From Hyphomicrobiales bacterium (GTDB taxonomy: Bacteria > Pseudomonadota > Alphaproteobacteria > Rhizobiales > Devosiaceae): a stretch of DNA of 49,626 nt. The position numbers and the translations under genes are program-made. Location of the stretch: assembly GCA_027066315.1 (NCBI GenBank), contig JAMONZ010000022.1, positions 1-49,626 of the forward strand. Direction: 5' to 3'. A model generated the notes under the pieces. The model ran no database searches and was not told the origin of the DNA. It worked only from the letters and a program-made list of their open reading frames with translations. Below, in pieces: positions 1 to 49,626 of the stretch. Every line of letters begins with the position of its first letter. Within the stretch, counting starts at the first letter, position 1.

Positions 1-570
1 AACCATTAAAATGCCAACCCCAGATGCATTTACTTTTTTTATTTGCTCAAAAATCTCAATAACATAACGAGGAGAAAGTCCAGCCGATGGCTCATCTAAC
101 ATCAACAAGGACGGTTTACTCATTAACGCTCGACCCATTGCAACCATTTGGCGTTGCCCACCCGAAAGCTCACCTGCTTGTTGATTTCGCTTTTCTTTTA
201 ATGGTGGAAACATTTCATAAACTCCGTCTAGAGTTTTTGAAAAATTATCCTTCCTAATGAATGCACCCATTTCAAGATTTTCATGCACACTTAATGAAGT
301 GAACACATTTTTTTCTTGTGGAACAAAAGAAAGACCCATCGGCACTAATTTATCTGGCAGAGCGTTTGAAATTTCTTGCCCATTAAAAATTATTTCACCT
401 GAACTAACTTTTAATAAGCCAAAGACTGCTTTTAATGCTGTAGATTTACCTGCGCCATTTGGGCCAACAATTACTCCAATATCGGTTTTTTTAATTGAAA
501 TATCTAAGCCCTTAAGGATTGGGGCATTTCCATAACCTGCAACAATGTTTTTTACATCTAAGAGTGTCAT
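1..570 (-). CDS. livF: Branched-chain amino acid ABC transporter ATP-binding protein LivF (partial, C-terminus off the left edge)
   Basis: Cytoplasmic ATPase subunit of a high-affinity branched-chain amino acid (HAAT family) importer. The first 190 residues are present, of about 235 usual for the family. The frame is open to the window edge, so the gene is cut by the boundary and not broken. Visible motifs are Walker A GPNGAGKS (about residue 38), the Q-loop in SFVPQEKNVF, the ABC signature LSGGQRQM and Walker B LLMLDEPSAGLS. The ATG start lies directly next to the stop codon of the upstream livG, so the two are translationally linked. The permease and binding-protein genes are not in the window. 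The substrate is inferred from family resemblance only; other HAAT substrates such as urea or amides are possible. Confidence 0.9.
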   Translation of the reverse strand, partial: MTLLDVKNIVAGYGNAPILKGLDISIKKTDIGVIVGPNGAGKSTALKAVFGLLKVSSGEIIFNGQEISNALPDKLVPMGLSFVPQEKNVFTSLSVHENLEMGAFIRKDNFSKTLDGVYEMFPPLKEKRNQQAGELSGGQRQMVAMGRALMSKPSLLMLDEPSAGLSPRYVIEIFEQIKKVNASGVGILMV

Positions 571-1371
571 TTAAGCTACCCTATTATCTACTTTAGAATT
601 GGGACTTGAGCCAAAATAGGCTTCAATGATTTGCGGGTTTTGTCTTATTTTATCCATTGGCCCTTGGGCAATAACTTCCCCAGCTGCCATAACAATCACT
701 GTTTCACAAAGCCGAGCAATTAAGTCCATGTCATGCTCGATGATAAAAAAACTATATCCCAATTCAGTGTTCATGCGTTCAATATTAGAGGCTAAATCAT
801 TTAACAAAGTACGATTAACCCCAGCTGCAACTTCATCAAGCAAAACAATTTTTGCATCAACCATCATGGTTCGGCCAAGCTCAAGCAGTTTTTTTTGACC
901 GCCTGAAAGATTGCCTGCAAGTTCATTTTTAACATGGCCTAATTTCAAAAAATCAATCACATCATTGGCTTTTTGGCGTACTTTTAAATCATGTTGCTTT
1001 ACCAAAGATGGTTTGAGCCAAGTGTTTAATAGGCTCTCACCTAGCTGGTCATCTGGCACCATCATTAAATTTTCAAGCGCACTCATATTTGAAAATTCAT
1101 GTGCAAGTTGAAATGTTCGCAACATGCCAAGTTTGAATAACTCATGCGGGGCAAGACCAGTTACGTCTTTACCATCAAAAATTATATTTCCACTTGTGGG
1201 GGCAAGTGTGCCAGCAACGATATTAAACAAAGTTGTTTTACCAGCACCATTGGGGCCAATAAGCCCCGTTATTGAGCCTTTTTCTACTTTTAACGAACAG
1301 TTTTTCACCGCAGCTAGGCCGCCAAAATATTTCGAGATGTTTTTTACATCAATAATTGCATCAAATGCCAA
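571..1371 (-). CDS. livG: Branched-chain amino acid ABC transporter ATP-binding protein LivG
   Basis: Second ATPase subunit of the HAAT-type importer, pairing with LivF on the cytoplasmic side. It has 266 residues with Walker A GPNGAGKTTLFN (about residue 39), signature LSGGQKKLLELG, Walker B IVLLDEVAAGVN and the switch histidine in FFIIEHDMDLI. The DEVAAG form of Walker B and the long insert between Walker A and the signature are typical of LivG. The start is a TTG codon at 1371 with AAGGG seven bases upstream, and there is no ATG in frame nearby. The terminator of the chemotaxis operon lies about 100 bases upstream, so livGF is probably transcribed from its own promoter. Confidence 0.92.
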   Translation of the reverse strand: MAFDAIIDVKNISKYFGGLAAVKNCSLKVEKGSITGLIGPNGAGKTTLFNIVAGTLAPTSGNIIFDGKDVTGLAPHELFKLGMLRTFQLAHEFSNMSALENLMMVPDDQLGESLLNTWLKPSLVKQHDLKVRQKANDVIDFLKLGHVKNELAGNLSGGQKKLLELGRTMMVDAKIVLLDEVAAGVNRTLLNDLASNIERMNTELGYSFFIIEHDMDLIARLCETVIVMAAGEVIAQGPMDKIRQNPQIIEAYFGSSPNSKVDNRVA

Positions 1372-1473
1372 TTGCTAACCCTTAACCAACTATATTCATT
1401 TGGCAAAAGCCAATTTAACAAACATCTGCTCATAAGCTGAGTTCTGGGTCAATATTGAACTTGCTTCAAACAT

Positions 1474-1496
1474 AAAAAAAGGGCGAAAATCGCCCT
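1474..1496 (-). terminator. Rho-independent terminator of the chemotaxis operon
   Basis: On the minus strand a perfect GGGCGA/TCGCCC stem (extended by one A-T pair) with a 3-nt loop is followed at once by a run of seven T. It lies about 35 bases beyond the cheY stop codon and before livG, so it probably ends the che transcript. Confidence 0.8.
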
Positions 1497-1528
1497 AAAT
1501 TTGATATTTAATAATGTTAATCAGAGAA

Positions 1529-1918
1529 TTAAGCCAATGCACCAATAACTGCTTCAATTCGCTTTTTCATAGTTCCTGCATCAAACGGCTTAATAATATA
1601 ATTATTCACCCCAGCAGTGATAGCTTCTTTAACTTGCTCTTTATCCGAGCGACCTGTTGCCATAATGAAAGGCATTTTTTGAGTTTTTGGGTGTTTACGC
1701 AAAACTTTTAATAAAGTTAAACCATCAATATCAGGCATATTCCAATCTGATATGATTAAATCAAAATTATCTTTTTCAATTTTTCCAAGCGCATCACGTC
1801 CACTTTTGGCCTCTGTGATAGTCTTAAAGCCAAGCTGACCTAAGATATATTTACAAATGCCTCGCATAGATTGCTGGTCATCGACTATTAAAACATTAAT
1901 TGCACTGGCTTTTGGCAT
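1529..1918 (-). CDS. cheY: CheY-type response regulator (last gene of the che cluster)
   Basis: Single receiver domain of 129 residues with no output domain. The acidic pair is D13/D14, the phosphoacceptor is D58 (in ISDWNMP), the switch residues are T88 and Y107, and the conserved lysine is K110 in IKPF. In rhizobial clusters the CheY following cheB is the one that acts on the flagellar motor (CheY2), while the one next to cheA is a phosphate sink. By position and by the WNMPDIDG signature this copy fits the motor-acting CheY, but that is an inference. It lies 133 bases downstream of cheB, on the same strand, and is followed by a strong terminator. Confidence 0.9.
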   Translation of the reverse strand: MPKASAINVLIVDDQQSMRGICKYILGQLGFKTITEAKSGRDALGKIEKDNFDLIISDWNMPDIDGLTLLKVLRKHPKTQKMPFIMATGRSDKEQVKEAITAGVNNYIIKPFDAGTMKKRIEAVIGALA

Positions 1919-2051
1919 TTTACTTCTTACTCTTACTCTTTTTACTACATTAATTTTAGATATTTATGCCGCTTTTTGGTCAGCAAATATAATTATGAAC
2001 TTATACTTAGCGTAAAACCGTTAATTTTTTTTCAATTCTATGAAACAAAAA

Positions 2052-3086
2052 TTATAATTTTGCTAAAGCTGATGATATTCGTCCCGCAACCGCTTCAATT
2101 GGAGCTTGCTCAACAACTGCCCCAGTTTCAAAAGCAACTTTTGGCATGCCATAAACAAGGGCAGAAGTTTCTGATTGACCAATAGTGTGCGAACCAGTTT
2201 CACGCATTTGTTTTAAGCCAATTGCACCATCTTTTCCCATGCCTGTTAAAATTACCCCTATTGCCATTTTTCCTACAACTTTAGCGACAGAGCCAAATAA
2301 AACATCAACACTTGGCTTATGGCCAGAAACATCTTCTCCCTCTTCAATTCTACATTTTAACTGCCCTGAGCTTTTTTCAATTGTTAAATGCTGGCCGCCC
2401 TTTGCAATATAGGCAGTACCTTTTTCAATGAGCATTCTATCGCCTGCCTCTTGAACCTTGATGGCGCATAAATCATTAAGTCTGTTTGCAAACCGCTCTG
2501 TAAAACCTTTTGGCATATGTTGAGTGATTACAATTGGCGGGCAATCAACTGGCATAGAAACCAGCACCTCTCGTATTGCTTCAACTCCTCCAGTTGATGC
2601 GCCAATAGCAATAAGCGAGCCAGATGGACCTTTTGCTGTATGAATTGTAACTTTTGGTGTTGGTGCTCGCATTCCACGAGATCTAGCCGAGCTTTTTGCC
2701 GCTGCATGGACTTTTTTACATACATCAGCACCAAATTCATCAAGCCCGCTTGAAATATTAGCATTTGGTTTTGCAACAAAATCTACAGCACCAAGCTCAA
2801 GAGCGAGCAAGGTTTCTTCTGCACCTTTTTGAGTAAGGGTTGAAACCATCACCACAGGCATTGGCTTAAGGCGCATTAATTTATCCAAAAAATCCAAACC
2901 ATTCATATTTGGCATTTCGATATCAAGCGTTAAAACATCAGGTTTTAAATCTTTAATTTTTTGACGTGCATCAATTGGATCTTTTGCCGTGCCTACAACT
3001 TTTATACCGGCATCATTATTCAAAACTTTTGATAATATTGAGCGGATAAGGGCTGAATCATCAACCACAAGAACTTTAATACTCAT
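2052..3086 (-). CDS. cheB: Chemotaxis response regulator and protein-glutamate methylesterase/glutamine deamidase CheB
   Basis: CheB removes methyl groups from chemoreceptors (and deamidates them) when phosphorylated by CheA, giving adaptation. Its 344 residues comprise an N-terminal receiver domain (D9/D10, phosphoacceptor D55, K106) and a C-terminal methylesterase domain from about residue 155. The catalytic triad is visible: S164 in GASTGG, H190 in TQHMPKGF, and the aspartate of TGMGKDGAIG near residue 286. The start overlaps the cheR stop by four bases (ATGA), so CheR and CheB, which oppose each other, are translationally coupled. Confidence 0.96.
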   Translation of the reverse strand: MSIKVLVVDDSALIRSILSKVLNNDAGIKVVGTAKDPIDARQKIKDLKPDVLTLDIEMPNMNGLDFLDKLMRLKPMPVVMVSTLTQKGAEETLLALELGAVDFVAKPNANISSGLDEFGADVCKKVHAAAKSSARSRGMRAPTPKVTIHTAKGPSGSLIAIGASTGGVEAIREVLVSMPVDCPPIVITQHMPKGFTERFANRLNDLCAIKVQEAGDRMLIEKGTAYIAKGGQHLTIEKSSGQLKCRIEEGEDVSGHKPSVDVLFGSVAKVVGKMAIGVILTGMGKDGAIGLKQMRETGSHTIGQSETSALVYGMPKVAFETGAVVEQAPIEAVAGRISSALAKL

Positions 3087-3946
3087 GCTACTTGACTTTT
3101 TTCTACTGATTTAAGAGAGCTATATATGGTTTTTCCAACCAGTGAAAATTGGGTGCTATTTCGTCCAACATTTTCTGAATGACCAATATACATATAGCCA
3201 TCTGGTGCTAAAACTTCGCCAAGTTGGGCGAAGAGTTTATCTTGCACTGGTTTGTCAAAGTATATTGCAACATTACGACAAAAAATTGCATCAAATGGCC
3301 CTTTAATCGGCCATGGATCGAACAGATTTAGCGGCTTAAAAGTAATTGTTTGGCGCATTTCCTTTGGAATATGGATTGTGCCGTCCCCTTTACGCTCGAA
3401 AATCCTTGCTCGCTCAGGGCTTAACCCAGCCAACTCACTTTCAGGATAGATGCCCATTGCCGCTTTATTGACCACATCAGTATCAATATCTGATGCAAGA
3501 ATTTTGAAATCCCAACGTTTTAGCTCTGGGTATTTATTAATCAAACACATGGCAATTGTATATGGCTCTTGCCCCGTTGAGCAACCAGCCGACCAAATAC
3601 GCAAGCGTGGCTTGCCTGCCGCATTTGTGCGAGGTTTTTGTGCAATTATTTTCCCAATATGAGAGATTAAATGATCAAAATGATGATCTTCACGATAAAA
3701 TCTAGTTAGGTTTGTTGTGAGCGCATTAACAAAATCTTGTTTGTCTGTTTTAGTTGCTCTTGGGCTATCTAAAAATTCAAGATAGTTTGAGAAACTATTA
3801 ATTGAGAGCTTTCGCATTACTTTGGAAAGACGAGAAATTACCAATGTTCGTTTAGCATTGCTAAGAGAGATCCCTGCAACTTCTAACAGGCGACTTTTTA
3901 CATTTGAAAATTCTTTGTCACTTAAAGCAATATCATTATTTTCCAT
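3083..3946 (-). CDS. cheR: Chemotaxis protein methyltransferase CheR
   Basis: S-adenosylmethionine-dependent methyltransferase that methylates glutamates on chemoreceptors. It has 287 residues, the usual length: an N-terminal all-helical domain (residues about 10-75) and a Rossmann-like SAM-binding domain with WSAGCSTGQEPYTIAM (about residue 118) and FDAIFCRNVAIYF (about 218), ending in the GHSEN motif. Its stop codon overlaps the start of cheB. The receptor encoded immediately upstream (4017-5462) has no NWETF-like C-terminal pentapeptide, so CheR would act on it without that tether. Confidence 0.95.
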   Translation of the reverse strand: MENNDIALSDKEFSNVKSRLLEVAGISLSNAKRTLVISRLSKVMRKLSINSFSNYLEFLDSPRATKTDKQDFVNALTTNLTRFYREDHHFDHLISHIGKIIAQKPRTNAAGKPRLRIWSAGCSTGQEPYTIAMCLINKYPELKRWDFKILASDIDTDVVNKAAMGIYPESELAGLSPERARIFERKGDGTIHIPKEMRQTITFKPLNLFDPWPIKGPFDAIFCRNVAIYFDKPVQDKLFAQLGEVLAPDGYMYIGHSENVGRNSTQFSLVGKTIYSSLKSVEKSQVA

Positions 3947-4016
3947 TGTCTTTAACTAGCTCCATCAACATTAAAATTTTATTTGGTAAAAGGGTGACAT
4001 AATTTCTAGTTTTGAG

Positions 4017-5462
4017 TTATTTAGCTGTTTCTTGAACTATTTTATCTAACTCATCTCCCAGACTAGTCAGATTATTGTCACCTGATACCAAAGCACTAGT
4101 AATTATACCTGTTTCATTACTTATATTTTGTAAATATTTATCAAGATTTGATATTTTTATTTCTAACTCTTTTGTTTGATTAGCTGAAAGCTCGCTTTCA
4201 TTGCGCCCTTTTGTTGCTAAAGCGCGAATTTCTTTAGCTGATTTTGAGGTAGAGCCTGCTAAAGTGCGAACCTCTTGTGCAACAACTGCAAACCCAGCAC
4301 CGCTTTCGCCTGCTCTTGCTGCCTCGATGGCAGCATTTAATGCTAGTAAATTTGTGCGAAAAGATACATCTTCGATCAAGGCAACCATATTATCTATTTT
4401 TTCGTTGAGTTTATTCACATTCATTATTGAGAGGCAGGTTTTTTGTGCTGTATCACCGGCTTGCTGAGCTAGATCGCTTGCTTGTTTTCCAATATCTTCA
4501 ATTTTTTGCACTCCATCTCTAGAAAGAGTTACACTATTTTTTATTATAGAAATATCTTGTTTCGCAGTTAAAGAACTGGTTGAAATATTTGTTAAAACTT
4601 CTTTATGCCTATCTACTAAACAAGCAATTTCATCTAACTTTGATTTTAGGTTTGAGATATTATTCTCTTCAATTTCATGCTGTTTTGCATGTTTATCCAT
4701 TGCACTAAAAACTGCATTTACCTGATTATTCATTCCTGCATTAAGTAAAGGCTTTTGGTTTTTTTCTAAACCATCACTATCTATTTGGCCCGATACAATA
4801 TCATCAATTGCTAGCATTGATCGATCAAGCAACTCCATGCTAAAATTTAACTCATCAAGGGCTGGAAAAATTCTTGCTTCTTTATCACTAAATCTAAAAC
4901 TGGTATCACCCTCAGCAAAAGAAGAAGTGAAACGGGCAAGTTGATTGCGTCCTATAATTAAACCAGCTCGATGCAGTCCAATGATATAATTATTAGAATT
5001 AATTTGTGAAATTTTACAATCATATGGGCGAGAATTTATAATAATTCGCTGATCGATTAAGTCTTCACTGTTATGTAAAGAAAAATTATCGCCAAAAATT
5101 TCTTTAAGCGAGATGCCCGATTTTGCTTGTGCCTCTAAAGCCAAAAAACCATCACTAACAATAATGATTATCCCATCTTCGTCCACCATTAAAGCCGGAG
5201 TAAGCAAGGATTTTAGTGCCTGTTTATAGCTTACTTCATTTTGCAAAAGACTTGATGAATTTGCGACTTCTAGCTTTGATTGCTCTAGTAAATTATTAGT
5301 TTTTTTTATATTCAAAAAAATGGCAGCACCAATTATTAGCCAAAAAACACAAGCAAAAAAAATACCCAATGTTGAGCCTAAAAATTGAGCAGCAAAAAAA
5401 GCCACCCCAAGCGTTAAGGGAGTAGAAAAAATGGCTATTAATGCAAGAGGAAATTGGCGCAT
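4017..5462 (-). CDS. Methyl-accepting chemotaxis protein with two adjacent membrane helices and a PAS-like region
   Basis: Probable transmembrane chemoreceptor of 481 residues. Two hydrophobic helices (about residues 5-26 and 32-52) are separated by only a few residues, so there is no periplasmic ligand-binding domain. A PAS-like segment follows ([18 protein letters not shown] onward, about residues 85-165), then a signalling domain with the conserved hairpin tip [18 protein letters not shown] and [13 protein letters not shown] near residue 380. A cytoplasmic or membrane-state input (redox, energy) is a reasonable inference. The ATG at 5462 is preferred, with GGTGG seven bases upstream; the frame stays open to a TTG at 5507 that has no ribosome-binding site. 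The gene lies between cheD and cheR and is read with them. Confidence 0.88.
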
Positions 5463-5601
5463 TAGGAAACCACCAAAGAATTTGGTACGTAAAAAGACAT
5501 AAGCCAAATTAAATCTGAAATGGTTAACAAAACCTAAGCAAAGCTGAATGTTGTCAACTTTTTGGTAACTAATTCACATATTTTTTAAAAAATACTATCA
5601 A

Positions 5602-6192
5602 TTAGAATAATTCAATATCGTCATCAGCAGGCTTGACCACTTTTTGTTTGCCTGCAAAAGCCATTTCTTTATTGACGATATTTTGACCTGTAGCACTATC
5701 AAGCCGCTTAACACGAGCTCGACCAGTTGTTGGATCAAACATAACACGGCGAGCAAAAGTTCCGCCCATATCTTCTGATGTTATTTTATATCCCTCATCT
5801 TTGAGAAATTTATAAACAAAGGCAACATTGCTTGCCCCTACATCGGCAAGAGAAGAATTAATCTTACCACCACCAAATATTTTAAACTCAAGATTTTGTT
5901 TAATACCAGTGCCTTCTTTAAGCACCATATTTATCAATTCTTCCATGGCATAAGCACCATATCTAGCAGAAGAGCCAAATCTATCTTTGGCTGACCCTGA
6001 TTGCTCGGCCAATAAAAAATGGTTCATGCCGCCAACATTTGCCTCTACATCTCGCACACAAGCACCAATGCAAGAACCCAAAACAGTTGAAAATGTAACG
6101 TCCGTCTTATTAGAAACATGGCAGTCACCTTGATGGACTGTTGTTACAATAGATCTTGTGTTTTTTTTTGGTGTTGGTTGTGCTAATGCCAT
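5602..6192 (-). CDS. cheD: Chemoreceptor glutamine deamidase CheD
   Basis: CheD deamidates specific glutamines on chemoreceptors, preparing methylation sites. It has 196 residues with the catalytic cysteine in VLGSCIGACV (residue 41), the histidine in GGMNHFLLAE and the conserved FGGGKIN segment (about residue 107). The last residues, DDDIELF, form an acidic-hydrophobic tail. That tail resembles both the C-terminus of the small protein encoded divergently upstream (6367-6726) and, loosely, the CheY-binding EIDALL-type motif of FliM; this comparison is my own inference. The start codon is separated from the divergent gene by about 175 bases that must carry promoters in one or both directions. 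Confidence 0.94.
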   Translation of the reverse strand: MALAQPTPKKNTRSIVTTVHQGDCHVSNKTDVTFSTVLGSCIGACVRDVEANVGGMNHFLLAEQSGSAKDRFGSSARYGAYAMEELINMVLKEGTGIKQNLEFKIFGGGKINSSLADVGASNVAFVYKFLKDEGYKITSEDMGGTFARRVMFDPTTGRARVKRLDSATGQNIVNKEMAFAGKQKVVKPADDDIELF

Positions 6193-6366
6193 AAATACTC
6201 TCGTAAAAACTATTTAATCAATAAAATTACGCTATCTTATGAATATTAGTAAATTGCTAACCACAATCAAAATCTTATGAATATTTCTTCAAATGCAAAC
6301 CTTCACTTTAACTATTTGAGTTAGAGTGGAGCTTGGGAATAAATAAAAGTGAATCCAGGTTAGGAT

Positions 6367-6726
6367 ATGTTAATGTCATTAAAGCGACTAGCGACTGAGT
6401 TAGATGAAACTACCCGCCAAACGGCGGAGATGGTTGATGGAATTATTGAAGCTCTATCTATCTTGCAAAATCATAAAACTATTTGCGAAAATGCACGTAA
6501 AGAAGCGATGGATAAAATTGTTTTTGCGCTGCAAGCACAAGATAGAATTGAGCAACGAAACGCCAATATGGCAACTGCTGTTAGGAAAATGGTAGATAGC
6601 GATAGCGATATGGACAATCGCCAATTTGATAAAATATGGTCGCATTTAACGCTTGATGAACTGGCTGTGCCAAAAATGTCTGGAGTTGCTGGACGAGTGC
6701 AACACGGAGAAGTTGATCTGTTCTAA
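6367..6726 (+). CDS. cheT: Small helical protein with a CheZ/CheT-like DxxxQ phosphatase motif
   Basis: A 119-residue, almost wholly helical protein encoded against the direction of the surrounding che genes. The central helix carries QAQDRIEQR, with D59 and Q63 spaced exactly as in the DxxxQ motif of CheZ phosphatases (QDLTGQ in E. coli CheZ). From memory, S. meliloti CheT is a small protein near cheD with such a motif that speeds decay of CheY1-phosphate. The position beside cheD therefore supports a CheT/CheZ-like phosphatase, but overall similarity cannot be checked here. A stop codon lies two codons upstream of the ATG at 6367. A second ATG at 6373 has AGGA seven bases upstream and is equally likely. 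The protein ends in EVDLF. Confidence 0.7.
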   Translation: MLMSLKRLATELDETTRQTAEMVDGIIEALSILQNHKTICENARKEAMDKIVFALQAQDRIEQRNANMATAVRKMVDSDSDMDNRQFDKIWSHLTLDELAVPKMSGVAGRVQHGEVDLF

Positions 6727-6757
6727 AAAAGTTTACTAAGCTAGAATTGTTAAAAAT

Positions 6758-6792
6758 AAAAAAGGCACTTAAAAAAATTAAGTGCCTTTTTT
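6758..6792. terminator. Bidirectional rho-independent terminator between the cheT-like gene and cheW
   Basis: A long perfect stem, AAAAGGCACTTAA with TTAAGTGCCTTTT, around a five-A loop. It gives a T-run on both strands. It would end transcription from the plus-strand cheT-like gene and could attenuate or end the minus-strand transcript after cheW. If so, cheD and the genes after it would need their own promoter. Confidence 0.85.
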
Positions 6793-6809
6793 AATATATT
6801 TATCAAATT

Positions 6810-7298
6810 CTATTCTTCTAATTTTGCACCGTCAACAATTGCATGCAAATCTATTAAGCCCACCATACGAGAATCATGCGTGATTATTCCTCTAAGAAGC
6901 TCATTGTCACTAGAAGAATTTCCTTCTGGAACTGGGTGAACATCACTTTTCTTAACGGTCAAAATATCGCTAACAGCATCAACCAAAATTCCTACAAATT
7001 TTTCATCAACCGACATAACCACAACAACATGAGTTTTTGTAGGCTCTGTCTTGCCTTCACCAAAACGCGCTCGAAGATCAAAAATTGGAACTATAGTGCC
7101 ACGCAGATTTATAACACCTCGAACAAACTCACGAGTATTTGGCAAAGGTGTAGCCCCATTCCATGCCCTAATTTCTCTAACTGTAGTTATTTCAACAGAA
7201 TAGGTTTGCTCATCAATTGAAAATGCAATTAACTGCAAGCTATCAACTTCAGAAACCTCACCATCGCCAGCCTCATTACTTAAATGCATTGCTTCCAT
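6810..7298 (-). CDS. cheW: Chemotaxis coupling protein CheW
   Basis: Adaptor that links CheA to chemoreceptors in signalling arrays. It has 162 residues from the ATG at 7298, which has AAGGA seven bases upstream. The frame extends nine codons further to an ATG at 7325, but the ribosome-binding site supports the shorter form. The CheW fold is recognised by LIAFSIDEQTYSVEITTVREI, the NTREFVRGVINLRGTIVPIFDLR core and the VDAVSDIL segment. The N-terminal 20 residues are acidic and rich in Glu and Ser. It follows cheA by about 40 bases. Confidence 0.94.
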   Translation of the reverse strand: MEAMHLSNEAGDGEVSEVDSLQLIAFSIDEQTYSVEITTVREIRAWNGATPLPNTREFVRGVINLRGTIVPIFDLRARFGEGKTEPTKTHVVVVMSVDEKFVGILVDAVSDILTVKKSDVHPVPEGNSSSDNELLRGIITHDSRMVGLIDLHAIVDGAKLEE

Positions 7299-7337
7299 TT
7301 TATTTTCCTTTTTATAAATATTCATTAGTCATTATTA

Positions 7338-9470
7338 TTAGGCAACGTTGCGGTGTGATGGGCTAGGAGAGTTGCGCAACCCTTGCACATCAACAATTAG
7401 ACCAACCGAGCCATCACCCAAAATTGTGCCACCTGCAATTCCTTCAATTCTTTCAAAGTTTTCTTCTAAACTCTTAATTACAACTTGCTGCTGACCGATT
7501 ATTGAATCAACAATTAGAGCAAGTTTATTTGTGCCATCTGCTTCACAAAGCACAACAAATCTATCTTTATCATTAATATCATTTGGCAATTCAAAACGAT
7601 CCGCTAGATCAATTGAGTGAACATACTCACCACGCACCTGTAAAACTTTTGCACCTGTTGGTAATTTACCAAAATCAGCACGTGAGTTTTGAATTGTTTC
7701 AACAATTGAAGAAAGCGGAATAACATAAGGACAGCCGCCGACTTTTACCAACATTACATCAAGCACAGCCAAAGTTAGTGGCAATCTTAATGTCATGCGA
7801 GTGCCTTTACCCGGCCATGATTTTACAATTACTGCACCACCAATTTTATTGATATTTGATAAAACAACGTCCATTCCAACACCACGACCTGAAAGGTCTG
7901 AAACTTCCTCAACGGTTGAAAAACCTGGGGCAAATATTAAATTATCGATCTGGTCATCGCTTAATTGTTGATCCTCGCCAACAACGCCTTTATCACGTGC
8001 TAATTGCAACACACGCTCACGATTAATACCCGCTCCATCATCTTCAATAATTATTAGAATTGAGCCACCAGCTTGTTCGGCTGAAAGGCGAATTGTACCT
8101 GTTTCAGATTTACCAGCCTTTACTCTATTCTCAACAGATTCAATTCCGTGATCTGCTGAATTTCTAATCATATGAGTAAGTGGATCTGATAATTGCTCAA
8201 TAACTGTTTTGTCAATTTCAGTATTTTCACCAACAGTTTCAAGTTTGATCTTTTTACCTGTTTTTGTAGCTAACTCTCGCACCAAACGTGGCATACGAGA
8301 AAATACAGATTTTACTGGTTGAGCACGGATTGCCATCACGCTATCTTGTAGACCACGAGTTGTTGTTGCTAAAACTTCAAGCCCACGGATTAGCTCTTGA
8401 TATTGATGTTTTAGGTGGTCGTCCATTTGCTGGGTAAGCATCGACTGGGTAATAACCAGCTCGCCAACCATATTGACAACTCTATCGACTTTATCAAGAT
8501 CAACCCTAATTGATTGCACACCAGCTACTGGGGCAGTTTTTGATGGAGATTTACTAGTCTGCTCAGTGCCTTTTGCTGCCACTGTAGCTGCTGGCTTTTC
8601 TGCTTCTACTGGCTTAATTTCATCTGCAAGATCAGCAAATGATGGCAAATTTTCACTATCAAAATCTACATCATCTTGCTTTTCTTGAATAGGTTTTGCT
8701 TCAATTTTTGTTATTTCTAGATCACAATCCCCATCAACAAACTCAAATACTTCACGAATTAATTCTTCTTCAACGCTATCATCACTAAAAGAAATTTCCC
8801 ATGAGCAATATACCCCCATTGGCTCAAAATCAGGCAAGGTTGGTATATCAATTAAAACTGCCTTGACCTCAATATCAGACATTTCAGCCAATTCTCTTAA
8901 TAATAAAATTGGATCATTTGCAGAAATATAAAGCTCTCTATGAGGGACAAATTTAACTAACCACCCCTCACTTATGCCTTCATCATCACCCATTTCTTCA
9001 TCAAGATTAATCATGACTGGAGTAAAATCTATATCAAATTCTTCGTCTTCAACAGGCTCGCCTGTCTCTTCATCATCACCACTTGAAGCCTTGCAAAGAG
9101 AGATAAATTTTTCTTTTTCAACTGCACCATAATCAGAGGCAAGTTCTTCACCAACTTTTGCAGCTTCAACAAAATCAGCAATTATATCGTTTGATCTTAT
9201 ACAAAGAACGATCACTTCATTTGTCATTTCAATTTTGTCATTTCGAACAAAATCTAATAAAGTTTCAAACTCATGTGCAAAACCAACCAAGCCTGTAAAA
9301 CCAAAAGCACCCGCACCACCCTTAACCGAATGAATAGCACGAAAAACAGCATGCATGCGATCGGGGCTTTTATCACCCTCTTCAATTGCTGTGAATTGCT
9401 CTTCTAATTCTATAAGTAGTTCAGAACATTCATCAAAAAATGTAGCTTTAAATTCGTCAAGTTCAGACAT
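7338..9470 (-). CDS. cheA: Chemotaxis histidine kinase CheA
   Basis: Central kinase of the chemotaxis pathway; receptor-controlled autophosphorylation feeds CheY, CheY2 and CheB. It has 710 residues. The HPt domain (1-105) carries H47 in RAIHSVKGGAGAFG. An acidic linker and a P2-like docking domain follow (about 150-270, with WLVKFVPHRELY and LLRELAEM), then a Ser/Pro/Ala/Lys linker and the dimerisation domain (about 320-375). The ATPase domain shows the N box HMIRNSADHGIE, G1 EDDGAGI, the F box and G2 GRGVGMDVV. The C-terminal CheW-like domain covers about 570-705. All key residues are present. Confidence 0.97.
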   Translation of the reverse strand: MSELDEFKATFFDECSELLIELEEQFTAIEEGDKSPDRMHAVFRAIHSVKGGAGAFGFTGLVGFAHEFETLLDFVRNDKIEMTNEVIVLCIRSNDIIADFVEAAKVGEELASDYGAVEKEKFISLCKASSGDDEETGEPVEDEEFDIDFTPVMINLDEEMGDDEGISEGWLVKFVPHRELYISANDPILLLRELAEMSDIEVKAVLIDIPTLPDFEPMGVYCSWEISFSDDSVEEELIREVFEFVDGDCDLEITKIEAKPIQEKQDDVDFDSENLPSFADLADEIKPVEAEKPAATVAAKGTEQTSKSPSKTAPVAGVQSIRVDLDKVDRVVNMVGELVITQSMLTQQMDDHLKHQYQELIRGLEVLATTTRGLQDSVMAIRAQPVKSVFSRMPRLVRELATKTGKKIKLETVGENTEIDKTVIEQLSDPLTHMIRNSADHGIESVENRVKAGKSETGTIRLSAEQAGGSILIIIEDDGAGINRERVLQLARDKGVVGEDQQLSDDQIDNLIFAPGFSTVEEVSDLSGRGVGMDVVLSNINKIGGAVIVKSWPGKGTRMTLRLPLTLAVLDVMLVKVGGCPYVIPLSSIVETIQNSRADFGKLPTGAKVLQVRGEYVHSIDLADRFELPNDINDKDRFVVLCEADGTNKLALIVDSIIGQQQVVIKSLEENFERIEGIAGGTILGDGSVGLIVDVQGLRNSPSPSHRNVA

Positions 9471-9499
9471 GAGTTTTTACCTAAAGTCTATTTAATGTT

Positions 9500-9859
9500 T
9501 TAATGAACAACTCGGTTAATAACCGAGATTAATTTTTCGGGATCAAATGGCTTAACAATCCAGCCTGTTCCACCAGCAGCTCGCCCTTGATCGCGTTTTT
9601 CACGAGAGCTTTCTGTAGTTAGAATAAGAATGGGAAGGCTTTGATATTTACCTGATGAGCGAACATTTTTGATAAATTCAATGCCGTCCATAACTGGCAT
9701 ATTTATATCTGTTATCACCACATCAAAACTCTCAGTTTTTAGCTTATCTAGGCCTTGCTGTCCGTCTTCTGCTTGAATTACCTCAAAGCCAGCACCGCTA
9801 AGCGTGTGTTGGAGCATTGAAAGCATCGTGCGAGAATCATCTACTGTTAGAATACGCAT
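9500..9859 (-). CDS. cheY: CheY-type response regulator (adjacent to cheA)
   Basis: Stand-alone receiver domain of 119 residues. It has D7/D8, phosphoacceptor D51 (TDINMP), T81/T82, an aromatic W100 at the switch position and K103 in VKPF. In S. meliloti the CheY encoded between cheS and cheA is CheY1, a phosphate sink that drains phosphate from motor-acting CheY2; the same order here makes that role likely. The two CheY proteins in this window are clearly different sequences, not a recent duplication. The gene is 29 bases upstream of cheA and 9 bases downstream of the STAS gene. Confidence 0.93.
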   Translation of the reverse strand: MRILTVDDSRTMLSMLQHTLSGAGFEVIQAEDGQQGLDKLKTESFDVVITDINMPVMDGIEFIKNVRSSGKYQSLPILILTTESSREKRDQGRAAGGTGWIVKPFDPEKLISVINRVVH

Positions 9860-9868
9860 TATATATAT

Positions 9869-10159
9869 CTATCCTTTTAATAGCGGGGTAAAGCTGTCTT
9901 TAAGTCCTAGCCTATCAATTGCACCAAGCATTTGGGGGCTAGCGTTTAGAACCTCAAAAGAAGTATTATTTAATTCTGCAGATCGAGCGGCACTTAGCAG
10001 CATCAACAAAGCATTTGTTGCTACTCGCTCTACTTTTTCACTATTTATTTGAACCGAGCCAAGCTCTAAAGCCTCAAGAAGATTATCTCGAATTACATCA
10101 AGTGTATCCAAATCTACAATTGCAGGCAGTTCTAAATCTTGTAATTTACTCTCAGCCAT
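9869..10159 (-). CDS. cheS: STAS-domain protein, CheS-like, first gene of the che operon
   Basis: A 96-residue protein with STAS-type features: VDLDTLDVIRDNLLEAL, a central VERVATNALLMLLSAARSA (the usual DSSGLALL helix region, here without the phosphorylatable Ser/Asp-Ser) and a FEVLNASPQM strand-helix. From memory, S. meliloti CheS (97 residues, encoded just before cheY1) binds CheA and speeds dephosphorylation of CheY1; length and position match. The ATG at 10159 is chosen; the frame remains open to a TTG at 10180. GAGGA lies 14 bases upstream of the ATG, a long spacing, so the start is uncertain. The che operon promoter should lie in 10160-10283. Confidence 0.8.
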   Translation of the reverse strand: MAESKLQDLELPAIVDLDTLDVIRDNLLEALELGSVQINSEKVERVATNALLMLLSAARSAELNNTSFEVLNASPQMLGAIDRLGLKDSFTPLLKG

Positions 10160-10283
10160 TATGTAATAAATTATCCTCAAATAATAAAATCGTAATTATA
10201 CTTAAGGAATTGTGTCACTCTAGTGGTTTAAGAAGTCCTAACAATTTTAAAATCTTTCTAAAAAGATCATTTTTTATTTTATT

Positions 10284-11321
10284 TTATGCAATTATTGCGT
10301 GAATTTTATCTATATTTACATTGTTAAGATCGTCTGGCTGCCAGTTTGGATTTTGGTCTTTATCAATTACCACCGCACGCACTCCTTCAACAAAATCTTC
10401 TCTTGCAGCCATGAATGTTGCTAGCAAAAAATCATTATTTAAAACCTTATCAACATCACTATCTTGCCGTGCTTTGTCATGAGATATTAAAATAGCAGCA
10501 AGAGAAGTGGGGCAGAGTTTAATTAGCCTTTGAAAAAGACTTTTGGCATGATGATTTCCATCACTTAACTGTTTGAGTTTATTCATAATTTCCAGTATAT
10601 TATCTTCCAAGAAAGCCTGTTTACAGCTATTGGCTTTTTCGATGAAAGGGGTTTCATTTCCCTTGATATTTTTCATCCTCATAACCTCTTTTAATGCACT
10701 ATTAATATTAGTGCTATTCATGGCTTTTATCAGCTCATTTTCAACTTGCTTAATTGAGCTTTTGTTAATTATGCAATCGCTTAATCCAAGTGCTAGAGCA
10801 TCATTTGCGCCAACAACTTCGCCAGACATTAAAAAAGCTAAAGCAATATGACGCTCTACCTTTGCTAAAATTGCATCAATACCACAATCACAGACGAAAC
10901 CTATCGCTGCTTCTGGCATTGCAAAGCGTGAATTTGATGTAGTGATTCGGTATTTTGCATGCCCAGCTAAGCCCAAACCACCGCCCATAACAATACCATC
11001 AGTTAATACCACTATTGGTTTTGAAAATTTTACAATTTTACCATCTAGCGCATATTCAGCCGAAAAAAACTTGTGCATTTCTTCAATTTTACTATCTAGA
11101 GCATTTTGCCGTGCTAACCTAATATCACCACCTGCACAAAACCCTCGCTCATGTGCTGATTTAAGCAAAACACCATTTATTTTTGGATTTTCTTCAAATT
11201 CGCTAAGCGCAATATCTATTGCCTTTATCATCTCAAAATTAAGCGCATTTATTGCCTTTGGTCTATTTAAAGCAATAATGCCGGTGCTTTTTTCAATTTT
11301 AACTTGGACTTCTTTATCCAT
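10284..11321 (-). CDS. 3-hydroxyisobutyryl-CoA hydrolase (enoyl-CoA hydratase/isomerase superfamily)
   Basis: Crotonase-fold enzyme of 345 residues. It most likely hydrolyses 3-hydroxyisobutyryl-CoA to 3-hydroxyisobutyrate in valine breakdown. The crotonase motifs are ALNRPKAINALN (about residue 17), the CoA/oxyanion segment FCAGGDIRLA (about 61) and MPEAAIGFVCDCG (about 134). The glutamate of PEAAIG and the aspartate of CDCG match the catalytic Glu and Asp of HIBCH-type hydrolases. The length (about 350) and the C-terminal NPNWQP segment also separate this group from ordinary 260-residue hydratases. The next gene upstream is divergent, and it is probably transcribed alone. Confidence 0.88.
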   Translation of the reverse strand: MDKEVQVKIEKSTGIIALNRPKAINALNFEMIKAIDIALSEFEENPKINGVLLKSAHERGFCAGGDIRLARQNALDSKIEEMHKFFSAEYALDGKIVKFSKPIVVLTDGIVMGGGLGLAGHAKYRITTSNSRFAMPEAAIGFVCDCGIDAILAKVERHIALAFLMSGEVVGANDALALGLSDCIINKSSIKQVENELIKAMNSTNINSALKEVMRMKNIKGNETPFIEKANSCKQAFLEDNILEIMNKLKQLSDGNHHAKSLFQRLIKLCPTSLAAILISHDKARQDSDVDKVLNNDFLLATFMAAREDFVEGVRAVVIDKDQNPNWQPDDLNNVNIDKIHAIIA

Positions 11322-11405
11322 AGAGCTGACTTTCTTATTAAATCTAACCTGTGATAACAGGTTTTATTGCATTTCAATACTGGCAAACCATGCTAATAAG
11401 TTTAA

Positions 11406-12710
11406 ATGAATGAAATTCACCTTAGCGGCATTGCTGCCGACCTTGCAAAACTCGCAGATGAGAATAAACCAATTCAACTTGGTATAATTGGTGCTGGCGA
11501 AATGGGGACTGACCTTGTAACACAAGTGATGTTAATGAAAGGCATAGAGATTGCCGCCATAACCGCCCGCCGCCCCCACACCGCTTTTGATGCGATAAAA
11601 ATTGCCTATGGCAATGATGATAAAGGGCAAGAAGTAAACACCCCTAGCCAAATGTCAAATGCGCTTGAGATTGGCAAAATCGCCATTACCTCTGATAATG
11701 AATTAATGGTAAGCACACCACAAATTGATGTGGTGATTGATGCAACGGGCAAACCCGGAGTTGCGGCAGATTTTATTTTATTAGCAATGGAGCATGGCAA
11801 GCATATCGTAATGATGAATGTTGAGGCTGATGTAACTATTGGGCGTTATCTTAAAGCGCAGGCTGATAAATTGGGTGTTATTTATTCGCTTGGGGCGGGT
11901 GACGAGCCTTCATCTTGTATGGAGTTAATAGAATTTACCTCTGGCTTGGGGTTAACAATTGTTAGCGCAGGCAAGGGTAAAAATAACCCTCTTAAACATG
12001 ACGCTGTGCCCGATGATTATATTGAAGAAGCAGTGCGGCGTAATATGAACCCACGTGTGTTAGTAGAATTTGTTGATGGCTCAAAAACCGCAGTTGAAAT
12101 GGCAGCAATTGCTAATGCTACAGGTTTAACTCCCGACATTCCTGGTATGCATGGACCAAAAGCCTCTCGAGAGGAATTAGCAAAAGTGCTAATCCCCAAA
12201 TCCGATGGTGGAATTTTAAACAATATCGGCGTGGTTGACTATACAATTGGCAAAGGAGTTGCACCAGGTGTGTTTGTTATTGCCAAAGCCACCCACCCAC
12301 GCATTATCGAGCGAATGGACGATTTACATGTTGGCATAGGCCCATATTATGGCTTTTTCCGCCCCTATCATTTGACGAGCCTTGAAGTTCCATTAACGGC
12401 GGCACGCATAATGTTGCAAGGCAAGCCAGACATGGTGCCACTTGCAAAACCTGTTGCCGAAGTATGCGCTATTGCAAAACGTGATATGAAAATTGGCGAA
12501 AAAATCGATGCAATCGGGGAAACATGCTATCGTTCTTTCACCATGAAAGTAGAAGACGCAAGACAAAATTCCTGCCTTCCAGTTGGATTACTTGAGGGTG
12601 GAAAAGTTTTAACACCCATTAAAAAAGGCGAGCTAATAACCAGCCAAAACGCCACTCCAGATAAAACTACCAAGCTGTTTGAGATGAGAGTTAAGCAGGA
12701 TTTGATGTAG
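11406..12710 (+). CDS. NAD(P)-binding homoserine dehydrogenase-like protein with C-terminal SAF domain
   Basis: A 434-residue protein of the predicted homoserine dehydrogenase-like/SAF family (COG4091 as I know it). The N-terminal Rossmann fold has GIIGAGEMGTDL (about residue 26). A middle domain carries SLGAGDEPSSCMELIEF and HYNM-independent catalytic-looking residues that I cannot assign. A SAF domain follows (about 355-425), including CLPVGLLEGGKVLTPIKKGELIT. The family is found in sugar-acid and polyol catabolic loci of alphaproteobacteria, but the substrate is not established from sequence. The true threonine-pathway homoserine dehydrogenase lacks the SAF domain and has an ACT domain, so this is not that enzyme. 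It stands alone, without a linked catabolic gene set. The gene ends just before a nested inverted repeat. Confidence 0.75.
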   Translation: MNEIHLSGIAADLAKLADENKPIQLGIIGAGEMGTDLVTQVMLMKGIEIAAITARRPHTAFDAIKIAYGNDDKGQEVNTPSQMSNALEIGKIAITSDNELMVSTPQIDVVIDATGKPGVAADFILLAMEHGKHIVMMNVEADVTIGRYLKAQADKLGVIYSLGAGDEPSSCMELIEFTSGLGLTIVSAGKGKNNPLKHDAVPDDYIEEAVRRNMNPRVLVEFVDGSKTAVEMAAIANATGLTPDIPGMHGPKASREELAKVLIPKSDGGILNNIGVVDYTIGKGVAPGVFVIAKATHPRIIERMDDLHVGIGPYYGFFRPYHLTSLEVPLTAARIMLQGKPDMVPLAKPVAEVCAIAKRDMKIGEKIDAIGETCYRSFTMKVEDARQNSCLPVGLLEGGKVLTPIKKGELITSQNATPDKTTKLFEMRVKQDLM

Positions 12711-12770
12711 GGGGGGTTTAAAACTCTAAAAGCTCTTAATTTACTCAACAGACAGCAACTAACCACCGCC

Positions 12771-12873
12771 GTCATGCCGTTGAAAAACGGCATCCAGAAT
12801 GATTTTTATCAGGTAAAATTACTAGAATAGAACACTGAATCCAAGAATGGATGCCGTTTTTCAACGGCATGAC
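12771..12873. repeat. REP/MITE-like nested inverted repeat
   Basis: Two perfectly complementary 25-nt arms (12771-12795 and 12849-12873), beginning GTCATGCCGTTG, flank a 53-nt centre. Each arm is itself a hairpin: GCCGTT with a 4-nt loop and AACGGC. The element lies between two convergent genes, where it could also work as a terminator. No second copy is visible in the window. The form (a palindrome made of smaller palindromes with GGATGCCG and CATGAC ends) resembles REP or MITE elements of alphaproteobacterial genomes. Confidence 0.8.
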
Positions 12874-12916
12874 ATCTTTGATTATCACTGGTGATTACAA
12901 TATTGCTCTTGGCCAG

Positions 12917-13867
12917 TTAATCCTCATCTACTATTTCAGCAACTTTACTTTCTTGCCAGCTTGCATAATTTTTCTTCGTTCCTTTTATTATCCATGATGT
13001 GCGCCCATTGTCTGAACGTCCAAATATTAAAGAAGAGGCAGCACTTGGGCTTGAAAAAGATGTGTCTTTTGTAAACTTAGCAATAGTATTATTTTCATCA
13101 TCAATGATTAGAGTTCCGTTTTCAATCAATTTACAATGCCGTCTTTTATATCCAACATTTTTCTTACCGCTTGTAGTCCACTTAGAAGAAGCAAATGAGC
13201 CCTCAAACACTACAAATTCCCCTTCTATTTCTTGACCTGTGGCATATAGTTTTTTCTTATCGTTATTAATTTCAAAAATTGGAGAAATATCTTCATCAAT
13301 TTTTTCAGACCGATTTTTCTTTTGTAAAGATGTCCTATTAGGCGTTACTTTAAATGAATCATAGCCCAAAACAGGTAATATCAATTGAATTTGTTCAATA
13401 AAATATTCCATATCAGAAACATCTGCCTCAGGTAGCGGAGAGGGTTCATGTTTTGTTAAATTTTCAAGCTTTGCTTTGCCAATTTCAGATGCAATTTTAA
13501 TCAGTCGTGCTTCTAGGTATTTAGCATGAGCTTTGGTAATATTTGAATCTTTACTCGTAACTACACAAACTCGCTCCCAAAAATCTTTTTCCTTATTGTG
13601 CGTCTTAAGTCTCTTTCGCACATTATCACTTTCACCAATATATATCATAGGCGAATCAGTTTCTTCAGGATCGTGCCCAAAAAGGAAATATATTCCTGTT
13701 CTATCAAGCTCCTCCCTTTTTAAAAAATCTACAATCTCCACACGAGAGCCAGAAATGACATGACCAGACCAATTTATTACTTCAGCAGTCACTAACCCTG
13801 TTGGATTGCCATCAACAAGAAATATACGAACACTTCGCCCATTAGTATTATTCGCTGCTCTCGTCAT
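12917..13867 (-). CDS. GIY-YIG nuclease-fold protein with C-terminal DUF4357
   Basis: A 316-residue protein. The N-terminal half holds a GIY-YIG fold: GIYFLFG, then IYIGESDNVRKRLKTHN with the catalytic-type Tyr and Arg, and the metal-binding glutamate in KYLEARLIK. The C-terminal half (about 230-316) matches DUF4357, with GQEIEGEFVVFEGS and FSSPSAASSLIFGRS. Such proteins are annotated as GIY-YIG nucleases of unknown role and occur sporadically. The ATG at 13867 has AAAGG seven bases upstream; the frame continues to a TTG at 13897. It is flanked downstream by a nested inverted repeat and upstream by about 400 bases of non-coding DNA, so it looks like an accessory insertion. Biological role unknown. 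Confidence 0.85.
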   Translation of the reverse strand: MTRAANNTNGRSVRIFLVDGNPTGLVTAEVINWSGHVISGSRVEIVDFLKREELDRTGIYFLFGHDPEETDSPMIYIGESDNVRKRLKTHNKEKDFWERVCVVTSKDSNITKAHAKYLEARLIKIASEIGKAKLENLTKHEPSPLPEADVSDMEYFIEQIQLILPVLGYDSFKVTPNRTSLQKKNRSEKIDEDISPIFEINNDKKKLYATGQEIEGEFVVFEGSFASSKWTTSGKKNVGYKRRHCKLIENGTLIIDDENNTIAKFTKDTSFSSPSAASSLIFGRSDNGRTSWIIKGTKKNYASWQESKVAEIVDED

Positions 13868-14266
13868 TTTTAAACCTTTATTTTTACAAATTAGCAAAAC
13901 AATATTTAAATCTGATTATAACACTAATTGCCTTATCAACAAATCACAACATTATGCCGTATTATACAGTGATACTCGCATCAGAACACAATTGTGTTTG
14001 TTGGTTTGTTTCAAAGATGCCGTCTCTCAAACCCATAGCAAATAAGAAAGTTCTTCATCGACTTTAATCAAGAGTTAATTTGCCGTACCGTACCGTACGG
14101 TACGGCAATATTTATGTTATTATTGGTTTAGTTCCTGCCTTGTGATGCTTGCTCTAAGGCATATTCTTATGGGTTTAAGTTTCTCTATTATTTAAATTAA
14201 GGAATGAGAATTACTCTATTTCCAACATTCCAGAGATAGTTCAGTGCAGCTCAAAACTACATGTTT
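13868..14266. other. 400-base non-coding stretch upstream of the GIY-YIG gene
   Basis: I find no convincing gene here. It contains a small palindrome (AACACAATTGTGTT, 13985-13998) and a 29-nt CCGTA-based palindrome (14080-14108). It should hold the promoter of the GIY-YIG gene and the transcript end of the gene at 14267-15310. No tRNA or recognisable RNA fold was found by eye. Confidence 0.5.
14080..14108. repeat. 29-nt near-perfect palindrome built on CCGTA repeats
   Basis: The left arm TTGCCGTACCGTAC and its exact reverse complement surround a single central C (14094). The arms consist of overlapping CCGTA/GGTAC units, in sharp contrast to the AT-rich surroundings. There is no T-run on either side, so it is not a typical terminator. 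A regulator-binding site or a mobile-element remnant are possible. It lies about 215 bases upstream of the GIY-YIG gene. Confidence 0.75.
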
Positions 14267-15310
14267 TTATTTAGTTGAGAAATTCCCACTTACGGGCAGG
14301 TGGTCGGTATTTTTAAAGCCTGTATCTAGCGTTTTTATTTTCTTTATTTTTACATTTGGCGAAACAATAAAACCATCAATTATTGAGGTATAATTTTCGC
14401 CCCTCACATAGGGTTTATGCATTGTTCTAACGCTTGGCACATTCTCATCAACCCCAATTTTCCAGCCTTTTGGCAAACGATCTAATGGAAAGCCAATTCG
14501 CCAGAATAGATGTTTTTTAGGAGTTTTGTGGGTGAAGGTCGTTTTGGTTAATTCCATATTCCAATCGCCGCCCAAAACTACATAATTTCCTTTTTTATAT
14601 TCTTGCTTTGCAAAGGCAAAAACTGCATCAAATTGCTTTTGACGTGTTGCGCCTTTTTCATCAAATGCGGCCAAATGCAAATTGGCAATTACCCATTGTT
14701 TGTTATTTTTTTCAATTGGCTTATCATTATTTTTAATTGCAAACCTGCTTACCAATAATCCATAGCGGCGACGCAATAAACCTGCCAATAAGGTTGGTTC
14801 ATGCGGCAGGGTTATTACATTACTTGAAGTTAGTTTGGCCTTAGCCAAGCTCAATGTACCATGGCAAACTCGAAGCGGCCACGGCAAACCTCTTGAAGCT
14901 ATATCAGCCCTAAATATCGCTAAAAAATTAGGAAATAGCGCAACTATTTCAGAGCGAACTGGGACAAGAAAACTTAAAGGGCTTTTGTTTGACACTTCTT
15001 GCAATAAAAAAACATCTGAATTTAAACTAAGAAGAGTTTCTTTTATTCCAAAAAGATTGCTTTTAACCTCAGCACGACTTGGGGGTAAATAACTTTTGCC
15101 CCCATCCATGATAAAGTCACTTTTTTCTCCCAAGCCTGCATAACCAATATTCCATGCTGTTATAGAAATATTTTTATCGAGCTGAGCAGGTAATTCTTTT
15201 GGCTCATTCAAGATTTTAATTTTTATACTTGGCATAGTATTTCTGTTTATCAGCACGATAAAAAGCAGATAAAAAGCAAATAAAAATATTAGCGCAAATA
15301 AAACCTCCAT
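14267..15310 (-). CDS. Membrane-anchored endonuclease/exonuclease/phosphatase family protein
   Basis: A 347-residue protein with one N-terminal hydrophobic helix (residues about 3-22) followed by an exonuclease III/DNase I-like domain. The fold's usual metal and catalytic positions are visible: Asn in ITAWNIGYAG, Glu in FLLQEV (about residue 103), Asp/Asn in GGDWNME (about 247) and Asp-His in TDHLPVSG near the C-terminus. The superfamily includes nucleases, sphingomyelinases and inositol phosphatases; the substrate cannot be told here. The anchor suggests a catalytic domain outside the cytoplasm or at the membrane. It starts 12 bases after the glutamate dehydrogenase stop codon and may be co-transcribed with it. 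Confidence 0.8.
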   Translation of the reverse strand: MEVLFALIFLFAFYLLFIVLINRNTMPSIKIKILNEPKELPAQLDKNISITAWNIGYAGLGEKSDFIMDGGKSYLPPSRAEVKSNLFGIKETLLSLNSDVFLLQEVSNKSPLSFLVPVRSEIVALFPNFLAIFRADIASRGLPWPLRVCHGTLSLAKAKLTSSNVITLPHEPTLLAGLLRRRYGLLVSRFAIKNNDKPIEKNNKQWVIANLHLAAFDEKGATRQKQFDAVFAFAKQEYKKGNYVVLGGDWNMELTKTTFTHKTPKKHLFWRIGFPLDRLPKGWKIGVDENVPSVRTMHKPYVRGENYTSIIDGFIVSPNVKIKKIKTLDTGFKNTDHLPVSGNFSTK

Positions 15311-15322
15311 ATAGGCAAGACC

Positions 15323-18300
15323 TTAAGTTCTCACCAAATCTGAAAGCAAGCCTGCGGCAACAGAAAGACGAGAAACACTTAGCTCTTCACCCGTTAAATC
15401 AGAAACCATATCAATGATACGATCTGTTTCATCTTTTCTTTGATCTTTCCAGTTATTAAATCTTTGCTCAATTTCTCCGCTTCCAACTCGCAATACATCA
15501 CAAGTAAGATCACGTTGCGCCCGCATAACATTTGCTAATGCTCTATCAAGTGCCATTCGATCAAACTTATCAACAAGATCAATATTTTTACCCTGCTCAG
15601 TAATACGACCCAATTTAAATGTTTCAAGCACCATGAAATAAGCCTTTGCTGCCTCATCAACACTAGAATTTGTTTTTTCGCTGGTTAAGATAATATCAGA
15701 ACAAAGAGTAAGGGCCGAGAGTTCGGCAATCCTTTGAGCAAGATCACGAGGCGCACCGCCATTAACAAAACCTACTGCTTGGTCTGCAACAGATTGTGCA
15801 ACAAATTTAGGTAAAATTGAACCTAGCTTAGCTCTTATTGTTGCAACCCCATCGCCATAGAGTTTGACAATATCAGAAAGCCCATCTTCAAAACTTACAT
15901 TTCGCAAAAACCACAAAGTTTGCTCAACCAATAGAGTTTTCACTTCCTCATAAAGATCAAGCTGGGTCATTCCATCAATTTTATTATCCAAGCCATCAAT
16001 CATTTCATTAAGTGAAGCTAGATCATAGGCATCACGTGCCGCCGCATAGGCAAAAGCTACCTGAGGAGCATCAGCGGTTGTGGCTGAAGTCATTCTAAAA
16101 ACAAAAGAAGGACCACCTCGATTAATCATAACATTGGCTAGCACTGTTGCAATAACTTGGCGACGCAATCTGTGTTCATCAATTGTTTTTGGATATTCCT
16201 TTTTTAGCTCTTGAGGGAAATAACGATAAAGCTCACGAGATAAATATGGATCATCGGGAATTTTTGATTCTAATAATTGTGCATAAAATGTATTTTTTGC
16301 ATAAGCTAATAAAACAGCTAACTCAGGACGAGTGAATGGTGTTTTACTTGCAGATCTATCAAGTAGCTCACTATCGGTTGGTAAAAATTCAACCTCACGA
16401 CTTAAATCACCACCACTCTCTAGATCATGCATAAAGGTGATTAGATCTGGGGAAGCCGCATAACCCTTACGCTCGATTAAAGAAATAGCCAGAGTTTGAA
16501 GATAATTATTTCGCAAACAAAGCTCTGCAACCTCATCAGTCATCGAGGCAAGAAATGTATTTCTTTGCTCAGTTGTCATTTCGCCAGCTCGCACCAATGT
16601 GCCTAGTGCGATTTTTATATTAACTTCTAAATCAGATGAATTAACCCCTGCAGAATTATCAATTGCATCGGTATTAATCGCTCCACCATTTAAGGCATAT
16701 TCAATTCGCCCAAGCTGGGTAATACCAAGGTTAGCTCCCTCGCCAATTGCTTTAGCTCGCACCTCTTTGCCCGTGATACGAATTGCATCATTAGCACGAT
16801 CGCCAACTTCAATATCGCTCTCATCTTCAGACTTAACATAAGTACCAATACCGCCAAACCACAATAGATCAACATCTGCCTTTAAAATAGCATTCATCAC
16901 CATCAAGGGAGTTATTCTACCTTTTTCAAGCCCCAAAAGCTCAAGAGCTTCATCAGATAATTCAATAGATTTTGAAGAACGGGGATATACTCCGCCACCC
17001 TTTGAGATAATAGACTTATCATAATCTTGCCAACTAGAGCGATTTAATTCAAAAACCCTTTTTCGCTCGACATAAGAGTTTACTACATCAGGGTTTGGAT
17101 CGATAAAAATATCCCGATGATCAAAAGCTGCTACAAGGCGTGTTTTATGGGATAATAACATGCCATTGCCAAAAACATCACCCGACATATCGCCAATACC
17201 TACGGTGGTAAATTCACTGGTTTGAATATCACGATTTAACTCACGGAAATGGCGTTTCACCGCCTCCCAACCACCACGAGCAGTTATGCCCATTTTTTTA
17301 TGATCGTAACCAGCAGAGCCACCAGAGGCAAAGGCATCGCCAAGCCAAAAACCACGCTCAATAGAAATAGCATTTGCAATATCAGAAAAACTCGCTGTGC
17401 CTTTATCTGCTGCAACCACTAAATACGGATCATCACCATCACGCAAAATCATATCTTTTGGGTGGATAATTTTATCGCCATCAATATTATCAGTTAACTC
17501 AAGCAATGAGTTGATAAATATTTTATATGCACTAATGCCATAAGACATAAATGTTTCACGGTTCGGATTAGCTGGCATTGTTTTTGGAACGAACCCGCCC
17601 TTTGACCCCATAGGCACGATCACAGCATTTTTAACCATTTGCGCTTTAACTAGAGCAAGAACTTCGGTTCTAAAATCCTCAGGACGATCAGACCAACGCA
17701 AACCACCACGGGCAATTTCACCACCCCGCAAATGCAAACCCTCAACTTGGGGTGAATAGACAAAAATTTCACGATAGGGGCGAGGTTCTGGCATGCCATC
17801 AACCTTTGAGCAATCATATTTAATTGCCAACGCTTGGCATCTTTCTCCATCTTCATCACGTTGATAAAAATTGGTACGAACCGATGCTTCAATTAAATTT
17901 AAAAAATGACGAATAATAATATCTTCATCAGCTGAGCTAACTTTAACTAATGCATTTGAAATTTCTTTTTTTAAGCTGGTTGCAACTTCTTCTCTATTGT
18001 CTGAAAAATCTGGTTGATGATAACAATGAAATAAATTTATTAAGGCAATGCTTATCTTTGGGTGAGCATTAAGCGCATTCCATAAATAACGTTGCGAAAA
18101 GCCAAGTTTTAGTTGCTTTAAATAATGAGCGAATGCCCGAAGAATAGATACATCGTCCCATTTAAGAGAGGCCAAAGTTGTTAGTTTATTAAAGCCATCG
18201 CTTTCAACCCTTTGATCCCAAGTTGCAAGCAGGGCCTTTTCAAGCACCCGAGCAACAGCACTTAAATCTATATCTTCTTCTGGGTCAATTACCATATCGT

Positions 18301-20104
18301 GGATAAACTGCTCGTTTGCGCTATTGGGGCGAACGCTATAGGTGCGCTCATCAATAACCCTAAAACCAAAATTCTCGAGTAATGGCACACGATCGCTAAG
18401 CGGAATTGGCGAAAGATTGTGATAAAGTCGCAACCTATTTTTATCGTCTTTTTCAGAGCTATTTTTTGGAATAAAGCGTAAAGCTATGCGATCGCTATTA
18501 CCTAAATTTTGCAAAGCATCAATATCTAACAATGCTTCTTTACTTGAAGTATTAGTTTGATAGGCAGTTGAAAAGGCATCACAATAATTAACAATTTCAC
18601 TGGGATCGCTAGCCTCCTCCATTAACATGTCACCAAAACTACGAGTAAGTGCGCTTACGTCTATTTCAAGTTGCGCCCTTGTTGGAGTTGGGGTTTCTCC
18701 ACCATTTCTTCCAATAATAAAGTGAACTCGAACCAATTCACCCTCAGGAAAATAAGGATAATAAGCTGATAAATGCCCATCATATATTTTGGCCAAATAA
18801 TCACCAATATCGGAACGCAATTGTGATGTATAACGATCTCTTGGCAGGTATAAAAGCACTGAAACAAAGTTATCAAACGGATCAAGACGAGGCAGAACTC
18901 TAATTTGAGGACGATCAGCAAGCGAAGAAATTATTGTTGCAAACTCTAAAAGCTGCTCCTCACTAATTTGGAATAATTCTTCCCTTGGGTAATTATCAAG
19001 TGCCGCCATAAGTGCTTTTCCTGCATGGCTTTTAGGATTAAAACCAGAGGCAGAAATAACTTGTGATACTTTTCTTCTAACAAATGGAACTTCTGTATGA
19101 GGGGTTGCCAAAGACATGGAGGTAAATAGCCCAAGAATGCGCAATTCACCACTTAAAGAGCCTTTTTCATCATAGAGCTTTACCCCAATATAATCTAAAA
19201 ATCCCTGTCTATGCACCCGTGATCTTATATTGGCTTTTGTTACCATTAGGGGATCATTTTTTTGCAAAAAAGCTACATGCTCTTTTGTCATCTCAACCAA
19301 TTTACTACCGTGGCGTAAAAATTTAAAATCTGGATCTTTTAAAATACCAAGCCCTGAGTTTTTCACAGGATTAAGAATTGCCTGATCTCCCTCTCCAACC
19401 AATTCATATTCACGCATTCCCATAAAAGTAAAATTATGATCGGCTAACCACGCTAAAAAATGCATTGTCTCGGCCAAAGTTGCTGTTGGGATATTTGTGC
19501 CATATTCACGATAATCTTGAACAAGTTTGCTCAATCTTTCTAACATTGGTCTCCAACCACGCACGGTACGGCGCACATCTACTAAAACGGCATCAATTTC
19601 CGCAAATAATCGCTCTAGGGCTTCTTCATCTGAAATTGGATCAATATAAATATGCAAAAAACTTGTAAGGGGTGTATTTTCAGCTAAGTCTTGTTTTTTT
19701 CCTTCAAGGACACTTAAATTTTTTCCCTTTTGCTCAAGAGCTAAAATGGGGTGAGCAATTAGGCGAATACTGCCGCCATTTGCACGAATAGCACCAAGCA
19801 CGCTATCAACTAAAAATGGCATATCATCAACAAAAATATCAATAATCTGAACATCGCCTGCTTGGCCATTTTCTTCTGGCCGCCAGATGTTTATTAGATG
19901 GTTATTGGCATCTCTTTTACCCAATCTCTCAAATGAATGGCGAATATTTTTTTCAAAATTTTCAACTGGAATAGATGTAAGATCTGCCGGATCTATTGAT
20001 GTAACCGTCTTCTTTAAAAAGGTAGAAAAACTTGCCTCTTTTTTTGATAAACTATCTGCACGATCTAAAAGATATTGCCAGTTTTTTTTGGTTTCTTTGC
20101 TCAT
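15323..20104 (-). CDS. gdhB: NAD-specific glutamate dehydrogenase, large (180-kDa) type
   Basis: Oxidative deamination of glutamate to 2-oxoglutarate and ammonium with NAD+, linking amino-acid use to the TCA cycle. About 1593 residues, typical of the large bacterial class (about 1600). A long N-terminal part with ACT-like regulatory segments (roughly 1-700) precedes the catalytic core. Core motifs are GLRWSDRPEDFRTEVLALVK and KNAVIVPMGSKGGF (about 800-840), VAADKGTASFSD, and the nucleotide-binding region around GIGDMSGDVFGNGMLLS (about 970). The conserved GEGANLGITQ follows. The ATG at 20104 has CGGGAG upstream; a GTG one codon earlier (20107) is also possible. No frame break is seen along almost 4.8 kb. 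Confidence 0.95.
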   Translation of the reverse strand: MSKETKKNWQYLLDRADSLSKKEASFSTFLKKTVTSIDPADLTSIPVENFEKNIRHSFERLGKRDANNHLINIWRPEENGQAGDVQIIDIFVDDMPFLVDSVLGAIRANGGSIRLIAHPILALEQKGKNLSVLEGKKQDLAENTPLTSFLHIYIDPISDEEALERLFAEIDAVLVDVRRTVRGWRPMLERLSKLVQDYREYGTNIPTATLAETMHFLAWLADHNFTFMGMREYELVGEGDQAILNPVKNSGLGILKDPDFKFLRHGSKLVEMTKEHVAFLQKNDPLMVTKANIRSRVHRQGFLDYIGVKLYDEKGSLSGELRILGLFTSMSLATPHTEVPFVRRKVSQVISASGFNPKSHAGKALMAALDNYPREELFQISEEQLLEFATIISSLADRPQIRVLPRLDPFDNFVSVLLYLPRDRYTSQLRSDIGDYLAKIYDGHLSAYYPYFPEGELVRVHFIIGRNGGETPTPTRAQLEIDVSALTRSFGDMLMEEASDPSEIVNYCDAFSTAYQTNTSSKEALLDIDALQNLGNSDRIALRFIPKNSSEKDDKNRLRLYHNLSPIPLSDRVPLLENFGFRVIDERTYSVRPNSANEQFIHDMVIDPEEDIDLSAVARVLEKALLATWDQRVESDGFNKLTTLASLKWDDVSILRAFAHYLKQLKLGFSQRYLWNALNAHPKISIALINLFHCYHQPDFSDNREEVATSLKKEISNALVKVSSADEDIIIRHFLNLIEASVRTNFYQRDEDGERCQALAIKYDCSKVDGMPEPRPYREIFVYSPQVEGLHLRGGEIARGGLRWSDRPEDFRTEVLALVKAQMVKNAVIVPMGSKGGFVPKTMPANPNRETFMSYGISAYKIFINSLLELTDNIDGDKIIHPKDMILRDGDDPYLVVAADKGTASFSDIANAISIERGFWLGDAFASGGSAGYDHKKMGITARGGWEAVKRHFRELNRDIQTSEFTTVGIGDMSGDVFGNGMLLSHKTRLVAAFDHRDIFIDPNPDVVNSYVERKRVFELNRSSWQDYDKSIISKGGGVYPRSSKSIELSDEALELLGLEKGRITPLMVMNAILKADVDLLWFGGIGTYVKSEDESDIEVGDRANDAIRITGKEVRAKAIGEGANLGITQLGRIEYALNGGAINTDAIDNSAGVNSSDLEVNIKIALGTLVRAGEMTTEQRNTFLASMTDEVAELCLRNNYLQTLAISLIERKGYAASPDLITFMHDLESGGDLSREVEFLPTDSELLDRSASKTPFTRPELAVLLAYAKNTFYAQLLESKIPDDPYLSRELYRYFPQELKKEYPKTIDEHRLRRQVIATVLANVMINRGGPSFVFRMTSATTADAPQVAFAYAAARDAYDLASLNEMIDGLDNKIDGMTQLDLYEEVKTLLVEQTLWFLRNVSFEDGLSDIVKLYGDGVATIRAKLGSILPKFVAQSVADQAVGFVNGGAPRDLAQRIAELSALTLCSDIILTSEKTNSSVDEAAKAYFMVLETFKLGRITEQGKNIDLVDKFDRMALDRALANVMRAQRDLTCDVLRVGSGEIEQRFNNWKDQRKDETDRIIDMVSDLTGEELSVSRLSVAAGLLSDLVRT

Positions 20105-20273
20105 CACACATTAGCTCCCGTCATGGTGAAAAATTGCCTTTTTACTATCCTTAAACAGAATCACTTAAGGAACAGTTTTACTTTGATTAAATAAAATGTC
20201 GAGTAGTAAGAAAATAGTAGACATTTATGCGCATAAACATAGTTGAGAATATTAAAACCCGAATTAGGCAATA

Positions 20274-21626
20274 ATGAGCAACTCAAATTTTAAAGATATT
20301 AGATCAATAGTGCGGTCTTCGCTAAACAAATCAGTTGCCTCGCTTTTAATAAAGGTGATGGCGGCGGGTCTTACTTATATAATGTTTGTTGCGCTTTCTC
20401 GGGCAATGAGTGAAACAAATTACGGGCAATTTGCGTTTGGGTTCTCTTTAGCAACTATTCTAGCAATTGCTGCTAGCATGGGTCAGCAGATTGCGATCTT
20501 GAGATTTTGGCCAGAAGAAAATGGTAAAAATGATATAAATAAGGCAAAAAGGTCGCTGCAATCTGGCTGGGCGATTGTTATTTTAGCATCTATCGCCGTT
20601 TCAATTAGCCTTATTATCGTTGCCCTTATTGGTGGTGCAATCGGTGATGGTATTACATCATTCATTTATATTATTGCCGCTGCAACTTTAATAATGCCCT
20701 TGGCTATGGTCGAATATGGTGGCTCAGCACTTCGAGCCCAAGAATCTATTTGGGTGGCACTTACACCACGAGATGTGCTTTGGCGAGCTAGCGTTCCTAC
20801 AACCGTTTGGGTGTTGTTTTTTTATGGAATTGAGCTAACTGGCACACAGGCATTATTACTATCTTCATTCATTTTATCACTCGTTATGGCGATACAATTT
20901 ATCATCGCCCATAAAGTTGGCTTTTATAATAAAATTAGCTTTTCTTTTCTTAAGAGCTATTGGAGCGAAAGAGGGAAAATCAGTCTTTGGTTTTTCATAT
21001 CCACGGCTATCGACACAGCGGCTTTAAATGTTGATATTATTTTAGTTGGCCTATTTATTTCAGTTGAAAGTGCTGGCCTATATTTTAATGCCTTTAAAAC
21101 GGCTGGCCTGATGACATTATTCATGTGGGCAATAACCCTAGTAATAGCCCCCATTGTTGCAAAACACTATCATGCAGGCGAGATGAAAAAAGCTCAGGCT
21201 GTTACAAGTTTTTGCGCTTGGGCTGGCTTTGCGTTTTCCGTTGGAATTTTTATAATATTTATCTTTTTTGGTGATTTGTTATTATCATTATTTGGCGACT
21301 CTTATGCAAATGGAAAAACCATCTTACTCTTATTAAGTGCGGGATTGTTAATTGATGCGGCAACTGGGCCAACTCGTATTGTTATGATGATGACAGGTCT
21401 AGAAAAAGCATATGTAGCAATTTTTGGCACAACAATGATGTTAAGTTTTATTGTTATGCTTTTCATTATCCCAATTTATGGAGTTTTGGGAGCTGCAATT
21501 GTCAACATGCTTGCAAGAATTGTTGCGCAAACTGCTATTGCTTTTTGGACAAAAAAGAAAATTGGCATTAGCACAACTCTTTGGGGCTTTTGGACGCTGC
21601 CAAAAGGACTTAAGGACAAAAACTAA
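20274..21626 (+). CDS. Oligosaccharide flippase-like polytopic membrane protein (MOP/Wzx family)
   Basis: A 450-residue integral membrane protein with about 12-14 hydrophobic helices spread over its whole length. The opening SVASLLIKVMAAGLTYIMFVALSRAMSE... pattern and the paired-helix layout with a central loop are typical of polysaccharide-export flippases of the MOP superfamily. It would move lipid-linked sugar units across the inner membrane. No glycosyltransferase or polymerase gene is adjacent, so the polysaccharide cannot be named. The gene is divergent from glutamate dehydrogenase, with 166 bases between them, and ends about 130 bases before sdhC. Confidence 0.8.
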   Translation: MSNSNFKDIRSIVRSSLNKSVASLLIKVMAAGLTYIMFVALSRAMSETNYGQFAFGFSLATILAIAASMGQQIAILRFWPEENGKNDINKAKRSLQSGWAIVILASIAVSISLIIVALIGGAIGDGITSFIYIIAAATLIMPLAMVEYGGSALRAQESIWVALTPRDVLWRASVPTTVWVLFFYGIELTGTQALLLSSFILSLVMAIQFIIAHKVGFYNKISFSFLKSYWSERGKISLWFFISTAIDTAALNVDIILVGLFISVESAGLYFNAFKTAGLMTLFMWAITLVIAPIVAKHYHAGEMKKAQAVTSFCAWAGFAFSVGIFIIFIFFGDLLLSLFGDSYANGKTILLLLSAGLLIDAATGPTRIVMMMTGLEKAYVAIFGTTMMLSFIVMLFIIPIYGVLGAAIVNMLARIVAQTAIAFWTKKKIGISTTLWGFWTLPKGLKDKN

Positions 21627-21754
21627 TTAAATCACAGCTTTCAACCCACCCTAGTAATTTTTATAGCGTTCTGACTTGTTTTATCTGATTATTTGTGGTC
21701 TTAAGAAAACATCATTAGTCTTAACATCTAGCTAGCAGCTAAAAGGCAAAAATC

Positions 21755-22138
21755 ATGGCGAATACTGAACGCCCACTTTCTCCCCATCTGCAAATATATA
21801 AAACTCAAATCACTATGGTTATGTCAATTTTACATCGCATAACAGGAGTTGCGCTATATTTTGGCTTTGCCCTATTAACGTGGTGGCTTGTTGCCTCTGC
21901 AATGGGTGGCAATGCAATAAATTTAGCAAATTCAGTTATGGGTCATTGGCTTGGTCAGCTTGTGTTATTTGGTTTTACTTGGGCTTTGTTTAATCACATG
22001 TTAGGCGGTTTTCGCCATTTCATTTGGGATATGGGCAAAGGGTTTTCAAAAGCGGCAAGATTTGGATTTGCTTGGGCAACTCTATTTGGTGGCCTTATAT
22101 TAACAGCCCTTGTTTGGGCTTTTATTTTGTGGAGTTAA
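21755..22138 (+). CDS. sdhC: Succinate dehydrogenase cytochrome b556 subunit SdhC
   Basis: Membrane anchor subunit of complex II, carrying one heme b and part of the quinone site. It has 127 residues and three membrane helices. The family signature SPHLQIYKTQI, the SxxHRITG motif (MSILHRITGVAL, about residue 29) and the heme-ligand histidine region FNHMLGGFRHFIWD (about 84) are present. It is first in the sdhCDAB order, which is standard for alphaproteobacteria. The next gene, sdhD, begins five bases after the SdhC stop codon. Confidence 0.95.
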   Translation: MANTERPLSPHLQIYKTQITMVMSILHRITGVALYFGFALLTWWLVASAMGGNAINLANSVMGHWLGQLVLFGFTWALFNHMLGGFRHFIWDMGKGFSKAARFGFAWATLFGGLILTALVWAFILWS

Positions 22139-22142
22139 GTTG

Positions 22143-22523
22143 ATGAGCATTAAAACCCCACTTAAAAAAGTAACAGGGCTTGGTTCTGCTAAAAGCGGCA
22201 CAACCCATTTTTGGCATCAACGCCTAACCGCTTTAGCAAATATCCCACTTTCAATTTTTCTTATCTGGTTTATTGCATCAGTTGCAGGTGCAAACAGACT
22301 TCTTATGGTTGTTATGCTATCCAACCCTATAATTTCTTCATTATTGATATTGAGTATTTTTTCAATTCTTTGGCATATGCGCCTTGGCATGCAGGTTGTG
22401 ATTGAGGATTATATTGCAACAGAGAGCCGCAAAATTCTTGCCCTCACCCTTAATAATTTTTTTGTTATTGGCGTTGGCGCACTTTGCATTATTTCAGTAT
22501 TAAAACTTGGCTTTGGGGGCTAG
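22143..22523 (+). CDS. sdhD: Succinate dehydrogenase hydrophobic membrane anchor subunit SdhD
   Basis: Second membrane anchor of complex II, 126 residues with three hydrophobic helices. It has the conserved N-terminal GTTHFWHQRLTALANIPLS segment (quinone and heme pocket) and ILWHMRLGMQVVIEDYI in the second half. The ATG at 22143 has GGAG eight bases upstream. An ATG further upstream (22110) would overlap sdhC by 29 bases, and the added residues do not fit the family. sdhA begins three bases after the stop, so the two are coupled. Confidence 0.93.
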   Translation: MSIKTPLKKVTGLGSAKSGTTHFWHQRLTALANIPLSIFLIWFIASVAGANRLLMVVMLSNPIISSLLILSIFSILWHMRLGMQVVIEDYIATESRKILALTLNNFFVIGVGALCIISVLKLGFGG

Positions 22524-22526
22524 ATT

Positions 22527-24356
22527 ATGAGCGATAACGGTTCGAATAAAAAGCCTTATGAAATTATAGATCATGAATTTGATGTCGTGGTTGTTGGTGC
22601 TGGTGGTGCTGGTTTGCGAGCAACACTTGGCATGGCCGAGCAGGGTTTAAAAACTGCCTGTGTGACAAAAGTTTTCCCCACCCGCTCGCACACAGTTGCA
22701 GCTCAAGGGGGTATTGCTGCTTCACTTAGCAATATGGGCAAAGATAATTGGCAATGGCACATGTATGATACCGTAAAAGGGTCAGACTGGCTTGGCGATA
22801 ATGATGCAATGGAATATTTGGTGCGTGAAGCACCAAAAGCAGTTTATGAGCTTGAGCATTATGGCGTGCCTTTTTCTCGCACCGAACAGGGTAAGATTTA
22901 TCAACGCCCATTTGGTGGTCACATGCAAAATTTTGGTGAAGGCCCACCAGTTCAACGCACTTGTGCGGCGGCCGATAGAACGGGTCATGCAATCCTGCAC
23001 ACGCTTTATGGGCAGTCTTTACGCCATAATGCAGAATTTTTTATTGAATATTTTGCACTTGATCTATTGATGAGCGATGATGGTGTTTGTGAGGGAATTA
23101 TTGCTTGGAAACTCGATGATGGCACGATCCATCGTTTTCGTGCAAAAACTGTTGTTCTCGCAACTGGTGGATATGGACGCACATATTTTTCTTGCACCTC
23201 TGCTCACACTTGCACTGGTGATGGCAATGGCATGGTCGCTCGTGCTGGCCTGCCACTTCAAGATATGGAATTTGTACAATTCCACCCAACTGGGGTTTAT
23301 GGCGCAGGGGTTTTAATTACCGAGGGCGCACGTGGCGAGGGTGGATATTTAACCAATAGCGAGGGCGAGCGATTTATGGAGCGTTATGCTCCCAATGCTA
23401 AAGATTTAGCATCACGTGATGTTGTTTCTCGTTGCATGACAATTGAGATTAAAGAGGGACGTGGGGTTGGACCTAAAAAAGATCATATCAACTTGCATCT
23501 AGAACATCTTGACCCAGCAGTTTTAGCTGAAAGATTACCTGGCATTTCTGAGAGTGCAAAAGTTTTTGCAGGGGTTGATTTAACTAAAGAGCCAATTCCC
23601 GTAATACCTACGGCTCATTATAATATGGGCGGTATTCCTACAAATTATCATGGCGAAGTTTTAAACCCAAGCAAAGACAATCCCGATGCAATAGTCAAAG
23701 GCCTAATGGCCGTTGGCGAAGCTGGCTGTGCGTCAGTTCATGGGGCAAATAGACTTGGCTCAAACTCGCTGATTGACTTGGTGGTGTTTGGGCGTGCGGC
23801 GGCAATTAAGGCAGGGGAAGTTATTGATAAAAATACCCCTGTTCCAGAAATAAATGAAAAATCATCAGATAAAATTCTTGCTCGCTTTGACAGGCTTCGC
23901 AACGCAAATGGCTCAACTACAACGGCCTCTCTTCGTGATAGAATGCAGCAAACTATGCAAGAAGATGCAGCGGTTTTTCGCACCCAAGAAACATTACAAA
24001 ATGGCGTTGATCGCATGAGTAAAATTTGGGAACAAATGAGCGATCTTAAAGTAACCGATCGCTCAATGATTTGGAATTCTGATCTGGTTGAAACGCTTGA
24101 ACTTGAAAACCTCATGGCAAATGCTTTAACTACTGTTGTTTCTGCTACAGCTCGCAAAGAAAGCCGAGGCGCACATGCAAGAGATGATTTTCCTGATCGC
24201 AACGACAAAACATGGCGCAAGCACACACTCTCAACTATTTCAGATGATGGAAAAGTAAAATTAAGCTATCGTGATGTGCATACCAAGCCATTAACTGCTG
24301 AAAAAGATGGCGGAATATCACTTGAAAAAATCGCACCCAAGGCACGGGTTTATTAA
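22527..24356 (+). CDS. sdhA: Succinate dehydrogenase flavoprotein subunit SdhA
   Basis: Catalytic subunit of complex II that oxidises succinate to fumarate using covalently bound FAD on the cytoplasmic face. It has 609 residues. The FAD-binding [14 protein letters not shown] (about residue 25), the flavin-attachment histidine in [12 protein letters not shown] (about 55), the substrate-site region [14 protein letters not shown] (about 262) and the [21 protein letters not shown] segment (about 408) are all present. The C-terminal domain shows DFPDRND. sdhB follows 14 bases downstream. Confidence 0.98.
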
Positions 24357-24370
24357 GGAGCTAAAAACTA

Positions 24371-25147
24371 ATGGCGCAATTAACGCTTCCAAAAGGCTCA
24401 TCTGTAAAAGCTGGCAAAGTTTGGCCAAAACCAGACGGGGATAATATTCGCGAATTTAAAATATATCGCTATGATCCAGATCAGGGCGGAAATCCTCGCA
24501 CCGATACATTTTTTGTAAATGTGAGTGAATGTGGACCAATGATTTTGGACGCACTTTTATGGATAAAAGATAATATTGACGCAACGCTCACTCTTAGACG
24601 TTCATGTCGTGAAGGAATTTGCGGCTCATGCTCGATGAATGTTGATGGTCTAAACACGTTAGCCTGCACGAAAGGAATGAGTGAGGTCAAAGGTGTTATT
24701 AAAGTTTACCCATTACCACATCTGCCGGTAGTTAAAGACCTTGTACCAGATTTGAGTAATTTTTATGCTCAGCATCGCTCGATTGAGCCTTGGTTACAAA
24801 CAAAAACTCCAGCGCCGGGAACTGAATGGAAACAAAGCCATGAAGATCGTGAGAAACTCGATGGTCTTTATGAATGTATCCTTTGTGCATGTTGCTCAAC
24901 TTCCTGCCCTTCATATTGGTGGAATGGCGATCGCTATCTTGGCCCTGCAATTCTTTTACAGGCCTATCGCTGGCTGATAGACAGCCGTGATGAGGCAACT
25001 GGGGAGAGGCTTGATAATATCGAAGATCCTTTTAGGCTTTATCGTTGCCACACAATCATGAATTGCACCAATGTTTGCCCTAAAGGTTTAAACCCTGCTC
25101 AGGCAATTGCTGAAATTAAAAAACTCATGATTGAACGCCAAATTTAG
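24371..25147 (+). CDS. sdhB: Succinate dehydrogenase iron-sulfur subunit SdhB
   Basis: Carries electrons from FAD to quinone through three iron-sulfur clusters. It has 258 residues. The [2Fe-2S] ligands lie in [10 protein letters not shown] and CTKG (about residues 77-102). The [4Fe-4S] and [3Fe-4S] ligands lie in [12 protein letters not shown] (about 168) and [14 protein letters not shown] (about 226-237). AAGGAG stands eleven bases before the ATG. All expected cysteines are present. Confidence 0.97.
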
Positions 25148-25153
25148 ATCATA

Positions 25154-25378
25154 ATGCTAAAAACAATTGCTCAGGTTAGAGATTTTTCAGTTGCTAGAGT
25201 GCTTGTAACTGCGCTCAAGGCTCATGGATTTAATCCACTTGAGGGAGGAGAATCTGGCCTTCCTGCAATGCCTGGTTTTACTTCATTAAAAGGCACAATT
25301 GCTATTAAAGTTCCAGAGCATGAAGCAGATGATGCTAAAATATTGGCACAAGATTTACTAAAACAAATGGAATCTTAA
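25154..25378 (+). CDS. DUF2007-type small protein
   Basis: A 74-residue cytoplasmic protein with a beta-alpha-beta pattern: LKTIAQVRDFSVARVLVTAL, then GFNPL, a short loop and TIAIKVPEHEADDAKILAQDLL. This layout matches DUF2007 (putative signal-transducing, PII-like fold) proteins, whose function is not established. It starts six bases after the sdhB stop codon and is probably part of the sdh transcript. Confidence 0.7.
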   Translation: MLKTIAQVRDFSVARVLVTALKAHGFNPLEGGESGLPAMPGFTSLKGTIAIKVPEHEADDAKILAQDLLKQMES

Positions 25379-25488
25379 CTTTAATAAACTTAATTGTGAC
25401 ATAATAAACTTGGATTAACATAACAAATTGAATTGAGATGAAAATGTCAACTCAAACAATAAATAAGCAATAAAGGCCTTTGGCAAAA

Positions 25489-26133
25489 ATGAATATTTCT
25501 AGCTCCACTATCAAATTAATTTCCCTTTTGGGGCTTTCTCTTTTTATTGTTGGTTGCACATCAACATCTCCTTTTGGGCCATCAAACCGCCAAGCTAGTG
25601 CGCCAGTTCAATTACCCGGAGTTGCCTCATCTTCTGTACAGACAACTTCTTTACCTCCACTTCAGGGTCAAGATGGGATTATTACACAGAGCAATAATTT
25701 GAACCCAGAACTAGTTGACCTTAATACTGCAGACCCCAGCTTAACAGGTCAAACTGCAAATAATGATGGCTCATTTGTTAACATTGCCGAGGTTGGATCA
25801 TCTCAAATCACCCCAGCTGGGAGAGATTTAAGCGGCACTCTTTCTGTTGCAAAACTTTTGGGAAGCTGGACGCTTAACGCAGAGATAGATGCCCTAAATG
25901 TTCAATGCCGTCTAAACCTTACACAAACAACAAAGTCAGGTACAAATCGCTATCGTGCCTCTGCTCCTAATTGTGCAATTCCTGTTCTCTCATTAATTTC
26001 GTCTTGGCAATTAGCTGGCTCGCAAGTGCAGCTCTATGACGAAACAGGAGCTATGATTGGTGCATTCCAGCGTTCTGGAATACGTTTTGTTGGCACTCTT
26101 TCAGGTGGAATAGCTGCCTCGCTTGATGGCTAG
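25489..26133 (+). CDS. Omp19-like outer-membrane lipoprotein with AprI/Inh protease-inhibitor domain
   Basis: A 214-residue lipoprotein. The signal peptide MNISSSTIKLISLLGLSLF ends in a lipobox IVGC, with lipidation expected at that cysteine (about residue 22). A long low-complexity linker rich in Ser, Pro, Gln and Thr follows. The C-terminal domain (about 115-214), with LLGSWTLNAEIDALNVQCRLNLTQ, NRYRASAPNCAIPVL, SSWQLAGSQVQLYDETG and FVGTLSGG, matches the beta-barrel Inh/Omp19 protease-inhibitor fold. The two Cys in that domain probably form the family disulfide. The ATG at 25489 is chosen because it gives a clean signal peptide; a TTG three codons upstream (25480) is possible. Confidence 0.82.
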   Translation: MNISSSTIKLISLLGLSLFIVGCTSTSPFGPSNRQASAPVQLPGVASSSVQTTSLPPLQGQDGIITQSNNLNPELVDLNTADPSLTGQTANNDGSFVNIAEVGSSQITPAGRDLSGTLSVAKLLGSWTLNAEIDALNVQCRLNLTQTTKSGTNRYRASAPNCAIPVLSLISSWQLAGSQVQLYDETGAMIGAFQRSGIRFVGTLSGGIAASLDG

Positions 26134-26169
26134 ATACTGAGTGTTTTTATAAATATAGGGGAAAATAAT

Positions 26170-27264
26170 TTGGTGATAAAGGCTTATGAAGGCTTGATTG
26201 CAAAAAATATATTATCCCCCGATGCCGCCCAACAAGAGGCAGCCATTTTGCTTGATGACTTAAGTAAAAAACTAGCAGATCTACAACAAGGTAAAACTGG
26301 TCTAAGTGCTTTTTTTAAGGCTCGTAAATCTGTGCCAAAAGGTATTTACATTTGGGGTGGTGTTGGCAGAGGTAAAACTATGCTTATGGATATGTTTTAT
26401 GAAAATGTGCCAATCAAGGCAAAACGACGAGTGCATTTTCATGAATTTATGGACGAAATACACACGCAAATTGCCATTTTTCGCAAGTCTAAAAAAAACA
26501 TAAAAGGCTCACATGATCCAATCCCCCACATAATAAAACCAATCATTAAAGATGTACGACTATTATGTTTTGATGAGTTTCATGTTAGCGATATAACTAA
26601 TGCCATGCTGCTCTCACGCCTGTTTGAAAAACTATTTCATGCTGGCTTGGTTATTGTCACTACCTCAAATGTTACACCTGATGATCTTTATAAGGACGGG
26701 CTAAACAGAGAATTATTCCTACCCTTTATTGATTTATTAAAATCACATGTCCAAGTTTTAGAACTTAGCAGTGCAAAAGATTTTAGGCTTGATAAATTAC
26801 AAAATGAAGAATTATTTCACTTTGGCAAAAACAGCAAACAAGCAATGGATAAAATTTTTAAACATTTAATAGGTGGGCAGAAACCTAAGGAAATCTATTT
26901 AGAAAATTTGGGTCGTAAAATAAAAATTCCTCAATATGGGTTAGGAGTTGCACGGTTTGATTTTGCTGATCTTTGTGACATTCCACTTGGGGTACGCGAT
27001 TATTTAATGATTGCAAATGGCTTTCACACAATAATGATTGATAATATCCCAAAATTTAATGCAACAAATTCCAACGCCGCAAAACGCTTTATCTTACTCA
27101 TTGATGCTCTATATGACAGGAAAGTGAAATTACTTGCTTCCTTTAGAGTAGAATTAGACGAGCTAAGTGGCGATAAAAACACTGCTTTTGAGTTTAGGCG
27201 CACAATATCCCGCCTTAAAGAAATGCACTCTCATTCTTATCTATCAGCTAAATTAAACGACTAA
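26170..27264 (+). CDS. zapE: Cell division protein ZapE (AFG1-like ATPase)
   Basis: AAA-type ATPase of 364 residues in the AFG1/ZapE family, which in E. coli associates with the division ring. Walker A is GGVGRGKTMLMDMFY (about residue 63), followed by the family-specific RVHFHEFM, Walker B LLCFDEFHVSDI (about 134) and the sensor segment VTTSNVTPDDLY. The start is TTG at 26170, with GGGGA seven bases upstream, or GTG one codon later; there is no in-frame ATG near. It lies 36 bases after the lipoprotein gene and 150 bases before mdh. A gene order of sdh, zapE, mdh, suc is common in alphaproteobacteria. Confidence 0.92.
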   Translation: MVIKAYEGLIAKNILSPDAAQQEAAILLDDLSKKLADLQQGKTGLSAFFKARKSVPKGIYIWGGVGRGKTMLMDMFYENVPIKAKRRVHFHEFMDEIHTQIAIFRKSKKNIKGSHDPIPHIIKPIIKDVRLLCFDEFHVSDITNAMLLSRLFEKLFHAGLVIVTTSNVTPDDLYKDGLNRELFLPFIDLLKSHVQVLELSSAKDFRLDKLQNEELFHFGKNSKQAMDKIFKHLIGGQKPKEIYLENLGRKIKIPQYGLGVARFDFADLCDIPLGVRDYLMIANGFHTIMIDNIPKFNATNSNAAKRFILLIDALYDRKVKLLASFRVELDELSGDKNTAFEFRRTISRLKEMHSHSYLSAKLND

Positions 27265-27296
27265 TAAGTAACAATAGGTATAAGGGTGATATATTT

Positions 27297-27326
27297 TTGT
27301 TAAGCTCTTAGTGCCTCCTATATAAT
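27297..27326 (+). promoter_or_regulatory. Candidate sigma-70 promoter of the mdh-suc block
   Basis: TTGTTA at 27297-27302 and a perfect TATAAT at 27321-27326, separated by 18 bases, lie 89 bases upstream of the mdh start. No other strong match is seen in this 150-base gap. Prediction by eye only. Confidence 0.4.
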
Positions 27327-27366
27327 TCTTACATTCAAGGCTTGCAAAAGAGCTATTTTTCGGGCT

Positions 27367-27384
27367 AATGAATGCGTATTCATT
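27367..27384. promoter_or_regulatory. Short inverted repeat in the mdh leader
   Basis: AATGAAT and ATTCATT are exact inverted copies separated by four bases, 31 bases upstream of the mdh ATG and downstream of the candidate promoter. It could be an operator or a small leader hairpin. Confidence 0.35.
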
Positions 27385-27402
27385 CCTTAATCAAACCTAT
27401 AA

Positions 27403-28377
<975 letters not shown>

Positions 28378-28406
28378 ATAAATCAAACAATTAAGGGTTT
28401 AACCTA

Positions 28407-29600
28407 ATGAATATTCATGAACATCAAGCCAAAGCATTATTAAAAACCTATGGTGTGCCTGTTTCAAACGGTGTTGCTATTTTTAATAAAGACGAAGCAA
28501 AAGCTGCTGCTGAAAAACTTGGCGGCCCTCTTTGGGTCGTTAAAAGTCAAATTCATGCTGGCGGGCGTGGCAAAGGTCGCTTTAAAGAACTTGGTTCTGA
28601 TGCTGATGGTGGCGTGCGCCTTGCAAGATCGATTGATGAGGTAGTAGCTGACGTTGAACAAATGCTTGGTAATACGCTTGTAACAAAACAAACAGGACCT
28701 GAGGGTAAACAAGTCAACCGCCTTTATATTGAAGATGGTGCTGATATTGAAGCTGAGCTTTATCTTTCAATCTTAGTTGATCGTGAAACTGGTCGAGTAG
28801 CATTTGTTGCTTCAACCGAGGGCGGCATGGATATTGAAGCTGTGGCCGAAGAAACTCCTGAAAAAATCCACACTTTTGCAATAAACCCAACAACTGGCGT
28901 AACCGCACAAGATGTCGAAAATCTTTGTGATGCATTTGAGCTAAGCGGTGAAGCAAGAGTTGATGGAGCTAATCTTTTCCCAATTCTTTATAAGGCATTT
29001 GTTGAAAAAGACATGTCATTGCTTGAAGTAAACCCGCTTATTGTTATGAAGGATAATCACCTAAAAGTGCTTGATGCTAAAATGTCATTTGATGGAAATG
29101 CACTTTTTCGTCACCCTGATATTGCTGAGCTTCGTGACCTTAGCGAAGAAGATGAAAAAGAAATTGAAGCCTCAAAGCATGATTTAGCCTATATTGCGCT
29201 TGATGGCACAATTGGTTGCATGGTGAATGGTGCAGGCTTGGCTATGTCCACAATGGATATTATTAAACTTTATGGCGAAGAGCCTGCTAACTTTTTAGAT
29301 GTTGGTGGTGGCGCAACGGCCGAGAAAGTTACCGCTGCTTTTAAAATTATTACGTCTGATCCTAATGTAAAGGGAATATTGGTTAATATATTTGGCGGCA
29401 TTATGCGCTGTGACGTTATTGCGCAGGGTGTGCTTCAAGCGGTAAAAGAAGTTGGCTTAAAAGTGCCACTTGTTGTTAGGCTTGAGGGGACAAAAGTTGC
29501 TGAGGGACAGAAACTGATTAATGATAGTGATTTAGATGTTATTTCAGCTGATGATCTTGATGATGCTGCCCAAAAAATTGTTGCAGCTGTTAGAGGCTAG
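28407..29600 (+). CDS. sucC: Succinyl-CoA synthetase, beta subunit (ADP-forming type)
   Basis: Forms with SucD the enzyme that converts succinyl-CoA to succinate with synthesis of a nucleoside triphosphate. It has 397 residues: an ATP-grasp domain from [19 protein letters not shown] through [16 protein letters not shown] (about residue 43-60), and a C-terminal CoA-ligase domain with [14 protein letters not shown] (about 298) and the [11 protein letters not shown] segment. It follows mdh by 29 bases. Unusually, sucD does not follow directly; a 158-residue exported-protein gene starts one base after the sucC stop. Confidence 0.97.
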
Positions 29601-29601
29601 A

Positions 29602-30078
29602 ATGAGTTTAAAGCAAATTTTATCTGCTGGTATTATTAGTATTCCTATATATTTGGGAGTGAGCTTGCAGATATTGGCAGCTCCATCTACTCAACTTGTA
29701 GCAAATGAATTTACTAAAATTTGCTTTGACCATCTCCCTGATTTTTCAGGAACAAAAGAGACGCTTGAGGCTGAGGGGTATATTCTTGCGCCATTTGGCG
29801 AGGGTGAATTTGAATTTTCTCACCCCTCTAATGGCATTTGGGGTGCTTATGCAATTGGCCAAGGCAATGGTGGCTGTACTGTTGCTCATGATGACTTAAG
29901 CCTTGAGCAAGCAAAACAGCTTGCGCATGATTTAATGCTTAATTGGCTGGGCGGAAGTGAGCCTGAACTTTGGACTTATGAGGGCGTGCCATCAGCTTAT
30001 ACAACAAATTTTGAAAGCAATATTTTCTATCTAATCTTTAATGAAGGCGGACTAAGTGCCGATATTCGAACTAAATAA
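29602..30078 (+). CDS. Small exported protein of unknown function between sucC and sucD
   Basis: A 158-residue protein I do not recognise. It starts [10 protein letters not shown] and has a hydrophobic signal-peptide-like segment ([17 protein letters not shown], residues about 13-29) with a probable cleavage site after the Ala before PSTQ, so it is likely exported. The mature part holds two cysteines (KICFDHL and NGGCTVAHD), which could form a disulfide, and aromatic-rich segments such as [12 protein letters not shown]. Its ATG is one base after the sucC stop codon, and sucD begins 11 bases after its own stop, so it is surely in the same transcript. The frame extends upstream into sucC, but that part would be an overlap without support. 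Confidence 0.75.
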
Positions 30079-30089
30079 GGAATAATTAT

Positions 30090-30995
30090 ATGTCTATCCT
30101 AGTTAACAAAGACACCAAAGTTTTGGTACAGGGGCTTACTGGTAAAACTGGCACATTTCATACCGAACAAGCACTTGCCTATTTTAACACACAAATGGTT
30201 GGCGGCACTCACCCAAAAAAGGGTGGTACAAATTGGACAAGCTCACTTGATGGGACGCAATTGCCAATTTTTACAACAGTTGCTCAGGGAAAAGAGCAAA
30301 CTGGGGCGAATGCTACGGTTGTTTATGTTCCGCCTGCGGGTGCGGCGGCGGCCATTATTGAAGCGATTGAAGCTGATATTGAGCTTATTGTCTGCATAAC
30401 TGAGGGTGTTCCAGTGCTTGACATGGTGAAAGTTAAAGAACGGCTTGAGAGATCAAACTCTCGCCTACTTGGGCCAAACTGCCCAGGTGTTTTAACCCCA
30501 GAGGAATGTAAAATTGGCATTATGCCCGGAAGCATTTTTTCAAAAGGCTCAGTTGGCATTGTTTCACGTTCTGGCACTCTAACTTATGAAGCAGTGTTTC
30601 AAACAACCAATGAAGGCTTGGGGCAGTCAACTGCGGTTGGCATTGGTGGTGATCCAGTTAAAGGAACTGAATTTATCGATATGCTTGAATTATTCTTAGC
30701 CGATGACGAAACAAAATCTATTGTTATGATTGGTGAAATTGGCGGCTCAGCTGAAGAAGATGCGGCACAATTCATCAAAGACGAAGCTAAAAAAGGTAGA
30801 TCAAAACCAATGGCAGGCTTTATTGCAGGTCTTACTGCCCCTCCAGGGCGCACAATGGGTCATGCTGGTGCGGTTATTTCTGGTGGCAAAGGCGGAGCGG
30901 AAGATAAAATTGAAGCGATGCAAAGTGCTGGCATTAGAATGTCTAAATCACCTGCGAAAATTGGCAAAACGCTTGTTGAAGAGTTAAATAAATAA
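30090..30995 (+). CDS. sucD: Succinyl-CoA synthetase, alpha subunit
   Basis: Partner of SucC; carries the CoA-binding site and the histidine that is phosphorylated in the reaction. It has 301 residues: a CoA-binding Rossmann domain ([19 protein letters not shown], about residue 13), [21 protein letters not shown] (about 126) and the active-site histidine in [18 protein letters not shown] (about 257). AAGGA lies six bases upstream of the ATG. A 166-base gap follows before sucA. Confidence 0.97.
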
Positions 30996-31034
30996 ATTTC
31001 TTACGTTTTGAGTAAAACCAGTAATAATATCGTT

Positions 31035-31058
31035 AACATTATACTAACATGTAATGTT
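31035..31058. promoter_or_regulatory. Inverted repeat upstream of sucA
   Basis: AACATTA and TAATGTT are exact inverted copies separated by ten bases, about 104 bases before the sucA start in the only sizeable gap of the suc run. This could be a regulator site for a sucA promoter; no clear -35/-10 pair was found beside it. Confidence 0.3.
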
Positions 31059-31161
31059 CACATTGGTATTAAGAAAACTGATTCTTAAAATATGTTTTTG
31101 CGTATATTTTGCGCTAGTTTAAATAAAGGAAAGCGGTTTAATAGGGTAAATCCTAAAACCT

Positions 31162-34158
31162 ATGAGCGTCATGACAAGAAATAAAACAAATGCTGAATTT
31201 TTAGCTAGTTCATTTTTATATGGTGGTAATGCTGGTTATATTGAGGAGCTTTACGCTTCTTTTAAAACCGACCCATCTAGTGTTGATGAAACATGGCAAG
31301 AATATTTTGGAAAGCTAGATGACACCCAAGAAGTAGCTCAAAAAAATGCTGATGGGCCAAGTTGGTCAAGAGGTGATTGGCCTCCAAGGCTCGATAATGA
31401 ATTAATTTCTGCACTTGATGGTGATTGGGGTGAAGTTGCGCTTAAAACTCAAGATGCAATAGTTAAAAAAGCTGGCAAAAAAGACAATGCTGCCTCAGCC
31501 TCAGATGTAATGCAGGCTACACGCGATAGTATTCACTCGGTTATGATGATCCGTGCCTATCGTATGCGAGGACATTTAAACGCCGATCTTGACCCGCTAA
31601 AACTAAAAGAAATAGAGGCTGCACCAGAACTTGACCCAGCTTCTTATGGTTTTAAAGAAAGCGATTATGATCGTCAGATTTTTATCGATGGTTATTTAGG
31701 GCTTGAATTTGCTACCATTCCGCAAATGCTTGATATATTAAAACGCACCTATTGCTCAACCATGGGTGTGGAATTTATGCATATGTCAGACCCAATTGCC
31801 AAGGCTTGGGTACAAGAGCGTATTGAGGGGCCAGATAAAGAGATAACCTTTACTGCCATGGGTAAAAAGGCAATTCTTAATAAATTAGTTGAGGCCGAGG
31901 GTTTTGAAAAATTTCTTGATGTAAAATATACTGGCACAAAACGCTTTGGGCTTGATGGAGCTGAAAGCCTTATTCCAGCCCTTGAGCAGATAATTAAACG
32001 TGGCGGTGCGCTTGGAGTACAAGACATTGTGCTTGGCATGGCTCATCGTGGCCGCCTAAATGTTTTAACTCAAGTTATGGGTAAACCACATCGTGCGCTT
32101 TTTCATGAGTTTAAAGGCGGGGCTTTTTATTCTGATGATGTTGAGGGGTCGGGCGATGTAAAATATCACCTTGGTGCTTCATCTGATCGTGAATTTGACG
32201 ATAATAGCGTGCATCTTTCGCTTACTGCTAACCCTTCTCACCTAGAAATTGTTGACCCTGTTGTGCTTGGTAAATGTCGAGCAAAACAAGATCAGCATAA
32301 TGCAGTTGATGGGAATTTTATTGAACCAAAACAAAGCGAGCGCACCTCTGTTATGCCATTGCTTTTGCATGGTGATGCAGCTTTTGCAGGACAAGGGGTT
32401 ATTGCTGAATGTTTGGGTCTTTCTGGCCTAAAAGGGCATAGAACCGGTGGATCAGTTCACTTTGTGATAAATAACCAAATTGGCTTTACAACTTCGCCTA
32501 TTCATTCTCGCTCAAGCCCTTATCCAACAGATGTTGCAAAAATGATTGAAGCACCAGTGTTTCACGTTAATGGCGATGATCCTGAGGCGGTGGTTTATGC
32601 CGCTAAAATTGCAACCGAATATCGCCAAAAATTTCATGCTCCTGTAGTAATTGATATGATTTGTTATCGCCGCTTTGGCCATAATGAAGGTGATGAGCCT
32701 GCATTTACACAGCCAATAATGTATAAAAAAATTAAAACCCATGAAACAACTTTGGCAATTTATTCTAAAAAACTTATCGATGAAAAAGTTTTAAGCCAAG
32801 AAGAAGTTGACAAGATGAAAGCCGACTGGCGGGCTAATCTTGAGATTGAATTTTCGGCAGGTGATGATTATACACCACAAAAAACCGATTGGTTTGATGG
32901 TGCTTGGAAGAATCTTAAACGGGCTGAAAATGATGGGCCTCGCCGAGGTAATTCTGGAGTAGAAACAAAAACACTTAAATATATCGGTGCAAAACTTGCA
33001 GCCATTCCTGATGGTTTTAAAGAACATAAAACCATTAAGCGGTTTCATGATAATCGCAAAAAAATGATTGATAGTGGTGAGGGACTTGACTGGGCAACAG
33101 CTGAAGCATTGGCTTTTGGCTCGCTGGTTATTGAGGGTCACCCTGTGCGTCTTTCTGGCCAAGATTGTGAGAGGGGAACTTTTTCTCAACGTCATTCAGT
33201 TCTTTATGACCAAGATACCGAAGAAACATACACGCCGCTTAATAATATTGCTAAAGGGCAAGATCGTTACGAAGTTATCAATTCGATGCTTTCAGAAGAA
33301 GCGGTACTTGGTTTTGAGTATGGATATTCTTTAACTGAGCCAAGTGCTTTAACAATGTGGGAAGCGCAATTTGGTGATTTTGTTAATGGCGCACAAGTGG
33401 TGATTGATCAATTTATCTCATCTGGTGAGCGCAAATGGTTTCGTATGTCGGGTTTGGTTTTATTATTACCGCACGGATATGAGGGGCAAGGGCCTGAGCA
33501 TTCATCGGCTCGCATGGAGCGTTATTTGCAGCTTTGTGCTGAAGATAATATGCAAATTGCAAATTGTACAACTCCTGCAAATTATTTCCATATTTTGCGC
33601 CGTCAAGTTAAGCGAGAATTTCGCAAGCCGCTTATTCTTATGACGCCTAAATCTCTACTTCGTCATAAAAAAGCAGTCTCGGCTCTTGATGAAATGGGAG
33701 CGGATAGTTGTTTTCATAGGATTTTATGGGACGATGCAGAAGCCCCTGGAAAACCAAAAACTACCATAAAACTTGCAAGTGATGAGAAAATCCGCAGGGT
33801 TATTCTTTGTAGCGGCAAGGTATATTACGATTTGCTTGAAGATCGTGAAAAACGTGGTATTAATGATGTTTATTTACTTCGCGTCGAACAACTTTACCCC
33901 TTCCCCGCAAAAGCATTGCTTGATGAATTATCACGCTTTGAAAATGCAAATGTAATATGGTGTCAAGAAGAACCTAAAAATATGGGTTCTTGGGCATTTA
34001 TTCAACCTTATGTTGAATGGGTTCTTGAACAAATGGGAAGAAATGGCGAGCGTCCTACTTATGTTGGTCGTCCTGCTTCTGCCTCTACTGCAACCGGTCT
34101 TATGCGTCACCATTTGGCGCAATTAAAGGCTTTTCTTGATGATGCTTTTTCTGAATAA
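31162..34158 (+). CDS. sucA: 2-oxoglutarate dehydrogenase E1 component
   Basis: Thiamine-diphosphate-dependent decarboxylase of the 2-oxoglutarate dehydrogenase complex. It has 998 residues, a usual length. The N-terminal E2-contact segment FLYGGNAGYIEELYASFKTDPSSVD, HRGRLNVLTQVMGKPHRALFHEF (about residue 294), the thiamine-binding VHLSLTANPSHLEIVDPVVLG region, the RFGHNEGDEPAFTQP stretch (about 502) and the C-terminal transketolase-like FSQRHSVLYDQDTEETYTPL are present, with HGYEGQGPEHSSARMERYLQ near 775. Next comes sucB after 13 bases. Confidence 0.97.
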   Translation: MSVMTRNKTNAEFLASSFLYGGNAGYIEELYASFKTDPSSVDETWQEYFGKLDDTQEVAQKNADGPSWSRGDWPPRLDNELISALDGDWGEVALKTQDAIVKKAGKKDNAASASDVMQATRDSIHSVMMIRAYRMRGHLNADLDPLKLKEIEAAPELDPASYGFKESDYDRQIFIDGYLGLEFATIPQMLDILKRTYCSTMGVEFMHMSDPIAKAWVQERIEGPDKEITFTAMGKKAILNKLVEAEGFEKFLDVKYTGTKRFGLDGAESLIPALEQIIKRGGALGVQDIVLGMAHRGRLNVLTQVMGKPHRALFHEFKGGAFYSDDVEGSGDVKYHLGASSDREFDDNSVHLSLTANPSHLEIVDPVVLGKCRAKQDQHNAVDGNFIEPKQSERTSVMPLLLHGDAAFAGQGVIAECLGLSGLKGHRTGGSVHFVINNQIGFTTSPIHSRSSPYPTDVAKMIEAPVFHVNGDDPEAVVYAAKIATEYRQKFHAPVVIDMICYRRFGHNEGDEPAFTQPIMYKKIKTHETTLAIYSKKLIDEKVLSQEEVDKMKADWRANLEIEFSAGDDYTPQKTDWFDGAWKNLKRAENDGPRRGNSGVETKTLKYIGAKLAAIPDGFKEHKTIKRFHDNRKKMIDSGEGLDWATAEALAFGSLVIEGHPVRLSGQDCERGTFSQRHSVLYDQDTEETYTPLNNIAKGQDRYEVINSMLSEEAVLGFEYGYSLTEPSALTMWEAQFGDFVNGAQVVIDQFISSGERKWFRMSGLVLLLPHGYEGQGPEHSSARMERYLQLCAEDNMQIANCTTPANYFHILRRQVKREFRKPLILMTPKSLLRHKKAVSALDEMGADSCFHRILWDDAEAPGKPKTTIKLASDEKIRRVILCSGKVYYDLLEDREKRGINDVYLLRVEQLYPFPAKALLDELSRFENANVIWCQEEPKNMGSWAFIQPYVEWVLEQMGRNGERPTYVGRPASASTATGLMRHHLAQLKAFLDDAFSE

Positions 34159-34171
34159 AGGAATTTAAAAA

Positions 34172-35347
34172 ATGAGCAAAGAAATTCATGTCCCAACATT
34201 GGGCGAAAGTGTCACCGAAGCAACCATTGGCACATGGTATAAACAAGTTGGCGAGGCTGTTGTAGCTGATGAGCCAATTGTTGAACTTGAAACTGATAAG
34301 GTGACTATTGAAGTTCCTGCACCTGCCTCTGGCGTGCTTGAAAATATTATTGCAAAAACTGGCGATATAGTTGAAGTAGATGCTCTGCTTGGCTCAATTA
34401 AAGAAGGCGCAACCGCTAGTGCCGCTCCTGCACCAACAGCACCTGCTGCCAAAGCAGAGCCAGCAACAATTGCTAACGCACCGGCAAAAACTAGCACAAC
34501 TCCGCCAAGCCCATCTGCTGCTCGCATGATGGAGCAGAAAAAAATTGACCCTGCTAGTGTTGCAGGTTCTGGCAAACGTGGTCAGGTCTTAAAAGAAGAT
34601 GTTTCTGCTGCCGCCTCTGCTCCTGCTTCTGCTCCTGCAAAACAAGACGAGCGTGAAGACAGAGTGAAAATGAGCCGTCTTCGTCAAACAATTGCTAAAC
34701 GCCTAAAAGAAGCACAAAATTCTGCTGCAATGCTAACGACATTTAACGAAGTTGATATGCAGCCAATAATGAATTTACGCAAAGAGTATAAAGAGTTATT
34801 TGAGAAAAAACATGGCGTGAAACTTGGCTTCATGGGCTTTTTTGCAAAAGCTGTAACTCATGCGCTTAAAGAAATTCCAGCGGTTAATGCTGAAATTGAT
34901 GGCACTGACATTATTTATAAAAACTATGCAAATCTTGGAATTGCGGTTGGTACGCCAAAAGGCCTAGTTGTTCCTGTGGTAAAAGATGCGGATCAAATGA
35001 GCATTGCTGATGTTGAAAAAGAAGTTGGCCGCTTGGGTCGTTTGGGGCGTGATAATAAACTATCCATGGATGATATGCAGGGTGGAACATTTACCCTATC
35101 AAACGGCGGTGTTTATGGCTCGCTAATGTCAACACCAATCCTTAATGCTCCGCAATCTGGCATTTTAGGCATGCATAAAATTCAACAACGCCCAGTTGTG
35201 GTAAATGGTGAGATTGTCATTCGTCCAATGATGTATCTTGCGCTTTCTTATGACCATAGAATTGTTGATGGCAAAGAGGCTGTTACCTTCCTTGTGCGAG
35301 TAAAAGAAAGCCTTGAAGACCCACAACGCCTTGTGCTTGATCTTTAG
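34172..35347 (+). CDS. sucB: 2-oxoglutarate dehydrogenase E2 component, dihydrolipoyl succinyltransferase
   Basis: Core of the 2-oxoglutarate dehydrogenase complex; transfers succinyl groups to CoA. It has 391 residues. A lipoyl domain (1-75) has the lipoylated lysine K43 in ETDKVT. An Ala/Pro-rich linker follows, then the E3-binding domain ([19 protein letters not shown], about 108-145), a second linker, and the acyltransferase domain with the catalytic histidine in [14 protein letters not shown] (about residue 362). AAAGGA stands upstream of the ATG. Confidence 0.97.
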
Positions 35348-35372
35348 GAAATAAAAAGGGGGAGGTTTAGAG

Positions 35373-36005
35373 ATGGATTTTCCCCTTATTGAATATCTAA
35401 CAATCTTGGGCATTTTTTGCGTTGTCGTGATTGTGCCCGGCCCTGACTTTGCTATGGTTTTGCGTCAATCAATAACCCATGGCCGCCGTACTGCAATTTT
35501 TACTTCAGCGGGAGTTGCCTCTTCTATCATTGTGCATAGCGCATATTCGATTTTGGGTTTGGGGTTTATTATTTCTCAATCACTTTTGATGTTCACAATA
35601 ATAAAATTTGTTGGAGCTGCATATTTATTATGGTTGGGGATAAATGCATTTTTTGCCCCTGCCCCAAAAGCTCCAGAAAACCTGACTGAAAATGAAAACA
35701 CAATCACGTCAGCAAAAGCCTATGCTATAGGTTTTTTGACCAATTTACTTAACCCAAAAGCGGTGCTATTTTTCATTTCCCTATTCACCGTAATAATAAG
35801 CGTTGATACAATATTAGTGCATAAAGTTTTTTATGTTTTATCGATGAGTGTGCTTTTATTTTTATGGTTTTCATTAGTTTCTATATTTTTCACCACAAAA
35901 AAGGTACGAAATAGCTTTTATAAAATTGGCAAATGGTTTAATCGAGTTACAGGTTTAGCACTTATCTTCATAGCTGTGCGAATGGCTCTTGTTACACATA
36001 AATAA
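35373..36005 (+). CDS. LysE/RhtB-family amino-acid exporter
   Basis: A 210-residue inner-membrane protein with five to six hydrophobic helices. The start IEYLTILGIFCVVVIVPGPDFAMVLRQSI contains the PGPDF motif of the LysE/RhtB superfamily, followed by GRRTAIFTSAGVASS and the FLTNLLNPKAVLFFISLF motif (about residue 117). It is expected to export an amino acid or related metabolite; the substrate is not predictable. It is inserted between sucB (25 bases away) and lpd (14 bases away) on the same strand, so it is expressed with the complex. GGGGAGG is a strong ribosome-binding site. Confidence 0.88.
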   Translation: MDFPLIEYLTILGIFCVVVIVPGPDFAMVLRQSITHGRRTAIFTSAGVASSIIVHSAYSILGLGFIISQSLLMFTIIKFVGAAYLLWLGINAFFAPAPKAPENLTENENTITSAKAYAIGFLTNLLNPKAVLFFISLFTVIISVDTILVHKVFYVLSMSVLLFLWFSLVSIFFTTKKVRNSFYKIGKWFNRVTGLALIFIAVRMALVTHK

Positions 36006-36019
36006 TTTAGGATTTTCTT

Positions 36020-37426
36020 ATGGTAGATGTTTTTGATCTTACAATAATTGGCTCAGGCCCTGGTGGATATGTTTGTGCAATACGAGCTGCACAATTAGGC
36101 ATGAAAGTTGCCGTAGTTGAGCAGAACCCAACTTTTGGCGGCACATGCTTAAATGTTGGCTGTATCCCATCAAAAGCTCTATTATACGCTTCAGAAATGT
36201 TTGAGCAAGCTGGGCATAATTTTGATAAATTAGGCATTGATATTGATGGGCCACGCTTAAATCTACCGCAAATGATGATACATAAAGATGATGTGGTGAG
36301 TGCCAATACATCTGGAATTGCATTTTTATTCAAGAAAAACAAAATTACCAGCTTTGAAGGACTTGGCTCAATTGAAAAAGCGGGCAAAGTCTTGGTCACT
36401 GCAAAAGATGGCAAAACCCAAAGCATTGATACAAAAAATATCGTGATTGCTACGGGTTCAGTTTCTACTGACTTGCCAAATATTAAAATTGATGAAGAGA
36501 AAATCGTTAGCTCAACTGGTGCATTAAAATTATCAAAAGTACCGCAAAATTTAGTTGTAATTGGTGCTGGTGTTATTGGGCTTGAGCTTGGCTCTGTTTG
36601 GGCGCGTTTGGGTGCAAAAGTTACCGTGGTGGAATATTTAGATAGAATTTTACCCGGAATGGACGCTGATATTGCCAAGCAATTTATGCGCATGCTTAAA
36701 AAACAAGGCTTTGACTTTAAACTCGCAACAAAAGTTACCAATATTGAAAAAACTTCTAAAGGCTTGAGCATAACTACTGAGGCGGCAGCTGGTGGAGAGC
36801 AACAAAATATTGAGGCTGATGTAGCTCTTGTTGCTATTGGTCGCAAGCCAAATGTTACTGGGTTGGGCTTAGATAAAATTGGGGTTGAGATTAGTGAACG
36901 TGGACAAGTAAAAATCGATAGCTCTTACAAAACTAATATCGATGGCATTTATGCAATTGGTGATGTGGTTGAGGGGCCAATGTTGGCGCATAAGGCTTCT
37001 GATGAAGGTGTGGTATTGGCTGAAAAACTTGCAGGCCATACAGCGCATGTAAATTATGGGGTAATTCCCGGAGTTGTTTATACCAGCCCAGAAATTGCCT
37101 CGGTTGGCAAGACAGAAGAAGAGCTAAAGGAGCAAGGCATTGCCTATAAAGTTGGTAAATTCCCATTCATGGGAAATGGTCGTGCAAAAGCAATGTTAGC
37201 CGCTGATGGGTTTGTAAAAATCTTGGCCGATGCCACTACCGATAGGGTTTTGGGCGGGCATATCCTTGGCCATAATGCTGGCGAGATGATCCATGAAATT
37301 GCGGTTTTAATGGAATTTTCAGGCTCTAGCGAAGATTTAGCATTAACTTGCCATGCCCACCCAACTATGTCTGAAGCCGTGCGTGAAGCGGCTCTTGCGT
37401 TAGGTGATGGTGCAATACATATCTAG
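36020..37426 (+). CDS. lpd: Dihydrolipoyl dehydrogenase (E3)
   Basis: Reoxidises the lipoyl groups of E2 with NAD+. It has 468 residues. The FAD-binding [17 protein letters not shown] (about residue 12), the redox-active disulfide in [13 protein letters not shown] (about 40), the NAD-binding [17 protein letters not shown] (about 182), the FAD-binding [16 protein letters not shown] (about 312) and the active-site His-Glu pair in [14 protein letters not shown] near the C-terminus are all present. The position in the suc run indicates service to the 2-oxoglutarate complex, though one E3 often serves several complexes. Confidence 0.97.
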
Positions 37427-37565
37427 GGTTAGACTTTCTTTCTTTGCCCTTAAAGTTGACTTTCTTTATCCTTCTCTTGCAAAGAGGCCTTGCCTGTGCT
37501 TGCATAAATACCTTGATTTTAATAATTAGGGCTTTTAATTGCCTTTCTTATCTGGGGGATAAATT

Positions 37566-38897
37566 ATGGATAGAGTTTCAAAAAAGGGCATTTTTTCGTG
37601 GATGTTATTTGACTGGGCGGCACAGCCTTATCATACGGTTCTTATTACCTTTATTTTTGGCCCTTATTTTGCTTCACAAGTTGCCTCAAACGCCGTTCAG
37701 GGTCAGATAATATGGGGCAATATGATTAGTATTGTAGGAATAATAATTGCAATATCTGCCCCTGTTTTAGGGGCGATGGCAGACTTAAGCGGCCCAAGAA
37801 AACCTTTTATTGGGATTTTTTCAGCTTTTGTAATTGTTGGAGCTAGTTTTTTATGGTTTGCAACAGCAGGGGGTGATGCGCCAATTAATTCAATTCTAAT
37901 AGCATTTGCAATCGGGTTCATTGGCATTGAGTTTACAGCAATTTTTACGAATTCTATGATGCCATCACTAGTTCCACGGCAAGAATTGGGCAAACTCTCT
38001 GGTTCTGGCTGGGCTTTGGGATATATTGGTGGGATTTTTGCATTATTTATAGTGCTACTTCTTTTAATCGCTGACCCAATAACTGGCAAAAATATTGTTG
38101 GCTGGTCTCCTATATTAGGGCTAGATGCTTCTCAATATGAAGGAGAAAGAGCAACCGGCCCTTTGACTGCAATTTGGTATTTTGTTTTTATTATACCGCT
38201 ATTTTTATTCACACCAGATGCTCCAAAAAATGCAAATAAAAGCGCATCTTTGAAAAAAGCACTCTCAAATTTATGGGAAACTATTTCTGAATTACCAAAA
38301 CGAACCTCTTATTTTTCTTTTCTTGTAACTTCTATGATTTATCGAGATGGCTTAAATGGTCTGTTTGTATTTGGAGGACTGTATGCCACGGGCGTGTTAG
38401 GAATGAGCATAACGCAAACGGCTATTTTTGGAATTCTAGCGGGGCTTGCTGGTGCAATGGGTGCATTTTTTGGCGGGCGAATGGATGCAAAATTTGGCCC
38501 TAAAATAGTGGTTTTTATTTCTTGCTGGTTACTCGTGATTGCCGCAACAATCGTTGTTTCATTAACATCAAATAGCTATTTCTTTTTTATTGAAACAATC
38601 TCATCTAGCACTCCAATTATAATATTTTATATTGCTGGCTCTTTATTGGGTGCTGCTGGTGGGTCTTTACAAGCCGCATCACGCACTCTGTTGGTAGATC
38701 AAGTTGAAAAGGATGAAGCAACTGAGGCCTTTGGTCTTTATGCACTTAGTGGTCGAGCGACTTCATTTCTTGCACCTTGGCTGGTTGCTGTTGCAACTGG
38801 TCTCAGCCAAAGTCAGCGTATAGGCATTACGCCAATTATTGCTCTATTAGCACTTGGAGCTTTTGGTTTGATATTTGTTAAAGAACAAAAAAACTAG
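37566..38897 (+). CDS. UMF1-family MFS transporter
   Basis: A 443-residue membrane protein with about 12 hydrophobic helices. The N-terminal FSWMLFDWAAQPYHTVLITFIFGPYFA resembles the W-x-x-Y-D-W-A/N start of the UMF1/Atg22-like branch of the major facilitator superfamily. SAPVLGAMADLSGPRKPFIG is the MFS-type loop motif between helices 2 and 3. The substrate is unknown. The ATG at 37566 has GGGGGA ahead of it. It follows lpd by about 140 bases and is convergent with purH. Confidence 0.82.
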   Translation: MDRVSKKGIFSWMLFDWAAQPYHTVLITFIFGPYFASQVASNAVQGQIIWGNMISIVGIIIAISAPVLGAMADLSGPRKPFIGIFSAFVIVGASFLWFATAGGDAPINSILIAFAIGFIGIEFTAIFTNSMMPSLVPRQELGKLSGSGWALGYIGGIFALFIVLLLLIADPITGKNIVGWSPILGLDASQYEGERATGPLTAIWYFVFIIPLFLFTPDAPKNANKSASLKKALSNLWETISELPKRTSYFSFLVTSMIYRDGLNGLFVFGGLYATGVLGMSITQTAIFGILAGLAGAMGAFFGGRMDAKFGPKIVVFISCWLLVIAATIVVSLTSNSYFFFIETISSSTPIIIFYIAGSLLGAAGGSLQAASRTLLVDQVEKDEATEAFGLYALSGRATSFLAPWLVAVATGLSQSQRIGITPIIALLALGAFGLIFVKEQKN

Positions 38898-38940
38898 CTT
38901 AAACAAAGGGTAATGCAAAACATAATAAAGCCCAATAACA

Positions 38941-40566
38941 CTAATGCCTAAAGTGGCGCATTCCTGTGAATACCATTGCTATGCCTGCTTTGTTGGCTGC
39001 TGCAATCACCTCATCATCACGAATTGATCCACCTGGCTGAATAACTGCGGTTGCACCCGCTTCAACAGCTGCAATTAAGCCATCCGCAAATGGAAAGAAA
39101 GCGTCTGAAGCAACAACTGAACCCTTAGTTAGCGCGCCTTTTTCACCTGCTGCTTTTGCAGCATCTTTTGACTTTTTATGCGCTATCACCGTTGAATCAA
39201 TACGGCTCATCTGCCCTGCACCAATGCCAACTGTTGCACCATTTTTTACATATATGATTGCATTAGATTTGACGTGTTTTGCTACTTTTGCAGCAATTTT
39301 TAAATCAATCATTTCACCATCTGTTGGCTTGCGCTTAGTTACAATTTTCAACTCTGCATCATCAACATTTTTATTATCTCGCTCTTGCACCAACATACCA
39401 CCAGTAACAGACTTAACACTTAAGCCCTTAGCCTTTGGGTTAGATATTTCTTGGCTCAATAATAGCCGCAAATTCTTTTTACTCTCAATAATAGCTTGCG
39501 CTTTTGGGGTGATTGATGGAGCAATTATTACTTCGGTAAATGTTTTAATAATTTTTTGCGCAACCTCAACATCAATTTGTCGATTAAGGGCAACAATACC
39601 ACCAAAGGCACTCACTGGATCGCATTTTAAGGCTTGTTCATAAGCATCGCTTAAATTTTCTGATAAAGCGACACCGCAAGGATTTGCATGTTTGATAATT
39701 GCAACGGCGGCTTCATCTTTTGGGTTAAACTCGCTTACTAGCTCAAATGCCGCATCTGTATCATTTATATTATTATATGAGAGCTTTTTGCCTTGCAATT
39801 GTTTCGCACTAGCAACTCCAAAACTGTCTGAGCCATCGGTATAAAATGCAGCCCATTGATGAGGGTTTTCGCCATAGCGCATTTCTTGTTCTAACTCACC
39901 ACTAAATGTCCGCCATTTCATATCAGGATAATCAAGTGTTTTTGCAAACCAGTTTGAAATGGCACTATCGTAAGAAGCAGTGCGGGCATAGGCTTTGGCA
40001 GCATATTTTTGGCGATCTTTAAGCGAGACTTCGCCATTTTCACTTAACTGCTCAATAACGTTATCATAGTCTTTTGGGTCAACGATTGTGCAAACATAGG
40101 CATGATTTTTTGCCCCTGATCGGATCATTGCTGGCCCACCAATATCGATATTCTCAATGATTGTATCATAATCAGCCCCAGACTTTACTGTCTCTTCAAA
40201 TGGATAAAGGTTCACCACCACCATATCTATGGTTGGGATTTGATGAATTCTCATAGAGCTTTTATGATTTTCATTATCTCGAATTGCCAATAATCCACCA
40301 TGAACTTTTGGATGCAAGGTTTTTACTCTTCCGTCCATCATTTCAGGAAATCCCGTTAATTCAGAAATATCTATAACTGGGATATTCTCGCTTTTTAAAA
40401 GACTTGCCGTGCCGCCAGTTGAAACAATCTCCACCCCTAAGTTATTTAGATTTTGGGCAAATTCAACAACCCCAGTTTTATCAAAGACAGAAATTAAAGC
40501 ACGACGTAATTTTAATTTACCTTTTGAGGAAGATTTATTATCTGAGTTTGGCATATTATTTCTCAT
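38941..40566 (-). CDS. purH: Bifunctional AICAR formyltransferase/IMP cyclohydrolase PurH
   Basis: Catalyses the last two steps of IMP synthesis. It has 541 residues. The N-terminal IMP cyclohydrolase domain (MGS-like) shows [31 protein letters not shown] and [26 protein letters not shown] (about 74). The C-terminal AICAR transformylase domain has the Lys-His pair of [14 protein letters not shown] (about 288), YDQ-independent [23 protein letters not shown] (about 490) and [13 protein letters not shown]. The ATG at 40566 is used; another ATG four codons later is possible. It is last in the rsmB-heparinase-purH operon, an order often seen in Rhizobiales. Confidence 0.96.
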
Positions 40567-40581
40567 TTATTTCTTTATTCG

Positions 40582-42243
40582 TTAATATTGACGGGAGAAA
40601 ACCCACGAAATTTCTTCATTTTTACTTATGTCGCTCTTTAACACAATTTTGTTTATTGGCAATGAGCCAAAATGCTCTGAGTGACGCAAAGACTCTTCGA
40701 TGAAAACCTCTGCCCCCTCCCATAAAAATATCCACCTAGCACCTGACTTAAGCTCTATATCAAGAATATTATCGCCATCATTTCTAGTTAAAATTGAATT
40801 AGGAGCTAAATGAAACATCAATTCAAGTAAACCATGCGGTTGAGTATTTGAGGTTGGGCGTATTTTATCAATGCCCACAAGTGTTTTACCCTCATCAATA
40901 AAAGAAAATTTACGCTCAATTTCTAAAGCAAATTTTTTACTGTAATTCTTACTTGTTATAGACAATGTTTCTTGATCTGCCTGAAGATTAATTATTGCTC
41001 TATTGTCATTTATTAAGGTGTGATTGTTTTTTAAATGATTTGCATACTTACCACTTTTGATAATTTTTGCTGAGGAAATATTATTAACAATCGCCCCATT
41101 ATGAGCTTGGCCTAATCTAAAGTGGTTATTTTCTTCATGTTCAAGTTTTGTCATTTGCTGCGAAGTAATTGCTGGGCCACAATTTCCAATTATCAACTCA
41201 TTCCCATAAGAAAATTCAAAAGCTAAAGCACTAGCATGGGCTTGTTTGCTGAATTTAATTGGTGGCACTTTCCCACTGTCGGCAATTAAAATTGATTGGC
41301 CTGAAACAAGCACACCATAATCACCAACGATTAGACTTTTTCTCTCTTCTCTTTGAGAATTTGCTTTTAGGGCTACAAATAAATCTGTCGCTATTTGCTT
41401 TGAGCCATTAAAATATGCAAGATCTGATGTGCCAAGAGTTAGGCTCTCTAATGCAAAATGCATTAACTTTAATGCCTCAGCAAATTTTTCTTTATCATCT
41501 GATGTTATATGATTAGTTTGCCCAATTGTTTGCTTCAAGCTCACCAATTCACTTAACAATTTAAATTGCAAAAAACTATTTCTTGATTGATGTAATCCAC
41601 TTGCATCAATCTGCTCATTTATTAATGATTGCAAACCTTTTAAGCGACTTGAAACTGTTTTTGGTGCAGAGTTTTTAGCCAAAGCACTGGCTAATAATGC
41701 CATTGCGCTATACATCACATTAATTGGGTCACGCATAAACTTTATACGATATTTAAGAGATTGTACTTGCGTGCCAATTGAGCGGGTTATTATTTTTATT
41801 TGCTTTTCACTTGCTCCCTCTTTTAGCAAAGCAAGATGTCGAAGCCAATTTAATATTCGTAAAGATGTAATGATTGGAGACCAAGTGTGATGATTAAATT
41901 TTCCATTTCTGCCTATCCAGTCCAATACTAATACTCTGGCAAATTCTTTTTGGTTTACATCATCACAAGCACTAAAATGACGCAGCCATGAAAAATCATT
42001 TAGTCGCTCAATCCATTGTGCGTCAGCCATCTCTATTGAAAAAGGGGAGTGAGAATGCGTATCAACTAATCTTGCAGCTAATAAATAACGTCCCTGAACC
42101 ATGTCTATTGCGGCCTCTTTATCACAGGGGCGAAACTCAGTAATTGGCAAGCGATAATCAGGGTCAGATAAACCACTCCAAGTCCAACGAATCGCTGGTG
42201 AGGTAATAAATCTTTCTGCTAATGATAGTGTATTTTTTGGCAT
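40582..42243 (-). CDS. Heparinase II/III family protein
   Basis: A 553-residue protein of the alphaproteobacterial heparinase II/III-like family. The N-terminal helical half carries segments such as FSWLRHFSACDD and NHHTWSPIITSLRILNWLRHL (toroid-type domain). The C-terminal half is beta-rich with a conserved-looking RLGQAHNGAIVNN and GLLELMFHLAPNS. The family name implies polysaccharide lyase ancestry; the real substrate of these chromosomal alphaproteobacterial members is not known. I see no signal peptide at the N-terminus, which is odd for a secreted lyase. It lies 27 bases after rsmB and 15 before purH, hence in an operon with them. Confidence 0.82.
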   Translation of the reverse strand: MPKNTLSLAERFITSPAIRWTWSGLSDPDYRLPITEFRPCDKEAAIDMVQGRYLLAARLVDTHSHSPFSIEMADAQWIERLNDFSWLRHFSACDDVNQKEFARVLVLDWIGRNGKFNHHTWSPIITSLRILNWLRHLALLKEGASEKQIKIITRSIGTQVQSLKYRIKFMRDPINVMYSAMALLASALAKNSAPKTVSSRLKGLQSLINEQIDASGLHQSRNSFLQFKLLSELVSLKQTIGQTNHITSDDKEKFAEALKLMHFALESLTLGTSDLAYFNGSKQIATDLFVALKANSQREERKSLIVGDYGVLVSGQSILIADSGKVPPIKFSKQAHASALAFEFSYGNELIIGNCGPAITSQQMTKLEHEENNHFRLGQAHNGAIVNNISSAKIIKSGKYANHLKNNHTLINDNRAIINLQADQETLSITSKNYSKKFALEIERKFSFIDEGKTLVGIDKIRPTSNTQPHGLLELMFHLAPNSILTRNDGDNILDIELKSGARWIFLWEGAEVFIEESLRHSEHFGSLPINKIVLKSDISKNEEISWVFSRQY

Positions 42244-42270
42244 TGTTTATAAAAAACAACCTTTTTAAAA

Positions 42271-43692
42271 TTAAACTTTTAGAATAAATCTAGCGGCAAA
42301 AAACCCGTCTAATCCTTCTATATCATCAACGTTATTTTCACCAGTTATAATTTTCATATCTGGTGTTGTTCTAAGCCAGCCGTTTTTATCTATAAAATGA
42401 TCATTTTCATCAACTTGTGCTTTTGTTATGGGAGAAGTTATCATTTGTGGGAAAGTTTTTAAAATCCATTTAGCTTGTTTTTCACACTCAATTGGCTCAA
42501 GCGAACAGGTAGCATAAATTAGAGTTCCACCATCTTTAAGAGAAGAAATAGCTTGCTCAATTAATTTCTGTTGTAAAAGCACCCGCCCCTCACTTTGTTT
42601 AGTGCGCTTTTGCCATAAGACTTCTGGGTGACGGCGAAATGTGCCAGTTGAAGAACATGGCGCATCAAGAAACACACCATCAAATTTTTCTTCAACCTGA
42701 AAATTACTAGCATCTTTTAGTTCAAGTTTGGCTGTATAATTTAGCCGAGAAAGGTTCTGCTCTAATCTCTTAATGCGGTTTTCATCTATATCAATTGCAA
42801 CAACATCATAATTTTGTTTTAACAATTGGGCAGTTTTTCCACCCGGAGCGGCGCACATATCTAGTATTCTTGCACCTGATTTTAAGCCCATTAATCTTGC
42901 AGGTATTGCTGATGCAACATCTTGCACCCACCATTGCCCTTTTGAAAAACCCGCCAGTTGATTAACTGGGCAGTCTCTTTTTTTAACTCTCACACTGTCA
43001 AAGATTGTAATTTTTGCATTAAGAGATTTTATTAAATCCGTATCAATTTCCTTGAGGGTTAAATCAAGCTCTGCCCCTTTAATTAAAGCCTTACCAAAGT
43101 TATTTAGGGCATTTTTTCCATATATATTTGCCCAGCGGGTTTGCAACCAATCTGGAAATAATTCAGACATCGGCAAGTTTTTATAGACTTGTTTTTCTCT
43201 TTGAACATTTCGCAAAATTCCATTGGCAAGTTTACCTAAATGAGCAGTTTTTTTATTTTGCTTTATTGCCTCAACTGCCAAAAATATTGAGCTATGCTCA
43301 GCCATTTCATCTAAGAATAATAATTCAGCTAAACCAATTCGCATTGAAGCCTCAAAGTTAGCACTTTTGGCTGGCATGCCTTTTTTAAGGGTCTTTTTAA
43401 AAATATAATTTAAGTGCCCATGATAACGAAGTGCGCTTGTTACCAATTTATTGGCCAAAGCCCTATCTCGCCCATCTGAAATATCACTTTCAGAAAACGG
43501 AATAAAATTACTCCCCCCCAAAACACTTTGCAAACGCTCTGCTGCAAGCAATCTAACCTTTAGGCCAATAATTGCTTGTTTTTTATCTTTGGGTTGTTTT
43601 TTATTTTGTGATTTATCAGCCAATTTTATTACCAAAACTTTTTGAAGAAAATTATTGCTCAAAGAGCTAGGGCTAGTGAGCGGTTTTGTCAA
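42271..43692 (-). CDS. rsmB: 16S rRNA m5C methyltransferase RsmB (Sun/Fmu family)
   Basis: SAM-dependent cytosine-5 methyltransferase acting on small-subunit rRNA. It has 473 residues in the frame used. A basic N-terminal extension precedes a NusB-like RNA-binding domain (about 50-185). The methyltransferase domain has the SAM-binding DMCAAPGGKTAQLL (about residue 280), VAIDIDENRIKRLEQNL, the catalytic cysteine motif DAPCSSTGTFRRHPE (about 345) and the second cysteine in YATCSLEPIECEKQ (about 398). The start is doubtful: the frame opens with TTG at 43692 with no clear ribosome-binding site, and other TTG codons lie 15-25 codons downstream. Confidence 0.93.
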   Translation of the reverse strand: MTKPLTSPSSLSNNFLQKVLVIKLADKSQNKKQPKDKKQAIIGLKVRLLAAERLQSVLGGSNFIPFSESDISDGRDRALANKLVTSALRYHGHLNYIFKKTLKKGMPAKSANFEASMRIGLAELLFLDEMAEHSSIFLAVEAIKQNKKTAHLGKLANGILRNVQREKQVYKNLPMSELFPDWLQTRWANIYGKNALNNFGKALIKGAELDLTLKEIDTDLIKSLNAKITIFDSVRVKKRDCPVNQLAGFSKGQWWVQDVASAIPARLMGLKSGARILDMCAAPGGKTAQLLKQNYDVVAIDIDENRIKRLEQNLSRLNYTAKLELKDASNFQVEEKFDGVFLDAPCSSTGTFRRHPEVLWQKRTKQSEGRVLLQQKLIEQAISSLKDGGTLIYATCSLEPIECEKQAKWILKTFPQMITSPITKAQVDENDHFIDKNGWLRTTPDMKIITGENNVDDIEGLDGFFAARFILKV

Positions 43693-43803
43693 ACATTGGC
43701 TATTATATAGTGCAAAATAAAGTTTTTATAACCAGCTTTATACTCGACACAGACATTGTTATCGAGTTAAGAGAAATAAACGATAACCAAGCGGAACTCT
43801 ATC

Positions 43804-44769
43804 ATGACTAATGCAAATGAGAAACTTATAACAATTTTTGGTGCAGATGGTTTTGTAGGCACTCAAGTGGTGCAAGATTTAGCACAAGCGGGCTATCGCA
43901 TTAGGGTTGCTGTTAGGCGACCAGACCTTGCAGGTCATGTAAAAACATCTGGTGATGTTGGGCAGATTTTACCAATTCAAGCAAATATTCGAAATATGGC
44001 TTCGGTTGAGCGGGCAGTTAATAATGCTGATATTGTTATTAACTTGGTTGGAATAAAAACTAAATCAGGAAAGCAAACATTTGAAGCGGTGCATATTGAT
44101 GGTGCAAAAAATATTGCTATTGCTGCAAAAAATGCAAATGTTGAAAATTTTGTGCATATGTCTGCTCTTGGTGCAGATAAAAATTCTGATAGCATTTATT
44201 CACGAACAAAAGCACTTGGAGAAGAGGCGGTTTTAAAAGCCTTCCCAAAAGCTATTATTTTACGCCCATCAATTATCTTTGGTAATGGCGATAAGTTTTT
44301 TAATATGTTTGGCGCAATGGCGGTAATTTCACCAATTTTGCCAATGATTGGCAAAGACACTCTTTTTCAACCCATCTATGTGGGTGATGTTGCAAAAGCC
44401 ATCTCTTTAGCGGCAACTGGCAAAGTAAAAGCCAGCAAAATTTACGAGCTTGGTGGTGCTGACATAGAGAGTATGCAAGACTTATTAAAACGGGTCGTTA
44501 AAGAAACTGGGCGCAAAAATATCCTTTTGCCAGTGCCTTTTTGGTTTGCAAAAACAAAAGCATTTTTCTTGCAAATTCTTCCTTCGCCTTTGCTAACTAT
44601 CGATCAAGTAAAACAACTTGAGGATGATAATATAGTATCAGAAAAAGCAATAAAAGAAAAAGCAACCCTTGCTTCATTTGGTATTAAGGCAACCTCAATG
44701 GATATAATCTTGCCAACATATATGTGGCGTTTTCGCAACCATGGGCAGTTTGAAAAACAAGAAATTTAG
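43804..44769 (+). CDS. Complex I NDUFA9-like NAD(P)-binding protein
   Basis: A 321-residue atypical short-chain dehydrogenase. The nucleotide-binding loop is ITIFGADGFVGTQVVQDLAQ (residues 9-28), followed by RVAVRRPD, NLVGIKTKSGKQTFEAVHIDGAKNIA and the YSRTKALGEEAV site with the Tyr-Lys pair (about residue 137). Alphaproteobacterial members resemble mitochondrial NDUFA9, an accessory subunit of complex I, but the bacterial role is not firmly shown. GGAA lies upstream of the ATG. It is convergent with uppP, with 28 bases between them. Confidence 0.85.
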   Translation: MTNANEKLITIFGADGFVGTQVVQDLAQAGYRIRVAVRRPDLAGHVKTSGDVGQILPIQANIRNMASVERAVNNADIVINLVGIKTKSGKQTFEAVHIDGAKNIAIAAKNANVENFVHMSALGADKNSDSIYSRTKALGEEAVLKAFPKAIILRPSIIFGNGDKFFNMFGAMAVISPILPMIGKDTLFQPIYVGDVAKAISLAATGKVKASKIYELGGADIESMQDLLKRVVKETGRKNILLPVPFWFAKTKAFFLQILPSPLLTIDQVKQLEDDNIVSEKAIKEKATLASFGIKATSMDIILPTYMWRFRNHGQFEKQEI

Positions 44770-44797
44770 CTTTTTATTTAATTCAAAAAGGCAAATT

Positions 44798-45610
44798 TTA
44801 TCCCATAAAAGCAAGCGCAATTAGGCCAAGCCCACCAACCAAAATACGCCACCATGCAAAAAAACCAAAACCGTGTTTTGAAACAAAGTTAAGCAAATAA
44901 CGCACCACAATTGCGCCCGAAACAAAGGCAGCGACAAAGCCAATTACAATATCCATACCAATGCCACCATTTAAAATTAAATCACGGCTTTTATAAAAAT
45001 CATAAATAAAAGCACCACTCATTATAGGCAAGGCAATGAAAAAGGTAAATTCAGCGGCAGAGCGTTTATCTGTTCCAAAAAGCAAAGCTCCAACAATTGT
45101 TGCACCAGAGCGAGATACCCCAGGAATAAGAGCAATCATTTGAAACAGGCCAATGATTAGGCTTAAATGCCAAGGATAGCTATAAATGTCATTATATTTC
45201 ACCTTTAATGGCAGACGATCAACAATAAGCAATATAATACCACCAACAACCAGCATGACACAGATAACAAAGGCACTTTCATAAATAACTAATTGAATAT
45301 AATCTCGGGCAAACACACCAACAATAGCGGCAGGAATGGAAGCCAAGACAACATTTAGGGCAAATAGCCATGCACCTTTTTTTCCAGCAATTGCGTCCTT
45401 TAATAATTGGAGCAATTTTGAGAAATAAACTGTTAAAATTGCTAAAATTGCACCCAATTGAATGAGAACGATAAAGGTAGCTGGCTGCTTAAGACCAAAA
45501 AAATGCCCCGCCAATAATAAATGCCCAGTTGAGGAAACTGGAAGAAATTCTGTTAAGCCTTCAAGCAGGCCTAAAACAAGCGGCACAAAAATACCTTGAT
45601 CTGGGTTCAT
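44798..45610 (-). CDS. uppP: Undecaprenyl-diphosphate phosphatase UppP (BacA)
   Basis: Inner-membrane enzyme that recycles the undecaprenyl carrier lipid for peptidoglycan and surface polysaccharides, and gives bacitracin tolerance. It has 270 residues and about eight hydrophobic helices. The two family motifs are present: LLEGLTEFLPVSSTGHLLL (about residues 13-31) and PGVSRSGATIVGALLFG (about 160-177), containing the catalytic Glu, Ser and Arg. The ATG at 45610 has GGA eight bases upstream; the frame extends to a TTG ten codons earlier that does not fit the family. It is divergent from the GST gene. Confidence 0.95.
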   Translation of the reverse strand: MNPDQGIFVPLVLGLLEGLTEFLPVSSTGHLLLAGHFFGLKQPATFIVLIQLGAILAILTVYFSKLLQLLKDAIAGKKGAWLFALNVVLASIPAAIVGVFARDYIQLVIYESAFVICVMLVVGGIILLIVDRLPLKVKYNDIYSYPWHLSLIIGLFQMIALIPGVSRSGATIVGALLFGTDKRSAAEFTFFIALPIMSGAFIYDFYKSRDLILNGGIGMDIVIGFVAAFVSGAIVVRYLLNFVSKHGFGFFAWWRILVGGLGLIALAFMG

Positions 45611-45699
45611 AAAAATATCCAAACAATTTGTTAGTTTCAAAAAAGATGTTTAATGTTATTAAACTGATTTGCTTTTAAAAAGATAAATGAAAATAAAAT

Positions 45700-46374
45700 A
45701 TGACAAAACTTTTACACCATAAATTAGACCCAAGCTCTCGACTTATTCGTTTGATATTTGCTGAATATGACCACAAAATTGATCTTGAAGAAGCTAGCCC
45801 CTATAAAAGCTCGCAAAACCTTATTGAAATTGACCCTATTGCAAATGTTCCCCTTTTAATTGAAGAGAAGACTTCTCCAATAATTGGCTCTTTAGCGATT
45901 GTGCATCATATTGAAGATATTTATCAACAAGAACACAATTCCCTAATTCCAAAAAATGCTGCGGAGCGAGCCGAGATGTGGCGACTTTTTGAATGGGTTA
46001 TGGGCAAGTTTAATGATGAAGTTAGCCGTTATTTTTTGGAAGAAAAAATTGGCAAGCGAGAGCAAAAAATTGGTGCGCCAGACCCAAAAGTGCTTCGTGC
46101 GGCTAAGATCAACCTTATTGAGCATGAAAAATATTTTGCTTATTTATTTGAAACACGCAATTGGTTTGCTGGCAAGGATTTAACATTAGCCGATTTTGCT
46201 TTGGGGGCGCATTTATCATGCCTTGATTATTTGGGCGAGATTGACTGGTTTAATGTTGGCGAAACAAAAAACTGGTATGCAAGGCTAAAATCTCGCCCAG
46301 CTTTTCGCTCGCTTTTGAGCGATAGAATTATTGGCATGCCAGCATCAAAACATTATACGGATTTGGATTTTTGA
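45700..46374 (+). CDS. Glutathione S-transferase family protein
   Basis: A 224-residue two-domain protein. The thioredoxin-like N-terminal domain (1-80) includes NVPLLIEEKTSPIIGSLAIVHHIED, where the cis-Pro of VPLL and the acidic-Ser pair (here SPIIGS) form the glutathione site. A helical C-terminal domain contains the hydrophobic core motif WFAGKDLTLADFALGAHLSCLDYLG (split, about 152-180). The substrate is unknown. Its stop codon overlaps the TTG start of queG, so the two are translated together. Confidence 0.88.
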   Translation: MTKLLHHKLDPSSRLIRLIFAEYDHKIDLEEASPYKSSQNLIEIDPIANVPLLIEEKTSPIIGSLAIVHHIEDIYQQEHNSLIPKNAAERAEMWRLFEWVMGKFNDEVSRYFLEEKIGKREQKIGAPDPKVLRAAKINLIEHEKYFAYLFETRNWFAGKDLTLADFALGAHLSCLDYLGEIDWFNVGETKNWYARLKSRPAFRSLLSDRIIGMPASKHYTDLDF

Positions 46375-47516
46375 TCGACAAACAAAAACTTGAGCAAAAA
46401 AAACTAAAGCTGGTAAGGGATTTACGCCATAGGGCAAAAAAACTTGGCTTTGATAGTTTTGGAATAACCTGCGCCAAGACAAATCAAGATCTAGCAAAAA
46501 ACTTAGACATTGCACTAAAAGCTGGCTGGCACGGTGATATGGAATGGTTGGCAGATACAGCTCTTCGGCGCGCAAGCCCCAAAGGACTTTGGCCAGAGGT
46601 GAAGTCTGTTATTATGCTGGGGCTAAATTATGCCCCTAAGGAAAACCCCTTGCCGCTTTTAAAGCAGAAATCGATAGGGAATATTTCTGTCTATGCTAAA
46701 AATCGTGATTATCACGATATTATCAAAGGTCGACTAAAAGAGTTAGCCTCACTTTTAGCTCGTGGTGCAGATGCTGATGTTAAAGTTTTTGTTGATACCG
46801 CCCCCGTGATGGAAAAACCCCTTGCTCAAGCCGCAGGACTTGGCTGGCAAGGCAAGCATAGCGTGTTGGTTTCACGTGAATTTGGATCTTGGCTTTTTTT
46901 AGGGGCGATTTTTTGTGATGTTGAATTACCTGCTGATGAACCACAAGTTGAGCATTGTGGCTCTTGCACAAAATGCTTAGATATTTGCCCAACAAATGCC
47001 TTTCCTGCTCCTTTTAAACTAGATGCAACAAAATGCCTTGCCTATTATAACAATGAATATAAGGGGCATATTCCGCTGCAATTTCGCACTCCTATGGGCA
47101 ATAGAATTTATGGCTGTGATGATTGCTTGGCTATCTGCCCTTGGAATAAATTTGCCTCTCAAAGTAAAGAAATAAAATTACAAACTCGCAAAGAGCTAGA
47201 AAAACCAAACTTGGCTGACCTTATTATTTTAGATGATATGGCTTTTAGAAAATTATTTTCAGGCTCACCCATTAAAAGGCTTGGCCATACTCGCTTTATT
47301 CGCAATGTCTTGATAGCTGCTGGCAATAGCAATGATAAAAGCCTGCTTGATGAAGTGAAAGCAAGACTAACAAGTGAAGAGCCGCTTATTCGGGCTATGG
47401 CCATTTGGGCTTTTCGCTCGCTTGCAAATGATGTTGAAATAGCTAAAGAAAAATCAAGATATTTTATAAAAGAAACAGACCCAATTGTTGCAAAAGAGTG
47501 GAGTGAGAGCCTGTGA
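46371..47516 (+). CDS. queG: Epoxyqueuosine reductase QueG
   Basis: Cobalamin- and iron-sulfur-dependent enzyme that makes the last step of queuosine, the modified base at tRNA wobble position 34. It has 381 residues. The cobalamin-binding N-terminal half has FVDTAPVMEKPLAQAAGLGWQG (split, about 142-163). Two [4Fe-4S] ligand sets are CGSCTKCLDICP (about 197) and CDDCLAICPWNKF (about 249). A HEAT-like tail follows, with HTRFIRNVLIAAGN. The start is TTG at 46371, overlapping the GST stop as TTGA, with CGGA nine bases upstream; no nearby ATG is in frame. Its stop overlaps the next start. Confidence 0.95.
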   Translation: MIDKQKLEQKKLKLVRDLRHRAKKLGFDSFGITCAKTNQDLAKNLDIALKAGWHGDMEWLADTALRRASPKGLWPEVKSVIMLGLNYAPKENPLPLLKQKSIGNISVYAKNRDYHDIIKGRLKELASLLARGADADVKVFVDTAPVMEKPLAQAAGLGWQGKHSVLVSREFGSWLFLGAIFCDVELPADEPQVEHCGSCTKCLDICPTNAFPAPFKLDATKCLAYYNNEYKGHIPLQFRTPMGNRIYGCDDCLAICPWNKFASQSKEIKLQTRKELEKPNLADLIILDDMAFRKLFSGSPIKRLGHTRFIRNVLIAAGNSNDKSLLDEVKARLTSEEPLIRAMAIWAFRSLANDVEIAKEKSRYFIKETDPIVAKEWSESL

Positions 47517-48391
47517 ATTTTTTATTTTTTGGCATGGGGTATAGCTCATTAGCCACCGCTCATTATTTAAGAAAAATCTTTGGCAATAGTATAAAAATTA
47601 GCGGCACTATTCGAGATGAAAAAAATGCAGACGAACTTATACAACAAGGAATAGAGGTTTTTATCTTTGATGGTTTAAGCTCAAACTCTACAGTTGATTT
47701 AGCAATTGCTGAGGCTGATTTTATCATTCACTCAATTGCCCCAGATGAGAATGGCGATGCAGTTTATAATCATTTTTTAAGCCAAATTAAAAAAGCTAAT
47801 AATCTTAAATGGATATGTTATTTTTCAACAATTGGTGTTTATGGAAATCACAATGGATTATGGGTTGATGAGAATGCAAAATGTGAACCAAAGAATATCC
47901 GCTCAATTTATCGCCTTAAGGCAGAGGAGCTTTGGAGAGAGTTTGCAGCGCAAAATGATCTGCCATTGTTGATTTTACGTTTGGCTGGAATTTATGGAGT
48001 TGGCAGGTCAAGTTTTGATAAGCTAAGGGCCGGCACAGCCAAGCGTATCATTAAAGAAAATCAGGTGTTTAATCGCATTCATGTAAAAGACATTGCCAAA
48101 GTTACAACATTGGCCGCAAAACAAAAATTAAACGGCACATTTAACTTAAGCGATGACGAACCTGCTCCACCCCAAGAAGTGGTGGAATTTGCTTGCGCTA
48201 TAGCTGATATGGATTTACCTGACTTGCAAGATTTTAAAACAGCTAAAATGAGCAAAATGGCTCGCTCTTTTTATAATGATAATAAAAATGTATCAAATAA
48301 TGCAATAAAAAATGCTCTTGATATTGAACTGCTTTATCCCAATTATCGCTCTGGGTTAGAGGCTATTTATCGCTTAGAAAACTCAAAATAA
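47513..48391 (+). CDS. NAD(P)-binding SDR-family protein (YeeZ-like)
   Basis: A 292-residue atypical short-chain dehydrogenase/epimerase. The nucleotide-binding start is LFFGMGYSSLATAHYL (residues 3-18), then a strand-loop with FIIHSIAPDENGD, the active-site-like FSTIGVYGNHNGLWVDE and the Tyr-Lys of IYRLKAEELWREF (about residue 135). The RLAGIYGVGRSSFDKLRAG segment (split, about 157) is typical of the YeeZ-like group, whose substrate is not known. It starts with GTG overlapping the queG stop (GTGA). Its last 29 bases overlap the convergent hydrolase gene. Confidence 0.85.
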   Translation: MNFLFFGMGYSSLATAHYLRKIFGNSIKISGTIRDEKNADELIQQGIEVFIFDGLSSNSTVDLAIAEADFIIHSIAPDENGDAVYNHFLSQIKKANNLKWICYFSTIGVYGNHNGLWVDENAKCEPKNIRSIYRLKAEELWREFAAQNDLPLLILRLAGIYGVGRSSFDKLRAGTAKRIIKENQVFNRIHVKDIAKVTTLAAKQKLNGTFNLSDDEPAPPQEVVEFACAIADMDLPDLQDFKTAKMSKMARSFYNDNKNVSNNAIKNALDIELLYPNYRSGLEAIYRLENSK

Positions 48392-49181
48392 CCTCACCTA
48401 ATTTGTCTAAGTCTTGCGCTCGACTTAAGCTATGCCCACCATCAGGAATAAGAGTGAAAACTACCTCGTCCATTGTTAAATGGCTCATCAGCTTTAAAGC
48501 ATGGGCTGGCGGAACAGCATCATCTAATCCACCTTGTATGATATGCACTGGACAGTTTGTTTTTATTGAACCTTCACTAAATAAGAGATGTTGTTTTCCA
48601 TCATCAATTAGTTTTTTGGTGATGATATATGGTTCATCATAATCAGATGGCTGCTCAATATACCCATTTTTTTCAAGCTCGTTTAATTGTGATTGAGTAA
48701 ATTTATCGCTCATCAAATCTTTGCTCATGTCAATCGCTGGAGCGATTAAAATAATTGCCCTTACTCTAGCTTGCCCAGACTTTATTAATGCTCTGTTTAG
48801 CAATAATGCCAACCAGCCGCCCATTGATGAGCCAATTATTATCTGCTCGCCTTTTGTTGTGGCAAAAACCTCTAATGCTTCTTCAAGCCAATTACTTATT
48901 GTGCCATCAATAAATTCTCCACCTGATTGCCCATGACCAGAATAATCAAACCTTGTAACCTCTAAGCCTTGATGTTTTCCTAAATCATCAAGATAGATTG
49001 CTTTTGAGCCAAGCATGTCTGACTTAAAGCCGCCAAGCCAAAATAATCCTGCTGGTTTTTCATTAGACTTAGCTTTTAGTTCTGCATGACGGTGTAAAAT
49101 CGCAATGGAGTGATTTTTCTCACCTGCTCCAATTTTAATTGTGCTAATTTTAATTGTGTCAATTTCATTTTTTTTTGTCAT
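48363..49181 (-). CDS. Alpha/beta hydrolase
   Basis: A 272-residue alpha/beta-hydrolase-fold protein. The oxyanion-hole region is FWLGGFKSDMLG (about residue 47). The FDYSGHGQSGG segment (about 78), the nucleophile serine in IIGSSMGGWLA (about 115), the acid in IQGGLDDAVPP (about 220) and the histidine in DGGHSLSR (about 250) complete the catalytic triad. It looks like a cytosolic serine esterase or acyl hydrolase; the substrate is unknown. AGGAG lies four bases upstream of the ATG. It is convergent with, and overlaps, the SDR gene. Confidence 0.88.
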   Translation of the reverse strand: MTKKNEIDTIKISTIKIGAGEKNHSIAILHRHAELKAKSNEKPAGLFWLGGFKSDMLGSKAIYLDDLGKHQGLEVTRFDYSGHGQSGGEFIDGTISNWLEEALEVFATTKGEQIIIGSSMGGWLALLLNRALIKSGQARVRAIILIAPAIDMSKDLMSDKFTQSQLNELEKNGYIEQPSDYDEPYIITKKLIDDGKQHLLFSEGSIKTNCPVHIIQGGLDDAVPPAHALKLMSHLTMDEVVFTLIPDGGHSLSRAQDLDKLGEVILSFLSDK

Positions 49182-49344
49182 TTTGCTCCTAAAAGACTTT
49201 ATTTATTAAAAAAATTTAATTAAACCACGATAAATATACAAAATTAGTGTAGCAATGAAGAAATATATCGTTTTGAGTGTTGACTTTATCAACTTCTAAC
49301 ATATTTTCTAAGATATAATTTATCAATTAAAAGGAATATATACC

Positions 49345-49626
49345 ATTCGTCGCCCAATGAGACCAAATCAGCCACAAAAAGGTGGCCCACCAGCCAATGC
49401 AGACATTGTTTCAACACAGGTTCAATTAATTGATGCCGAAGGTGAAAACCACGGCAATGTTGATACCATCATAGCAAAAGAAATGGCACGTGAGGCAGGG
49501 CTTGACCTTGTAGCAATCTCGCCTAATGCCAAACCTCCCGTTTGCAAAATTCTTGACCTTGGAAAACATAAATACCAAGCACAGAAAAAAGCTGCGGAAG
49601 CACGCAAGAGGCAAAAAATAATTGAT
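49345..49626 (+). CDS. infC: Translation initiation factor IF-3 (partial, cut by the right edge)
   Basis: First 94 residues of IF-3, which binds the 30S subunit and checks start codons. After an ATT start codon the frame reads IRRPMRPNQPQKGGPP, then the N-terminal IF-3 domain with STQVQLIDAEGENHGNV, AREAGLDLVAISPNAKPPVCKI (split, about 48-72) and the linker helix GKHKYQAQKKAAEARKRQK. AAAAGGA ends nine bases before the ATT. There is no ATG, GTG or TTG at this position that keeps the family N-terminus; the internal ATG four codons later would trim it. An ATT/AUU start is known for infC in other bacteria, where it serves self-control. The rest of the gene lies outside the window. Confidence 0.93.
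   Translation, partial: MRRPMRPNQPQKGGPPANADIVSTQVQLIDAEGENHGNVDTIIAKEMAREAGLDLVAISPNAKPPVCKILDLGKHKYQAQKKAAEARKRQKIID

Follow-up and report, generated by a model that had tools for sequence, protein, structure and literature searches.

We analysed a 49,626-nucleotide stretch of Devosiaceae DNA (the window), in which a plus-strand open reading frame at 6367-6726 encodes a 119-amino-acid protein containing QAQDRIEQR, with D59 and Q63 as its candidate catalytic residues. This cheT-like gene lies within a chemotaxis cluster whose other members all occupy the minus strand, namely cheS, cheY1, cheA and cheW on one side and cheD, an MCP-like receptor gene, cheR, cheB and cheY2 on the other (Table 1). 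An earlier account made from the letters alone (the sequence-only reading) had described the gene as reversed within the che cluster and closed by its own bidirectional terminator, in the company of a CheS-like gene and two CheYs. These local claims were borne out by the plus-strand gene amid minus-strand neighbours, by a terminator-like hairpin with A/T runs on both flanks, and by the recovery of a STAS protein and two cheY genes.

The start codon is probably the second, in-frame ATG at 6373 and not that at 6367, since an AGGA (6362-6365) precedes it by 7 bases and orthologue N-termini read MSL; the product would then comprise 117 amino acids, with the candidate D and Q at residues 57 and 61. 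Relative to the closest orthologue, differences fall 24/8/49 across the three codon positions and dN/dS is ~0.09. Judged on this substitution pattern, the cheT-like frame is clearly real and under strong purifying selection.

Table 1 Features of the che cluster and of the cheT-like gene, in window coordinates.
Feature	Position	Strand	Evidence
cheY2	1529..1918	-	PF00072 E=8.1e-31
cheB	2052..3086	-	PF01339 E=4.2e-62
cheR	3083..3946	-	PF01739 E=1e-61
MCP-like receptor gene, without CheR pentapeptide tail	4017..5507	-	PF00015 E=8.8e-30
cheD, divergent from cheT; protein C-terminus DDDIELF	5602..6192	-	PF03975 E=1.9e-25
Palindromic box TTAGTAAATTGCTAA(CCA) with CtrA-like TTAA-N7-TTAA spacing, in the cheD/cheT divergent promoter region	6246..6260	+	conserved in 68/81 intergenic regions
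cheT-like gene	6367..6726	+	119 aa (117 aa from 6373); QxxDxxxQ motif; C-terminal GEVDLF tail
Codons for QAQDRIEQR (Q56-R64), with predicted catalytic D59/Q63 on helix 2	6532..6558	+	D/Q in 81/81 loci; aligned with CheT D63/Q67 and CheZ D149/Q153
Codons for C-terminal tail GEVDLF, proposed to dock, following a linker of low confidence	6706..6723	+	F119 invariant, L118 at least 90%
Hairpin resembling a bidirectional terminator, with cheT and cheW converging on it	6757..6793	.	16 pairs, A/T runs both sides
cheW, convergent with cheT	6810..7325	-	PF01584 E=2.6e-36
cheA	7338..9470	-	ORF translation; H-kinase_dim match at 8328-8516 on same contig
cheY1	9500..9859	-	PF00072 E=9.3e-28
cheS-like STAS-domain gene, upstream of cheY1-cheA	9869..10159	-	PF13466 E=1.7e-10

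Of 136 Devosiaceae genomes, 125 carry a homologue of the cheT-like gene; among the 119 that are near-complete, 114 do. Devosia, Pelagibacterium and Maritalea are among the relatives. In every one of the 81 loci compared from these relatives, cheT stands head-to-head with cheD, against the direction of the che operons, and wherever cheW lies within reach (64 loci) it too is transcribed the other way from cheT. The commonest order across the 81 loci is cheY2- cheB- cheR- cheD- cheT+ cheW- cheA- cheY1- cheS-. Because the inversion recurs in 81/81 loci, it is an old and fixed feature of Devosiaceae and not the peculiarity of a single genome.

The gap between cheD and cheT measures 152-314 bp across Devosiaceae loci (median 166), and the divergent promoter region here spans roughly 180 bp. 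A palindromic TTAG-N7-CTAACCA box lies 86-106 bp before the cheT match in 68 of the 81 relatives, against a background of just 4 copies in the remaining 1.4 Mb of sequence. Its spacing equals that of the CtrA consensus, TTAA-N7-TTAA (PMC4287350, PMC9437464), and CtrA binding at this position is putative. A single box conserved between two divergent genes suggests that cheT and cheD are co-regulated, which makes fully separate dosing of cheT less likely. The proposal that the dose of CheT is set apart from that of the other Che proteins thus survives as possible, but co-regulation with cheD from their common promoter region is at least as likely.

An alignment of 30 Devosiaceae sequences showed Q56, Q58, D59, R60, I61, Q63 and R64 to be invariant, and L8, A9, E11, L12, E14, R17 and Q18 of the N-terminal helix to be as invariant as DxxxQ. 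The wider pattern Q.QD...Q was kept in 80 of 81 loci, the exception (L077) reading GRDRIEQR, and D and Q themselves in all 81; a failure of these two residues to persist among orthologues had been named beforehand as grounds for abandoning the phosphatase proposal. Shuffled copies of the protein contained bare DxxxQ in 49% of cases and QxxDxxxQ in 3%, and we therefore rejected the DxxxQ spacing alone as evidence. Of the original observation that D59 and Q63 match the catalytic spacing of CheZ, the motif and its invariance stand, but the spacing by itself is at chance level. The evidence accordingly lies in the invariance, in the helical hairpin of the predicted structure and in the similarity between the profile of this family and that of rhizobial CheT.

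For that match we used 26 rhizobial-type CheTs, chosen by context (genes directly downstream of cheD in cheB-cheY2-cheD-x clusters) and by description, a set that is separate from S. meliloti CheT itself; within it, Q60, D63 and Q67 are invariant. Comparison of the Devosiaceae profile with this set by hhalign gave Prob 93, E 3.3e-7 and a score of 44. Block shuffling, repeated 40 times, yielded no score above 22, and the profile in reverse scored 13. D59 aligned with D63, Q63 with Q67, and the terminal [DE][LF]F tails with each other. A class-wide genome scan with the rhizobial CheT profile did not reach the source genome at E<=1e-3, and a class-wide blind scan with the Devosiaceae CheT-like profile reached no rhizobial CheT, while recovering a true CheZ at E 4.6e-4. 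Since neither single-family profile finds the other family (E<=1e-3), the homology rests on profile-profile comparison. Read in this way, the protein is best filed as a diverged CheT related to rhizobial CheT, with D and Q in register, a likeness that the sequence-only reading had proposed.

Similarity to CheZ was weaker. Against Devosiaceae CheZ, hhalign gave Prob 17, E 1.5e-3 and a score of 26.7 (best shuffle 22.4) over residues 7-68, with D59/Q63 in register with D149/Q153; the Devosiaceae CheZ profile in turn finds E. coli CheZ (1kmi) at 2.7e-10, in an alignment that covers the catalytic helix and brings the motifs into line. A direct comparison of the rhizobial CheT and CheZ profiles was not significant (score 15, below shuffles), so that the link to CheZ is better made via the Devosiaceae form. 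Searches of Pfam, NCBIfam and PDB sequences with the protein or its profile yielded chance matches only. Namely, PF04344 (CheZ) did not match the protein at E<=1 and NCBIfam offered no CheZ match; no CheC, CheX or FliY family matched in Pfam or NCBIfam, and the predicted model contains no strands, the CheC/CheX fold being alpha/beta with ExxN.

Structure prediction, which had been suggested as a check, gave a helical hairpin. AlphaFold placed helices 5-34 and 40-78 in a hairpin (mean pLDDT 75) with D59 and Q63 on the second long helix, followed by two short helices and a low-confidence tail (residues 104-119, pLDDT <50). The model of a rhizobial CheT has a similar layout, with D and Q in a long helix at 53-80. 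Searches against the PDB, by Foldseek and VIA-align for the Devosiaceae protein and by VIA-align for the rhizobial one, listed generic helical hairpins and not CheZ, a result that is uninformative rather than negative in both cases.

At the C-terminus, every one of the 81 Devosiaceae CheTs carries [DE][LF]F behind a variable, low-confidence linker. The neighbouring CheD (5602-6192) shares a near-invariant tail of this kind, [IV]E[LF]F (loci L046-L125 and L134-L163): it reads IELF or IEMF in 80 of 81 Devosiaceae relatives, and [IVL]E[LF]F ends CheD in 33 of 35 rhizobial-type loci. The CheZ of the source genome ends in SAIDALF, which resembles the CheT/CheD tail. In E. coli, CheZ binds CheY through its C-terminal helix (PMC7750401), whereas the consensus of the CheR-binding pentapeptide carries W in the second position and F in the fifth (PMC7390727); Trp occupies position 2 in 0 of 81 CheT tails. 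From these sequences, the tail of CheT and CheD may serve both proteins for docking on CheY or CheR. Because similar tails end CheT, CheD and CheZ, and because the C-terminal helix of E. coli CheZ binds CheY, the analogy would most simply make it a CheY-docking peptide common to proteins acting on the pathway.

The presence of CheZ overturns the premise that this organism does without one. A genuine CheZ, over the Pfam cut-off, is encoded in the source genome directly behind a third cheY (cheY3). This cheY3-cheZ pair lies outside the window as an orphan beside a ribF-like gene (L178:2879-3929, contig C2), and the neighbourhood is repeated in one relative of the same genus. CheZ was present in all five sampled members of the genus (the source genome and four genus-mates) and in 17 of 136 Devosiaceae genomes, all 17 of which also carry CheT. 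In the rhizobial family, a CheT match occurred in 36 of 101 genomes, and none of the 101 sampled had a CheZ over the cut-off. Since CheT and CheZ occur together in 17 genomes, the two are not mutually exclusive, and CheT has not simply taken the place of a CheZ that was lost. A second che operon of the source genome (L181:6202-12986, contig C21) encodes, with names assigned by sequence reading, a ChpT-like protein, a 904-amino-acid CheA, CheW, CheY, CheB and CheR. The CheYs are thus distributed as two in the cheT cluster, a third with CheZ and a fourth in the second che operon.

Taken with the analogy to known phosphatases, the sequence evidence makes it likely that the cheT-like gene encodes a diverged CheT, that is, a small CheZ-like auxiliary phosphatase for a CheY of its che cluster. 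In CheZ, the Gln of DxxxQ orients a water molecule for attack on the CheY acyl-phosphate and the Asp contacts CheY. In the modelled protein, the second long helix of a two-helix hairpin would display D59 and Q63. If it works as CheZ does, Q63 would place the water that attacks the CheY acyl-phosphate, D59 would contact CheY, and GEVDLF, at the end of its flexible linker, would probably anchor the protein to CheY in the manner of the CheZ C-terminal peptide. We infer by analogy that the protein is catalytic, and likewise which CheY would be its substrate, that its tail docks and that it might bind CheR. The closest precedent is S. meliloti CheT, which has a DXXXQ motif and an AlphaFold model resembling CheZ (Agbekudzi et al. 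2024, doi 10.1111/mmi.15303, as reported in PMC12654446). According to PMC12654446, it binds CheR and, of the two CheYs, speeds the dephosphorylation of one only. The CheZ already encoded in the source genome speaks against the phosphatase reading, since a second such enzyme might be superfluous or no longer catalytic.

The protein might instead be an adaptor and not an enzyme, binding mainly CheR (or CheA or CheD) through its hairpin and pentapeptide-like tail, adjusting adaptation, and keeping DxxxQ for binding. We consider this unlikely. GEVDLF does resemble the acidic CheR-binding pattern, in which position 2 is hydrophobic and position 5 is F, but a Trp normally fills position 2 (PMC7390727), and none of the 81 tails has one there. 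None of the five MCPs found in the source genome (L164-L168) ends in the CheR pentapeptide xWxxF, so a CheT or CheD tail could be the sole tether. The adaptor would also suit an N-terminal helix as invariant as DxxxQ; against it, D and Q are both invariant and set within CheZ-like flanks (A..xQDxxxQR). The S. meliloti homologue bears on both sides, being credited in PMC12654446 with CheR binding and with catalysis.

A further alternative, that the cluster encodes here a small helical protein with some unrelated function and a coincidental DxxxQ, is improbable. The frequency of the motif in shuffled copies would allow for it, as would the commonness of helical hairpins, of which the PDB fold search returned generic ones only. 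The reading is nevertheless largely refuted already by the invariance of D and Q in 81/81 loci and by a CheT homology that aligns D, Q and the tail at a score far above shuffles, and the gene adjoins cheD in all relatives. Hardly credible is a shortened CheZ, a true family member minus its N-terminal and linker parts: despite weak in-register CheZ similarity over residues 7-68, PF04344 does not match, CheT is matched far better (score 44 versus 27), a separate true CheZ stands alongside in 17 Devosiaceae genomes, and the Q at -3 from the Asp is absent from Devosiaceae CheZs (SFQDLTGQ or a close variant).

A CheT-like auxiliary phosphatase at this locus would extend CheT-type signal termination from Rhizobiaceae to Devosiaceae. 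The more surprising points are its coexistence with CheZ, the fixed inversion behind a conserved promoter box and the terminal peptide held in common with CheD. The coexistence raises the question of how two DxxxQ phosphatases and three CheYs are kept apart, to which the common CheT/CheD tail suggests a concrete physical answer. In its fullest form, this answer would have CheT, CheD and CheZ of these alphaproteobacteria share one C-terminal docking peptide, [IVA][DE][LF]F-COOH, with CheT and CheD competing for the same CheY (or CheR) surface. We hold this proposal to be conceivable and rather doubtful; if true, it would couple receptor adaptation directly to signal termination in cells with both a CheT and a CheZ, each serving its own CheY.

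Compared with known systems, the Devosiaceae protein stands closest to S. meliloti CheT and its Rhizobiaceae orthologues, which are likewise small (~120 amino acids), helical, encoded in che clusters and adjacent to cheD. It shares with rhizobial CheT the QxxDxxxQ on the second helix, a tail of acidic residue, hydrophobic residue and F, and significant profile similarity. Rhizobial cheT, however, is co-directional at the 3' end of cheB-cheY2-cheD-cheT, whereas the Devosiaceae gene is divergent from cheD and opposite to the che operons. The motif flanks also differ (QxQDRIEQR in Devosiaceae, LQGIDLAVQK in rhizobial CheT), and Devosiaceae cheT coexists with a true CheZ, which in the rhizobial family was over the cut-off in 0 of 101 sampled genomes. 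Like CheZ (PF04344; E. coli 1KMI and Azorhizobium caulinodans CheZ), the protein has DxxxQ on the second helix of its predicted hairpin, with QD...QR in register, and a C-terminal peptide after a flexible linker. It is separate from the CheZ of its own genome and departs from that family in having no Pfam match, about half the length, a Q at -3 from the Asp and no TGQR signature; Devosiaceae CheZs, reading SFQDLTGQ or a close variant, lack this CheT-type QxxDxxxQ. The Devosiaceae CheT-like profile also recovered, in other families of Alphaproteobacteria, proteins in which an MCP signalling domain is fused to a C-terminal QFQDRxxQR module (L042:733-1911, L043:619-1869 and L045:586-1905). These share the QxxDxxxQ arrangement and end in DDIELF or DDNIELF, but differ from the cheT-like protein in that the module is joined to a receptor signalling domain and lies in the vicinity of STAS and other che genes. 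On their sequences, they are possible receptor-phosphatase fusions.
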